Positions 1 through 47,309 of a stretch of 47,309 nucleotides of DNA are shown here, piece by piece. Both the position numbers and the translations under genes were made by a program. Source of the DNA: Clostridia bacterium (GTDB lineage Bacteria > Bacillota > Clostridia > Oscillospirales > CAG-272); contig JAFTIL010000097.1 in the NCBI GenBank assembly GCA_017456905.1, forward strand, positions 1 to 47,309. Reading direction: 5' to 3'. Position 1 is the first letter of the stretch, and each line of letters starts with the position of its first letter. A model generated the notes under the pieces. It did no database searches and was not told the origin of the DNA. It was given only the letters and a program-made list of their open reading frames with translations.

Positions 1-1
1 A

Positions 2-1588
2 AAGAGAGTGGTAATAGGCAGCGGCTTAACGACAATAACCATGTACTTCTTCCAAGACTTGCAGGCGTTAGAAGAGGTAGTGATCGGAGAAAACGTAAAA
101 ACGATTGACTCGTATGCTTTTGACGGTTGTACATCGTTGACGAGCATAACCATTCCCGATAATGTGACTCAGATTAATAGCTACGCATTTTATGGTTCCG
201 GATTAAGATATATTAAAATCCCGAAAAATGTTAATACTATTGGTAACTATGCTTTTTCAACCTGTCTGAAACTGGAGTATTTGCTGATTGATGGAACGGC
301 ATTGAATAAAATCGGTAAGAATGTAACAAGTTCTTGCCCTTCTGCGAGGAGAATATACTATAAGGGAACAATAACTGAATGGAATGCTATTTCAATCAAT
401 TCAACCAACGCTGCACCGTTCAATCAAATCCCTTACATTTACAGTGAATATCAACCCACAGAAGAAGGAAACTACTGGCATTACGCCGGCAATGGTGAGC
501 CTATTGTTTGGGATATTTCTTTGTCGGAATATAAGGTGTATGCATTAGCAAACGCATACACCGGAACAATGGGGAGTTCTTTGCTTTCTTGCTCGTCTAA
601 TTACGTGCAAGAAATGGAAAATGATAGTGCCTTTATGACTCAAAAAGCATTGTACGAAGTAGCCACTATCGTTAGTGATTTGGGAACAGCGCTTGAAAAC
701 CAAATGAGCAAAGAACAATTATACATGATTGTGTTATTGGATATCTTAGGATATAACCATGCAGACGCAACGGAAGCGCCGGGATTGGCTAAAACAATTG
801 CGACATATGGAACCTTTGCTATCGTATACATAGATAATGCTAACAAAGTTATCGACACAGCTGCTCTTAAAGAATCATTGCCGGCATTAAAATTTATAAA
901 AAACGGATGGGATCTTATTATTGATCTGTCCGAAACGGCACAAGATAAAAGGATAGCATTACAGTATTTATTAGGCTTTTCCCTTCAGTGTCAAAATTCA
1001 ATTGATATATTAACTAAAATTGCAAACGACACCAACAATGCTAAAGATCTACGAAATGCCTCAAACAAGGTAATTGAAATTATTACATGTGCCTTTGATG
1101 GAACACTAGAGGATTTGATCAATAAAAATATGAATCTCCAGTATGTAAATAATGTTGCAACTGCAGCAATTAACACGATATGGGATGTTGGATGCTCCTT
1201 GTATTTACCGGCTAAAATTGCACAGTGGGTTGCGACCGGAGTTAAGGTAACATTAGATCTGTTTTGTGACACCGGTGTGTCAGTTGATGCATATTACAAG
1301 CTTCGAGTAACGAGTGTGATAGAAAATGCACTGAGAAATCAAATCAATTCTTTGGACGGGGACTTTTTGCGAAGAGAAAACGTAAAAGAATCCTCCATAC
1401 TCTACGCTGTTATAGACTTGTATTGTTCTGCAATTTCAAAAGGATATGAGTATACTTTGGCTTATTTGAATTCTGTAGAGAAGGATAGCGAATACATTTA
1501 CTCCTCTTATACTCATAATACCATTGCATTCAGACAATTTGAAATCGAAGTTGAAAATACCTATTACTCGTTATATGGCTATGCGTAA
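2..1588 (+). CDS. BspA-like leucine-rich-repeat surface protein, 5' truncated by window edge
   Basis: The reading frame is already open at the first bases and begins in the middle of an LRR repeat, so the true start lies outside the window. About four LRR_5/BspA-type repeats (pattern LTSITIPDNVTQINSYAF) fill the first ~100 visible residues. They are followed by the YYKGTITEWNAI and EEGNYWHY motifs that often close BspA-like arrays in Clostridia. The remaining ~360 residues are not LRR; they look mostly helical and I do not recognise the domain. No C-terminal anchor (LPXTG or hydrophobic tail) is visible, so any anchoring signal must be N-terminal. The family is known for host or matrix adhesion; a surface role here is inference. 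A clear terminator follows the stop codon. Base composition is AT-richer than the 8-47 kb part of the window. Confidence 0.8.
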   Translation, partial: KRVVIGSGLTTITMYFFQDLQALEEVVIGENVKTIDSYAFDGCTSLTSITIPDNVTQINSYAFYGSGLRYIKIPKNVNTIGNYAFSTCLKLEYLLIDGTALNKIGKNVTSSCPSARRIYYKGTITEWNAISINSTNAAPFNQIPYIYSEYQPTEEGNYWHYAGNGEPIVWDISLSEYKVYALANAYTGTMGSSLLSCSSNYVQEMENDSAFMTQKALYEVATIVSDLGTALENQMSKEQLYMIVLLDILGYNHADATEAPGLAKTIATYGTFAIVYIDNANKVIDTAALKESLPALKFIKNGWDLIIDLSETAQDKRIALQYLLGFSLQCQNSIDILTKIANDTNNAKDLRNASNKVIEIITCAFDGTLEDLINKNMNLQYVNNVATAAINTIWDVGCSLYLPAKIAQWVATGVKVTLDLFCDTGVSVDAYYKLRVTSVIENALRNQINSLDGDFLRRENVKESSILYAVIDLYCSAISKGYEYTLAYLNSVEKDSEYIYSSYTHNTIAFRQFEIEVENTYYSLYGYA

Positions 1589-1608
1589 TTCATAAAATAC
1601 AAAGCAAG

Positions 1609-1649
1609 CGGATGATCAATACCTTTAGGTAAAGATCATCCGTTTTTTT
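1609..1649 (+). terminator. Rho-independent terminator of the truncated LRR gene
   Basis: A perfect 9-bp inverted repeat CGGATGATC/GATCATCCG with a 16-nt loop is followed by seven T. It lies 20 nt after the stop codon. Confidence 0.85.
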
Positions 1650-1749
1650 AGGAAGCTTAAGCCCCGGACAGATTCGAGGACTTGCTCTTATTTGAAGTCC
1701 GCCATCATATTGGACAATAACATCATTTCATATTTGTATAGTTTTCAAA

Positions 1750-1778
1750 TTGACAGAATATTACAAAAGTGATAAAAT
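1750..1778 (+). promoter_or_regulatory. Sigma-A promoter for the LRR lipoprotein gene
   Basis: TTGACA (1750-1755) is separated by 17 nt from TAAAAT (1773-1778). A second TATAAT at 1779-1784 would need a 23-nt spacer and is less likely. The start codon is about 50 nt downstream. Confidence 0.55.
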
Positions 1779-1834
1779 TATAATAGGTATACCGTTTTTA
1801 CGGCAGCCGAGTTTTTTGAATTTTGGAGTTAGAA

Positions 1835-4800
1835 ATGAAAAAATCGGTAATGTGGATATTCATACCTCTACTGTCCTTGTTGCTGTGTTTAACGGCATGT
1901 AGTGGAGGGCCGGGAAAAGACCCAAGCAATCAGCCGAATGCCTCGGAAAGTAGCACAACGGAAAGACCAGAGATTGATGTTAACGGGTCTAAAGGTTTGT
2001 CGTATTTATCCAACGGAGACGGCACTTGCTTGGTTGGCGATTTGGGCAAATGCGAGGATCGAGAAATCGTGATTCCCGACAAATCCCCCGACGGTGATAC
2101 TGTCATAGGTATTGGATACGATGCTTTTGCCAGCACTAATATCATGACGATTGTTATTCCTGATAGCGTTACATCCATATACGACAATGCATTTCAAAAT
2201 TGCAAATACTTGAAAGAGATTACCATCCCTGATAGTGTGCAAAGCATTGGTAAGGGAGCTTTCAAAAACTGTGCGCGCTTAAAAACTGTAGTGCTGTCTG
2301 AAAGCCTGCAATGTATTGAAAAATCCACTTTTGAGAATTGTGAGAGCTTGTCCACCATCACAATTCCGGAAAGTGTAACCAGCATCCAAGAGTCGGCATT
2401 CCAAGAGTGTGTTGCATTGACCACTATTGTGATACCGGATAGTGTAGCCAATCTGGGTGATTATGTTTTTTTTGATTGTACAGAGTTGACTGAAGTTACT
2501 TTAGGTGATGGCCTTTTAGAAATTGGACATTATGTGCTCTCCGGTTGCGACAAACTGACGACGCTTTCCATTCCTTTCTTGGGTGCGTCTCCGAACGGGG
2601 AAACGGACGCATATTTTGATTATCTTTTCGGAGTGGACGACGGTATATTTTTGAAGCAATATGTGCCGACTTCCTTGAAAACTGTAGAGGTTCGCGGTGG
2701 CGAAAAAATTGGTGAAGAAGCTTTTAGAGATTGCGATAGCTTGACCACGATTATTATTGGCGACGGTGTTACCAGTATTGAAAAAGAAGCATTCAAGGAA
2801 TGTATCGGTCTGGAGACGGTGACCATTTCGGATAGTGTTGCCAGTATTGGTGAGTCCGCATTTGAAGAGTGTAAAAACTTGAGTACCGTGAACATTCCAA
2901 GCGGTATTACAAGTATCAGCGATAAAACTTTTTTAAGTTGCGAGAAACTGACACAAATTACGATTCCCGATAGCGTTACCATCATCGGTAAATATGCATT
3001 TTCCGGGACAGGAATCGAAACGATGGATATACCGGATAGTGTCACCGAAATTAAATACGGTGCTTTCCAAAATTGTACCAATCTGAAGTCTATCGTAATT
3101 CCCGACAGTGTAACTTGCATTAGCGCGTATACTTTCAGATTATGTTCGCAATTAACAAATGTTGATATTCCTGATAGCGTAACCGAGATAGAAGAAGAAG
3201 CTTTTTTGGGATGCCATCAACTCGAAACACTCGTTGTTCCGAATACCGTAACTTCCATTGGTGATTATGCGTTTGTTGACTGCCCCAATTTGACTCACAT
3301 CACATTTCCGAATGTCATGAAATCGTTATGGGATGCTTTTGTCGCGCGAAATTACCCAACTTGGCCGCAAAATTTAAATATTGTTCTTACTGAAGGACCA
3401 CTCACATCTGTGTCTGGGTGTGGAAACAATCCGATTCGCAGCATCGTGATTCCGGATAATGTGACGAGCATTGACGGCTATGCGTTCTCTGGATGTACAA
3501 ATTTGGAATCTGTGACGATTGGCTCCGGAGTGACCACAATTGGTTCTAAGGCGTTTAATGAATGTACTGCTCTCACCAATATAGCCATTCCCGATAATGT
3601 CACCAAAATCGGTGAAGAAGCATTTTATGGTTGTTCTAATCTCACGACCGTACATCTTTCGAAAAATCTGAAAATCATCGATAAGATGTTCCAAAATTGT
3701 ACGAGTTTGCCGTCAATTGAGATTCCGTACGGGGTAACCGTACTGGATGGTATGGCATTTTATAATTGCACCGGCTTAACCACAATTGTGATACCCGAAT
3801 CCGTAACAGAAATTGGTATATACGCATTCACGGATTGCAATTCTTTAACCAATGTATATTACACCGGTACTTCGACTCAGTGGGCGAAAATTAAAATTGA
3901 TGGTCGTGGCAATGATCCTCTTGATTCGGCCAATATTCACTACCGGTGGAATGGGTCAATTGATGATGCGTCCAAACACACTACAGTGATTGATCGGGCT
4001 GTTGCACCTACCTGTACGGAGACGGGATTAACAGAGGGAAAGCACTGTGCCGGTTGCGGCGAAGTTTTTGCTGCGCAGGAAGTTGTTGCTGCCTTGGGCC
4101 ACAACTATGGTGAATGGTATGTCGCTGTAGAGCCCAAGTGTACGGAAAAAGGTGTGGAACGCCATGATTGCACGAGATGCGAGCATTACGAGGAACGGTC
4201 AGTCAAAGCCATCGGTCATAACTATGGCGAGTGGTATGTCGCTGTAGAACCCAAGTGTACTGAAAAAGGTGTGGAACGCCGTGACTGCACGGAATGCGAG
4301 CATTACGCGGAACGTTCTGTGAAGGCGACCGGGCATAGCTACTCTTCAACTGTGACGGCGCCCACCTGTACCGAGCAAGGCTATACTACTTTCACCTGCC
4401 ATTGTGGGGATAGTTACCTCGAATATTCCCTGGCTCTTGGTCATACGTGGGGCGGTGGTGTTATAGAAACTCCGGCTACTATATCTACAAATGGTATCAA
4501 ACTTTATAGCTGCCATTGCGGTGAAAGCAAGCGTGTGTCATATGAATACTATACGGAAGGTCTTACATTTCAGTTCGATAAAAATACCGCAACATACGCT
4601 GTGACTGGCTATACCGGCTCGGATACGACGGTTATTATTCCAGATAAATACCATAGTAGCGAAGCACCGGATGGACTCCCCGTGGCTACGATTGCTTCCG
4701 GCGCATTCAAGAACTGCACTAGCTTGACCAGCATCACTATCCCTGCGAGCGTCATGAGCATTGGCATTAAGGCGTTCTACAATTGTAGAAGCCTGACGAG

Positions 4801-6694
4801 TATTACCGTCCCCGACGGCGTTACGAGTATTGGCAATTATGCGTTCGATGGTTGCACCGGCTTGACGAGTGTAATCATTGGTAACGGCGTAGATAGTTTA
4901 AATGGATTTTCTTTTGCATATAATAAGAACTTATCTGAAATTGTAATTGGCGGCAGCATTACCAACATCGGTTCTCATGCATTTAAATTCTGCACGGGCT
5001 TGACGAGCATCACCTTCCCCGATAGTATCACCAGTATTGGTGAAGATGCTTTTTATGGTTGTTCCGGTTTGGAAAAAATATTCATAACCGATGTTGCTGC
5101 TTGGTGTCAGATCGACTTCGCAATTGATAGCTATCCGTTGTTGTATGCTTCAGAGGATGCTCTGTATCTAAATGGGGATGTTCTTGCTGGAGATTTAGTG
5201 ATTCCTGATGGCGTGACGAATATCGGCAGTTGCGCATTCTACGGATGCACTGGTTTGACGAGCGTTTCTATTCCGGAGGACGTAGCGAATATCAGCAGTT
5301 ACGCATTCTCAGGATGCACTGGTTTGACAAGCGTTTCTATTCCGGATGGCGTGACGAATATCGGTGACTATGCATTTGCTAATTGTACTAGTTTAACGAG
5401 CATTGCTGTTCCTGATAGTGCCACAAGCATTGGTCGTGGAGCGTTCTCTGGTTGTTCTGCGCTTGAGAGCATGACATTACCTTTTGTAGGCGGTAGCGCT
5501 GAAGCTACAACCGCAGACCAAACGACGTTATTTGGTTATATATTTGGTTACCAAAGCTACACTGGCGGAACAGAAATAAGACAGTGGTATGCTCCTCATG
5601 GGTTGACCAACAATCATGCTTATGGAGACTATTACATTCCAGATAGCCTAAAATCGGTAACTATTACTGGTGGTAACATCCTATATGGTGCATTTTATAA
5701 CTGTACTGGGTTGACAAATATTTCTATTTCAGATAGTGTAACACTTATTGGGTCGCAAGCATTTTATAACTGCAAAGGGAGCGTTCATAATGTGTATGAA
5801 GGTGTGTTGTATCTTGGAAATGAGCAAAATCCCTATTTGGTATTAATTGGACCTGCAGATCGTACGCTCGCTTCGTATAATATTCACGAAAACACTCGGT
5901 TTATTTATGATATGGCGTTTAGCGATTGTGAAAACGTGACAAGTATTACGATACCAGACGGCGTTATGGGCATTGGGGAACGTGCGTTTTCCGATTGTAT
6001 AAGTTTGACAAATATCGCGATACCAAGTCGTGTTACAACGATTGGAAACTTTGCGTTCGAGAACTGTGATAGCATTACGAGTGTGACAATCCCTGAGAGT
6101 GTGACAAGTATCGGTTATGGTGTGTTCAATGCTTGTGATGCTTTGACTAGTGTTATTGTCACAGACAGCAATCAGGTGTATCATAGCGCAGGAAACTGTA
6201 TAATTGCAACTGAAAGAAAAATGTTAATTGGAGGATGTAGCACCAGTGTAATTCCTGACGATGGAAGTGTGACGAGTATTGATGACTATGCGTTTGCTTC
6301 TGTGCGTTTGACGAACATTGTTATTCCCGCCGGCGTAAAAAAAATCGGTGACTATGCATTCTATATATGCAGTGCTCTGACAAGTGTTGAGATTCCCGAC
6401 AGCGTCACGAGTATTGGCTCTTATGCGTTTAGAAATTGCAACAGCTTAACTAACATTGTCATTCCCAATGGTCTGAAGTGGATTGATCCCTATGCGTTCT
6501 CTATCTGTCCGGCCTTGACAAGTGTAAAGATTCCCGACAGCGTCACGAGTATTGGCGCAGGTGCATTCTCCTATTGCACCAGCTTAACCGATGTTTTCTA
6601 CACTGGAACTCAGGCAGAATGGGCAAAGATTAACATTTCTTATTACAACGAATGTCTCGAAGACGCCAATATCCACTACAACTACAAGGGCTAA
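1835..6694 (+). CDS. Very large BspA-like LRR lipoprotein with internal Cys-rich repeat module
   Basis: The protein has 1619 residues. The start at ATG 1835 is chosen because GGAG lies 6 nt upstream; an in-frame TTG at 1823 overlaps that site. The N-terminus is a lipoprotein signal with lipobox LTAC, so Cys22 should be lipidated. More than 30 LRR_5/BspA repeats (core SLTSITIPDSVTSIGSYAF) occupy about residues 70-700 and 950-1619. Between them (about 715-900) sits a Cys-rich module built from units of the type CTEKGVERxDCxxCEHY, ending GHxY. Two of these units are almost identical at DNA level. The C-terminus ends in YTGTQAEWAKI, the usual array cap. The protein is expected on the outer face of the membrane; adhesion or substrate binding is inferred from the BspA family. 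No cell-wall sorting motif is seen. The size is unusual even for this family. Confidence 0.9.
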   Translation: MKKSVMWIFIPLLSLLLCLTACSGGPGKDPSNQPNASESSTTERPEIDVNGSKGLSYLSNGDGTCLVGDLGKCEDREIVIPDKSPDGDTVIGIGYDAFASTNIMTIVIPDSVTSIYDNAFQNCKYLKEITIPDSVQSIGKGAFKNCARLKTVVLSESLQCIEKSTFENCESLSTITIPESVTSIQESAFQECVALTTIVIPDSVANLGDYVFFDCTELTEVTLGDGLLEIGHYVLSGCDKLTTLSIPFLGASPNGETDAYFDYLFGVDDGIFLKQYVPTSLKTVEVRGGEKIGEEAFRDCDSLTTIIIGDGVTSIEKEAFKECIGLETVTISDSVASIGESAFEECKNLSTVNIPSGITSISDKTFLSCEKLTQITIPDSVTIIGKYAFSGTGIETMDIPDSVTEIKYGAFQNCTNLKSIVIPDSVTCISAYTFRLCSQLTNVDIPDSVTEIEEEAFLGCHQLETLVVPNTVTSIGDYAFVDCPNLTHITFPNVMKSLWDAFVARNYPTWPQNLNIVLTEGPLTSVSGCGNNPIRSIVIPDNVTSIDGYAFSGCTNLESVTIGSGVTTIGSKAFNECTALTNIAIPDNVTKIGEEAFYGCSNLTTVHLSKNLKIIDKMFQNCTSLPSIEIPYGVTVLDGMAFYNCTGLTTIVIPESVTEIGIYAFTDCNSLTNVYYTGTSTQWAKIKIDGRGNDPLDSANIHYRWNGSIDDASKHTTVIDRAVAPTCTETGLTEGKHCAGCGEVFAAQEVVAALGHNYGEWYVAVEPKCTEKGVERHDCTRCEHYEERSVKAIGHNYGEWYVAVEPKCTEKGVERRDCTECEHYAERSVKATGHSYSSTVTAPTCTEQGYTTFTCHCGDSYLEYSLALGHTWGGGVIETPATISTNGIKLYSCHCGESKRVSYEYYTEGLTFQFDKNTATYAVTGYTGSDTTVIIPDKYHSSEAPDGLPVATIASGAFKNCTSLTSITIPASVMSIGIKAFYNCRSLTSITVPDGVTSIGNYAFDGCTGLTSVIIGNGVDSLNGFSFAYNKNLSEIVIGGSITNIGSHAFKFCTGLTSITFPDSITSIGEDAFYGCSGLEKIFITDVAAWCQIDFAIDSYPLLYASEDALYLNGDVLAGDLVIPDGVTNIGSCAFYGCTGLTSVSIPEDVANISSYAFSGCTGLTSVSIPDGVTNIGDYAFANCTSLTSIAVPDSATSIGRGAFSGCSALESMTLPFVGGSAEATTADQTTLFGYIFGYQSYTGGTEIRQWYAPHGLTNNHAYGDYYIPDSLKSVTITGGNILYGAFYNCTGLTNISISDSVTLIGSQAFYNCKGSVHNVYEGVLYLGNEQNPYLVLIGPADRTLASYNIHENTRFIYDMAFSDCENVTSITIPDGVMGIGERAFSDCISLTNIAIPSRVTTIGNFAFENCDSITSVTIPESVTSIGYGVFNACDALTSVIVTDSNQVYHSAGNCIIATERKMLIGGCSTSVIPDDGSVTSIDDYAFASVRLTNIVIPAGVKKIGDYAFYICSALTSVEIPDSVTSIGSYAFRNCNSLTNIVIPNGLKWIDPYAFSICPALTSVKIPDSVTSIGAGAFSYCTSLTDVFYTGTQAEWAKINISYYNECLEDANIHYNYKG
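4100..4333 (+). repeat. Tandem 117-bp direct repeat inside the LRR lipoprotein
   Basis: Two adjacent 39-codon units, each starting HNYGEWYVAVEPKC and ending in a Gly, differ at only a handful of bases. Such near-identity points to recent duplication or gene conversion in the Cys-rich module. A more divergent third unit (GHSYSSTVTAPTC) follows. Confidence 0.85.
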
Positions 6695-6714
6695 TCCTCA
6701 ATAACTCACGCACC

Positions 6715-6740
6715 AATGCCCCCGAGAAATCGGGGGCATT
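6715..6740 (+). terminator. Terminator-like hairpin after the LRR lipoprotein
   Basis: A perfect 11-bp stem AATGCCCCCGA/TCGGGGGCATT closes a GAAA tetraloop 20 nt after the stop. The downstream T-run is weak (CGTTTAG), so termination may be partial. Confidence 0.7.
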
Positions 6741-7094
6741 CGTTTAGTGCACCAGGCAAGCGCGTAAGCCCAAAACAATCGTAAGCCCTAATTAATCCCG
6801 CATCTATCTCCCCTACATTTCTTCGGTATAATGCCGGAGGAACGAGGCGTGTTGTAAGTGGGAGTATCTAGCGTTTAAACGCCATCCCCCGCATAGTGGA
6901 ATTCGTTATGCGGGGGATATTGATAATCTTTTGAGGTAGCCGATTGGCTACATAAATAAAAATTTACATTTTGAACCATTCAACAAATACACAAATTGGG
7001 CCCAATGGAAACGAAAACTCATCTGGTTTTGGAAGAATATACATATTTTTTGTATATTATTCAAATCAACTACAAAGTTCAATAGAGCCGATAT
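6741..7094. other. Gene-free stretch with nested palindromes
   Basis: No credible gene is visible. The stretch holds the 12-bp palindrome GCGTTTAAACGC (6871-6882), and directly beside it a 12-bp perfect inverted repeat ATCCCCCGCATA/TATGCGGGGGAT (6884-6895/6907-6918) with an 11-nt loop. A smaller hairpin GTAGCC/GGCTAC follows (6936-6951), and then the palindrome TTGGGCCCAA. None is followed by a good T-run. They could be protein-binding sites, a bidirectional terminator or a remnant of an intergenic repeat. Confidence 0.6.
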
Positions 7095-7096
7095 AC

Positions 7097-7136
7097 TTGA
7101 CATCTCTATTTATATGTGCTATAATCAAGATGTCAA
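7097..7136 (+). promoter_or_regulatory. Consensus promoter with perfect inverted-repeat operator (XRE gene)
   Basis: TTGACA (7097-7102), a 17-nt spacer and TATAAT (7120-7125) form a fully consensus sigma-A promoter. A perfect 9-bp inverted repeat TTGACATCT (7097-7105)/AGATGTCAA (7128-7136) places one arm on the -35 box and the other just past the -10 at the expected transcription start. A further ACTTGACA copy lies at 7141-7148 before the ribosome site. The geometry fits a dimeric repressor; autoregulation by the XRE protein is inference. Confidence 0.75.
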
Positions 7137-7158
7137 ATAAACTTGACAAGGAGGCGTT

Positions 7159-7359
7159 ATGGTCAATCAGAGAATGAAGGCCGCACGGCAAGAGAAAAAT
7201 CTGTCACAGGCCGAGCTTGCCAAGGCTGTCGGTGTGTCGCGGCAGACCGTCAACATGATCGAAAACGGGGACTACAATCCCACCGTTGCTCTGTGTATTA
7301 AAATATGCAGAGTACTGGACGTGACACTCAACGATCTTTTTTGGGAGGAGAAAACATGA
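7159..7359 (+). CDS. XRE-family helix-turn-helix transcriptional regulator
   Basis: This is a 66-residue single-domain regulator of the Cro/CI type, the usual length for the stand-alone YozG-like group. The HTH spans about residues 16-40 (SQAELAKAVGVSRQTVNMIE), followed by the typical PTVALCIKICRVLDVTLNDL helix pair. AAGGAGG lies 4 nt before the ATG. The last codons overlap the next gene by ATGA (7356-7359), so the two are translationally coupled. Small XRE regulators paired with a membrane protein are common in Firmicutes, and the regulator normally represses its own operon. The inverted repeat over the promoter supports that here. The inducing signal is unknown. Confidence 0.92.
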   Translation: MVNQRMKAARQEKNLSQAELAKAVGVSRQTVNMIENGDYNPTVALCIKICRVLDVTLNDLFWEEKT

Positions 7360-8750
7360 CAAATCAGAAATTTTACGATGAGCGCATCAACGCCGAATGT
7401 GGGCGCATCTATCAGCGGGGTATTCTGTATGCCACGTTGGTAGCACTCGTATATGGGATCATGCATATGTGGTCGCTGACCAGCTATAAGTCAGGCCTGA
7501 TCACGATCCTCGGTTTTTCCAACTATTACGTGTTCTTCCTCCCCGAGGTAACTGTTTTTTCCTTCGGTACGGTCATCCTTCTCTTGGGGGCTCTTCTGCA
7601 CGGCCGTCCACGGGATGAACGGGAATTATTTGAGAAACACAACTATTATCTGACGGCTTCCAAGGTCTTCGTTATTGCGGCTTTTATCGGATATGCTGTG
7701 ACCATTCCCTTCTCCACCACCAAATACATCAACAACGTACCGCTGAATTATCTGGTACAGCTTTTTGAGACCCTGGGCGTCATCTACTTATACTACGCCT
7801 TCAAGAAGCGGGATATTTTCTTTAACTACTCCTTCATCCACGAGTCTCAGAGTACATATTACAAGCGCGTATTTCTTTATATCGCCAAGCTGGCAGGCAT
7901 TCTGTTCCTCGGTTTCTTTGGTGCGGCGCTCATTGATCTTGCGTTGCATCAATCCTTCCTCAGTTTTTGGAGCATCCTCTTTGCATATGCCTCATCGGTC
8001 ATCAGCCTAGGCCTTGAATATCTGTTCATCGCGTGGACAGAAAAGCTGTCCTATGACGAAAAGGAGCACCGAGGTCTGCATATCGGCACTTTCATCAAGT
8101 TTATCTTCTTGCTCGTCAACACCTTCGTGGCTTTTCTGGTGATGCTTGTGCTCTTACTGATCACAAACGGCGCTTTAGGGGATATACTCATTGACAAAGG
8201 CTACCATTTGGGGGAGATCATTGCCGAGATCACGACGCTCCGCAATCATTTCGCCCACGAAAGCTCGGTTTTGACCGCCATGGTACTTTGCAAGTTCATG
8301 TGCCAGATCCGCAACTGCAAAACAGGTCGAAAAGCCATCGGCGGCATCATTCTCCTGACGGGCCTGTCTCTTCTGCTCAGCTATGTCAACACCTTTGTTC
8401 TCATCATCCTTCAACGCGGCGGCTTGGGCGGAACAGAAGGCATACTCGCAAGCTTTGTTTACGCAACGAGTATCATCAGTATCCTTGACGCTACGGTCAA
8501 CGCTATTCTGTGGACGATCCTGACCTACGATCTCGTAAAGACCGGCAAGCTCTCGTCCTCTCTGTGGTTGGTGGCAGGGACACGTTGGTTCCTCACGATT
8601 TTTGGAGCGCTGTCATCCTTGATGGGACATGGTGGGTTATCTGTCATCTATGGTATCTCAGGCGGAATTCTGGGCTTAGGATCCCTCTTCCTGCTTTTGA
8701 TCTTACTCCACAGACACCAATATCCTTATGAGCATGAAGAATACGTGTGA
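7356..8750 (+). CDS. Multipass membrane protein coupled to the XRE regulator
   Basis: The protein has 464 residues. The start at ATG 7356 is chosen because it overlaps the regulator stop (ATGA) and has GGGAGGAG 7 nt upstream; a longer frame to 7305 only reads through the regulator gene. About ten to twelve hydrophobic segments are visible, for example LYATLVALVYGIMHMW, VFSFGTVILLLGALL, LAGILFLGFFGAALIDLAL and VAFLVMLVLLLITNG. The N-terminus (DERINAECGRIYQRG) resembles the cytoplasmic lead-in of membrane proteins encoded next to YozG-like regulators. No catalytic or transporter motif is recognised. The function is unknown; it may be a sensor for the regulator or the target it controls. Confidence 0.8.
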   Translation: MTNQKFYDERINAECGRIYQRGILYATLVALVYGIMHMWSLTSYKSGLITILGFSNYYVFFLPEVTVFSFGTVILLLGALLHGRPRDERELFEKHNYYLTASKVFVIAAFIGYAVTIPFSTTKYINNVPLNYLVQLFETLGVIYLYYAFKKRDIFFNYSFIHESQSTYYKRVFLYIAKLAGILFLGFFGAALIDLALHQSFLSFWSILFAYASSVISLGLEYLFIAWTEKLSYDEKEHRGLHIGTFIKFIFLLVNTFVAFLVMLVLLLITNGALGDILIDKGYHLGEIIAEITTLRNHFAHESSVLTAMVLCKFMCQIRNCKTGRKAIGGIILLTGLSLLLSYVNTFVLIILQRGGLGGTEGILASFVYATSIISILDATVNAILWTILTYDLVKTGKLSSSLWLVAGTRWFLTIFGALSSLMGHGGLSVIYGISGGILGLGSLFLLLILLHRHQYPYEHEEYV

Positions 8751-8788
8751 AAATTTTGAGGAAAGCGGCGGTTTAGCCGCATCCCCTC

Positions 8789-8818
8789 TTGACAAATCCG
8801 CCCAAGCGGTGGTATAAT
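8789..8818 (+). promoter_or_regulatory. Sigma-A promoter of the tyrS operon
   Basis: TTGACA (8789-8794), an 18-nt spacer and TATAAT (8813-8818). It gives a leader of about 110 nt before tyrS. Confidence 0.8.
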
Positions 8819-8849
8819 ATAATGAATATTTATTTCAAGCAAAGAAATA

Positions 8850-8924
8850 GCGTGAAAGTTCAATGATCTAAAACCAAAGTTCACTGTTTCACGCGAAATA
8901 TATTTGTGCCGCCGCTGGCGGCGG
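8850..8924 (+). promoter_or_regulatory. Structured tyrS leader, not a recognisable T-box
   Basis: The leader holds an 8-bp stem GCGTGAAA (8850-8857)/TTTCACGC (8887-8894) and a GC-only hairpin CCGCC/GGCGG (8909-8924) ending 3 nt before the GGAG of tyrS. The T-box core (GGGTGGNACCGCG) is absent. The second hairpin is placed where it could limit ribosome access; regulation is inference. Confidence 0.45.
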
Positions 8925-8937
8925 AATGGAGATGAAC

Positions 8938-10161
8938 ATGAAAATTTATGAAGAACTGGTCGCTCGCGGTCTCATCGCCCAGGTGACGAACGAAGAAGAA
9001 ATAAAGAGCATGATTAACGAAGGCAAAGCCACCTTCTACATCGGCTTTGACCCCACCGCTGATTCCCTGCACGTGGGTCACTTCATGGCTCTTTGCCTCA
9101 TGAAACGTCTGCAAATGGCAGGCAACAAGCCTGTGGTGCTGATCGGCGGCGGTACCGCCATGATCGGCGACCCCTCGGGGCGTACCGACATGAGATCCAT
9201 GATGACCCGCGAGACCATCCAGCACAACTGCGACTGCTTCAAGAAGCAGATGGAAAGATTCATTGAGTTTGGAGAGGACAAGGCCATCATGGTCAACAAC
9301 GCCGACTGGCTACTGGATCTGAACTACGTGGAGGTACTCCGCGAGGTAGGCGCTTGCTTCTCTGTCAACAACATGCTCCGCGCCGAGTGCTACAAGCAGC
9401 GCATGGAGAAGGGTCTGTCCTTCCTTGAGTTCAACTACATGATCATGCAGTCCTACGACTTCTACTACCTCTACCAGAAGTACGGCTGCAATATGCAGTT
9501 CGGCGGTAACGATCAGTGGTCCAACATGCTGGGCGGTACCGAGCTGATCCGCCGTAAGTTGGGCAAGGACGCTCATGCCATGACCATTACCCTGCTTCTC
9601 AACTCCGAGGGCAAGAAGATGGGCAAGACCGCGTCCGGTGCCGTATGGCTGGATCCCAACAAGACCGCACCCTACGATTTCTACCAGTACTGGCGGAACG
9701 TGGAGGATGCCGACGTACTGAAGTGCATCCGTATGCTGACCTTCCTCCCCATCGAAGAGATCAACGCCATGGACAGTTGGGAGGGCTCTCAGCTCAACAC
9801 CGCTAAGGATATTCTCGCATACGAGCTGACCAAGCTGGTACACGGCGAGGAAGAGGCTGAGAAGGCTCGCTCTGCCGCTAAGGCTCTGTTCGGCGGCGGC
9901 GAGGGTGCCGAAGTGCCTACCCTGACCCTGGTTTCCGAGGATTTCTACATGGACGGTCGCTGTGACGTACCCACCATGCTGGTCAGAGCAGGCTTTGCCA
10001 AGTCCAAATCCGAGGCTCGTCAGGCCATCCAGCAGGGCGGCGTAACTCTAGACGGCGAGAAGATCACCGATCCCCGCACCACCTTTGCGCCCGCTGATCT
10101 GGGTGAGGGCAAGATGCTCCGCAAGGGTAAGAAAAACTTCATCAAGGTCATCGCAGGTTGA
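8938..10161 (+). CDS. tyrS: Tyrosyl-tRNA synthetase
   Basis: The enzyme charges tRNA-Tyr with tyrosine in the cytoplasm. It has 407 residues from ATG 8938, chosen because GGAG (8928-8931) sits 6 nt before it; ATG 8926 overlaps that site. The class I catalytic core carries the HIGH-type motif HVGH (residues 45-48) and a KMSKS-type motif KMGKT (227-231). Tyrosine-site signatures YDFYYLYQKYGCNMQFGGND and GGGTAMIGDPSGRTD are present. A C-terminal S4 RNA-binding domain (about 345-400, LVRAGFAKSKSEARQAI) completes a bacterial-type enzyme of normal length. It is the first gene of a run of co-directional housekeeping genes; the DUF896 gene follows after 6 nt. Confidence 0.98.
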   Translation: MKIYEELVARGLIAQVTNEEEIKSMINEGKATFYIGFDPTADSLHVGHFMALCLMKRLQMAGNKPVVLIGGGTAMIGDPSGRTDMRSMMTRETIQHNCDCFKKQMERFIEFGEDKAIMVNNADWLLDLNYVEVLREVGACFSVNNMLRAECYKQRMEKGLSFLEFNYMIMQSYDFYYLYQKYGCNMQFGGNDQWSNMLGGTELIRRKLGKDAHAMTITLLLNSEGKKMGKTASGAVWLDPNKTAPYDFYQYWRNVEDADVLKCIRMLTFLPIEEINAMDSWEGSQLNTAKDILAYELTKLVHGEEEAEKARSAAKALFGGGEGAEVPTLTLVSEDFYMDGRCDVPTMLVRAGFAKSKSEARQAIQQGGVTLDGEKITDPRTTFAPADLGEGKMLRKGKKNFIKVIAG

Positions 10162-10167
10162 CACATC

Positions 10168-10389
10168 ATGGAAAAAGCAAAACTGGATAAGATCAATGAA
10201 TATGCCCGCCGTGTCAAGGCGGGCGAGACCCTCACCGAGGATGAGCTGATCGAGCGGGCGGCGCTCCGTACCGAGTATCTGGCCGAGATCCGCGCCTCTA
10301 TGACAGGTATGCTGGACAACACGGTCATCGTCAATCCCGACGGCACGACGGAACGTGTGAAGGATCGCAAAAAGCCGGGCAGCAAATGA
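10168..10389 (+). CDS. DUF896 family protein
   Basis: This is a 73-residue protein of the small DUF896 (YnzC-like) family. It has the conserved helical hairpin: a KLDKINEYARRVKAG start, a TEDELIERAALRTEYLAEIRASM helix, then a VIVNPDGT segment. Its length equals the family norm. B. subtilis YnzC is a three-helix-bundle-type protein of unclear role; no function is assigned here. It starts 6 nt after the tyrS stop and probably depends on tyrS translation, as no strong ribosome site is visible. Confidence 0.9.
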   Translation: MEKAKLDKINEYARRVKAGETLTEDELIERAALRTEYLAEIRASMTGMLDNTVIVNPDGTTERVKDRKKPGSK

Positions 10390-10406
10390 TTAAAGGGGTT
10401 TAAGTT

Positions 10407-10856
10407 ATGATGAATTTCCCCATGTCTATTGTCACCCACAGTCCCGAGGAAACACGGGCTGTAGGACGGATGCTGGCAGAGGCCTTAGAAGCTGACAAGT
10501 CCCTTCCCTCTTTCGTAGCCATGTTTGGTGACTTGGGTGTGGGCAAGACGGCCTTTGTGTCGGGCTTTGCCGAGGTGTTAGCCCCCGGCAAGCAGATCAA
10601 GTCCCCCACCTTCGCCCTGGTACATGAGTACCGTTTGCGCGACAAACGCCCCCTCTTTCACTTTGATATGTATCGCATCGAGTCGGATGACGAGCTGTAC
10701 GCCATGGGCTACGACGAGTATCTGGACAGCGGCATTTGCATTGCCGAGTGGTGCGAGAATATTATGGAGTCCCTTCCCCGCAAGCGCATTGAGGTGACCA
10801 TCTCCAAGACGGACGAGGGTGTGGACGTGCGCCACATTGAAATTTTGAAAAAATAA
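10407..10856 (+). CDS. tsaE: tRNA threonylcarbamoyladenosine biosynthesis ATPase TsaE
   Basis: TsaE is the P-loop ATPase that helps the TsaB-TsaD complex make the t6A modification at position 37 of ANN-decoding tRNAs. The 149-residue length is typical. Walker A GDLGVGKT is at residues 41-48, and the family signature SPTFALVHEY and HFDMYRI follow at about 71-92. AAAGGGG lies 9 nt upstream of the first ATG; an adjacent ATG at 10410 is an equal alternative. The next gene, tsaB, starts 10 nt downstream, a common pairing. Confidence 0.96.
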   Translation: MMNFPMSIVTHSPEETRAVGRMLAEALEADKSLPSFVAMFGDLGVGKTAFVSGFAEVLAPGKQIKSPTFALVHEYRLRDKRPLFHFDMYRIESDDELYAMGYDEYLDSGICIAEWCENIMESLPRKRIEVTISKTDEGVDVRHIEILKK

Positions 10857-10866
10857 GGAGGCAGGT

Positions 10867-11610
10867 ATGCTGATTCTGGCTTTGGACTCGACGGCTTTGG
10901 TTGGCTCTGTGGCCTTATGCGACAACGAGCATTTACTGGCTGAATGCACCCTGAACACGGGCAACACCCACTCCGAGACCTTGCTCCCCACCGTGGAGTT
11001 CGTGTTGAAGGCTTGCGGTATAACCGTGAATGACATCGACTTGTTTGCCTGCACCGTGGGTCCCGGCTCCTTTACGGGAGTACGCATCGGGGCGGCCACG
11101 ATCAAGGGCATCGCCTTTGGTAAGGGCAAGCCTTGTGTGGGGGTATCCACTCTGGAGGCCTTGGCCACCAACGCGCGGGCTTTTGAGGGCATCATCTGTC
11201 CCTGCATGAACGCCCGCCGCGAGCAGGTATACAACGCTTTGTTTGCGTGCAAGGAAGGCAAGCTGACCCGTCTGTGCGAGGACAGGGCTTTGGCCATTGA
11301 AGAGCTTTTGGGTGAATTGGAGGCATATGCTTCCAACAACAAGATATATTTAGTGGGCGACGGCGCTGAGCTGGTCATAGATTTTGACGAGAGCGGGGAG
11401 CAGTTCCCTGTTTTAGATAATCAACTGATCCTCTTGGAGGAGCGTATTCGCAACCAGAGCGGATACTCCGTGGCGCAGGTGGCATTGGCCATGTACCGAA
11501 ACGGTATTTCCTGTACCGACGCAGAATTGGCACCCGTATATCTCCGTCCCTCGCAGGCCGAGCGGGTACGGTTGGAAAATGAGAAAAAAGCCAACGGAGC
11601 GAATGGCTGA
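10867..11610 (+). CDS. tsaB: tRNA threonylcarbamoyladenosine biosynthesis protein TsaB
   Basis: TsaB is the non-catalytic ASKHA-fold scaffold partner of TsaD and TsaE in t6A synthesis. The 247-residue sequence opens with ILALDSTALVGSVAL and holds the signature GPGSFTGVRIGAATIKGIAF (about residues 60-79) and VGVSTLEALA. AAGGAGG precedes the ATG. TsaD (the catalytic subunit) is not in the window. The C-terminal ~40 residues (YLRPSQAERVRLENEK) match the usual end of Firmicutes TsaB; no RimI acetyltransferase gene follows, unlike in many relatives. Confidence 0.96.
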   Translation: MLILALDSTALVGSVALCDNEHLLAECTLNTGNTHSETLLPTVEFVLKACGITVNDIDLFACTVGPGSFTGVRIGAATIKGIAFGKGKPCVGVSTLEALATNARAFEGIICPCMNARREQVYNALFACKEGKLTRLCEDRALAIEELLGELEAYASNNKIYLVGDGAELVIDFDESGEQFPVLDNQLILLEERIRNQSGYSVAQVALAMYRNGISCTDAELAPVYLRPSQAERVRLENEKKANGANG

Positions 11611-11652
11611 CCCGCGGCTTGACAAATATTGATAAGAAAAGGAATGGCTGAC

Positions 11653-12096
11653 ATGGAAAACAAGAGAATTGTGATTGGCTGTGACCACGCAGGTTTTGTT
11701 TTGAAGCAGAAGGTGGTTGAACACCTGAAGTCCCGCGGCATTGATGTCGTCGACGTAGGTACGCACACCACTGAGTCCTGCAACTACGTGGATTTCGCTC
11801 ACGCTGTCTGCGAGGCCGTGACAAGCGGCACGGCAGATCTGGGCATTCTCGTCTGCGGTACGGGCATCGGTATGTCCATGGCCGCCAACAAGCACGCAGG
11901 TATTCGTGCCGCCGTTTGCGAGAACACCTTCTCTGCCCGCATGACCCGTATGCACAATGATGCCAACGTTCTGTGCATGGGTGAGCGTGTTATCGGCTAC
12001 GGTCTTGCCTGCGATATCGTTGACCTTTTCGTGGACACAGAGTTCCTCGGCGGCCGTCATCAGGTGCGTGTGGATGCTCTGAACGCGCTGGATTGA
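11653..12096 (+). CDS. rpiB: Ribose-5-phosphate isomerase B
   Basis: RpiB interconverts ribose 5-phosphate and ribulose 5-phosphate in the pentose phosphate pathway. The start at ATG 11653 gives 147 residues, the family norm, and puts AAAAGGA 9 nt upstream; ATG 11644 is nearly on top of that site. The phosphate-binding GCDHAG (residues 9-14) and active-site Cys68 within LVCGTGIGMS are present, as is the ARMTRMHNDANVL segment. The operon also contains rpe, so both pentose 5-phosphate isomerising steps are encoded here. Confidence 0.95.
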   Translation: MENKRIVIGCDHAGFVLKQKVVEHLKSRGIDVVDVGTHTTESCNYVDFAHAVCEAVTSGTADLGILVCGTGIGMSMAANKHAGIRAAVCENTFSARMTRMHNDANVLCMGERVIGYGLACDIVDLFVDTEFLGGRHQVRVDALNALD

Positions 12097-12154
12097 GGAG
12101 TACGCAAGGGACGTTGCCCCTCAAAATAAACCATAAACAACAAAGGAGTCCGCC

Positions 12155-12982
12155 ATGAGCGATCATACCAAGAAAAAGAATGACACGCCCCAAAAAATCG
12201 CGGGTATACTTCGCGCCATTGCGGGCAAACCTCACCCCAAGAATTTTACCTCTGTGGTGATCTGTGCCGCAGGTAGCTCCACCCGTATGGGTGAGGGCAA
12301 CTCTAAGCAGTTCATCGAGCTGGACGGTCTTCCCGTGGTGGTACGCACCCTACAGGCTTATGAGGCTGTGGACTGTGTTCACGAGATCATCGTGGTAGCC
12401 AAGGAAGACGAAATTCCTTTGTATGACAACATGAAGGACGTCTACGGCATCACTAAGCTGACAAAGGTGATAAAGGGCGGCAAAACGCGTCAAGAGTCTG
12501 CGCGATTTGGCTCCGACGAGGTTGACAAGCGGTGTAAGTATATCGCCGTAGCAGATGCCGCACGGTGTCTCATCACCCCTGAGGAGATCAGCCGCGTGAT
12601 CCACGCCGCATACCAGTGGGGGGCCGCTTCGGCAGGTGTCAAAGCCTACGACACCGTCAAGGTGGCCGATAAGTCCGCTTTCATTGACTATACTCCCGAA
12701 CGCAATCTCGTTTGGTTGGCGCAGACACCTCAGGTTTTTCAGATCGATCTCTACCGTGCCGCCGCTTACGTTTGCCGGGACGAGAAGTTTCAGGCCACCG
12801 ACGACAACCAGATGGCCGAGCACATCCGTGTCCCTGTGAAGATGGTGGCTTGCAGTCGAGAAAATATCAAGATCACAGAGCCTTCTGATCTGATCTTCGC
12901 CAAGGCCGTACTCACCGCCCGTAAAGAGGCCGCCGAGGAAGCCACCAAAAAGGCCGCCAGAGTCTGGGAGGACAAGGCATGA
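12155..12982 (+). CDS. ispD: 2-C-methyl-D-erythritol 4-phosphate cytidylyltransferase
   Basis: IspD transfers CMP from CTP to MEP in the non-mevalonate isoprenoid pathway. The nucleotide-binding signature AAGSSTRMG (residues 38-46) with KQF just after it is clear, and [12 protein letters not shown] and AQTPQVF mark the rest of the fold. The protein (275 residues) is longer than usual (about 230), owing to a basic ~30-residue N-terminal extension and an Ala/Lys-rich C-terminal tail. AAAGGAG lies 6 nt before the ATG, supporting the extended start. It overlaps ispF by ATGA at 12979-12982. Confidence 0.96.
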
Positions 12983-13446
12983 GGATCGGACACGGTTACG
13001 ACGTTCACCGCCTTGTAGAAGGCAGAAAATTGATTCTCGGCGGTGTGGATATTCCTTATGAGAGAGGTCTGTTGGGACATTCCGATGCTGACGTGTTGGT
13101 TCACGCCGTAATGGATGCCTTGCTGGGTGCCATGGGAGCGCCAGACATCGGTCAGCTTTTTCCCGACAAGGATCCTGCTTACAAGGGCGCTGACAGCATG
13201 GTTTTGCTTTCCCGCGTGGCAGAGCTTATGAAAGAAAAGGATTATACCTTGGGCAATCTGGATGCTACCATCTTGGCCCAGGCCCCTAAGCTTTCACCGC
13301 ATATCCCCGCCATGAAGGAAAACATCGCCCGCGTATTAGGTGTTTCTGTGGAGCAGGTCAACGTCAAGGCCACCACCGAAGAACATTTGGGATTTACAGG
13401 CAGCGGAGAAGGTATGGCGGCACACGCAGTTTGCCTGCTGGTATGA
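12979..13446 (+). CDS. ispF: 2-C-methyl-D-erythritol 2,4-cyclodiphosphate synthase
   Basis: IspF cyclises CDP-ME 2-phosphate to MEcPP with release of CMP. The 155-residue trimeric enzyme has the metal-site Asp8 and His10 in GYDVHRL, His in [10 protein letters not shown] (about 34-43) and the [12 protein letters not shown] loop. The terminal [20 protein letters not shown] holds the nucleotide-contact region. The start overlaps the ispD stop (ATGA), so translation is coupled; the intermediate enzyme IspE is not encoded here. Confidence 0.97.
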
Positions 13447-13627
13447 TCCAAGGGGGCATCTCCTAAAAAGACACCCCCACACAGTACCCACCGCACACGC
13501 CCATTCCCACTTCCCTGTCCTTGATTTCTCCCCGTGTACGGGGTGGCACGAACAGCCACATTCTATTTTATGACATCATTCCCTGTTTGTTGACAGGATC
13601 CCCAATTTATGAAAGGACGGTACAGCC
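13447..13627. other. Intergenic region between ispF and rpe
   Basis: This 181-nt gap is the longest inside the tyrS-rpe gene run. It holds a 6-bp hairpin CCCCGT/ACGGGG (13530-13543). A TTGACA at 13590-13595 has no matching -10, so I cannot call a promoter. No small gene is convincing. Confidence 0.5.
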
Positions 13628-14299
13628 ATGTTTTATATTGCACCTTCCCTCTTGGCCGCTGATTTTTCTGATCTCAAGGGCGAGATCAAGCGTATGGAAG
13701 AAGCAGGCGCAAACTATCTGCACCTGGATGTGATGGACGGACATTTCGTTCCCAACATCAGCTTTGGTGCGGGCGTCATTTCCTCTATCCGTAAACATAC
13801 CCAGCTCATTTTCGACGTACATCTCATGATCAGCGATCCCCTCAAATACGTGGACAGCTTTATCAAGGCGGGGGCTGATATCATCACCTTTCATTATGAA
13901 TGCTCTGATCACCCCATGGATATCCTGAAAGAGATCAAAGCTAAGCACATTCCTTGCGGCATTGCCATCTCTCCCAGAACGCCTGCAGAAGCTGTGATCC
14001 CCTTCGTCGGGGTGGCTGACATGATCCTCGTCATGACGGTAGAGCCCGGCTTTGGCGGACAGTCCTTCATGCCCGAGTGTCTTGATAAGGTGCGCGTGCT
14101 TCGTCGTGAGGCGCTGGCTCGCGGCATCGACCAGCATATTGAGGTAGACGGCGGTATCGGCGGCGACAACGCAGCCCATTGCACCGAAGCGGGCGCTAAC
14201 ATTCTGGTGGCGGGATCTGCGCTTTTCAAAAGCAAGAAGCCCAAAACCATCATGCAACAGATGAGAATGGCGGCCAAGGAGCATCCTTTCCTGGGCTGA
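13628..14299 (+). CDS. rpe: Ribulose-phosphate 3-epimerase
   Basis: Rpe interconverts ribulose 5-phosphate and xylulose 5-phosphate through a metal-bound enediolate in a TIM barrel. The 223-residue length is normal. Metal-site residues are visible: His32 and Asp34 in LHLDVMDGHFVPN, His65 in DVHLMI, and the Asp of VDGGI near residue 175. The phosphate loop MTVEPGFGGQSF is intact. AAAGGA lies upstream of the ATG. It ends the long co-directional gene run and is followed by a strong terminator. Confidence 0.97.
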   Translation: MFYIAPSLLAADFSDLKGEIKRMEEAGANYLHLDVMDGHFVPNISFGAGVISSIRKHTQLIFDVHLMISDPLKYVDSFIKAGADIITFHYECSDHPMDILKEIKAKHIPCGIAISPRTPAEAVIPFVGVADMILVMTVEPGFGGQSFMPECLDKVRVLRREALARGIDQHIEVDGGIGGDNAAHCTEAGANILVAGSALFKSKKPKTIMQQMRMAAKEHPFLG

Positions 14300-14306
14300 T
14301 TAACGT

Positions 14307-14338
14307 AAAGGTCGGACTTTTGAGAGTCCGACCTTTTT
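14307..14338. terminator. Terminator between convergent rpe and ATPase genes
   Basis: A perfect 12-bp stem AAAGGTCGGACT/AGTCCGACCTTT with a 6-nt loop runs into a T-tract on the plus strand. It lies 7 nt after rpe and 6 nt before the end of the minus-strand ATPase gene, and can serve rpe; in the minus direction it has only a short T-run. Confidence 0.85.
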
Positions 14339-14343
14339 GCGTA

Positions 14344-17118
14344 TCAATAACCTTCCTTGTGACCTCTGAGCCGCCACCATAGCTTGCGGATAAGTTCGGC
14401 CGGGAACACGAGCAAAGACAGCCCGCAGGTCAGTCCCAATTCCCCAGGGGTCAAGGGCGCCGTTCTGAGTACGGCACCGCCCACGTAAACGAACAAGACC
14501 TGGATGACCAGCACAGCGGTCATCACAAGGCAGAAGGTCTTATTCTTAGCAAGTCCTGCGCCAAGGCGCAGACGATCGGTACGGCAACTGAAGCAGTTGA
14601 ACACCGAGGAGAAAATAAAGAGGGCGAAAAAGGCTGTGAGCAGATAGATCTGATCTTCCCCGGTGCGGAAGGATGTGGAGATGAAGGGCCATTTGAGAAA
14701 CAGCAGGCACAAAGCTACTGTAAAACCGCCGAGACAAAGGATCTGGTGCTTCATATAGCCGTTGAGGATGGGCTCATCCCGCCGTTTCGGGGGCTCCTCC
14801 ATATAGGATGCCAGCGGTGCTTCCCCCGCAAAGGCAAGGCCGCCCAGGGTATCCATGATCAGGTTGATCCATAGCATCTGCACCACCGTCACAGGCTCGT
14901 CGATGCCAATGAAGGGACAGATCATGGTCACGGCCATGGCACAGAAATTCATGGTGAGCTGGAGGGTAATAAACTTACGGATGGATTTGAAAATGGTACG
15001 CCCATATAGGACGGCGCGGGTGATAGAGGAAAGATTATTATCCATGATGATGATATCCCCCGCGTCCTTGGCGACTTGAGTCCCAGCCCCCATGGCAAAG
15101 CCCACGTCGGCTCGTTTTAAGGCGGGGGCATCGTTGATGCCGTCACCCGTCATACCTACCACCAGCTCAGCCTCCTGGGCAATACGCACCAGGCGGCTTT
15201 TATCCGTGGGCAAGGCTCTGGCAATGACTCCAATATGCGGAAGTTCGTTTTTGATCTCATCATCGCTCATGCGTGACAGCTCCGCGCTATCCAGAACGCG
15301 GTTCACTTTGCCGTCGATGATCCCACAAGACGAGGCAATGGCGCGGGCGGTGTCCTTGTTATCTCCCGTCATCATGACCACGTGGATACCCGCCCGTTTC
15401 AAGGTCTGCACCGAGCCGTAAGCCTCAGAGCGAAGCTTATCCTTAAGGATCACGAGGCATATGACCGTCAACGCACCCCAAAGACCTTGTTCTGCCTGGG
15501 CTGCTGAGGGAAGACGGCCCTCCCCATCGGTTGCCGTAGCCACCATGAGCACTCGTTCACCCGCGGAGGTCATATCCTTGATCTTCTCCACAAGCTCCCC
15601 CTGACTGACAACCATTCGTCTGCCTTCCTTATCATAAGAATGGGTCACGCAGGGCACCAGCCGTTCGGGTGCGCCCTTAACATACAATCGCTCTCCCTGC
15701 TCTGTTCTGACACGTACTGCCGAGAGCTTGCGGTTACTGTCAAAGGGGAGCTTCCACATGACCTCTGTATGTTTGGGCCGTGCTTCCTTTTGCACATAGG
15801 TGAGTAATGCTCTGTCGGTGGCGTTGCCGCCGATGGCGCCTCGGGTGGCGCTGTCCCCAATGAATCCCAAGGTAGCTGAGGAATTCAAATGTGCTGACAG
15901 GATCAGCGCCTCGGCGGCGGCAGGGGCTTTTTTCTTGAAATCGCTGATGGTTTCAAATACTTCCCCCGAAGCGAGAAGCACACGCCCTACGCTGAGCTTT
16001 CCTTCTGTCAGAGTACCCGTTTTATCAGTAAACAGGACATTCATGCTCCCTGCCGCCTCAATGCCCGCGGGCTTACGCACCAGCACCTTATCCTTGACCA
16101 TTTTTTTGATGTTGGAGGACAGCACCACGGCGATCATCATGGGAAGTCCCTCGGGGACGGCCACCACCAAGACGGTAAGCCCCAGGGTCAAAGCAGAAAA
16201 GAGCTGTGGCCAAAGATAACGCCAATTCGTCAGCTTGGAAAGCATGACGGCGGCATCAAAACCGCTGTCGAAGACAAAGGCGTTGATGAGATAAATGACA
16301 GCCACCATCCCCGCCGCCAGATATCCGAGGAAGCTGATCTGCTTGGCCAGATCCGACAAACGGCGCTTCAAGGGACTCTCTCTGGTATCCTCCTGCACCT
16401 CGGCTGAGATCTGCCCGAGGAAGGTCTTGTCTCCCACGGTTTTTACTTTCATTGTCCCCTGCCCTGACAGCACGGTGCAACCGCGAAAGAGGGCGGCGGG
16501 ATGATCGGGCGTGGGTGCATCCTTTAACAAAGCGGGATGCTTTTTGATCTCGCGGCTCTCCCCCGTCATGGCAGATTGATCCACCCGCAGGTTTCCAGAG
16601 ATCAGTTCTCCGTCGGCGGGGATCATTTCACCCGCTTCCAGAAGCACCACGTCGTTGACCACCACGTCCCCGTGGGGGATCTGACAGATCACCGACTCCC
16701 CCGTCTCCCCCATTCTTCTCATCACACGGCTTGATGTCTTGCTGCATTCCTCTGAAAGACGGGCGAAGGCACGCTCCGAGCCGTATTCGGACAGGGTGGA
16801 AATGAGGGTTGCCAGGAACACGGCCAGGGCGATGCCGATAGTCTCGGGCCAATCGGTCCCGCCTTGAAAGGCAAAGATCAAATTCAGTCCCAAGGCCACC
16901 AGCAAAATGCGGATGATGGGGTCTCCTAAATTGGAGAGGAACTGTTTCAAAAAGCTTTTCGGAGGCTTTACGGACAGGTGATTGGAGCCGTACTGTTTAC
17001 GGCTCTCTTCTACTTCGCGAAGGGAGAGTGGACATGGTGATGAGGACGATGTCGAATGCTCTGCAGACGTAGGTTGTGAGATGCGATGATAGGAGATAGA
17101 GCGAGGGGCGGTCTTCAT
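14344..17118 (-). CDS. Calcium-type cation-translocating P-type ATPase (P2 family)
   Basis: This 924-residue pump probably exports Ca2+ using ATP. The start at 17118 is chosen for AGAAAGGA 10 nt upstream; longer frames lack a ribosome site. A cation-ATPase N-terminal domain (PLSLREVEESRKQYGSN) is followed by an actuator domain with MTGES. The TM4 ion-site motif VPEGLPM is near residue 320. The phosphorylated Asp365 lies in DKTGTLTEG. The hinge motif TGDGINDAP is at 657-665, and a C-terminal membrane domain holds about six segments. A short C-terminal tail (KLWWRLRGHKEGY) lacks a calmodulin-like extension. PEGLP and the domain order fit the PMCA/SERCA-like group, so Ca2+ is likely but Mn2+ cannot be excluded. 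The N-terminal ~50 residues are Ser-rich and unlike the family. Confidence 0.93.
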   Translation of the reverse strand: MKTAPRSISYHRISQPTSAEHSTSSSSPCPLSLREVEESRKQYGSNHLSVKPPKSFLKQFLSNLGDPIIRILLVALGLNLIFAFQGGTDWPETIGIALAVFLATLISTLSEYGSERAFARLSEECSKTSSRVMRRMGETGESVICQIPHGDVVVNDVVLLEAGEMIPADGELISGNLRVDQSAMTGESREIKKHPALLKDAPTPDHPAALFRGCTVLSGQGTMKVKTVGDKTFLGQISAEVQEDTRESPLKRRLSDLAKQISFLGYLAAGMVAVIYLINAFVFDSGFDAAVMLSKLTNWRYLWPQLFSALTLGLTVLVVAVPEGLPMMIAVVLSSNIKKMVKDKVLVRKPAGIEAAGSMNVLFTDKTGTLTEGKLSVGRVLLASGEVFETISDFKKKAPAAAEALILSAHLNSSATLGFIGDSATRGAIGGNATDRALLTYVQKEARPKHTEVMWKLPFDSNRKLSAVRVRTEQGERLYVKGAPERLVPCVTHSYDKEGRRMVVSQGELVEKIKDMTSAGERVLMVATATDGEGRLPSAAQAEQGLWGALTVICLVILKDKLRSEAYGSVQTLKRAGIHVVMMTGDNKDTARAIASSCGIIDGKVNRVLDSAELSRMSDDEIKNELPHIGVIARALPTDKSRLVRIAQEAELVVGMTGDGINDAPALKRADVGFAMGAGTQVAKDAGDIIIMDNNLSSITRAVLYGRTIFKSIRKFITLQLTMNFCAMAVTMICPFIGIDEPVTVVQMLWINLIMDTLGGLAFAGEAPLASYMEEPPKRRDEPILNGYMKHQILCLGGFTVALCLLFLKWPFISTSFRTGEDQIYLLTAFFALFIFSSVFNCFSCRTDRLRLGAGLAKNKTFCLVMTAVLVIQVLFVYVGGAVLRTAPLTPGELGLTCGLSLLVFPAELIRKLWWRLRGHKEGY

Positions 17119-17204
17119 ACAGAGGGCATCCTTTCTTTTTAAGATATCTGCTCTACTATATGACGGGATGGGGATTTTCATGACCCCAAGGTTAGAGTCC
17201 TCCA

Positions 17205-17233
17205 TTGACTTTCTTGGGAAAATATGATACACT
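17205..17233 (+). promoter_or_regulatory. Putative promoter of the ECF sigma operon
   Basis: TTGACT (17205-17210) and TACACT (17228-17233) are 17 nt apart. This is a housekeeping-type match; I see no separate ECF-type promoter that would show autoregulation. Confidence 0.5.
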
Positions 17234-17315
17234 ATTTTTAAATCATTGGCCGATTTTCAAAATTATTTCGTGTATACCTATAGAAGGATCACATCTTTCA
17301 CGAAAGGAGAGGCTT

Positions 17316-17858
17316 ATGCAAGACCACGAAATCATATCTTTGTATTTTGACCGCAACGAGCAGGCTATCACAGAGTCTGACAAAAAATATGGGGCTTACT
17401 GCTTTTCTGTGTCTATGAATATACTGGCGTCCCGTCCCGATGCCGAAGAGTGCATCAACGACACTTGGATGCGCGCCTGGGGTGCCATGCCGCCGCACAG
17501 ACCCAACAATTTAAAAACCTTTCTTGGGAAGATCACCCGAAATCTTTCCATTGACCGTCTTCGCAAGCGCTCCCGCCGGGCGGAGCTGGAGTTGACGGTA
17601 CTGATGTCCGAGTTGGAAGAGGCGGTCACCCTGTCCGACGATACTGACGAAAACACCCTCACTTCTCTGTTCGACGATTTTTTGCGGGGGCTCCCTGCCC
17701 TTGACCGCCGTTTATTCGTAGGACGGTACTGGTATGGCTATCGAGTGGCCTTTTTGGCCGACAAAACGGGGATGACCCCTAACGCGGTGTCCCACCGCAT
17801 CCGTCGGGTACGAGAGGCTTTTCGGGCATATCTCGAGAAAAGGGGGTACACGGTATGA
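17316..17858 (+). CDS. ECF-type RNA polymerase sigma factor
   Basis: The protein has 180 residues from ATG 17316, which has AAAGGAGAGG 7 nt upstream. Sigma region 2 is seen in ILASRPDAEECINDTWMRAW and FLGKITRNLSIDRLRKRSRR (about residues 32-90). Region 4 with its helix-turn-helix follows in RRLFVGRYWYGYRVAFLADK and the TPNAVSHRIRRVREAFR segment (about 128-172). It lacks regions 1 and 3, as expected for ECF factors. The stop overlaps the next gene by ATGA, the usual arrangement with a cognate anti-sigma factor. The regulon is not apparent; glycan genes elsewhere in the window are possible targets (inference). Confidence 0.93.
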   Translation: MQDHEIISLYFDRNEQAITESDKKYGAYCFSVSMNILASRPDAEECINDTWMRAWGAMPPHRPNNLKTFLGKITRNLSIDRLRKRSRRAELELTVLMSELEEAVTLSDDTDENTLTSLFDDFLRGLPALDRRLFVGRYWYGYRVAFLADKTGMTPNAVSHRIRRVREAFRAYLEKRGYTV

Positions 17859-19087
17859 AGGGTGAATTGGTATTTAAAAGAATGACAAATATCGAGGATA
17901 GCTTCATTGAGGAGGCTGACTTCGGTCTTGACGAGGGACTACTTGCGCCTACCTTTACCCAAAAGCTTGGGAATTTCTTCACTTCGGGTTTGGGCGTGGC
18001 TGTGATCTGCGGGGTGCTGGGACTGAGTATTTTCGGTGCTATCCTTTGGTCGGGTCAGCAGGATCCCATCATTCCGCCCATTTCGACGGTTGAGAGTGAA
18101 GCAGAGACCGAGGCCGAGGCTACCGAGGCAGAGACGGAGACTATGGCAGAGACAGAACGTGAGGTTGCGACCGAAACAGAAACCGTCACGGAGACTGAGA
18201 CCGAGACAGAATATGAAACGAAATTTGAACTGGTCACCGACGAGAACGGTGATGCTTTATTTGCGCCGGTGGGTAACGTAGAATTAACGATTGCCCCTGA
18301 GATCGGACGAAAAGTCATCTTTGACGGAGATTTATCGGACTGGCAAAGTTTTACCTATCGCAAGCTGACGATCTCCCCCAACAATGCGGTATCCCACGCG
18401 GATGAGGGGTTCGCCTCTGCGATGCCCTTGGATTTCCTCATGACTACCTATGTGGCGGCGGATCAGCATTGGCTGTATTTGGGCTTTAACGTGGTGGATG
18501 ACAGTTTTGTTTACGCATCAAAGGACACTTCCTTTGACGGGGATGCCATTACCCTTTCTTTTGATATGGATTACATGGTAAAGCATTTTGTCGCTCAGGA
18601 TCCCGCACTGTTTCCTGAAGACAAAATGCCTATATCCTATACCTTCTCCTGCAGCAAGGATGGCGAAGCGTTGGTATTTTTAAGGGATCATACGGATGGA
18701 CTCAATGAGAATAACTACAATGGTTATATCTCCATGGCCTCTTCCGGAACGGTGCAAGGAGCGGCAAGAAAAACAGCCACAGGCTGGTCGGCTGAGTTTG
18801 CCATCAAATGGGAACAGCTATATGAGGACGGTACATGGAAATGCTATGCTGACGGTTACGAAATCCTCGTAGGCCAAAATGATCCGCTTCAGATCGGTTG
18901 CGCTGTGACCTATATCGCTCGAAACGATATAGAAAGCCGCAGCATTTCCTGGATGGCCACCACCACGAAGGGAGCTATCACGCAAACCTATGAGGATTGC
19001 GGAATAAATTTTTATATTCTACACTCGGATTTGGACAAAAATCCAATTCAATGCAAAGGTATAAAGTATTTATGTAGTTGCTATTAA
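17855..19087 (+). CDS. Membrane-anchored putative anti-sigma factor with CBM9-like ectodomain
   Basis: This 410-residue protein has a cytoplasmic N-terminus of ~40 residues containing NIEDSFIEEAD. That motif resembles proteins encoded next to ECF factors in Clostridia (from memory). A single membrane segment at about 45-66 (LGVAVICGVLGLSIFGAIL) puts the rest outside. Residues 78-122 are an extended Thr/Glu repeat spacer. From about 145 a beta-rich domain follows the CBM9/DOMON layout: FDGDLSDWQ, HWLYLGFNVVDD, DGDAITLSFDMD, TGWSAEFAIKWEQL. No zinc-type HxxxCxxC anti-sigma motif is present. The overlap with the sigma gene supports a regulatory pair in which sugar binding outside alters sigma release. 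Known analogues with sugar-binding ectodomains are the clostridial SigI/RsgI systems, which use a different sigma type. The sensor role is inference. Confidence 0.75.
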   Translation: MKGELVFKRMTNIEDSFIEEADFGLDEGLLAPTFTQKLGNFFTSGLGVAVICGVLGLSIFGAILWSGQQDPIIPPISTVESEAETEAEATEAETETMAETEREVATETETVTETETETEYETKFELVTDENGDALFAPVGNVELTIAPEIGRKVIFDGDLSDWQSFTYRKLTISPNNAVSHADEGFASAMPLDFLMTTYVAADQHWLYLGFNVVDDSFVYASKDTSFDGDAITLSFDMDYMVKHFVAQDPALFPEDKMPISYTFSCSKDGEALVFLRDHTDGLNENNYNGYISMASSGTVQGAARKTATGWSAEFAIKWEQLYEDGTWKCYADGYEILVGQNDPLQIGCAVTYIARNDIESRSISWMATTTKGAITQTYEDCGINFYILHSDLDKNPIQCKGIKYLCSCY

Positions 19088-19094
19088 GAAAAAC

Positions 19095-19126
19095 AACCTC
19101 CCCAAGCCACACAGCTTGGGGAGGTT
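19095..19126. terminator. Bidirectional terminator between the anti-sigma gene and hisS
   Basis: A perfect 13-bp stem AACCTCCCCAAGC/GCTTGGGGAGGTT encloses a 6-nt loop. Reading on the minus strand it is followed by TTGTTTTTCTT, so it is chiefly the hisS terminator; the plus-strand T-run is short. Confidence 0.85.
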
Positions 19127-19134
19127 TCGCTATA

Positions 19135-20409
19135 TTACAGTTTCGTCTCTATCTCGTCGGGGTATCTGACGTCGATGAAGGTGCTATACCCTTCTGCCTC
19201 CAGCTTCTGCTTCTGGAAGCCCACGTTCTTGTTCATCTTCTGGACAAGGACGACCTTGCCGGCTGCGCGAAGATCATTACACTTGCATTGGAGGGTGGCT
19301 ACGTCGCCCGAGGTGAAGGCCTTGCCGTAAAGAACAGCCACCTTCTCGCGGGTGCCGTCTGCCTTGAACTTCTTGTCAAGCAAGGCGCCGACCAGACGCT
19401 CAAAGCCGATGGAGAAGCCGCAGGCGCAGGTAGGGGTGCCCGTAAAGTTGCCGATCATGTTGTCGTAACGGCCGCCGCCTGCGATGGAAGAGCCCTTGAA
19501 ATCCTCGGACTTGATCTCAAAGATGGTGCCTGTGTAGTAACCCATACCGCGCACCAGGGTGGGATCGAAGGAGAGATTGAATTTTCCGCCCGACATAAGA
19601 GCCACGTTGGCAAAGATCTGACGGATATTGTCAGCCACGCCGGGTTCCATGGCGTCACCAAAGGCTTCCTCCACGTAGGAGAAACGATCCTCGGCGGTCA
19701 TGAAGCCGTGGAAGATATCCATATAGGTATTGACAGCGGCTTCTTCGCAGCCGGATTCCAGCAGCTCCTTCTTAACGCCGTCCTCACCGATCTTGTCGTA
19801 CTTATCCAGGATGATGAAGACCTTGTTATAGTCCTCCTCGGCAAAGCCTGCTTTCTTGGCCATGCCCTTGAGGATGCGGCGGTCGTTGACCATGACGGTA
19901 TTACCCTTGACGCCCACGCTGTCGAGGAACAAGGACGTGACGTAGATCAGCTCGCTCTCGGCAGTGTTGTCGGGGTTGCCCAAAATGTCGATGTCGCACT
20001 GGGTGAACTGGCGATATCTACCCTTCTGGGGGCGGTCAGCGCGCCAAACAGAGCCCACCTGCAGAGCCTTGAAGGGCATGGGGAGCTGGCCCGAGTTATT
20101 GGCAAAGTAGCGGGACAGGGGCACGGTGAGGTCGTAACGCATACCCGAGTCGCAGAGATCGTCGAAAGAGGCGGTCTCAATGGATTCACTTAGCTTTTCA
20201 CCACGCTTCAGTACCTTGAAAATGAGCTTTTCATTCTCGCCGCCCTGGTTGCTGGTGAGGTTTTCGATACGCTCCATGCAGGGGGTCTCGATCTGGGTAA
20301 ATCCGAAGGAGGTGTAGATATACTTGAGCTTGGACAGAAGGTATTCACGGATCTCCATTTCGGCGGGGAGAATGTCGCGCATACCCTTGACAGTTTCTTT
20401 GATAAACAT
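19135..20409 (-). CDS. hisS: Histidyl-tRNA synthetase
   Basis: HisS charges tRNA-His in the cytoplasm. The 424-residue class II enzyme starts with MRDILPAEM, the family opening. Motif 2 is VWRADRPQKGRYRQF with CDIDI, the HisA signatures LVRGMGYYTGTIFEI and GGGRYDNMIG are present, and motif 3 is GFSIGFERL. The C-terminal anticodon-binding domain runs from about residue 325 (VAVLYGK). AAAGGAAG precedes the ATG. It is monocistronic, divergent from the GH78 gene. No T-box is visible in the short leader. Confidence 0.98.
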   Translation of the reverse strand: MFIKETVKGMRDILPAEMEIREYLLSKLKYIYTSFGFTQIETPCMERIENLTSNQGGENEKLIFKVLKRGEKLSESIETASFDDLCDSGMRYDLTVPLSRYFANNSGQLPMPFKALQVGSVWRADRPQKGRYRQFTQCDIDILGNPDNTAESELIYVTSLFLDSVGVKGNTVMVNDRRILKGMAKKAGFAEEDYNKVFIILDKYDKIGEDGVKKELLESGCEEAAVNTYMDIFHGFMTAEDRFSYVEEAFGDAMEPGVADNIRQIFANVALMSGGKFNLSFDPTLVRGMGYYTGTIFEIKSEDFKGSSIAGGGRYDNMIGNFTGTPTCACGFSIGFERLVGALLDKKFKADGTREKVAVLYGKAFTSGDVATLQCKCNDLRAAGKVVLVQKMNKNVGFQKQKLEAEGYSTFIDVRYPDEIETKL

Positions 20410-20509
20410 AGGCTTTTACTTCCTTTGCATTGGGATATCATTTAATTAAGTTATTATAGCACAAACCAAGAAAAAATGCAAGTGTTTTTGCTTTATTTTC
20501 CTCAGGCTC

Positions 20510-20538
20510 TTGCCAGGAAATGTAAAATATGCTATAAT
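20510..20538 (+). promoter_or_regulatory. Promoter of the GH78-like gene
   Basis: TTGCCA (20510-20515), 17 nt, TATAAT (20533-20538), about 32 nt before the start codon. A TATAAT on the minus strand (20453-20458) probably serves the divergent hisS, with a poor -35. Confidence 0.75.
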
Positions 20539-20570
20539 ATGCTTATCTTACCCTAAAGTGAGGATCTTAT

Positions 20571-23015
20571 ATGAATACCTACACCTTTCAGAAAGCCAAA
20601 CGCATCTTTTATCCGCTGAGCGAGGCACAGGCGGCGGAGCGAAACAAGGAAGCCGTCAACCACTACTGCTTCTATAAAGAGTTTCATCTTACCGAGGACG
20701 CTACGGATGCCATATTTGCCTTGACAGGGCGCAATATGTACCGCCTGTATATCAACGGAGAGCTCGTCATGCACGGTCCTGCCCGCACGACACACGGCTA
20801 CTGCCGTGTGGATGACGTGGACGTATCCCTGTACCTGCAAGAGGGACTTAACTCCATTGGTGTGGAGATCATGGTCTACGGCGACGTGTATAACGGCTAC
20901 TCCAACGATTGCACCTTAGAGTCGGGGATGTTCATCGGTGAACTGACAGTGGACGGCAAAGTGGTGTGCGCCACGGGCGTTGATGATTGGACGGTGTTGC
21001 GTCTGTCCGCTCGTGCTCCTCACGCTCAGCGCATTTCTCACAGCCGAGAGGCCGCTGAGGTTTATTACCTTGACGATGAATATGATTCTTGGAAAACGGG
21101 TCGTGCTGACTTTGTTTCGGCTGCCCTCATGGACGAATCCGACACCCCCGTGTATCTGACCCATGTGGCTTTGCGGCCCACCTTGAATGAGCACCCCATC
21201 ACCCAACTTGTGGAATACGGTTCCTGTTTCATCGAAAAGGACAAGCCGTTGACCTCCCTGTTCTACGAGAAACATTCTCCCTATTACGCCTCCCTCTCGG
21301 AACGTCCCTTGGAGGATTGCCGCCGCACGGTCGAGCGTGCCTTCAACGGCATCAGCGTCAAGCGGGAGAGCGACATCCTTTCTGTTGTTGGCGAGGGAGA
21401 CAAGTTTGTTCTCTTTGACGGTGTGGAGAGCCGCGTAGGCTTTATCGGTATTGAGTTCAGTTGTGCTCACGATGGTATTGTTGACATCGTTCACAGCGAG
21501 CTGTTGAATCCTGACGGTTCCATTCCCTACTATCACGACGTGGTAACAAGGCTCCATGTCAAAGCTGGGAAGGCACATAGTTTTATCACGATGGAGCCCT
21601 GTCTTGCACGGTACATCAAGATTTATTTCCGCGGCACGGGAGACGTGAAGCTGTATAGTCTCTCTATGCTGGACTACGCCTACCCCGACGAGATGCGCTC
21701 GGGCTTCCAATGCTCGGACGATAACATCAACCGTCTGTATAACGCCGCCAAGAAGACCCTCATCCTCAACACCATGGACATTTTCATGGACTGTCCCGAG
21801 CGTGAGCGCGGCGGTTGGCTCTGCGACTCTCTTTGGACGGCGCGAGCGGCCCGGATGATGCTGTCCGACACCCGTGTGGAAAAGGAGTTCATTGAAAACT
21901 TCCTGCTCACCCCTGCCGAGGGGATGTTCCACGCCTTTTTCCCCGAGGCTTATCCCGGCCAAAAGCCCGACTTCAAGGGCATGACGGGCATCACCACCTG
22001 GACCTTCTGGCTCATGTGTCAGCTTACGGAATACGTGGAGCGCACGGGCGACTTTGCCTTCCGTGACACCTACGCCGACCGCGTGGCGGCCTTTGTCAAA
22101 GGAAGTTATGATTTTATCGGTCAGAGCGGACTCTTGGAAAATCTGCCTTGGTTGTTCATCGATTGGTCCATGTCCAACTGGGGCGAGTATCAACAGCCCA
22201 TCTCCACCCCTGCCAACGCCCTGTACGCCTATATGCTGACGGATCTCGGTCGGCTGTACGGTCGTGCTGACTGGTGCGAGCAAGGCGAAAAGATGAGACG
22301 AATCCTCCGCGAGGCCATTCTGGCCGAAAGCGAACTGGGTATGAATACCCTGACCACCTTCCCAGACAGCTTTGAAATGGGTGGTGACGGCAGACTTCAC
22401 GGTCGAGGCAAGGTTTCCGAGTCGGGTATGGCCACCGCCCTGTGGGCAGGCCTGTTCCTTCCCGGCGAGGCACCCCTCATGGAAGACATCGTTATCAACC
22501 GCATGGGTCCCTCACCCACCTATGCGACTGACCCCATGATCGGCAAAAGCCAGCTCTTCATCGGGCTTTGCATCCGTCTTGATCTGTTGACACGCATGGG
22601 TGCCTACGACAAGATGTACCAAGATATGCTGGCCATCTACGAGCCTCAACTCCGCGAAGGCCCCGGCACACTATGGGAAAATCAGATCATTGATACCTCC
22701 TCCCGCTGTCACGGATTTACCGCTCACGCGGGCGTGCATCTCATGCGGGACGTATTGGGCATCGGGTTCCCCGTCTATGGCGAGGACGGCTCCAAGCGTA
22801 TCACTATCGCCCCCCACATGGAGGGTCTACGCTGGGCACGCGGTACGATGGAGCTTTCCGAGGGCATTGTGTCGGTATTTTGGAAGTACGATGGTAGATC
22901 CTTTACGCTGCATGCCACAGTCCCCGCAGGCTTTGAGGGTGACGTGATCCTGCCTCCTGAGGCCAAGGCCTTGGACAAGGGCTTGGTAGATATTCAGATT
23001 TATACACAGCTTTGA
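20571..23015 (+). CDS. GH78-type alpha-L-rhamnosidase-like glycoside hydrolase
   Basis: This 814-residue protein has the architecture of bacterial GH78 enzymes. N-terminal beta-sandwich modules (about 1-370, for example NMYRLYINGELVMHGPAR) precede an (alpha/alpha)6 barrel. The catalytic loop DCPERERGGWLCD begins at Asp407 and matches the DCPxRxxxGW signature with its acidic residues. The barrel continues with WLFIDWSMSN, and a C-terminal beta domain holds GFPVYGEDGSKRITIAPHM. No signal peptide is present, so it should act in the cytoplasm on imported rhamnosides. Substrate specificity within GH78 cannot be told. It has its own promoter and terminator. No rhamnose catabolic gene or transporter is next to it. 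Confidence 0.82.
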   Translation: MNTYTFQKAKRIFYPLSEAQAAERNKEAVNHYCFYKEFHLTEDATDAIFALTGRNMYRLYINGELVMHGPARTTHGYCRVDDVDVSLYLQEGLNSIGVEIMVYGDVYNGYSNDCTLESGMFIGELTVDGKVVCATGVDDWTVLRLSARAPHAQRISHSREAAEVYYLDDEYDSWKTGRADFVSAALMDESDTPVYLTHVALRPTLNEHPITQLVEYGSCFIEKDKPLTSLFYEKHSPYYASLSERPLEDCRRTVERAFNGISVKRESDILSVVGEGDKFVLFDGVESRVGFIGIEFSCAHDGIVDIVHSELLNPDGSIPYYHDVVTRLHVKAGKAHSFITMEPCLARYIKIYFRGTGDVKLYSLSMLDYAYPDEMRSGFQCSDDNINRLYNAAKKTLILNTMDIFMDCPERERGGWLCDSLWTARAARMMLSDTRVEKEFIENFLLTPAEGMFHAFFPEAYPGQKPDFKGMTGITTWTFWLMCQLTEYVERTGDFAFRDTYADRVAAFVKGSYDFIGQSGLLENLPWLFIDWSMSNWGEYQQPISTPANALYAYMLTDLGRLYGRADWCEQGEKMRRILREAILAESELGMNTLTTFPDSFEMGGDGRLHGRGKVSESGMATALWAGLFLPGEAPLMEDIVINRMGPSPTYATDPMIGKSQLFIGLCIRLDLLTRMGAYDKMYQDMLAIYEPQLREGPGTLWENQIIDTSSRCHGFTAHAGVHLMRDVLGIGFPVYGEDGSKRITIAPHMEGLRWARGTMELSEGIVSVFWKYDGRSFTLHATVPAGFEGDVILPPEAKALDKGLVDIQIYTQL

Positions 23016-23021
23016 TATACA

Positions 23022-23055
23022 AAAAGGCTTTCTCGCAAGAGAAAGCCTTTTCTTT
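23022..23055. terminator. Bidirectional terminator between GH78 gene and rubredoxin
   Basis: A perfect 13-bp stem AAAAGGCTTTCTC/GAGAAAGCCTTTT with a GCAA tetraloop; T-rich on both strands. Confidence 0.9.
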
Positions 23056-23117
23056 ATAAAATGGGAATAGAATGGATATGCTTCGGAACTCGCGCCGCGA
23101 CGTGACATCGGGCGGGA

Positions 23118-23303
23118 TCAGTCGCGATCGTCATCTTCATAGCCAACGACGCACTCGAAGTCCTCTTTGGAGGCACCGCACAAAGGGCAGGTCCAATCGG
23201 CAGGCAGATCCTCAAAATCCGTGCCTTCCTCGATCCCGTTATCGGGGTCTCCCTTGGCGGGGCGGTATTCATAACCGCACAGCTCACAAGCATAGATGCT
23301 CAC
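23118..23303 (-). CDS. Rubredoxin
   Basis: This 61-residue electron carrier binds one iron through two CxxCG knuckles: Cys6/Cys9 in CELCGY and Cys39/Cys42 in CPLCGA. The spacer motif (Y/W)[17 protein letters not shown] and the aromatic core (Tyr4, Tyr11, Trp38) are typical. The start codon is GTG, supported by AAGGAGGG 7 nt upstream. The C-terminal tail is acidic (GYEDDDRD) and adds a non-ligand Cys51. In anaerobic Clostridia rubredoxins feed electrons to oxygen- and peroxide-detoxifying enzymes; the partner is not in the window. Confidence 0.97.
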
Positions 23304-23370
23304 TCAATATCCCTCCTTCCAAAGAAATGATTTTACGCGGTCAATTTCGCACAGGAAATTACCACCGTAT

Positions 23371-23399
23371 ATCATACTGCATGAAAGCATACTTGTCAA
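23371..23399 (-). promoter_or_regulatory. Promoter of the rubredoxin gene
   Basis: On the minus strand TTGACA (23399-23394), 17 nt, TATGAT (23376-23371). Just downstream the leader holds the 6-bp inverted repeat AATTTC/GAAATT (23343-23360), a possible operator. Confidence 0.75.
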
Positions 23400-23444
23400 G
23401 AGGGATTTTGCAATTTTTTCAAATTTATATTCATTATACGAAAC

Positions 23445-24581
23445 TTATCTATGGTACAGCCTGTATTTTTCTACATTTTCACTGTATGCCGCAAGGGATT
23501 TTTCATGAGCCAGCAGAAGTTTTTCGGGGTCGTAATCATCCATGAGCACGTCAAGACCCACGCGGAGGGCAAGACCGTCGCGGCGGCAGGTAAATTCGGG
23601 ATAAGATTTAAAATGCTTGAACATATAAAGCATGGTGCGGAAGGGCTGATAGGCATCTCTTTCGGTGATATGCAGTTCCACACCGTAGCAGGTCTCACCC
23701 GCGTGCTTATTAAAGGTGGGGGTGAAGGCCATCTGACGGAAAACCACTCCGGGAAGGCCGATTTCTGTCATTTCCCGCCACAGGCGATGGCTGTCCACAA
23801 AAGGCGCGCCAAGATAGTCAAAGGGGCGGGTGGTGCCACGGCCTTCAGACAGGTTGGTGGCCTCGTAAACACAACCGCCAATATAATTGATGGCCGCATT
23901 GACCGAGGGGATGTTGGGTGAGGGGTTGACGAACAAAAGATCGGTCTCGTCATAGTACATTCCACGGCGCCAGCCATCACAGGGGAGGATGGTCAGGTCA
24001 CAGCCTATGCCCTTTTCGGCATTGACGTAGGAGGCGTATTCGCCCACGGTAAGACCATAACGGGTGGGGATGGAAAACTCACCGATGAAGGAGGAAAAGC
24101 GGCTCTCATCCAGCAGAAAGCCCTCTGTGAGGGTATTGCCGATGGGGTTGGGGCGGTCCAACACCACCAGCGGCTTTTTTGCCTCTTTGCAGGCACGCAT
24201 AAGCTGGGTAAGGTTGCAAAGATAGGTATAGAAGCGCGCGCCCACGTCCTGAATGTCATAGACGGCAATATCCACCTCGGACATCAGCTCGATCAAGCGG
24301 GGATGGCCCTTGGAGTTCAGATTGTAGAGTCTTGCCCCCGTGTCAGGGTGGATGGCTCCGTCCTCATCACCGTATTTGCCATCTTGCATGGCAGAGGCAA
24401 GGCCGTGCTCAGGGGCAAAGATCAAGACCAGATCAGCGATATCCTTAATGACCTGATAGGTAGGAATACCCTGCTTGTTGACTCCTGAGGCAGCGGTGAG
24501 CAGTGCCACGCGCTTACCATGGAGAAGCGCTTCGACGTCAGAATAGCGGTCAATCCCGCAAAGCACCTTATGTTTCATCAT
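23445..24581 (-). CDS. namZ: Exo-beta-N-acetylmuramidase NamZ (DUF1343, GH171)
   Basis: NamZ removes MurNAc from the non-reducing end of peptidoglycan fragments. The 378-residue sequence has the DUF1343 core: LLTAASGVNKQG, the catalytic-region FAPEHGL with Glu58, YDIQDVGARFYTY, VLDRPNPIG, and the NPSPNIPSVNAA and EGRGTTRPF segments. AAGGG lies 5-6 nt before the chosen ATG; the adjacent ATG at 24578 is equally possible. Neither this start nor the longer frame gives a signal peptide, unlike the secreted B. subtilis enzyme, so a cytoplasmic role in muropeptide recycling is likely (inference). A TGGACA/17/TATTAT promoter lies at 24624-24596. Confidence 0.93.
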   Translation of the reverse strand: MMKHKVLCGIDRYSDVEALLHGKRVALLTAASGVNKQGIPTYQVIKDIADLVLIFAPEHGLASAMQDGKYGDEDGAIHPDTGARLYNLNSKGHPRLIELMSEVDIAVYDIQDVGARFYTYLCNLTQLMRACKEAKKPLVVLDRPNPIGNTLTEGFLLDESRFSSFIGEFSIPTRYGLTVGEYASYVNAEKGIGCDLTILPCDGWRRGMYYDETDLLFVNPSPNIPSVNAAINYIGGCVYEATNLSEGRGTTRPFDYLGAPFVDSHRLWREMTEIGLPGVVFRQMAFTPTFNKHAGETCYGVELHITERDAYQPFRTMLYMFKHFKSYPEFTCRRDGLALRVGLDVLMDDYDPEKLLLAHEKSLAAYSENVEKYRLYHR

Positions 24582-24595
24582 AGATTCCCTTCTGT

Positions 24596-24624
24596 ATAAT
24601 ATTTTCATAAAAATGAGTTGTCCA
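24596..24624 (-). promoter_or_regulatory. Putative promoter of namZ
   Basis: Minus strand TGGACA (24624-24619), 17 nt, TATTAT (24601-24596). One mismatch in each box. Confidence 0.5.
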
Positions 24625-24682
24625 TCATATGGTATGTTGAAAACCGCTCCGAAACACAAACCGAAATGAAAGGATCACCGCC

Positions 24683-26389
24683 ATGTCCCAAACCCCTGCC
24701 CGCCGATTTGCCTTTAACGCATTGCTTCTTATAGCCGTCAATCTGTTCATGCGGACGGTAGGTGTTTCCTTCAACGTCTACCTATCCAACCGCGCAGGCG
24801 GCGAGGTCATGGGGCTTTTTTCTTTGCTTTCGGGAGTATATACCTTTGCCATGACCTTAGGCTGCGGCGGTATCAATCTTGGCACCACGCGACTGGTAGC
24901 AGACACCCTGGGCACACATGGGGAAGCGTCGGCTTTGGGACAACGAGAGATCCGCCGTTGTCTCGGGCGGTGTCTTGTCTACAGCCTTTGCTTCGGGGTT
25001 GGCGCGGGCATACTGATGTTTGTCATGGCACCCACCATCGGTCAGGATTGGCTGGGGGACAGCCGCACGGTGTCCTCTCTTCGGATCCTTGCCCTGACAC
25101 TGCCTCCCATCGCCCTTTCCTCTTGTCTCAGCGGTTATTTTACCGCTATGCGCCACGTAGCACCCAATGCGGCCGTGGGCATGATGACTCAATTTATCCG
25201 CGTGGGCGGTTGCGCCTATTTTTTGACGCTTTGGTTAGGCAAGGGAGTAGAATCCACTTGTCTGGCGCTGGTCATGGGCGGAGCACTTTCGGAGTTTTTT
25301 GGTTTGATTTTTTCTTTTATTGCTTATCTTTGGGATATGCACAAACGGTCAGAGGGATACGGCGGGCAAACCGAGGCGGCGGACAACACAGAGCCCGCTA
25401 TCCTTGGAAAGCTCTTGGGTATCACCATCCCCGTAACGCTAAGTGCCTGTCTGAGATCGGGACTCATCACGCTACAGCACATCCTCATCCCCAAGGGTCT
25501 TCGGGACAGCGGTGCCAATTGGAGCGAGGCGTTAACCTCCTACGGCGTTCTCCACAGCATGGTCCTGCCTGTGGTGCTCTTCCCTTCAGCCTTTATCTCC
25601 TCTTTTTCGGGGCTTTTAGTACCCGAGATCGCGGAATCTCACGCCGCGGGAGATCAAGATCGGGTAGCCCGTATTTCCCGTCGCATCATTCAACCTGCCC
25701 TCTTCTTTTCTTTCGGGGTGGCAGGGATCATGAGCTGTTTTTCTCATGAGTTGGGGATGCTGCTCTATAACAGCGCCGAAGCGGGGGTATACATACGACA
25801 GCTTGCCCCGCTCATCCCTATCATGTACGTGGACAGCTCGGTGGATGGTGTGCTCAAGGGTATGGGAGAACAGGTGTATTCCATGAACGTCAACATAGCC
25901 GACGCATTATGCTCGGTTATCATGGTGTGGCTGCTTTTGCCGCACATGGGGCTTTTCGGCTACGTGATCACCATCTACGTCACCGAGACGCTGAACACCA
26001 CGCTATCCTTGACACGGATGCTTCGGGTGAGCCGCATGAAAGTGGATCTTATGAAAATGGTTTTCGGCCCTCTGCTCTGCATCTTGGGTGCCACCTGCTG
26101 TGTGCGCCTTGCAGGCCGACTATTGGCTCTGCCCTCTCCCCAAACAACGTTGGCCCTCACTGTGTTTATCACAGTCACCGCCTTGATCTATTTGGGACTT
26201 TGCCGCCTTGTCGGCGTGATCGGCCGTGAGGAAATGCGGGAGATCTCCGGCATTTTACCCACCTTCCATTCTAAAAAAGGGAGGGAAGACCCCCCTTTTC
26301 ATCAGGTAGAGCTCCCCTCCGATACATTGGACAGCGCTTCCATTTCCCGTCTGTCAAAGGCGGACAGGAGCAGAACCATCACAAAATAA
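24683..26389 (+). CDS. SpoVB/MurJ-type polysaccharide or lipid II flippase
   Basis: This 568-residue integral membrane protein of the MOP/MVF superfamily has about 14 hydrophobic segments. It opens with RFAFNALLLIAVNLFMRTVG and contains SGYFTAMRHVAPNA and FPSAFISSFSGLLVPEIAES, both typical of the SpoVB branch. SpoVB and MurJ relatives move lipid-linked wall or spore-cortex precursors across the membrane. GAAAGGA precedes the ATG. The last ~30 residues run through the terminator and into the 3' end of the convergent gene (88-nt overlap) and look unlike the family; a shorter protein in the ancestor is possible. It diverges from namZ. Confidence 0.87.
   Translation: MSQTPARRFAFNALLLIAVNLFMRTVGVSFNVYLSNRAGGEVMGLFSLLSGVYTFAMTLGCGGINLGTTRLVADTLGTHGEASALGQREIRRCLGRCLVYSLCFGVGAGILMFVMAPTIGQDWLGDSRTVSSLRILALTLPPIALSSCLSGYFTAMRHVAPNAAVGMMTQFIRVGGCAYFLTLWLGKGVESTCLALVMGGALSEFFGLIFSFIAYLWDMHKRSEGYGGQTEAADNTEPAILGKLLGITIPVTLSACLRSGLITLQHILIPKGLRDSGANWSEALTSYGVLHSMVLPVVLFPSAFISSFSGLLVPEIAESHAAGDQDRVARISRRIIQPALFFSFGVAGIMSCFSHELGMLLYNSAEAGVYIRQLAPLIPIMYVDSSVDGVLKGMGEQVYSMNVNIADALCSVIMVWLLLPHMGLFGYVITIYVTETLNTTLSLTRMLRVSRMKVDLMKMVFGPLLCILGATCCVRLAGRLLALPSPQTTLALTVFITVTALIYLGLCRLVGVIGREEMREISGILPTFHSKKGREDPPFHQVELPSDTLDSASISRLSKADRSRTITK
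26273..26299 (-). terminator. Terminator of the minus-strand membrane-protein operon
   Basis: On the minus strand AAAAGGGGGG, loop TCTT, CCCTCCCTTTT (one bulged T), then further T. It lies inside the 3' coding end of the plus-strand flippase gene. Confidence 0.7.
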
Positions 26390-27135
26390 GCAATGGCCGC
26401 CAGTAAAAGGTCGGATACGAGGTCAACGGTCAACACGAGGGGTCCCTCCCAATCGCCGATGTAGACTATCTGTGCCAATTGGTAAAGGAGATGTGAGAAG
26501 GCTCGGGTGACAAAGATCAGAATAGCAGTTGCAAATGTCGAGACCTGTACGGGATTTTTGAAGGACAAAAGCTTGGCCATAGGAAAGGCTGTGGAACGGA
26601 TGCCCCCTGCCAGATCCCCGTCCAGAAGAACGTTCATCTCCCATTTTTTCTTGGAGCGGCCCAGGATCAAGACTGCCATGAAAAGTACGATGGCATACTG
26701 ACCCAGTTCCATCAAAAGGTTGGGAAGTATGATTGGCAGATCCTTGGCAACAAAATATGTAAAGGAAGGAACACTGCCGTCAAAAATGCAATCCATGATG
26801 AAATTTGCCAGGAACTTTACAATGGTAGCCACCGAGAAGGTGATCCAAACACTGCGCGAGCCCCAAAAGCCTCGTCTGAAAACGGCGAAGATGGTGGCGG
26901 CAAACACCGCAAAGAATACAGCCAGCTCCAGGCCTTTAAAAGCATAATAAAGGATATAGGTAACGGCGGCATCCTGATAGGAGATATTGGCAGATAATTG
27001 AGTATAGAGCGGTACCAACAAAAGCGAGTACAGGCCATAACCGATCAGGGAGAGGAAAAGGACCAGTCGGCTGATGCGTTTTACAGCGACGGCCGCGTGG
27101 TCTTCGTAGGTCAGGAGTTGAGAATGGTTCTTCAT
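26302..27135 (-). CDS. Hypothetical multipass membrane protein
   Basis: I do not recognise this 277-residue protein. The start at 27135 is supported by GAAAGGA 7 nt upstream. About seven hydrophobic segments are visible: LVLFLSLIGYGLYSLLLVPL, LELAVFFAVFAATIFAVF, FSVATIVKFLANFI, LGQYAIVLFMAVLIL, TFATAILIFVTRAF and LLLAAIAYFVMVLLLSAF among them. A cytoplasmic stretch (RSKKKWEMNVLLDGD) interrupts them. It begins 26 nt after the sugar-kinase gene and is probably cotranscribed with it, suggesting but not proving a link to amino-sugar or envelope metabolism. Its 3' end overlaps the convergent flippase gene. Confidence 0.8.
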   Translation of the reverse strand: MKNHSQLLTYEDHAAVAVKRISRLVLFLSLIGYGLYSLLLVPLYTQLSANISYQDAAVTYILYYAFKGLELAVFFAVFAATIFAVFRRGFWGSRSVWITFSVATIVKFLANFIMDCIFDGSVPSFTYFVAKDLPIILPNLLMELGQYAIVLFMAVLILGRSKKKWEMNVLLDGDLAGGIRSTAFPMAKLLSFKNPVQVSTFATAILIFVTRAFSHLLYQLAQIVYIGDWEGPLVLTVDLVSDLLLAAIAYFVMVLLLSAFDRREMEALSNVSEGSST

Positions 27136-27161
27136 ATCAGGATCCTTTCGTTGATCTTTGG

Positions 27162-28145
27162 TCAAGGATGGTAGGTTTGCATAAAGTTTCGTTTGAAATC
27201 CGAATAGCGCTCTGCTCTGGCGGGACCTGCGGACATAGCCATGGCTTCTGTCAAAGCACCGAAAACGGGAGGAACGTCGGATAAAATCAAGGTCGTCTTT
27301 TCTTTAACGTCCAATGGTAACCGGCAAGAAATACGGAGCGTCCACGCGGGAGAGGCCTTGGTGCAAATGCTGCCGCCGAGAATGACATTCACAGGATCCT
27401 TGTTATCGATCTTGCGGGCGGCAGCGGTGATACACTCAGCCAAGGCTTGAGCGTTGACATCCAAAATATTTTTGGCAACTGCATCTCCCTGCTCTGCCAG
27501 TTCAAAGACCAGCGGCGCACAAGAGGCAATATAGGACTTGCCCTTTTGATATATTTCCGTGATCATCTCATGAGGCGAGGCACCCAAATAACGGGTCACG
27601 GCTTGCAAGAGGGGGGTATGCGTCTTTATATCGGCGCGGCCGTCACAAGCCTTCAAAGAGGCCTCCAGTGCCATGCGGCCAATATCGTAACCGCCCCCTG
27701 CACTGTCCAACAGATAGCCCCAACCGCCAACGCGGTGAAGCGTATCATCTGAACGAAGGAAGCACACGCTTCCCGTTCCGCAGATCAAACAAACGCCGTT
27801 GCCAGTAGGAGACCCCGCAGACAAGAGATTGATCACATCGGAGTGAACGGACAATGCCCCCACATCACCGCACAACATGCACAGCTTGGCTTTAAGATCA
27901 TCCTTTAAGGCCAATGCTCCCGAGATACCGCAAAAAACGCTGACGGAGGAAGCGGATATACAAGCATCATGTAAAAGCGAACGGATCAGCGAAGCGATCA
28001 CTTCTGCCGAAGCATCAAGTCCGATATCGTTTGGATTGGAAGGCCCTTGTTTGTGGCTACACAGCACGCGGCCCTCTGCATTGGTCAAAACGGCTTCTGT
28101 CTTTGTACCGCCGCCGTCTATACCGATATAGTGGGTAATCCTCAA
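27162..28145 (-). CDS. BadF/BadG-type amino-sugar kinase (GlcNAc/MurNAc kinase-like)
   Basis: This 327-residue ASKHA-fold kinase has the phosphate-1 loop GIDGGGTKT (residues 8-16), the ICGTGSVCF phosphate-2 region, GGWGYLLDSAGGGYDIG and ILGGSI. The length and motifs match N-acetylglucosamine kinases and clostridial MurK, which phosphorylates both GlcNAc and MurNAc. A TTG start is called: AAAGGAGGG lies 7 nt before it, whereas the upstream ATG (28169) has that ribosome site inside its reading frame. With namZ 4 kb away, a MurNAc salvage role is plausible but inferred. Confidence 0.87.
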   Translation of the reverse strand: MRITHYIGIDGGGTKTEAVLTNAEGRVLCSHKQGPSNPNDIGLDASAEVIASLIRSLLHDACISASSVSVFCGISGALALKDDLKAKLCMLCGDVGALSVHSDVINLLSAGSPTGNGVCLICGTGSVCFLRSDDTLHRVGGWGYLLDSAGGGYDIGRMALEASLKACDGRADIKTHTPLLQAVTRYLGASPHEMITEIYQKGKSYIASCAPLVFELAEQGDAVAKNILDVNAQALAECITAAARKIDNKDPVNVILGGSICTKASPAWTLRISCRLPLDVKEKTTLILSDVPPVFGALTEAMAMSAGPARAERYSDFKRNFMQTYHP

Positions 28146-28170
28146 AATATGCCCTCCTTTGATATACAAG

Positions 28171-28219
28171 AAGGGATCATTGCTGAAACGCCGTTATGGG
28201 CAAGCAGTCATGATCCCTT
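28171..28219 (-). terminator. Long hairpin between CpsB-like and kinase genes
   Basis: A perfect 10-bp inverted repeat AAGGGATCAT/ATGATCCCTT with a 29-nt loop lies in the 90-nt gap of this operon. On the minus strand it is followed by CTTGTATATC, a poor T-run, so it may attenuate rather than end transcription. Confidence 0.4.
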
Positions 28220-28235
28220 TTGCACAGAGTATTTA

Positions 28236-28928
28236 TCAATGCCTGACAGCCGATGAAATCAGCTTATCCGTATTCTCCATGATCCGTTGGGCCTGATCGC
28301 CATGGGATCCGCAGACCTTCGTAAAGGGCTTGTACGCTTTGGCGTTATCTCCGTGAAGATCGCTTCCAAGCGCTATGATCTTGCCCTCCTCGATCCAACG
28401 CATCAAATGTTTGGGTTTTAATAGCCGACTTAAGCAAACAGCATTAAGCTGAGCTTGAAAGCCCATATCAAAGAGTGCCTCCACCAGCTTATAAGGATAT
28501 CTATCCACGTGAGCAAAGACGGGACGAATGCCTCGATTGGAAATCTCAGCTACCGTGCGATAGAGACGATCGCTCCATGCACCTGCCGAAAAGGGCATTT
28601 CCAAAAGCAGGATATCGGTTCCTTCAAGGCAAAGCTTTTCAAGACCCTCCATCCGATCCAGACCTTCACAGATCAACACCTCGGCACCCAAAATAATCTT
28701 AGGACGAGGTTTGTTTTGCGAAATCTCCAAGAGACGTGCCAAGGATGCTGCTCTTGCTTCAAGAAAATCATCGACCAGGATTTCCTGGGGATAGAAATGA
28801 GAGGTGGCACATACCGTATCCACGCCTGCCTGTGACATGAGCTGAAGCTGAGCCAGACTCACCTGAGAGCTTCGGGAGCCGTGATCCAGGCGAGGCAGGA
28901 TATGAGCGTGAAAATCAATAATTTTCAT
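28236..28928 (-). CDS. CpsB/CapC-family tyrosine-protein phosphatase (PHP fold)
   Basis: This 230-residue metal-dependent phosphatase removes phosphate from BY-kinase tyrosine residues. PHP metal motifs are visible: DFHAHILP (Asp5, His7, His9), ATSHFYP, GAEVLICEGL, FAHVDRYPY and GSDLHGD. A clear ribosome site is missing before ATG 28928. It starts 17 nt after the BY-kinase stop and probably depends on translational coupling. The typical CpsB opening (DIHCHILPGIDDG) is altered to FHAHILPRLDHGS, but the metal ligands remain. Confidence 0.9.
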   Translation of the reverse strand: MKIIDFHAHILPRLDHGSRSSQVSLAQLQLMSQAGVDTVCATSHFYPQEILVDDFLEARAASLARLLEISQNKPRPKIILGAEVLICEGLDRMEGLEKLCLEGTDILLLEMPFSAGAWSDRLYRTVAEISNRGIRPVFAHVDRYPYKLVEALFDMGFQAQLNAVCLSRLLKPKHLMRWIEEGKIIALGSDLHGDNAKAYKPFTKVCGSHGDQAQRIMENTDKLISSAVRH

Positions 28929-28945
28929 AAGCAATCATCGTGGGA

Positions 28946-30619
28946 TCAGTTTGCCTGCTCCTCTTTATCGGATCTTTCCGGATTTTGCTCCCAAAGACCG
29001 TTATCCGTATAGCCGTAACGGTAATCGCCGTTTTTGCGGTCATAACCGTTCTTGCCGTAGCTACCGGACTTGTATTTACCGTACTTACCGTGCTTATGAT
29101 TACCGTAGCCGTAATATTTGTTCTTGTAGTAATCACCGGACTTGATATCCACGTCGTTGAGGACAAAGCCAACGATGGAGCCGCCCAGATTTTCCATAGT
29201 CTCTACTGCGATGTTGACAAGGCGGCGATCGGAATACGCGGCACGAATGACGAATACGAAGCCCGTAACGATATCGCTGAGAACACCCGCATCGGTAACC
29301 TCACAAATGGGGGGCAGGTCGATGAAAATGACGTCGTACTTCTGCTTCGCCTCAGCCATAAAGGTACGCATTTTAGGAGAAGCCAGCAGCTCGGCGGGGT
29401 TGGGAGGAATGTGACCACTGGTCATGACATCCAAACCCTCGTGAGCGGTGTGACGGATAGCATCGGCATCATTCTTACATACACCTGCCAGCAGTTCACT
29501 GAGACCGTAGGCCTTAGGATCCAAATTGAAGATACGATGCTGTACGGGACAGCGGAGGTCACCGTCCAGAAGCAGGACCTTTTTACCCATCTGGGCGAAG
29601 GAAATGGCGGTGTTGGCAATCAGAATGGATTTACCTGCGCCCACGTAAGCGGAGGTCACGCCAAAGACGGCGCAGGACTCACCCTTAGTGGTATAGCACA
29701 TATTGGTTCTCACAAGCTTAAAGGCCTCGGCGATAGCGAAGGGAGTTTCTTTAGAGAGGAGATGGCCCGAATAGTCACGGGAGAAGGAAGAAATGCTGTT
29801 TTGACCGACGTATGAAGAAGTATAGCCCTTCTTCTTTTTCTTCTTGGAATCCTTTCCTTTTTCGCTGCTCCACGTAGGGATCTGGCCGATCAGAGGAATG
29901 GTGAAATATGCCTTAATATCCTCTTCATCGTACAAGGTATTATCAAAGAATGCACGCAAAAATCCAATGACATATACCAGTGCGGCACCCAGCACAAAGC
30001 CGAGAAGCGCAAAGGTAAGCGTACCTCTGCCCGAAGGCTCGTCATCGAGCTCTGCCTTATCCATCAGCTTGGCAACACTTTCGTATTCCTCGCCGCCGGA
30101 GACAGTATGAATGGCTACACAATAATCCAGCTTTCCGGGAATCACCTTTTCAAAGGCCTTAGCCACCTCGTAAGCCACCATGGCATCCTCATGGATGATC
30201 TCCACGGTGAGCACCTGAGCATCTACGGAAGCGTTGAGCATTTCTTCAATGGATTCACGGTTGATGTCCTTATATCTGTCATCGTACTGTGCCTTGTTTT
30301 GCATTTCTGACGCAACCTCGTCGATGACCATACTGCTTTCGATCACCAGGACAAAGTTTGCAGCCAAATCACGGGCGGAGGAGGTGCTGCCGGGGTTAAC
30401 GACGGTTGTACCGTCACTGGCACGGACCACGGCGTTAACATAATACTTCATGCCCGAGGAATAAGTGGGCTTCGTGGTGAAAAACTTGAAGGCTCCCGCC
30501 AAGGCACCGCAGATGGCACCAATGACAAGCATACGCACCAGCGATGCTTTCAAAATCTTCAACAAAAATCTTATATCTACTTGTTCACTTTGATTTTCAT
30601 TGAACTTATTAACATCCAT
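28946..30619 (-). CDS. Wzz-type chain-length regulator fused to BY-kinase (CpsC/CpsD-like)
   Basis: This 557-residue bacterial tyrosine autokinase controls exopolysaccharide or capsule assembly at the membrane. The start at 30619 has AAAGGA 9 nt upstream. The Wzz part has two membrane segments (about 33-55 and 213-235) around an extracellular domain. The kinase follows, with Walker A AYVGAGKS (Lys330), Walker A' LLLDGDLR and Walker B VIFIDLPP. The C-terminal ~60 residues are a Gly/Lys/Tyr-rich tail with 12 tyrosines, the expected autophosphorylation cluster. Modulator and kinase are fused as in Proteobacteria, whereas many Firmicutes split them. No glycosyltransferase or polymerase genes lie nearby. 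Confidence 0.92.
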   Translation of the reverse strand: MDVNKFNENQSEQVDIRFLLKILKASLVRMLVIGAICGALAGAFKFFTTKPTYSSGMKYYVNAVVRASDGTTVVNPGSTSSARDLAANFVLVIESSMVIDEVASEMQNKAQYDDRYKDINRESIEEMLNASVDAQVLTVEIIHEDAMVAYEVAKAFEKVIPGKLDYCVAIHTVSGGEEYESVAKLMDKAELDDEPSGRGTLTFALLGFVLGAALVYVIGFLRAFFDNTLYDEEDIKAYFTIPLIGQIPTWSSEKGKDSKKKKKKGYTSSYVGQNSISSFSRDYSGHLLSKETPFAIAEAFKLVRTNMCYTTKGESCAVFGVTSAYVGAGKSILIANTAISFAQMGKKVLLLDGDLRCPVQHRIFNLDPKAYGLSELLAGVCKNDADAIRHTAHEGLDVMTSGHIPPNPAELLASPKMRTFMAEAKQKYDVIFIDLPPICEVTDAGVLSDIVTGFVFVIRAAYSDRRLVNIAVETMENLGGSIVGFVLNDVDIKSGDYYKNKYYGYGNHKHGKYGKYKSGSYGKNGYDRKNGDYRYGYTDNGLWEQNPERSDKEEQAN

Positions 30620-30665
30620 AGTCACTGTTCCTTTCATAAGTTTCTACAGAAGTCATAACCACTAC

Positions 30666-30694
30666 ATTATACACTCATGCATTGATTTTGTCAA
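30666..30694 (-). promoter_or_regulatory. Consensus promoter of the BY-kinase operon
   Basis: Minus strand TTGACA (30694-30689), 17 nt, TATAAT (30671-30666): a perfect sigma-A promoter about 45 nt before the start. Confidence 0.85.
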
Positions 30695-30799
30695 GAGTTA
30701 GCGCCGTATTTTATCTAAAGCACGGCTGAAGCCGCCCCCGCTCATCTTTCTATGAGTCATATAAAAAAGTGATAAATCTAAAGGGAATTTCTCAAAGCA

Positions 30800-33700
30800 C
30801 TATTCCCCGAGCTTATCCATCGTCGAAAAGACACGATTGACATCAAGAAGTTTTCCGTCCATTGTTAAGACAGTGAGCCGATATTCGCAGGGATATATAG
30901 CCATAACGTTCCTTAGCGAAGCAATTTTATCCGCCAATTCTCCCGTGCCGCCAATGAGTTTGACAGTTCCATCATGGGAGACACACAGGGTCGCTTCGGG
31001 GAGACAAGCGATGTAAACGATATTTTTGAGGCGCTCCACACGGCATTGACCCAGTTTGTTATCGCCGGCGGCCACCACACGGCCATCCGCCAACAGACCG
31101 ACGGTGTGTCTATCGCCACAGGCAACCATCACCACGTTGCGCCAATCGTCCAGTTCACATTGGCCGTGAGCATTTTTTCCTGCGGCCAATACGCAGCGAT
31201 CCTTTGTAAGTGCAACCGTGTGATAGCGTCCACAGGCGATCTGTACCGCTTCTCGCCAAGCGGTCGTAGCACATTGGCCGTCCGTATTTTCTCCCGCGGC
31301 AAAGACCCGACCGTCAGCCGTTAGCATAGCCGTATGGTTACTGCCGCAGGCAACGGATTGCCAGCACGGCGGTGTCGATGCATCAGATACAGCATTTTGC
31401 GCCATTTGCTCCCAAAGCGCTGTATCGCGATTTTCAGGAACGTGACCAAAGGTTTTCACTTTGCCGTCATCCGTGACGGCCACCGTATGATAGAGGCTAC
31501 CCGCCACCCAGCGATACCTATGCCGCTTTGAAGACTCACCCGCCATCCGATCATGAACGTCGGGGCTTTCCAACCGGCCATCCTTGGTCAAGCAGACCGT
31601 ATAACCAAGACTTTGGGCAACGCGGCCGACCAGTGCAAGGGGAGTTCTGTCCTTGGGCGGAAGAATCCCCAGACTGAAGCTGTCCTTCCCTTCCGGAGGG
31701 AAAGCGGGAGAATCCGATCCATGAGACAAATCATCTTTGCCGCTCAGCGAATGATCAGCACGAGAGTTTTCGGGAAGATCTATCGAGGTGGTATAAATAC
31801 CAAAGCCATCAAGCTGACGGAGATCTCTGAAAAGCACAAAGGCTGAAGCGGCGGTGCATTGTCCGTCGAGGTCAAGACCTTCGGCCATGACCTGGCCATA
31901 TCGATCCACGGTCACGATATGCTCAGGACCGCATTGCATGGCCAGAACATCCGTTTTCCAATGGGTATCAAAGGGCTCGTAACCCGTGGATTCTGCCTTT
32001 TCCCAAGCCATAACGGCACCGCTGATCTCATCAGGGGAAAGATTCTGCCCTTGATCGCTCACGTGCTGTCCCGCTGTAAGTACACGTCCATCTGCGGTCA
32101 GACCCGCCGTATAGCTTCTGCCGCATCCAATGGATACGATATTGCTCCAGGAAGAGGTATCACATTGACCAAAATGATTTTTCCCTGATGTCAGTACGTG
32201 GCCGCCGTAACAAAGTGCTGCCGTAAATCCATCTCCCGCGGCAATGGCGCGGACGCCCCGCCAGCTTGCGAGGTCAAGAAGCTCTCCACGAGAACCTCGG
32301 TGAGGGTAAGTCTCATCGCCAACACCAACGACGCGGCCATCCTTACGCAGGCCTACCATATGGTGTTCGGACAGAGCCAGATCCACGAGATCCGTCCAAT
32401 CGTTTTTATCCAGAAGTGTCGGGTCAAAGGGAAGGATTTTACCCGACGTAAAGAGTGTGCCGTCTGTCCCAATGCCCACGGTATACGTATCCGAGGATCG
32501 AAGAAGCCGGATGCCCTGCCATTCCGTTACGTTTCCCTGCCCATGAATATTCCAGCCTGCAAAAAGCACACGACCATCTTCCGTCAGGCCCAAGGAATGA
32601 TATTTTCCCGTCTGAATGGCCTTGACACGACGCCATTCGCTTACACGGCAACAGCCGTTCACGTTATTGCCGTCGGCGCTAACACTTCCATCCGTGTGTA
32701 GTGCCAAAATATGAGCGCTTCCACAACTCAAGGCGCAGACGTTTTTCCAATTTTTGACGAGTCGGAGTCCCGCCGTGGCATTAACGCGGCCATCTGCCTG
32801 AATACAGGCAGTCAGGCGCTCTCCGCAAGACAGACGGCGCAAACAACGTTTGGCTTCACTCAGCCGCTGCTGATACAGCTTCTCTGTGCGTTCCTTTTTT
32901 TGTTCCTCCACACGGCGGTAGCTGCTATAATCCTCAAAGCTCTTGAAAAGCGCACCCCAGCGGACGGTGGCACATTGTCCGTATTCGTTATGTCCTACCG
33001 AAACCACCTCGCCGCTTCGGCAAAGTACCGCCATATGAGTGGGTCCCATGGCGCAGGCTGTATAATCCCGTCCCAAGCGATCCAGCTTTTTGGCGTCCTC
33101 TTTGCGGGTAGAAAGTAAGCGGCCCTGAGCTGTGATAGCCACGATACCTCTGGCCGAGGCGGCCACGTAAACGAGATTGCGCCATCTGCGGGTACAGGCG
33201 GGCAGGTAGCCCGTGGACAACAGACGTCCGTCACCGTGGGTGATAGCAAGCACGTGCTTCCCTTCCTCATCCGAAAAAACACCCGCTACCTGCCGCCAAT
33301 GTTCCACCGCGTGATGCAGGGGCTTGTGGCCCCCCGCCACGAGAAGGCGGCCGTCGTTTTTGAGGCCGACGGTAAAATTACGGCCACAGCAAACGTCTGC
33401 CATATCGCTCCAATGCTCTGTACGGCATTGGCCAAATTGATTATTGCCTGAAGAAAGTATCTGGCCGTTTGCCAGTAGCGCTGCGGCGTGCTTTTGACCG
33501 CAGGAGATCGCCGAGACACAGGCCCAGCTATTGACGTTGATCCCGTGATCACGGCACCTGCCCGCCGTCAGAACAGCACCGTTCCGACATAGGCCGAGCA
33601 CGTAATCAGGGCCGCCGTATACGGCCAGCATATCCTGCCAATCAGCAGCGGCCTTTTGCCCCCAGCGGTTTTCACCCGCATATTTTACCGTTCCCTGCTC

Positions 33701-33862
33701 TGTAAGGGCTACCGTAAAGCCGATGCCGCATCCGATGATCCCTCGGCGTATGCGGATACGGTCTCTGCGTCCGTAAGTCCCGTAAGCGGTTTCGGCGGTA
33801 AAGGCTGTCATAAGGTTCATATCATCTCGGCGCCCTTGCAACCGCAAGCGGCTTCCTTTCAT
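30800..33862 (-). CDS. Giant cytosolic RCC1-repeat (beta-propeller) protein
   Basis: This 1020-residue protein consists almost entirely of ~45-residue RCC1-like repeats (pattern ACGxxHTVALTxDGRVxAAG, then NxxGQC). By eye there are about 7 in the first third, 8 in the middle and 7 at the end. A charged helical linker (VEEQKKERTEKLYQQRLSEA) and a Ser/Pro-rich linker separate them, which suggests three consecutive seven-bladed propellers. No signal peptide or membrane segment is present. The start overlaps the GH127 stop by ATGA, so the two are translated together; an internal ATG at about 33822 is an alternative. RCC1 propellers mediate protein binding; bacterial members are mostly uncharacterised and no function is assigned. 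Confidence 0.85.
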   Translation of the reverse strand: MKGSRLRLQGRRDDMNLMTAFTAETAYGTYGRRDRIRIRRGIIGCGIGFTVALTEQGTVKYAGENRWGQKAAADWQDMLAVYGGPDYVLGLCRNGAVLTAGRCRDHGINVNSWACVSAISCGQKHAAALLANGQILSSGNNQFGQCRTEHWSDMADVCCGRNFTVGLKNDGRLLVAGGHKPLHHAVEHWRQVAGVFSDEEGKHVLAITHGDGRLLSTGYLPACTRRWRNLVYVAASARGIVAITAQGRLLSTRKEDAKKLDRLGRDYTACAMGPTHMAVLCRSGEVVSVGHNEYGQCATVRWGALFKSFEDYSSYRRVEEQKKERTEKLYQQRLSEAKRCLRRLSCGERLTACIQADGRVNATAGLRLVKNWKNVCALSCGSAHILALHTDGSVSADGNNVNGCCRVSEWRRVKAIQTGKYHSLGLTEDGRVLFAGWNIHGQGNVTEWQGIRLLRSSDTYTVGIGTDGTLFTSGKILPFDPTLLDKNDWTDLVDLALSEHHMVGLRKDGRVVGVGDETYPHRGSRGELLDLASWRGVRAIAAGDGFTAALCYGGHVLTSGKNHFGQCDTSSWSNIVSIGCGRSYTAGLTADGRVLTAGQHVSDQGQNLSPDEISGAVMAWEKAESTGYEPFDTHWKTDVLAMQCGPEHIVTVDRYGQVMAEGLDLDGQCTAASAFVLFRDLRQLDGFGIYTTSIDLPENSRADHSLSGKDDLSHGSDSPAFPPEGKDSFSLGILPPKDRTPLALVGRVAQSLGYTVCLTKDGRLESPDVHDRMAGESSKRHRYRWVAGSLYHTVAVTDDGKVKTFGHVPENRDTALWEQMAQNAVSDASTPPCWQSVACGSNHTAMLTADGRVFAAGENTDGQCATTAWREAVQIACGRYHTVALTKDRCVLAAGKNAHGQCELDDWRNVVMVACGDRHTVGLLADGRVVAAGDNKLGQCRVERLKNIVYIACLPEATLCVSHDGTVKLIGGTGELADKIASLRNVMAIYPCEYRLTVLTMDGKLLDVNRVFSTMDKLGE

Positions 33863-35682
33863 GGATTTGTGGGAATCCAGGCGGCAAAGGTGCCGCCGTC
33901 CCATGCATTGCCTGCCGACATATAATCAGTCAGGCGAAGCTCCCGACCTCCTACGGTCACCACCACGCTGACGTAGCCCTCGTAGCGAGGCGCTTCAATG
34001 CGATAGTCTGTGATCTCGCCGTCTGTGATCGGGGTCAATGGATCAATACCGTCACGGCTGTCTCTCGCCAGCAAAAGCGAGCCGTAGGTAAAGGCAATAT
34101 AATTGTCACCCGCACGGTTGGAGCCGTGGGGAGCGCTGTGCTTCACCAAGGGGATGTCAAAGCAGATGAGCCACTCCGAGCCCTCCGTCAAATTACCCGC
34201 CAGTCGGAGATAAGTACCCGGAACTCCGTTGCATCTTTGGGTGGGGTCATCAGCGAAAAAGACGGAAAACTCCTCAGCGAAGGCAGGCACGCGGAGGGAG
34301 ATGACAAAGGTTTCGGGGACAGCTCCCGCAATTTCCGCAACCTTCAACCGAACCATACCCATACGGGGATATTCCGAGGTCATCTCAAGGGTCACACTCC
34401 CTTCTGCAGTCGGGACTTTGACGGTACAGGTCTCATAGAGATTGACGGCTATACCGTCTTTCGTACCCATGACGGCAAAATAAGGAGCCATTCCCAATCC
34501 TGTGGGGCCATTGGCCGTACAACAGGAAAGATCGAAGCCTTTGATATTAAAGGAATAATTGACCTTGGGATTCCGTGCGCCGTTAAAGCGGGGGAAATAT
34601 TCAAAGAATGCGCCATCGGGGCGGATCGCACCGAGGATGGCATTATAAAGGCTCTTTTCCAGCTCGTCGGCGTATTTGACATCCCCGGTCAGCCGCAGAA
34701 GACGATGGCAGAGACGCATCCAATAGACGGTGACACAGGTCTCCATCATCAGATCAATATCGGGGTTGGTCTGCTCGAAGCGGGTAAAATTCCACTGTTC
34801 TCCCGTACCGGGGCCGAGATTGAAGGGCGCGTCGGCGCCTCCTGAGCCCAGGAGGGTGATCTCCTCGGCCATGACCTTATCCCAAAACAGCTTGACGGTA
34901 TCCAAAGCCTCGGTATCTCCGGTGGCACGATAGTATTCGCACAGCCCCTCAAAGCAGGACATCATCTCGTAAGCCTTGGCGATGCTCTCCTCGGCCACGC
35001 CGTTCCAGCCGATGTCCTTAGGTGACTTCCCCGCTTTGATCGCTTCAAAGATATTTTCACGGGCGCAACAGCCGCTTTCCACGATATAAGTGCCCAATGA
35101 AAGCGCGGCAGGCTCTCCCGTCAGATGATAGACACGCATCACGGGCTCCAGGATGGAAGAGGATTCAATTCCACAGAAGGCCCAGCCCGTCTCTGTTATG
35201 GGGGTCTTGGGCGGCAAGCCTACCTGGGCTTCGGTATAGATCACCAAGCGTCGGGCGGCGTCAAGGGCGCAATCACAGCCTGTGAGCTCATAATAAGAAA
35301 GAAACCCCATGAGGGCGTATTTCCGTTCCCACAGATCCGATCCGTTAGAACCCTGGGGCTGGGTATGGAGAGGACACGTGCTGATACAGCCGTCGGGAGT
35401 CTGAAGGCTCATCATGTCTTCAGCGGCACGGTCGATCACAGCCCGAAGCTCCTTATCTTCCGTTACACCGCAAATCAGGCAGGCGGCGCGCATAAGCTTT
35501 CCCCAAAATTCGCCTGTGGCGAACATATCCATAGTGTTGCGGACATAGTCGGCCAGGGCGTAAAAATCTATCTTTTTTAAGGTTCCCTCGGTGATGAGGT
35601 TCATTTTTTGGGTCAAAATCCCCTTGATCTGCACGGATGCGGGGGGTAAGGAAAACATGATGTCCTTAGGGCTTGGGCGCAT
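33859..35682 (-). CDS. GH127-type beta-L-arabinofuranosidase-like protein (DUF1680)
   Basis: This 607-residue enzyme of the GH127 clan should act on beta-L-arabinofuranosyl or related sugars. The four zinc and catalytic positions known from HypBA1 (one Glu, three Cys) are recognisable: Glu314 and Cys316 in METCVT, and Cys387-Cys388 in SCCTANGP. The (alpha/alpha)6 barrel (about 40-400) is followed by a beta-sandwich (ISLRVPAFAEEFSVFF). AGGAGG lies 7 nt before ATG 35682. There is no signal peptide, so the substrate must be imported. The TTGAAA/17/TATAAT promoter just upstream drives this gene and the coupled RCC1 gene. Exact specificity is uncertain, as the family contains several activities. 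Confidence 0.88.
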   Translation of the reverse strand: MRPSPKDIMFSLPPASVQIKGILTQKMNLITEGTLKKIDFYALADYVRNTMDMFATGEFWGKLMRAACLICGVTEDKELRAVIDRAAEDMMSLQTPDGCISTCPLHTQPQGSNGSDLWERKYALMGFLSYYELTGCDCALDAARRLVIYTEAQVGLPPKTPITETGWAFCGIESSSILEPVMRVYHLTGEPAALSLGTYIVESGCCARENIFEAIKAGKSPKDIGWNGVAEESIAKAYEMMSCFEGLCEYYRATGDTEALDTVKLFWDKVMAEEITLLGSGGADAPFNLGPGTGEQWNFTRFEQTNPDIDLMMETCVTVYWMRLCHRLLRLTGDVKYADELEKSLYNAILGAIRPDGAFFEYFPRFNGARNPKVNYSFNIKGFDLSCCTANGPTGLGMAPYFAVMGTKDGIAVNLYETCTVKVPTAEGSVTLEMTSEYPRMGMVRLKVAEIAGAVPETFVISLRVPAFAEEFSVFFADDPTQRCNGVPGTYLRLAGNLTEGSEWLICFDIPLVKHSAPHGSNRAGDNYIAFTYGSLLLARDSRDGIDPLTPITDGEITDYRIEAPRYEGYVSVVVTVGGRELRLTDYMSAGNAWDGGTFAAWIPTNP

Positions 35683-35713
35683 GGCAAACCTCCTGATGAT
35701 CATATTCTATCTT

Positions 35714-35742
35714 ATTATATCATATTTTTGATATATTTTCAA
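35714..35742 (-). promoter_or_regulatory. Promoter of the GH127-RCC1 operon
   Basis: Minus strand TTGAAA (35742-35737), 17 nt, TATAAT (35719-35714), about 32 nt before the GH127 start. Confidence 0.8.
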
Positions 35743-36011
35743 GAGGCATTTTATAATCCTCTGCCTCTCACGGGAGTTTTCTCTGTTTCGAGCGACAGTT
35801 CTCCCAAATAAGCCTTCAAACGATTGTCAAGGCCCTATTTTCAGTATTTACAGTTTGTTTACAGATTTTTTCTTTCCCGTGTACATTCTAATATAAAGCG
35901 ACGAAATGTGCGACATTTTTCATTTTCAAACACAATCAGAGGAACCGATTTTATAGTCTCAAGTTGCTCGTAAAAAAGAATTTTTTGCTTATAATTTGGT
36001 TATTTTGGATA
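35743..36011. other. AT-rich intergenic stretch without genes
   Basis: No convincing coding sequence, tRNA or strong hairpin is seen. It contains several T-rich runs and precedes the promoter of the candidate small RNA. Confidence 0.6.
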
Positions 36012-36040
36012 TTTACAAACGCACAACTTTATGGTACAAT
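36012..36040 (+). promoter_or_regulatory. Promoter with no protein gene downstream
   Basis: TTTACA (36012-36017), 17 nt, TACAAT (36035-36040). The predicted start (about 36046) coincides with the 5' arm of a closing stem, pointing to a non-coding transcript. Confidence 0.6.
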
Positions 36041-36045
36041 AATAG

Positions 36046-36169
36046 AGCGCTAAGGACCTGCCCAAACAGGTTCTTAATTTTCCCACACAGCACAGCTGTC
36101 ATCGTCATGTTGCGGAATATCAACCTTATGATATCAACACGCAGGGGGCGGTCTCAGATGTGCTTTTTT
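36046..36169 (+). ncRNA. Candidate structured small RNA of about 124 nt
   Basis: The segment runs from the predicted start to a six-T run. The 5' end AGCGC (36046-36050) can pair with GTGCT (36160-36164) directly before the T-run. Inside are three hairpins: AAGGACCTG/CAGGTTCTT (one G-T pair), ACAGC/GCTGT, and a two-part stem TGTTG..ATATCA/TGATAT CAACA (36108-36139). No ribosome site or reading frame of interest is present. I could not match it to a known family; 6S RNA is a thought but the layout does not clearly fit. Confidence 0.4.
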
Positions 36170-36226
36170 CATTTCCGGCGTGTTTTACGATTTATAAAAA
36201 TTTCTGAACTTTTTTCAAAAAACCTA

Positions 36227-36255
36227 TTGCATTTTCCAAAAAAGTATGATATAAT
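36227..36255 (+). promoter_or_regulatory. Promoter of the tRNA-Val gene
   Basis: TTGCAT (36227-36232), 17 nt, TATAAT (36250-36255), 11 nt before the mature tRNA 5' end. Confidence 0.75.
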
Positions 36256-36266
36256 ATCATCCGTTC

Positions 36267-36343
36267 GGAAGCGTAGCTCAGTTGGTCAGAGCGCACGGTT
36301 CACATCCGTGAGGTCATGGGTTCGAGCCCCCTCGTTTCCACCA
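36267..36343 (+). tRNA. tRNA-Val (anticodon CAC)
   Basis: The cloverleaf folds fully: acceptor GGAAGCG/CGTTTCC (one G-T), D stem GCTC/GAGC, anticodon stem CACGG/CCGTG with loop TTCACAT, five-base variable loop, and T arm ATGGG/CCCCT around TTCGAGC. Anticodon CAC (36301-36303) reads GUG Val codons, and discriminator A plus encoded CCA fit. The T stem has one T-C mismatch at its second pair, which is unusual but not disabling. It stands alone and not in a tRNA cluster. Confidence 0.92.
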
Positions 36344-36386
36344 AATACAAAAGGGACTGCATAGCAGTCCCTTTTGTATTTGGTGG
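36338..36386 (+). repeat. Perfect 23-bp inverted repeat starting in the tRNA 3' end
   Basis: The left arm (36338-36360) includes the last tRNA bases CCACCA; the right arm (36364-36386) is its exact reverse complement and ends in TGGTGG. Only ATA separates them. It can act as the tRNA terminator, although no T-run follows the full stem (CCCTTTTG lies within it). Confidence 0.85.
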
Positions 36387-36411
36387 ATCGGGAGGATCCG
36401 AGAAGCCATGG

Positions 36412-36500
36412 TCAAGCTTCAAGCTGAATGACAACATTCCTCTCTTTCGGAGAAGCTTGATGAACTCGCCATCGGCGAGTTCGGGGTTCAGAGCCCCCGA
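36412..36500 (+). repeat. Run of three further hairpins after the tRNA
   Basis: In order: TCAAGCTTC/GAAGCTTGA (36412-36420/36452-36460) enclosing GAATG/CATTC; GAACTCGCC/GGCGAGTTC (36462-36482) with a 3-nt loop; and TCGGGG/CCCCGA (36481-36500). Together with the preceding 23-bp repeat they make a dense non-coding structured block between the tRNA and the M23 gene. Confidence 0.7.
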
Positions 36501-36633
36501 CAGCCCAAAAATTATTTTCCGAATTTTTTCTCTCTTTGCATAACTGCACCAAAAGCGGCAGAAAATATGTTCGTACCTACGAGGACAAGACAAACGCCTT
36601 CCCTCGACGTAACGAAAGCAAAGGAGAAAAGAT

Positions 36634-37404
36634 ATGTCAAACTACAACGAGACCGAAAACGATTTCGGCGCAAAACTCAAGAGAATCTGCACCAACCGAG
36701 CCGTGGTGGTCACCTTTCTGACCCTGCTGGTAGCCGTGTCCATCGTGATTGCGGTAACCGTTTCTGCTAACAGAAGCAAGAAGCCCACCGTTGACCCTAA
36801 AGAAACCACCGCAACCCACACCACCGAGGGTACCACCAATGCTCCTTCGGGTATCGGCCAGGAGACCCTGCCCAGCTATCACGGCCAGGAATCCAAGCCT
36901 GTCATCAACGATGAGCCTGATGAGCCCACCTTCGAACTTCCTGTCAGCGGTAAGCTTTTCAAGGATCACGATGCCACGCTGCAGGTCTATTCCGCTACAA
37001 TGGGTGATTACCGCGTGCATTTGGGCATTGATATTGCCACTGAGGCCTCTGCCCCCGTATTCGCGGCAGGCGACGGCAAGGTCGAAAAGATCTGGGAGGA
37101 CACGCTGATGGGTACCTGCGTGGCTATCTCCCACGGAAACGACCTGCTTTCCGTCTACAAGAACCTGTCCAAGGATCTGGCAAGCGGCATCAGCGAAGGC
37201 GTCTCCGTCACCTGCGGCCAGCAGATCGGCACAGTAGGCGATACTGCCATTCTGGAAATGGCTGACGAGCCTCACCTGCACTTTGAAATGACGGCAAACG
37301 GGCTGTCTGTGGATCCTCTGGATTATCTCGATCAGGATTCCGTGGATGCCCTGTCTAAGGATACGGCCTTTGAGCAGAGTGCCGTGACCTCCGCCGGCAA
37401 GTAA
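36634..37404 (+). CDS. M23 family (LytM) peptidase domain protein, SpoIIQ-like
   Basis: This 256-residue membrane-anchored protein has a cytoplasmic N-terminus, one membrane segment (about 23-45, VVVTFLTLLVAVSIVIAVTV), a Thr/Glu-rich spacer and a LytM domain (about 125-235). Metal ligands of M23 appear intact: His and Asp in HLGID, and the HLHFEM pair. Clostridial SpoIIQ, which pairs with SpoIIIAH across the forespore membranes, keeps these residues while the Bacillus protein does not. Size and layout fit SpoIIQ, but a vegetative wall endopeptidase is possible. AAAGGAG precedes the ATG. No other sporulation gene is adjacent. Confidence 0.82.
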   Translation: MSNYNETENDFGAKLKRICTNRAVVVTFLTLLVAVSIVIAVTVSANRSKKPTVDPKETTATHTTEGTTNAPSGIGQETLPSYHGQESKPVINDEPDEPTFELPVSGKLFKDHDATLQVYSATMGDYRVHLGIDIATEASAPVFAAGDGKVEKIWEDTLMGTCVAISHGNDLLSVYKNLSKDLASGISEGVSVTCGQQIGTVGDTAILEMADEPHLHFEMTANGLSVDPLDYLDQDSVDALSKDTAFEQSAVTSAGK

Positions 37405-37414
37405 ACCACATTTT

Positions 37415-37441
37415 AAGGGAACCGCGTGCGGTTCCCTTTTT
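37415..37441 (+). terminator. Terminator of the M23 gene
   Basis: Stem AAGGGAACC/GGTTCCCTT with loop GCGTGC, followed by a T-run. It lies 10 nt after the stop. Confidence 0.9.
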
Positions 37442-37453
37442 CTTTGGAAGGTC

Positions 37454-37482
37454 TTGCATCTCGGGCAATTATGTGTTATAAT
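37454..37482 (+). promoter_or_regulatory. Promoter of the SASA esterase gene
   Basis: TTGCAT (37454-37459), 17 nt, TATAAT (37477-37482). Confidence 0.7.
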
Positions 37483-37519
37483 ATACTATAACTAAAGAAA
37501 ACACACGGAGGCGAGAAAC

Positions 37520-38359
37520 GTGAAACAGGCAAAGGTGATCATTCTGGCAGGACAGTCCAACGCTGTGGGCGTGGGATTTGTCAAATATCTGCCCAAATAC
37601 TTTGATGAAAAGACAGTTGTACGACTGACCGAGGGATTTGAACATATCAAGACCAGTTATGCGTCCCACGATATCCAAAGTGAAGGGTTTGTCAAGACCA
37701 CCGTCAACTGCACAGAGGAGACCAAGGACACCTTTGGTCCCGAGCTGGGGATGGCGGATCATCTCAATGAGATCTATCCCGACGAGGAGTTTTTCATTGT
37801 CAAGTGCGCGTTCGGCGGCTCAGATATGTTCAACGGCTGGCGCTCGCCCGCAAGCGGTGTTCCCTACCTTGAGAAGTTCACGGCTGAGCCAAAGAAAGCT
37901 TTGGTGGATCCCGCCTATCAGTTCCCCGGCTGGTGCTATAACGCGCTTGTCAAGCGCCTGCGCGGAAGTCTTGACGAGCTGGTAGCGGCAGGCTACGAGC
38001 CTAAGATCATCGGCTTCTGCTGGATGCAGGGGGAGGCGGATTCTGCGCCGCCCCATGCCGAGCCTTACATTGGCAGATATGACTGTATGCTCCGCGATCT
38101 ACAGGAGACCTTCGCACCCTATTTTGACGAATGCGTGTTCGTGGATGCGGGTATTTCCGAGATTTGGGTGGACTACGCACAAATGAACGACCGCAAGCGC
38201 GCATATGCAGAGGCAAGCGGGCACAAATTCGTGGACACCATCGCGGCGGGGCTGACGACCCGTTATGAGCCTGAAGAAGAGCCTGACATCTACCATTACG
38301 ACGCGGGAAGCGTGATCAAATTGGGTAGGATGTTTGCCGAGGGCGTTATGAAGAGATAA
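37520..38359 (+). CDS. SGNH-type carbohydrate esterase (sialate O-acetylesterase family, SASA)
   Basis: This 279-residue esterase probably removes acetyl groups from sugars. Ser13 in the GQSNAVG block is the expected nucleophile, CAFGGSD and GFCWMQGEADS are the conserved GQ/E-type blocks of the SASA family, and the DIYHYDAGS near the C-terminus supplies the Asp/His pair. The start is GTG with GGAGG 8 nt upstream. There is no signal peptide, so the substrate is intracellular. It is the only plus-strand gene in the glycan block and has its own promoter and terminator. The exact acetyl-sugar is unknown. Confidence 0.83.
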   Translation: MKQAKVIILAGQSNAVGVGFVKYLPKYFDEKTVVRLTEGFEHIKTSYASHDIQSEGFVKTTVNCTEETKDTFGPELGMADHLNEIYPDEEFFIVKCAFGGSDMFNGWRSPASGVPYLEKFTAEPKKALVDPAYQFPGWCYNALVKRLRGSLDELVAAGYEPKIIGFCWMQGEADSAPPHAEPYIGRYDCMLRDLQETFAPYFDECVFVDAGISEIWVDYAQMNDRKRAYAEASGHKFVDTIAAGLTTRYEPEEEPDIYHYDAGSVIKLGRMFAEGVMKR

Positions 38360-38403
38360 ATTGTTGTTTAGGCGGCACTGCCGTCAAACAACAATTTATC
38401 TCT
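38352..38403. terminator. 18-bp perfect hairpin after the SASA gene
   Basis: An 18-bp perfect stem (left arm 38352-38369 starts in the last codons of the gene, right arm 38386-38403) encloses a smaller CGGCA/TGCCG stem. The arm contains TAAATTGTTGTTTAG, which recurs at 47168. It likely acts as terminator and may be an intergenic repeat copy. Confidence 0.65.
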
Positions 38404-38423
38404 CACATATGAAAACGAAAAGA

Positions 38424-38448
38424 GGGAGCCTTTGATAGAAAGGCTCCC
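38424..38448. terminator. Bidirectional terminator before the GH43-like gene end
   Basis: A 10-bp stem GGGAGCCTTT/AAAGGCTCCC with a 5-nt loop; T-rich flanks on both strands. It is placed to end the minus-strand lipoprotein gene. Confidence 0.85.
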
Positions 38449-38467
38449 TTTATTTTGTTCATTCAGG

Positions 38468-40825
38468 TCAAGCGACCAGCGAAATGGAACGGATATCCAT
38501 AGCATCACCGGACAGAGCCGACTCGAAGAAGTCGAAGCGAATGACATTGAGCTGGTCTTTCCAATAGTCCAGATGAGACACGGGAATGCGAAGGGTGTGG
38601 TATTCTCCGTCACATATGAGATTGGCGGAGGTGGAGTAGCCGCCCTGGGCGTCCATGACCGAGCCTGCGCCGATGAAGATCTCCATGGACTTGGTGTGGG
38701 AGGAATTCTCCGTGGGCACGCGGTAGACTATCTCCACGGCGGTGTAGTTTTCGGTCATGACGGGCTCCAGCGCGCCCTGGTAGACGATCTTGAAGCTGGG
38801 GTCTGTTGCCCAGGCTTCGGTCTTACTGGATTTGACAGTTACACGCATACCGTCCTCGGTGGGGGTCATCTCACAGCTGTTGAAGTGGGACAGCACCGTG
38901 CGGTCGATTTCCTTGGAAAAGTCGAGGGATACATAGTTCATCTCTTCTATATCTCCCATTCCAAAGAAGGAATCGGCGGGGTCGGCAGATACCTTAACAG
39001 TCACCTTCATCGTCTGATCGCCGTACTTCACCGTAACTGTGGTAGCACCTACGCTCTTGGCGGTAACCACGCCCTTGTCGCTGACGTTAATGATATTCTC
39101 GTCATAGCCCGTGAAGGACAGGACATTAGGACCGTCGTTGACATACAACTCCGAGACGGTGCCGTCGCCCTTGGTGATACGAACGCGGAGCTGAGGACGG
39201 TAAATACTGCGCTCACCCAGATAGATGGTGTACTCGGATACTGTAGGCTCCACCTTAGTCTCGGCGAGAATGGCCGCCTTTTCTTCGTCGGTGGCTACGA
39301 CCACCACGCGGAATACGTGAACCAGATCCTTATAGCGGAGGGTAACAGCGGTCTCCCCCACACCTTCTGCGATCATACGGCCATTTTTGAAGGAAACCAC
39401 CGATTCATCGTAGTCGGTCACGGTGATCTCCTTGTCCCGCATAGAGCCGTCCTTTCCGTTGACATAGCGATCGCGGAAGTAGACGTTCACGTTCTGCTTC
39501 GCCCCTTTCGTCAGGATAAAGAGATCCTGATGGGTGCGGATCATGGTCCATTCCTCCCAGCCAAAGGGCTCCTCCTCACGGGTGATACCCACCGACAGTC
39601 CGGGCTTGGCACTCTCAGCGGCCAAATCGTTGCCGTTGGATTGGGTCAGAGTGACCTTATGCATACGGGTATTCCACGCCGCCCAGCCCGATTCTCCGTA
39701 AGCGTAGGCAATACGCAGATGGTCAGCATCCTCCGAGAGACGGATGTGACCGTTTTTGCGGGAGGAAAGGCCCATGGAGAACATACCGGGGCAGGTGTTC
39801 TCACGGATGGCGTCCACCAAGGTAAAGCTCTTGCCGTCGGCAGATTCGTAAACCACGATGCAGTTGCCGTTGCCCTCCACGTCCTCACGGGTGACCAGGA
39901 TGAACTTGCCCCAGTCCTCCACGAATTTGACGCAGACAGAGTCGCTCTTCTTCTCCATGACCGCACCGTGGTGCTGTAAGGTAGAGGGCCAGTTTTCATT
40001 GGTGGCGTCAGCGGTGGCCAGCATGATGAAGGACTTCATGGGAGTGGCGTAGGTGTAGTAGATATACAGAGTGCCGTTGAGCTCGATCATACTGGGCTCA
40101 CCGATGCCCCAGTAGCCGTAGGACTGCTCGAAGTAGAAGATGGGCGAAGGCGCGCCGCCCCAGCCCGAGCCGTTCCATTTCTCAAAGGGGCCGTCGGGAT
40201 CCTTCGAGCGGGCGACGAAGATATTGTTACAGTAGCCGCCGTCGTTGAGGGTGGAGGTGTAGCCCAGGTAGTAATAGCCGTCGAAATAAACCACGTCGGG
40301 ATCGCAGCAGGAGTTACCGTCCATGCTGCCCGGGGTGGGGTAGACCACGATCTTCTCGGGGCCCCAGGTCGCACCGTCGTCGGCGGAGCTTCGGTGGGTG
40401 ATGCGGTCCCATTCGCCGCTGTCACCGCCCGAGGCGAAGTAGGCGTCCACGCGGCCGTCGCCGTAGTAGATATAGGAGGGACCGTAGCGCCAGCCGCCGT
40501 TGCCGTTACCGGGGAGCTGGTAAATATCCACGCCCGCGTCCACAAGAGTCAGATCTGCGAACTTGGTGGGATCGGGTTCCATGATCTCGATGCGGTTGGC
40601 CTCAAAGTAGTCGGTGGTGGCTTCTTCTGTAGGAGCTTCGGTAGCCTCCTCTGTAGGGGGCTCGGTGGCTTCATAGGTGGGAAGCTCGGTGATGGGCTCG
40701 GTGGGAGCCTCGGTCACGGGAGGGGTGTCAGGGAGGGTCTCATCGGTGGGAGGCGTGGTATTGCAGGCGCACAAGAGCAGGACAACAAGACCGCATACGA
40801 GCATGAAAATAAACGTTCGTTTCAT
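38468..40825 (-). CDS. Lipoprotein with GH43-like beta-propeller and Ig-like domains
   Basis: This 785-residue protein begins with a lipoprotein signal and lipobox LCAC, lipidated Cys21. A Thr/Glu/Pro repeat spacer (about 25-70) leads to a five-bladed-propeller-like domain (about 80-400). Candidate GH43-like acid residues are Asp175 in CCDPDVVYFDGYYYLGYTS and Glu243 in GEPSMIELNGTLYIYYT. Two bacterial Ig-like (Big_2-type) segments follow, one ending GVGETAVTLRYK and one VTAKSVGATTVTVKYG. A C-terminal beta domain (about 630-785) resembles a carbohydrate-binding sandwich. It is expected on the outer membrane face as a glycan hydrolase or binder; whether it is catalytic is uncertain. AAAGG precedes the ATG. 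Confidence 0.8.
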   Translation of the reverse strand: MKRTFIFMLVCGLVVLLLCACNTTPPTDETLPDTPPVTEAPTEPITELPTYEATEPPTEEATEAPTEEATTDYFEANRIEIMEPDPTKFADLTLVDAGVDIYQLPGNGNGGWRYGPSYIYYGDGRVDAYFASGGDSGEWDRITHRSSADDGATWGPEKIVVYPTPGSMDGNSCCDPDVVYFDGYYYLGYTSTLNDGGYCNNIFVARSKDPDGPFEKWNGSGWGGAPSPIFYFEQSYGYWGIGEPSMIELNGTLYIYYTYATPMKSFIMLATADATNENWPSTLQHHGAVMEKKSDSVCVKFVEDWGKFILVTREDVEGNGNCIVVYESADGKSFTLVDAIRENTCPGMFSMGLSSRKNGHIRLSEDADHLRIAYAYGESGWAAWNTRMHKVTLTQSNGNDLAAESAKPGLSVGITREEEPFGWEEWTMIRTHQDLFILTKGAKQNVNVYFRDRYVNGKDGSMRDKEITVTDYDESVVSFKNGRMIAEGVGETAVTLRYKDLVHVFRVVVVATDEEKAAILAETKVEPTVSEYTIYLGERSIYRPQLRVRITKGDGTVSELYVNDGPNVLSFTGYDENIINVSDKGVVTAKSVGATTVTVKYGDQTMKVTVKVSADPADSFFGMGDIEEMNYVSLDFSKEIDRTVLSHFNSCEMTPTEDGMRVTVKSSKTEAWATDPSFKIVYQGALEPVMTENYTAVEIVYRVPTENSSHTKSMEIFIGAGSVMDAQGGYSTSANLICDGEYHTLRIPVSHLDYWKDQLNVIRFDFFESALSGDAMDIRSISLVA

Positions 40826-40871
40826 AGATAATACCTTTCTGTGGGGCTTTTTTCAATATCGTGACAGAACG

Positions 40872-40906
40872 AAGAGATACAAGATAGCTTGTATCTTGTA
40901 TCTCTT
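40872..40906. terminator. 15-bp perfect hairpin between two secreted-protein genes
   Basis: AAGAGATACAAGATA/TATCTTGTATCTCTT with a 5-nt loop. T-rich flanks exist on the plus strand (TATCTTTGTTTCTT); on the minus strand, where it would be needed, they are weak. Confidence 0.6.
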
Positions 40907-40917
40907 ATCTTTGTTTC

Positions 40918-40959
40918 TTACTTCAGATCGGGATAAGCCTTCGGATGAACCAGCTCGGG
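40918..40959 (-). pseudogene. 13-codon remnant resembling the 3' end of the DUF4838 gene
   Basis: Directly after the TAA of the upstream gene, the same frame reads PELVHPKAYPDLK and then a second stop. The DUF4838 gene ends PDLDHPEEYPDLR. Eight of 13 residues and 30 of 39 bases agree. It looks like the tail of a lost paralogue or a recombination scar, or a short read-through extension. Confidence 0.5.
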
Positions 40960-42612
40960 TTAGCAAGATTCTTCCTTCTTTTTCATCGCCACAGCGGCGG
41001 CCATTGCCGCCAGCACAACGGTCACGCCAAAGTTCAAAACAGAGCCGCAGCCCTTCGTCTCCTCGGGTGCGTCGGTGGGAGCCTCGGTCACGTCAGCGGG
41101 CGCGTTGGTGGGGGTCTCGGTCACGTCCACGGGGGCGTCGGTGGGGGCTTCGGTGGGAGCCTCGGTCTCCTCGGAGACGGTTTGCTCGGGCTCGTCGTCG
41201 GAGACGTAGAAGTCGGCCTCGTAGAGGTCGGTGGGATCGTTCTGATAGAACTTGATCCACGCCACATCAAAGGTCTCCTGAGCGAATTTCTCAGCACCGT
41301 AGAAGGGGACCAGGCACAGATTGAGGATGAAGTAATTACCGTCCCAGCCCGGCTCGCCCGTCATATAGAAGATGGTGGTGTGCCATTCGCCGTCGGTACC
41401 CACCGAATCGTAGTAGCACATATCCAGATCGTACTCGGGCATCGCGCCTGTACGGTAGGACAGACCCAGCTCCCCACCCTTGGCGGAGGCGGTGCGGTAG
41501 CGGATCACCACGTAGTCGCCGCGGGTGCCCACGATGTTGCGGGGGTACTTGGAGCTGAAGGCGTAGGCATAGCCGTCGGGAGTCAGAGAAGTGATGCGCA
41601 TGAAGGAGATGCCGTCCTCGGTGACGTAGTCCACGGCGGCATTTTCGCCCTCGAAAGCCTTGACCACAGACTCGTCGGCAAAGTCGATCATTTCCATGAG
41701 CTTGTATTCTCTGTCCTCCTCGCTCATGCCGGGGATCTCCACGGGCTTGATATCCAGACCGTCGGGCTTACCCACAAAGGTCACGAGGGCGAATTTGGAG
41801 ACGTCCTTGGAGCCGGGGCCGCTGATGCCGCGTCCAAACATGAGGTGCCAGTATTCGTTGGGAGTGGTTGCCTCGCCGTTGGTGGACAGCACCCAGGCGT
41901 AGTTCATGGTGTCACCGTTCTCCACGGTGCGGTCGGTCAGACCCAGGACAGTCTGGAGGTGAATGCGGATCTCGTAGCGGAGCACCTGATTTTCCTTGTC
42001 GTAGTAGCCCACGAAGTCCTCCCCGGGCTTGGGCAGATAGGTGCCGAACCAGTTGAAGGTCAGGGACTCGTTGGTTTCGCTGTGAACGCCGTAGCCCAAC
42101 TCGATGTAGTCGTTAGTGCCCGTAGCGTCGGCGGGGGCAATGCCTACCTGGAGACAGTTGTAGGCCCACAGGTACATATCGCCGCCCATGGCCTCGGGGG
42201 TGCAGGCAAAGCCGTTGACGAGGTTGACCTCAAAGGCGAGATACAGATAAGTGCCGTCCCATCCCCAGTAGGGCTTGATGGCGTCGCCCTGAGTGCCCTC
42301 ATAGAAGATATGGAAGTCCTCCTCGGTGGAGCCGTCCGGGCCTGAGTTGACCAGCCAAGACAGGTAGTCCTCATACAGTTCAAAGGGCAGATACTCGTTC
42401 TTTTCGATGGTTCCGTCCACCTTGGGGGCAATGTGCAGGAAGGGGACCTCCCACGCTACCTCCTCTTCACCCGCCTTACCGGCCAAGATCTCGTCGATCT
42501 TTTTGGCCTCCTCGGTGTAGTGTCCGTCCTTGTTGACAACGGCAGACGCGGTAACGGTGCAAAGAATCAACAGAGCAGTCAAGCAAAGAACAAAGGCAAA
42601 TAGCTTTTTCAT
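40960..42612 (-). CDS. Secreted CBM9-like protein with GCGS C-terminal anchor tail
   Basis: This 550-residue protein has a signal peptide with likely cleavage after TASA (residue 24). A CBM9/DOMON-type sugar-binding domain occupies about 58-280 (KVDGTIEKNEY, DGTYLYLAFEV, NQVLRYEIRIHL). A second beta domain follows (about 300-465; DGEWHTTIFYMTG). A Thr/Glu/Ala/Pro repeat spacer (about 480-518) then leads to KGCGS (Cys522), a membrane segment and KKKEESC. That tail has the motif-helix-basic layout of sorting signals. AAGGAGG precedes the ATG. No catalytic motif is seen; polysaccharide capture at the cell surface is inferred. Confidence 0.8.
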   Translation of the reverse strand: MKKLFAFVLCLTALLILCTVTASAVVNKDGHYTEEAKKIDEILAGKAGEEEVAWEVPFLHIAPKVDGTIEKNEYLPFELYEDYLSWLVNSGPDGSTEEDFHIFYEGTQGDAIKPYWGWDGTYLYLAFEVNLVNGFACTPEAMGGDMYLWAYNCLQVGIAPADATGTNDYIELGYGVHSETNESLTFNWFGTYLPKPGEDFVGYYDKENQVLRYEIRIHLQTVLGLTDRTVENGDTMNYAWVLSTNGEATTPNEYWHLMFGRGISGPGSKDVSKFALVTFVGKPDGLDIKPVEIPGMSEEDREYKLMEMIDFADESVVKAFEGENAAVDYVTEDGISFMRITSLTPDGYAYAFSSKYPRNIVGTRGDYVVIRYRTASAKGGELGLSYRTGAMPEYDLDMCYYDSVGTDGEWHTTIFYMTGEPGWDGNYFILNLCLVPFYGAEKFAQETFDVAWIKFYQNDPTDLYEADFYVSDDEPEQTVSEETEAPTEAPTDAPVDVTETPTNAPADVTEAPTDAPEETKGCGSVLNFGVTVVLAAMAAAVAMKKKEESC

Positions 42613-42673
42613 GTGTGAGCCTCCTTGATTGATTTCGGTGCTTACCCCTGCGGCCTTACCGCAGGTTATATTT

Positions 42674-42701
42674 ATTATAGCAAAATCACAAGATTTGTCA
42701 A
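42674..42701 (-). promoter_or_regulatory. Promoter of the CBM9-like protein gene
   Basis: Minus strand TTGACA (42701-42696), 16 nt, TATAAT (42679-42674); both boxes are perfect consensus. Confidence 0.8.
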
Positions 42702-42832
42702 TAGGGAGAAAGTAAATTATGTGCAGTATTTACTACTTTTCAAAAAAACTTGATCCAGTCTGCTCTCTTGCCCGCTTCGCCGTCCTCCTTCCCCGTTAGA
42801 GAAGGAAAAGGAACGTACCGATAAACCGAAAT

Positions 42833-44599
42833 TCACCTCAAATCGGGATACTCTTCGGGATGATCCAGGTCGGGAATATCGGCGGTCTCGCGGTAGCGGG
42901 TGATACCCGAGGCGCGGATGTCGTCCAGCATGGTTTTGTTCAAGCCCTCAAAGCGATCGGTCGGGAGGACGAACTCGGCATAGTAGAGCGCCTGCACGCG
43001 GGACTGTCTCACGTGGGCGCGGTGGTCGTCGCACTCGGCGGCGGCCAGGGCCTTGTTCCAAAGGTCAAGGAGATACTCGGCATAAGCGGTCTCGTCGGTG
43101 AGTGCGGTGACGGAGGAATTCTTCAATTCACGGCTCCACACCTCAATCTTCTCGGGATCGAGGATGTCCAGGTTGGGATCCTCGGCGTTTTTCTTGTCGA
43201 AGGGGAAGATGCGGTTGGGGGTATCGTAGATGAAGAGGTGACGCTCGGCGGCCTTCTTTGAGGTGACGTCGATGTACTCGCGGATGTACTGCCAGCCCGC
43301 GCCGTAGTAGTCACAGAGGAACTCGTCCATGTGGGCGTAGTACTCTGCCTCGGTCATATCGGGATCCCACAGGAGCTTGGCCAGCAGGTAGCCGCGCAAC
43401 TCGCCGAACTCGCCCGAGAGAGACTGATAATTGCCCTGCTCGAACATACCGATGACGTGGTGGTCCTTGAAGAACTTGACGTTCCTTTGCAGGACGGCCA
43501 GGTTGGGGAACGGGGAGAGGTAGCAGAGGAAGTCGGTGGTGTAGTCCCAGATGTAGAGGTTGTTGCAGATGGCCGCCCATTCCTCTATATCCTTCTTGAA
43601 TTCCACGTTGTGGGGGCAATTCGGATCGTCCAGGGGGTGGCAGAAGCAGCACTCGATGGAGCAGAGGCGGATGATGACGTTATCGCGGGGGACGATGGTC
43701 TTGGGAGCCTTACGGGTGTAGCGGTAAGCCAGTGTATCCACGTAGACATGAGGGTAATCGTCCTTGATGTCGTCGGCGATGCGGTTGACGAAGGTGAGGA
43801 GAGAGCCCATAGGCGTTCCTTCCCTGTCGTCGATGGCCTTGCATTTCTCGCACTGACAGCCCAGCTGGTCGGGGTAGGAATCCACCTGGGAGACCGAGAC
43901 AAGGGTGGCGGTGGGATTCTCCTGAAGGACTCGGCGGACGTTCTTGCGAACGGTTTCATACACTTTTTCGTCAGTCAAACAGGGCTGGCGGCCGATCTCA
44001 TGCTCCATCTCTGCCAGATCCCAAATGCTGTGGACGAAGCGGCCCGCGTAGGTGACGCCGCCGCCCAGGTCGGGCATATCCCAATGGTTGGACTTGACCG
44101 CGTTACGGGCGTTCATCTTGGTGGGACGGCGGGGATGGAGGATGTGGAACCAGTAGGAGTCGCGGGAGAAGAAGTAGGGGGAATCCACGCGGCACAGGTC
44201 GGCGGGGATATCCTTTACCTCACCGTCGTGGACGGTCATGTAGGTGTCGGAGAGGAACCGCGCGCCCAGGTAGTCCTCCATGAAGGTGTAGACGCCGTAG
44301 ACACCGCCGCGGGGGAGGTTGCCCGTGATATAGAGGCGGGTACCGTCCGCAACCATGGCATAGCCGTCATTCTTGATCTCGGCGCGGGCGGCTATGACCT
44401 TATCGGTGTCGCGGTTGGTCTGGCCGATGATAATCTCGCAGTCGGCGGCGGGAGTGGCGTCGGTGGCGATCTCGAGGGTCACACCCGTGGCGCGGGCGAG
44501 GGTGTCATGGAGCACCTCAGCGGCGTCCCGCTCGCCCTCCAGAGCGGCGGCGGGGAGAATGATGCGGTAGGAGGCGAGGGGGGTGTTGGAAATGAGCAT
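42833..44599 (-). CDS. DUF4838 domain protein, putative cytoplasmic glycoside hydrolase
   Basis: This 588-residue protein has an N-terminal alpha-glucuronidase-like domain (about 1-110; EIIIGQTNRDTD, GGVYGVYTFMEDYLGARF) followed by the DUF4838 barrel. The DUF4838 part carries its usual Cys-rich signatures CQCEKC and CSIECCFCHPLDDPNC and the YIWDYTTDF strand. Proteins of this type occur in polysaccharide-use loci of gut bacteria, but their reaction is not established. AAAAGGAG supports the ATG at 44599. No signal peptide is present. A consensus promoter lies immediately upstream, so it is separately transcribed from the CBM9-like gene. Confidence 0.86.
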   Translation of the reverse strand: MLISNTPLASYRIILPAAALEGERDAAEVLHDTLARATGVTLEIATDATPAADCEIIIGQTNRDTDKVIAARAEIKNDGYAMVADGTRLYITGNLPRGGVYGVYTFMEDYLGARFLSDTYMTVHDGEVKDIPADLCRVDSPYFFSRDSYWFHILHPRRPTKMNARNAVKSNHWDMPDLGGGVTYAGRFVHSIWDLAEMEHEIGRQPCLTDEKVYETVRKNVRRVLQENPTATLVSVSQVDSYPDQLGCQCEKCKAIDDREGTPMGSLLTFVNRIADDIKDDYPHVYVDTLAYRYTRKAPKTIVPRDNVIIRLCSIECCFCHPLDDPNCPHNVEFKKDIEEWAAICNNLYIWDYTTDFLCYLSPFPNLAVLQRNVKFFKDHHVIGMFEQGNYQSLSGEFGELRGYLLAKLLWDPDMTEAEYYAHMDEFLCDYYGAGWQYIREYIDVTSKKAAERHLFIYDTPNRIFPFDKKNAEDPNLDILDPEKIEVWSRELKNSSVTALTDETAYAEYLLDLWNKALAAAECDDHRAHVRQSRVQALYYAEFVLPTDRFEGLNKTMLDDIRASGITRYRETADIPDLDHPEEYPDLR

Positions 44600-44645
44600 G
44601 GTATGGTCTCCTTTTGTAAGGTTTTGTGCAAAATAGGTCATGATG

Positions 44646-44674
44646 ATTATAACATGGTGCAGGGCTTTTGTCAA
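44646..44674 (-). promoter_or_regulatory. Consensus promoter of the DUF4838 gene
   Basis: Minus strand TTGACA (44674-44669), 17 nt, TATAAT (44651-44646). Confidence 0.85.
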
Positions 44675-44691
44675 TAAGTATAAAAGAAAAG

Positions 44692-44728
44692 AACGAAAAA
44701 CCTCGGCTGGGATCATTCCCTGCCGAGG
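44692..44728 (-). terminator. Terminator of the rqcH-phosphatase operon
   Basis: On the minus strand CCTCGGC, A, GGGA, loop ATGA, TCCC, A, GCCGAGG, then TTTTTCGTTCTTTT. A strong two-part stem with a clear T-run. Confidence 0.92.
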
Positions 44729-44735
44729 CTGATTC

Positions 44736-45371
44736 TCATAATTGAATAAATGACATATCATTGAGCCGCGAAATAATCCGATGCCCTGCCGCATCCTCGC
44801 AAAGGATGGATACGCCTCCCGATTTGCCGGACAAGTTGCACCGATTCAGCATTTCAATATCCATCCCCAACCACAGAGCAAAGAATATACTTAATGTCCC
44901 GTCATGGGATACAATGATGATATTCTCCTTTGTCGGAGTCACGACCTTCTCCATAAACTCCGCAACGCGGAGAGCAACTTCCCTTTTGGTCTCGGCGTTG
45001 ACAAAAACCCGTTCGTCTACGGTTTTCGCCCAATCCTTCGTGCCCGGCCACACGGAGCAGGTGTTATTCTCCTTCGCCCACTGCTTGGTCTTTCCATTCG
45101 CTTCGCCGAGATCAAACTCCCGAAGTAATGGGGAGAATTGCGGCTCAATGTGTAGGTAAGAGGAAAGGATTTCAGCGGTATGCTTGGTTCGACGCAGATC
45201 CGAGGAATAAAGCACATGGGGCTCGTCCCCGATTTCACGCAACAGATTCTGACCAATCTTGTGCGCTTGGGCAATACCGTATTCAGTCAGGTCCCAGTCA
45301 CCGAGAGAACCGATCATGCCATTGGTGTGTTGCTCAGATTGCGGGTGTTGAACTGTGATAATCTTTTTCAT
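44736..45371 (-). CDS. Histidine phosphatase superfamily protein with altered RHG motif
   Basis: This 211-residue protein of the phosphoglycerate-mutase-like branch should form a phospho-His intermediate. His9 lies in QHPQSEQ, where the usual RHG is replaced by QHP. The other core residues are present: Arg60/Arg61 in SSDLRRTKHTAE, a Glu in REFDLGE, and His156 in IVSHDGTL. The loss of the first Arg may change phosphate binding. Its ATG overlaps the rqcH stop (TAATG), so translation is coupled. The substrate is unknown. Confidence 0.85.
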   Translation of the reverse strand: MKKIITVQHPQSEQHTNGMIGSLGDWDLTEYGIAQAHKIGQNLLREIGDEPHVLYSSDLRRTKHTAEILSSYLHIEPQFSPLLREFDLGEANGKTKQWAKENNTCSVWPGTKDWAKTVDERVFVNAETKREVALRVAEFMEKVVTPTKENIIIVSHDGTLSIFFALWLGMDIEMLNRCNLSGKSGGVSILCEDAAGHRIISRLNDMSFIQL

Positions 45372-47137
45372 TACTTGACCCTCATCCCCGCGATCCTCTC
45401 GGCATCGGGCGTGACGTACGCCGTCCAATTTGTATGGTAGGTCACGAATCCCGGCTTGGCGCCCGGCACCTTGCGGACGTGGCGGACCAGGAGGTAGTCC
45501 ACGGGGATCTGGGCACCGCCCGCGGCCTTGGAGTAGTGGGCGGCGATGGAGGCGGCGTCGGTGAAGTCCTGCGCGTCGGGCTCCTCGCCGTTCGTCACCA
45601 TGACCACGTGGGAGCCGGGGACGCCCTTCGCATGGAACCAGTAGTCGTTTCGATCGGCCAGCTTGTGCGTGATATGCTCGTTCTGGAGGTTGTTTTTGCC
45701 GCAGAGGACAAGATAGCCGTTGGTGGTCTTGAACTTGGCCACGGTGGGGGCGGGCTGTTTCTTGGGGGCGGCGTAGCCCTTCATGCGGGAGGCGTAGCCC
45801 GAGCGATACAGCTCGTCACGGATTTCCGCTAAATCGTTGGCTGTTTCGGCGTGGGAGAGGGCATCGAAAACCGTGTAGATATAGTTCAGCTCTTCCCTGC
45901 CCAGTGCCAACTGTTTGGTCAGCTCCACCTTGGCGTTGCGGGCCTTGGCGTACTTTTTGTAGTATTTCTGGGCGTTGGCGGCGGGAGTGAGGCGTTCGTC
46001 CAGGGTGATCAGGCAGGAGCCGTATTCGCCCGTTTGCTCGTTCCAATCCTCGTAGTCGGTCAGCTCTACCTCCTTGTCGCCCTTTTTGATCATATAGATG
46101 CTTGCGGTGATGAGGTCACCGTATTTTTTGTAGGCGGCGGCTTTTTCGCAGTCCCGCAGCTCGCTCTCCTGCATGTCCAGCTTCTTCTTGACACGGCTTT
46201 CGGCGTTGGTGAGCAGGCGCAGGACGTCCGAGGCTCGCTGGGTCAGGCGGCTGGCCTTGTCACGGGTCTCAAAGTAAGCGTCCAGCATGGCCGAGGCGGT
46301 CTCAAAGGGACGGGATTCGGTGGGGCTTGTATAGTGAGTGAGGGGGCAGAAGGCGTACTCCACGGGCTTGCCGTCAGAGAGGATCATGGTGGGGGCATAG
46401 TCGGCGGTCTTGATGCGATCCATGACTGCCGAAAAGCCCTTCCAAAGAGTCTCTGCCGAGGCGTATTTGGCGGGCGTGTCGGGATGGCGGGTGGAAACGA
46501 AGACCATCTCTCTTGCCACGGCGGCGGAGATGCCCAAAAAGCGGGAAAGGATAAATTTATCCAAAGGTTTTTCGGGGTTTTCGGCTTGATACAGCTCGGA
46601 AAATCTCTCGAAATCCGTCTCCAAGGGGTTGTCCTTGTCCTGGGGCGGGGGCAGCTCGTAGCGCATATCCGGGAGAACCTGCCGCTGGGTGGAGGTGGTG
46701 AAGTCCACGGTCTTGAAAGCGGCAATGATGCGCTTGTTCTCGTCCGCAAAGATGAGGTTGGAGTACTTGCCCATCAGCTCCGCGATGAGGTAGCGGGTGC
46801 AGGGGAAGCCCATTTCGTCCCTTGTGTCAAAGCCAAGGGTGACCACCCGCTCAAAGCCTGCCTGCTGGATGGAGGACAGCTTGGCACCCGTCAGGTGCTT
46901 GCGCAGGAGCATACAGAACATGGGGGGCTGGGCAGGGTTTTCTTTTGTCAGCTCGGTAAAGCCGATACGGGGGTTGGCGCCTGCGTTGATGAGGAGGCGG
47001 CGGCCGCCCTCAAAGGAGCGGATCTGCAGTATGATCTCGTCTCGCTCGGGCTGCATGACTTTCTCAATTCTGCCGCCGAGGGCAGCCTCAGTGATCTCAT
47101 GTGTCATGCAGGCGAGCATACCTGCGTCGAAGGCCAT
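45371..47137 (-). CDS. rqcH: NFACT family protein RqcH (ribosome quality control; FbpA/Rqc2 homologue)
   Basis: RqcH binds stalled 50S subunits and recruits tRNA-Ala to add C-terminal Ala tails to nascent chains. The 588-residue length is near that of B. subtilis RqcH. The start at ATG 47137 has AAAGGA 9 nt upstream; the longer open frame only reads through an intergenic repeat. NFACT-N is seen in MAFDAGMLACMTHEI and LLINAGANPRI, a coiled-coil hairpin runs about 335-480, and NFACT-R follows with DYWFHAKGVPGSHVVM. Where many homologues have Asp-Arg after a Gly-x pair, this protein has Glu96-Arg97 in QQAGFER. It is often annotated as fibronectin-binding protein, which is probably misleading. 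Confidence 0.94.
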   Translation of the reverse strand: MAFDAGMLACMTHEITEAALGGRIEKVMQPERDEIILQIRSFEGGRRLLINAGANPRIGFTELTKENPAQPPMFCMLLRKHLTGAKLSSIQQAGFERVVTLGFDTRDEMGFPCTRYLIAELMGKYSNLIFADENKRIIAAFKTVDFTTSTQRQVLPDMRYELPPPQDKDNPLETDFERFSELYQAENPEKPLDKFILSRFLGISAAVAREMVFVSTRHPDTPAKYASAETLWKGFSAVMDRIKTADYAPTMILSDGKPVEYAFCPLTHYTSPTESRPFETASAMLDAYFETRDKASRLTQRASDVLRLLTNAESRVKKKLDMQESELRDCEKAAAYKKYGDLITASIYMIKKGDKEVELTDYEDWNEQTGEYGSCLITLDERLTPAANAQKYYKKYAKARNAKVELTKQLALGREELNYIYTVFDALSHAETANDLAEIRDELYRSGYASRMKGYAAPKKQPAPTVAKFKTTNGYLVLCGKNNLQNEHITHKLADRNDYWFHAKGVPGSHVVMVTNGEEPDAQDFTDAASIAAHYSKAAGGAQIPVDYLLVRHVRKVPGAKPGFVTYHTNWTAYVTPDAERIAGMRVK

Positions 47138-47167
47138 GGGCGTGTTTCCTTTCGGTTTTTTTGATTG

Positions 47168-47305
47168 TAAATTGTTGTTTAGCGGAGGAGGCACGAAGAA
47201 AGGCTCTCCCTCTGGGAGAGCTCCCGCCCAGCTTTGCGACGGGCGGGTGAGAGGGTAAAAACGCGAAATGCCGCTAAATACCCTCTCCGTCACGCATGAA
47301 GCGTG
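47168..47305. repeat. Highly structured intergenic repeat element upstream of rqcH
   Basis: Four inverted repeats follow one another: GCTCTCCC/GGGAGAGC (47203-47221), CCCGCCC/GGGCGGG (47223-47247), GAGAGGGTA/TACCCTCTC (47249-47287) and CACGC/GCGTG (47291-47305). It begins with TAAATTGTTGTTTAG, shared with 38357. The style matches the GC-rich dispersed repeats of gut Clostridia genomes, from memory; copy number cannot be checked here. Confidence 0.6.
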
Positions 47306-47309
47306 CCAC

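Follow-up and report, generated by a model that had tools for sequence, protein, structure and literature searches.

An ECF sigma factor with a predicted transmembrane anti-sigma partner bearing a CBM9-like ectodomain, one of about 25 paralogous pairs in a Clostridia genome

SigI/RsgI of Clostridium thermocellum and other cellulosome producers is the described system closest in design to the locus studied here; published work reports for it several paralogous operons per genome, single-pass anti-sigma factors with extracytoplasmic sensory modules, autoregulation, and intramembrane proteolysis by RseP (PMC6056542; PMC12203970). An anti-sigma factor of C. thermocellum has also been described as combining an intracellular N-terminal part with an extracellular GH5 domain that binds cellulose and is catalytically dead (PMC3526467). 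ECF signalling is reported to be tied to an extracytoplasmic carbohydrate-binding domain in ECF52/SCO4117 of Streptomyces (PMC8999054; PMC10766802), the ECF sigma factor SigV is activated by intramembrane proteolysis of RsiV, an anti-sigma factor that is itself the receptor (PMC5014341; PMC9044953), and CnrY contacts sigma4 and sigma2 through two helices (PMC7406223). The idea of a glycan-sensing anti-sigma factor is already known; what is new, as far as our literature search shows, is a short-segment module with exchangeable ectodomains and its CBM9-like member. Among the papers listed in that search, none described, by its title and the opening of its abstract, an exchangeable ectodomain array of ECF anti-sigma factors or a CBM9 anti-sigma factor.

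The locus shares with SigI/RsgI the multiple paralogous sigma/anti-sigma operons and the single-pass anti-sigma factors with outer sensory modules, but several of the ectodomains found here are not CBMs and ectodomains are exchanged between orthologues. The GH5-bearing protein of C. thermocellum, which we take to be Rsi24C with the ECF-like sigma24C as its partner, differs in having a GH5 ectodomain where the present one is CBM9-like. RsiV is a lysozyme receptor, unlike the CBM9-like sensor proposed here, and we know of no exchangeable array of RsiV/SigV. CnrY/CnrH likewise has a short cytoplasmic segment, although there was no sequence match and the phylum and the sensing part are different. 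The actinobacterial ECF52 has its parts joined within one sigma protein and is reported to carry a zinc finger domain (PMC5826349), whereas the predicted anti-sigma factor of this locus is a separate protein. The features of the pair within the window, i.e., the whole stretch of 47,309 nucleotides analyzed, were as follows.

17247..17284, + strand: probable autoregulatory promoter of ECF type, TGGCCGATT and CGTGTATACCTATAGA with a 13-nt spacer, 31 nt ahead of the sigma start codon (bipartite model, 14.5 bits)
17303..17309, + strand: ribosome-binding site AAAGGAG before the sigma gene (read in the sequence)
17316..17858, + strand: ECF sigma factor, 180 aa, sigma2 and sigma4 only (Pfam PF04542, PF08281; NCBIfam TIGR02937)
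17855..17858, + strand: ATGA stop/start overlap of the sigma and membrane-protein genes (sequence)
17855..19087, + strand: predicted transmembrane anti-sigma factor, 410 aa (ORF, hydropathy, alignment A1)
17855..17986, + strand: cytoplasmic segment, residues 1-44, with a common motif around F..m..I.D..I.EA and no Cys/His (alignment A1)
17987..18055, + strand: transmembrane (TM) helix, about residues 45-67 (hydropathy scan; invariant and nearly invariant columns of A1 lie here)
18086..18226, + strand: Thr/Glu-rich spacer, residues 78-124 (68% T+E)
18287..19069, + strand: CBM9-like ectodomain, about residues 145-405 (CBM9 kinship; match to profile A2, of which the window copy is row 1, 3.3e-92)
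19095..19126, no strand assigned: strong hairpin in the gap between the converging anti-sigma and hisS genes, recorded as terminator-like (- strand)

An ORF reading of the window gave the sigma gene (17316-17858) and the membrane-protein gene (17855-19087) as an overlapping pair, the stop codon TGA of the former (17856-17858) overlapping the ATG of the latter (17855-17857); the ATGA overlap noticed in the first-pass annotation is thus present at 17855-17858. Matches above cut-off to Sigma70_r2 (PF04542, 1.7e-11) and Sigma70_r4_2 (PF08281, 6.2e-07) in Pfam and to TIGR02937 (2.3e-17) in NCBIfam identified the first protein as an ECF (group IV) sigma factor of 180 aa, with sigma2 and sigma4 domains only. 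SigI, in contrast, is reported to lack sigma4 (PMC6056542), whereas the window sigma carries it alongside sigma2. Membership in SigI/RsgI was rejected on the presence of sigma4 and because no RsgI-type family appeared among the Pfam and NCBIfam matches, which agrees with the distinction drawn at first reading. The pair stands alone, with a P-type ATPase gene upstream in the opposite direction and, downstream and convergent, a gene that we take, by recall from its sequence, to be hisS. No polysaccharide-utilisation genes were found in the operon, the only hint of such a context in the locus being a glycosidase gene separated from the pair by hisS, and an Rfam scan of positions 13000-21000 returned 0 matches, hence no local riboswitch.

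The membrane protein matched no Pfam or NCBIfam family above cut-off and no Pfam family at E up to 1. A single hydrophobic stretch was detected at about residues 38-68 by hydropathy scan; the short cytoplasmic part (44 residues), the one helix and the Thr/Glu spacer (68% T+E) were as initially described. The 44 residues preceding the TM helix fall within the class II limit (<50 residues). In class I (ASDI) anti-sigma factors the cytoplasmic domain has at least 50 residues and often contains Hx3Cx2C; shorter domains (<50 residues) were treated separately as possible class II members (PMC7406223). A zinc or class I anti-sigma factor was considered and rejected for this protein, whose segment has 44 residues with no Cys or His in residues 1-44; the remark that it carries no zinc anti-sigma motif was therefore correct. 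When the N-terminal profile was compared with the PDB no solved anti-sigma factor was found, and the best match (NKR-5-3B, 0.029) was not meaningful. A short cytoplasmic segment free of Cys and His points to a class II-like (CnrY-like) mode. Contrary to what had been supposed, the inhibitory mechanism need not be new, since a short segment also serves CnrY and other class II anti-sigma factors.

The ectodomain is well supported, through intermediates, as a probable CBM9-like domain, because its relatives match CBM9_1 and profile A2, made of 12 rows, hits the CBM9-2 module of a xylanase (1I82; E 8.7e-05). Among four ectodomain relatives, Pfam CBM9_1 matched two above cut-off (L068, 1.9e-11; L067, 1.4e-08) and one below it (L064, 0.02), and did not match the last (L071). 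Weak matches of A2 to CBM74/Sas6 chains were also obtained (0.012 and 0.015). The CBM9/DOMON-type ectodomain proposed from the first reading is thus supported as CBM9-like by way of the relatives and the 1I82 profile, whereas Pfam was silent on the window protein itself. In the profile alignment, a Trp of 1I82, presumably the first of the two sugar-clamp tryptophans of CBM9-2, was aligned with an aromatic residue in 11 of the 12 rows of A2 (Phe227 in the window copy), and the column of Trp366, which we assume to be the counterpart of the second clamp Trp, contained Trp in 7 of the 12.

Across 196 genomes of the family, ectodomain relatives were found at 18 places, the window included, in 12 genomes; the remaining 17 proteins had no anti-sigma N-terminus (by eye). 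Within the genus, A2 gave 26 matches in 11 of 12 genomes. At 25 of these places the protein had a signal-peptide-like start (by eye) and the locus no match to the anti-sigma module, and most of these free proteins ended in a C-terminal helix and a KKKD-like tail; in loci extending at most about 1.5 kb per side, the window copy alone combined the module with a sigma gene directly upstream. Since 25 of the 26 genus relatives are free and only the window copy is fused, a surface protein common in the genus seems to have supplied the window sensor, a direction that we infer. Its identity to the free copy of its own genome (C30:19192) was only 40%. At another locus (L179, the same as L062) a sigma gene was located downstream of a free ectodomain protein, on the same strand. 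A relative from Lentisphaerae appeared at the end of an apparent glycosidase (by eye), a single scan of genome contigs yielded one distant relative (L009), and none was found in viral contigs.

The first-pass annotation had treated the pair on its own, as one that may be little described; it is in fact one of about 25 paralogous pairs in the genome, within a wider family. The genome contained 25 such sigma genes, all 25 followed at -4 to +2 nt by a module protein; one (C108), a contig-edge duplicate of another (C9), was left out, giving the 24 distinct pairs of this genome and the sets of 24 rows and 74 pairs used below. When the whole membrane protein was searched against its own genome, 19 matches were obtained, corresponding to the window itself, the free ectodomain protein C30:19192 and 17 N-terminal matches, every one of which adjoins a sigma gene of the 25-gene set. 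Profile A1, built from the 24 N-termini, detected the module in 10 of 12 genus genomes, with 25 matches in the own genome, each having a sigma gene directly upstream. In four congeners selected by completeness and low contamination (G001, 17 matches; G008, 20; G009, 12; G011, 1), a sigma gene was directly upstream of all 50 fetched matches, which are part of the 124 A1 matches outside the own genome, and 47 of these 50 pairs overlapped by 4 nt. The homologues without an adjacent sigma gene that the first-pass annotation had named as a refutation do occur for the ectodomain, whose module is missing at 25 of the 26 places in the genus. Every match of the N-terminal/TM module in the own genome (25) and every one fetched from the congeners (50 of 50), in contrast, has the sigma gene directly upstream.

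At E 1e-6, A1 was found in 6 of 146 genomes of the family sample, including three from beyond the genus that had a single match apiece, and among 245 genomes of the class in the own genome alone. The sigma factor was more widely distributed than A1: at E 1e-15 it was present in 44 of 59 family-sample genomes, and G021 had 19 copies. In four other genera, 20 sigma neighbourhoods were selected among those listed, some of them cut by contig ends, and all 20 displayed the same layout and a short N-terminus. The N-termini from these other genera aligned with A1 at an hhalign probability of 97.6, and a profile made from them (A6) matched 34 of 196 class genomes at E 1e-4, a count of the module and not of its adjacency to sigma. 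Over the 74 pairs, identity between sigma factors co-varied with that between cytoplasmic segments (Mantel r 0.52, p 0.001) and almost as strongly with that between TM helices (r 0.46), both correlations being weaker within the own genome (0.33 and 0.37); as the TM helix behaved almost like the segment and the values fell in the own genome, this indicated co-inheritance, not contact.

The ectodomains varied considerably more. The 74 pairs fell into 26 ectodomain groups without mutual BLAST similarity, under single-linkage grouping (E 1e-5, 60 residues) that misses distant kinship and may chain. For the 72 pairs of sigma factors with >62% identity, ectodomain similarity was absent in 40 and present in 32, although 3 of those 40 involved short-tailed proteins (C4, L117, L140) with little ectodomain. 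Pfam was run on 20 of the other 23 distinct membrane proteins of the genome: RHS repeats were found in one, BspA-type LRR_5 above cut-off in four, DUF4625 plus MalQ_N above cut-off in one and marginal matches in three, and 11 of the 20 had no match at E 0.01. In ten membrane proteins from other genera it detected Beta_propel (three) and LRR_5 (one), with none in the remaining six. At a locus common to the own genome (C30) and G008 (C113), where the sigma factors were 93% identical, two flanks aligned at 84%, one of 1082 nt reaching to the last of the TM codons and one of 1259 nt from just before the next pair, and the ectodomain DNA between these two flanks could not be aligned. A sigma tree built by a quick method placed C131, L138, L116 and L137 in one supported clade, with ectodomain groups e07, e04, e01 and e07, respectively, and required a minimum of 32 changes for the 26 groups, the least possible being 25. 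By computation, ectodomains have been replaced between close orthologues, and the constant part consists of sigma, N-terminus and TM helix.

An ECF-type promoter was common to most sigma genes of the genome. The bipartite model, derived from 24 sigma upstream regions including that of the window, consisted of TGAAAGATT, 13-14 nt and CGTCTTAATAGGTGAA, with a log-likelihood of 196 vs. 55.8-66.5 in four shuffles. Among 50 congener upstream regions outside the training set, from related species, 28 exceeded 15 bits vs. 0 of 250 shuffles, which moved 2-base blocks and were not full dinucleotide shuffles. In other genera the motif was poorly supported (5 of 20 >12 bits vs. 1 of 100 shuffles). The window promoter (14.5 bits) was among the weaker sites and below the 15-bit cut of the locus scan; a sequence model (R2) whose training set included this site scored it at E 0.023. 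In the fetched own-genome loci plus the window, 24 sites exceeded 15 bits, 22 of them before sigma genes and two others weak, at 16 bits; the 22 reduce to 19 genes after merging overlaps, all of them in the training set or, for C108, a duplicate. These observations make autoregulation of the sigma factor likely.

Two sequence models made from 19 sites (that of the window included) were run on the whole own genome with a cut of E 1, at which about one chance match is expected per search. They recovered the 19 training sites, the C108 duplicate and five further sites (C15, E 9.7e-4; C7, 0.022; C78, 0.027; C72, 0.045; C79:15373, 0.18), to which the bipartite model gave 17.2-23.8 bits. Four of the five (C15, C7, C72 and C79) were situated 32-150 nt before a lipoprotein-like gene, and that of C78 preceded a gene of unknown kind; a recognisable glycan gene followed none of the five. 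Compared with the anti-sigma ectodomains, the proteins encoded after these sites gave nothing with phmmer at E up to 1, and with BLAST a 31-residue match (E 0.063).

Taken as a whole, we favor, with a probability of roughly two in three, an autoregulated ECF sigma factor with a class II-like transmembrane anti-sigma factor carrying an exchangeable CBM9-like sensor; the transmembrane anti-sigma layout proposed initially is upheld, with an ECF sigma and a single-pass partner bearing a CBM9-like ectodomain. Its observed basis, obtained by computation, comprises the pairing, the constant module, the diversity and replacement of ectodomains, the common promoter and the free ectodomain relatives. 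The 44-residue segment would hold the sigma factor at the membrane, in the manner of CnrY rather than of a zinc anti-sigma factor, and the CBM9-like domain, on a stiff Thr/Glu stalk outside the cell, would act as the sensor, probably for a carbohydrate or a cell-surface glycan. Binding of the ligand, or pulling, may lead to cleavage outside the cell and then in the membrane, and the freed sigma factor would transcribe its own operon from the GATT-N13-CGT type promoter, as well as a few other genes, probably for envelope lipoproteins. The ectodomain was probably recruited from the family of stand-alone surface proteins. Weighing against this reading are the weak promoter of the pair and the poor motif support in other genera, the lack of a solved anti-sigma factor among the matches of the N-terminal profile, the absence of glycan genes from the operon and after the five further promoter sites, and Phe227 in the place of the first presumed clamp Trp.

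What the domain senses is the point on which another explanation competes most seriously. Instead of a soluble or dietary glycan, the CBM9-like domain might respond to mechanical stress, to a neighbour protein or to the envelope or matrix of the cell itself, and would then report on the surface structure of its stand-alone relatives; we consider this quite possible, somewhat short of even odds. That 25 of the 26 genus relatives are stand-alone surface proteins, that neighbouring pairs carry LRR, RHS-type and other domains with no obvious sugar link, that four of the five additional promoter candidates precede lipoprotein-like genes and that a sugar-utilisation operon is absent are all consistent with it. 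In contrast, the similarity of the profile to a CBM9 module that does bind sugar and its weak match to CBM74/Sas6 chains, the aromatic residue that 11 of 12 A2 rows keep where the platform aligns, and the apparent glycosidase that the Lentisphaerae relative terminates argue for sugar binding.

Regarding release of the sigma factor, a site-2 protease homologue (PF02163, 1.5e-55) is present in the genome, as in 14 of 14 control genomes, so that its presence says little. Inhibition by the membrane protein with release through conformational change or titration, rather than stepwise proteolysis, appears unlikely: besides that protease, shared by all the controls as it is, Gram-positive single-pass anti-sigma factors with large ectodomains (RsiV, RsgI) are reported to act by intramembrane proteolysis (PMC9044953; PMC12203970). 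It would nevertheless suit a cytoplasmic segment so short that it could detach undegraded. We also know of no dedicated site-1 protease here, which counts for a non-proteolytic release.

Inhibition is itself our inference. The membrane protein might instead be an activator, or a surface effector expressed along with the sigma factor, which would then serve as its dedicated regulator; the diverse ectodomains, some of them adhesin-like, would fit this. Such a role seems quite improbable, in view of the conserved segment found directly after sigma in all fetched cases (25 and 20 reached through the sigma factor and 50 through the module), which is the usual anti-sigma arrangement, and of free surface relatives of the ectodomain without the cytoplasmic segment. 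A chimeric contig joining a sigma/anti-sigma head to a surface-protein tail is scarcely credible, although no other place in the genus sample has the fusion (1 of 26) and the assembly has 8.8% contamination and duplicated stretches (C9/C108, C3/C120), given the single open frame with the domain end near the stop, the paralogous fusions with other ectodomains that are the rule, and the 40% identity to the free copy of the genome, whereby the ectodomain is not a misjoined copy of it.

Of greater interest than the CBM9-like pair by itself are the array and the way its sensors are exchanged. A broader reading, possible but on balance doubtful, is that about 20-25 sigma/anti-sigma sensors make up a diversifying array in the genus, where a constant sigma/segment/TM socket and a common promoter class are retained while the sensor is repeatedly replaced, by recombination at the TM codons, with domains from other sensors or from the own surface proteins. 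With all pairs on a common promoter class, many surface signals could therefore converge on one response. If true, large sets of ECF sigma factors in these Clostridia-type bacteria would have interchangeable sensor heads, in parallel to SigI/RsgI with another sigma family and a wider range of ectodomains, and swapping the head and reading the promoter would offer a route from unknown surface domains to their ligands. It also raises the question of whether and by what means the signals of some 25 sigma factors stay separate when their promoters are nearly identical. The CBM9-like pair would illustrate a possible origin of new sensors, by joining a surface-protein domain to the socket.

As for the site of exchange, the data are only suggestive of the TM-coding DNA as the crossover point for the swap of ectodomains. 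Exact matches of at least 18 nt between paralogues amounted to 11.3 per kb in the TM codons (22 matches) vs. 3.0 in sigma (39 matches), an excess partly due to the conservation of the TM protein. Identity at fourfold sites was slightly higher in TM than in sigma among the 24 paralogues (0.449 vs. 0.410), and reached 0.513 vs. 0.421 in 12 chosen ones; with so small an excess, recombination in the TM codons rests on few pairs. Two neighbouring pairs shared an exact 83-nt match in their TM-coding DNA, and their sigma genes were 59% identical.

Stand-alone CBM9-like proteins form a family in the genus, encoded at positions 19087-19902 of contig C30 in the window's own genome (G000; fetched loci L010, L070 and L175) and at 24 more genus places. 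They look surface-anchored: a signal-peptide-like start precedes the domain, which in most of them is followed by a spacer and a C-terminal helix that has a tail of the KKKD type. Between 1 and 6 CBM9-like places per genome were found in 11 of the 12 genus genomes, with the window copy included in the count. At one locus (L179, alias L062; genome G003, contig C59), a sigma gene lies downstream of a stand-alone CBM9-like gene on the same strand, a neighbourhood possibly due to chance. A C-terminal CBM9-like domain akin to the window ectodomain was also present in a large protein of uncultured Lentisphaerae RUG673 (L009, 3457-6849), which by eye is glycosidase-like. In the window, a glycosidase gene with the alpha-L-rhamnosidase domains PF17389 and PF17390 (Pfam) occupies 20571-23015, on the same strand as the sigma/anti-sigma pair and with hisS in between.

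Outside the sigma operons of G000, four candidate sigma-family promoter sites were located 32-150 nt upstream of lipoprotein-like genes, which are possible members of the regulon:

C15:31616 (L081), 5' of a lipoprotein-like gene
C7:41359 (L087), 5' of a lipoprotein-like gene
C72:10471 (L089), 5' of a lipoprotein-like gene
C79:15373 (L100), 5' of a lipoprotein-like gene

Equal-score matches on both members of the G000 contig pairs C9/C108 and C3/C120 suggest redundancy in this assembly, whose contamination is 8.8%. Two tandem sigma/anti-sigma pairs (L015, G000 C30:120779-125360) share an identical 83-nt TM-coding stretch despite only 59% identity between their sigma genes, and the sequences may reflect gene conversion between the pairs. 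Three sigma homologues (G022:C24:6162-6716, G067:C55:11536-12090 and G033:C5:24662-25213), which may be pseudogenes, carry sequence errors or use a reassigned codon, each contain one in-frame TGA.
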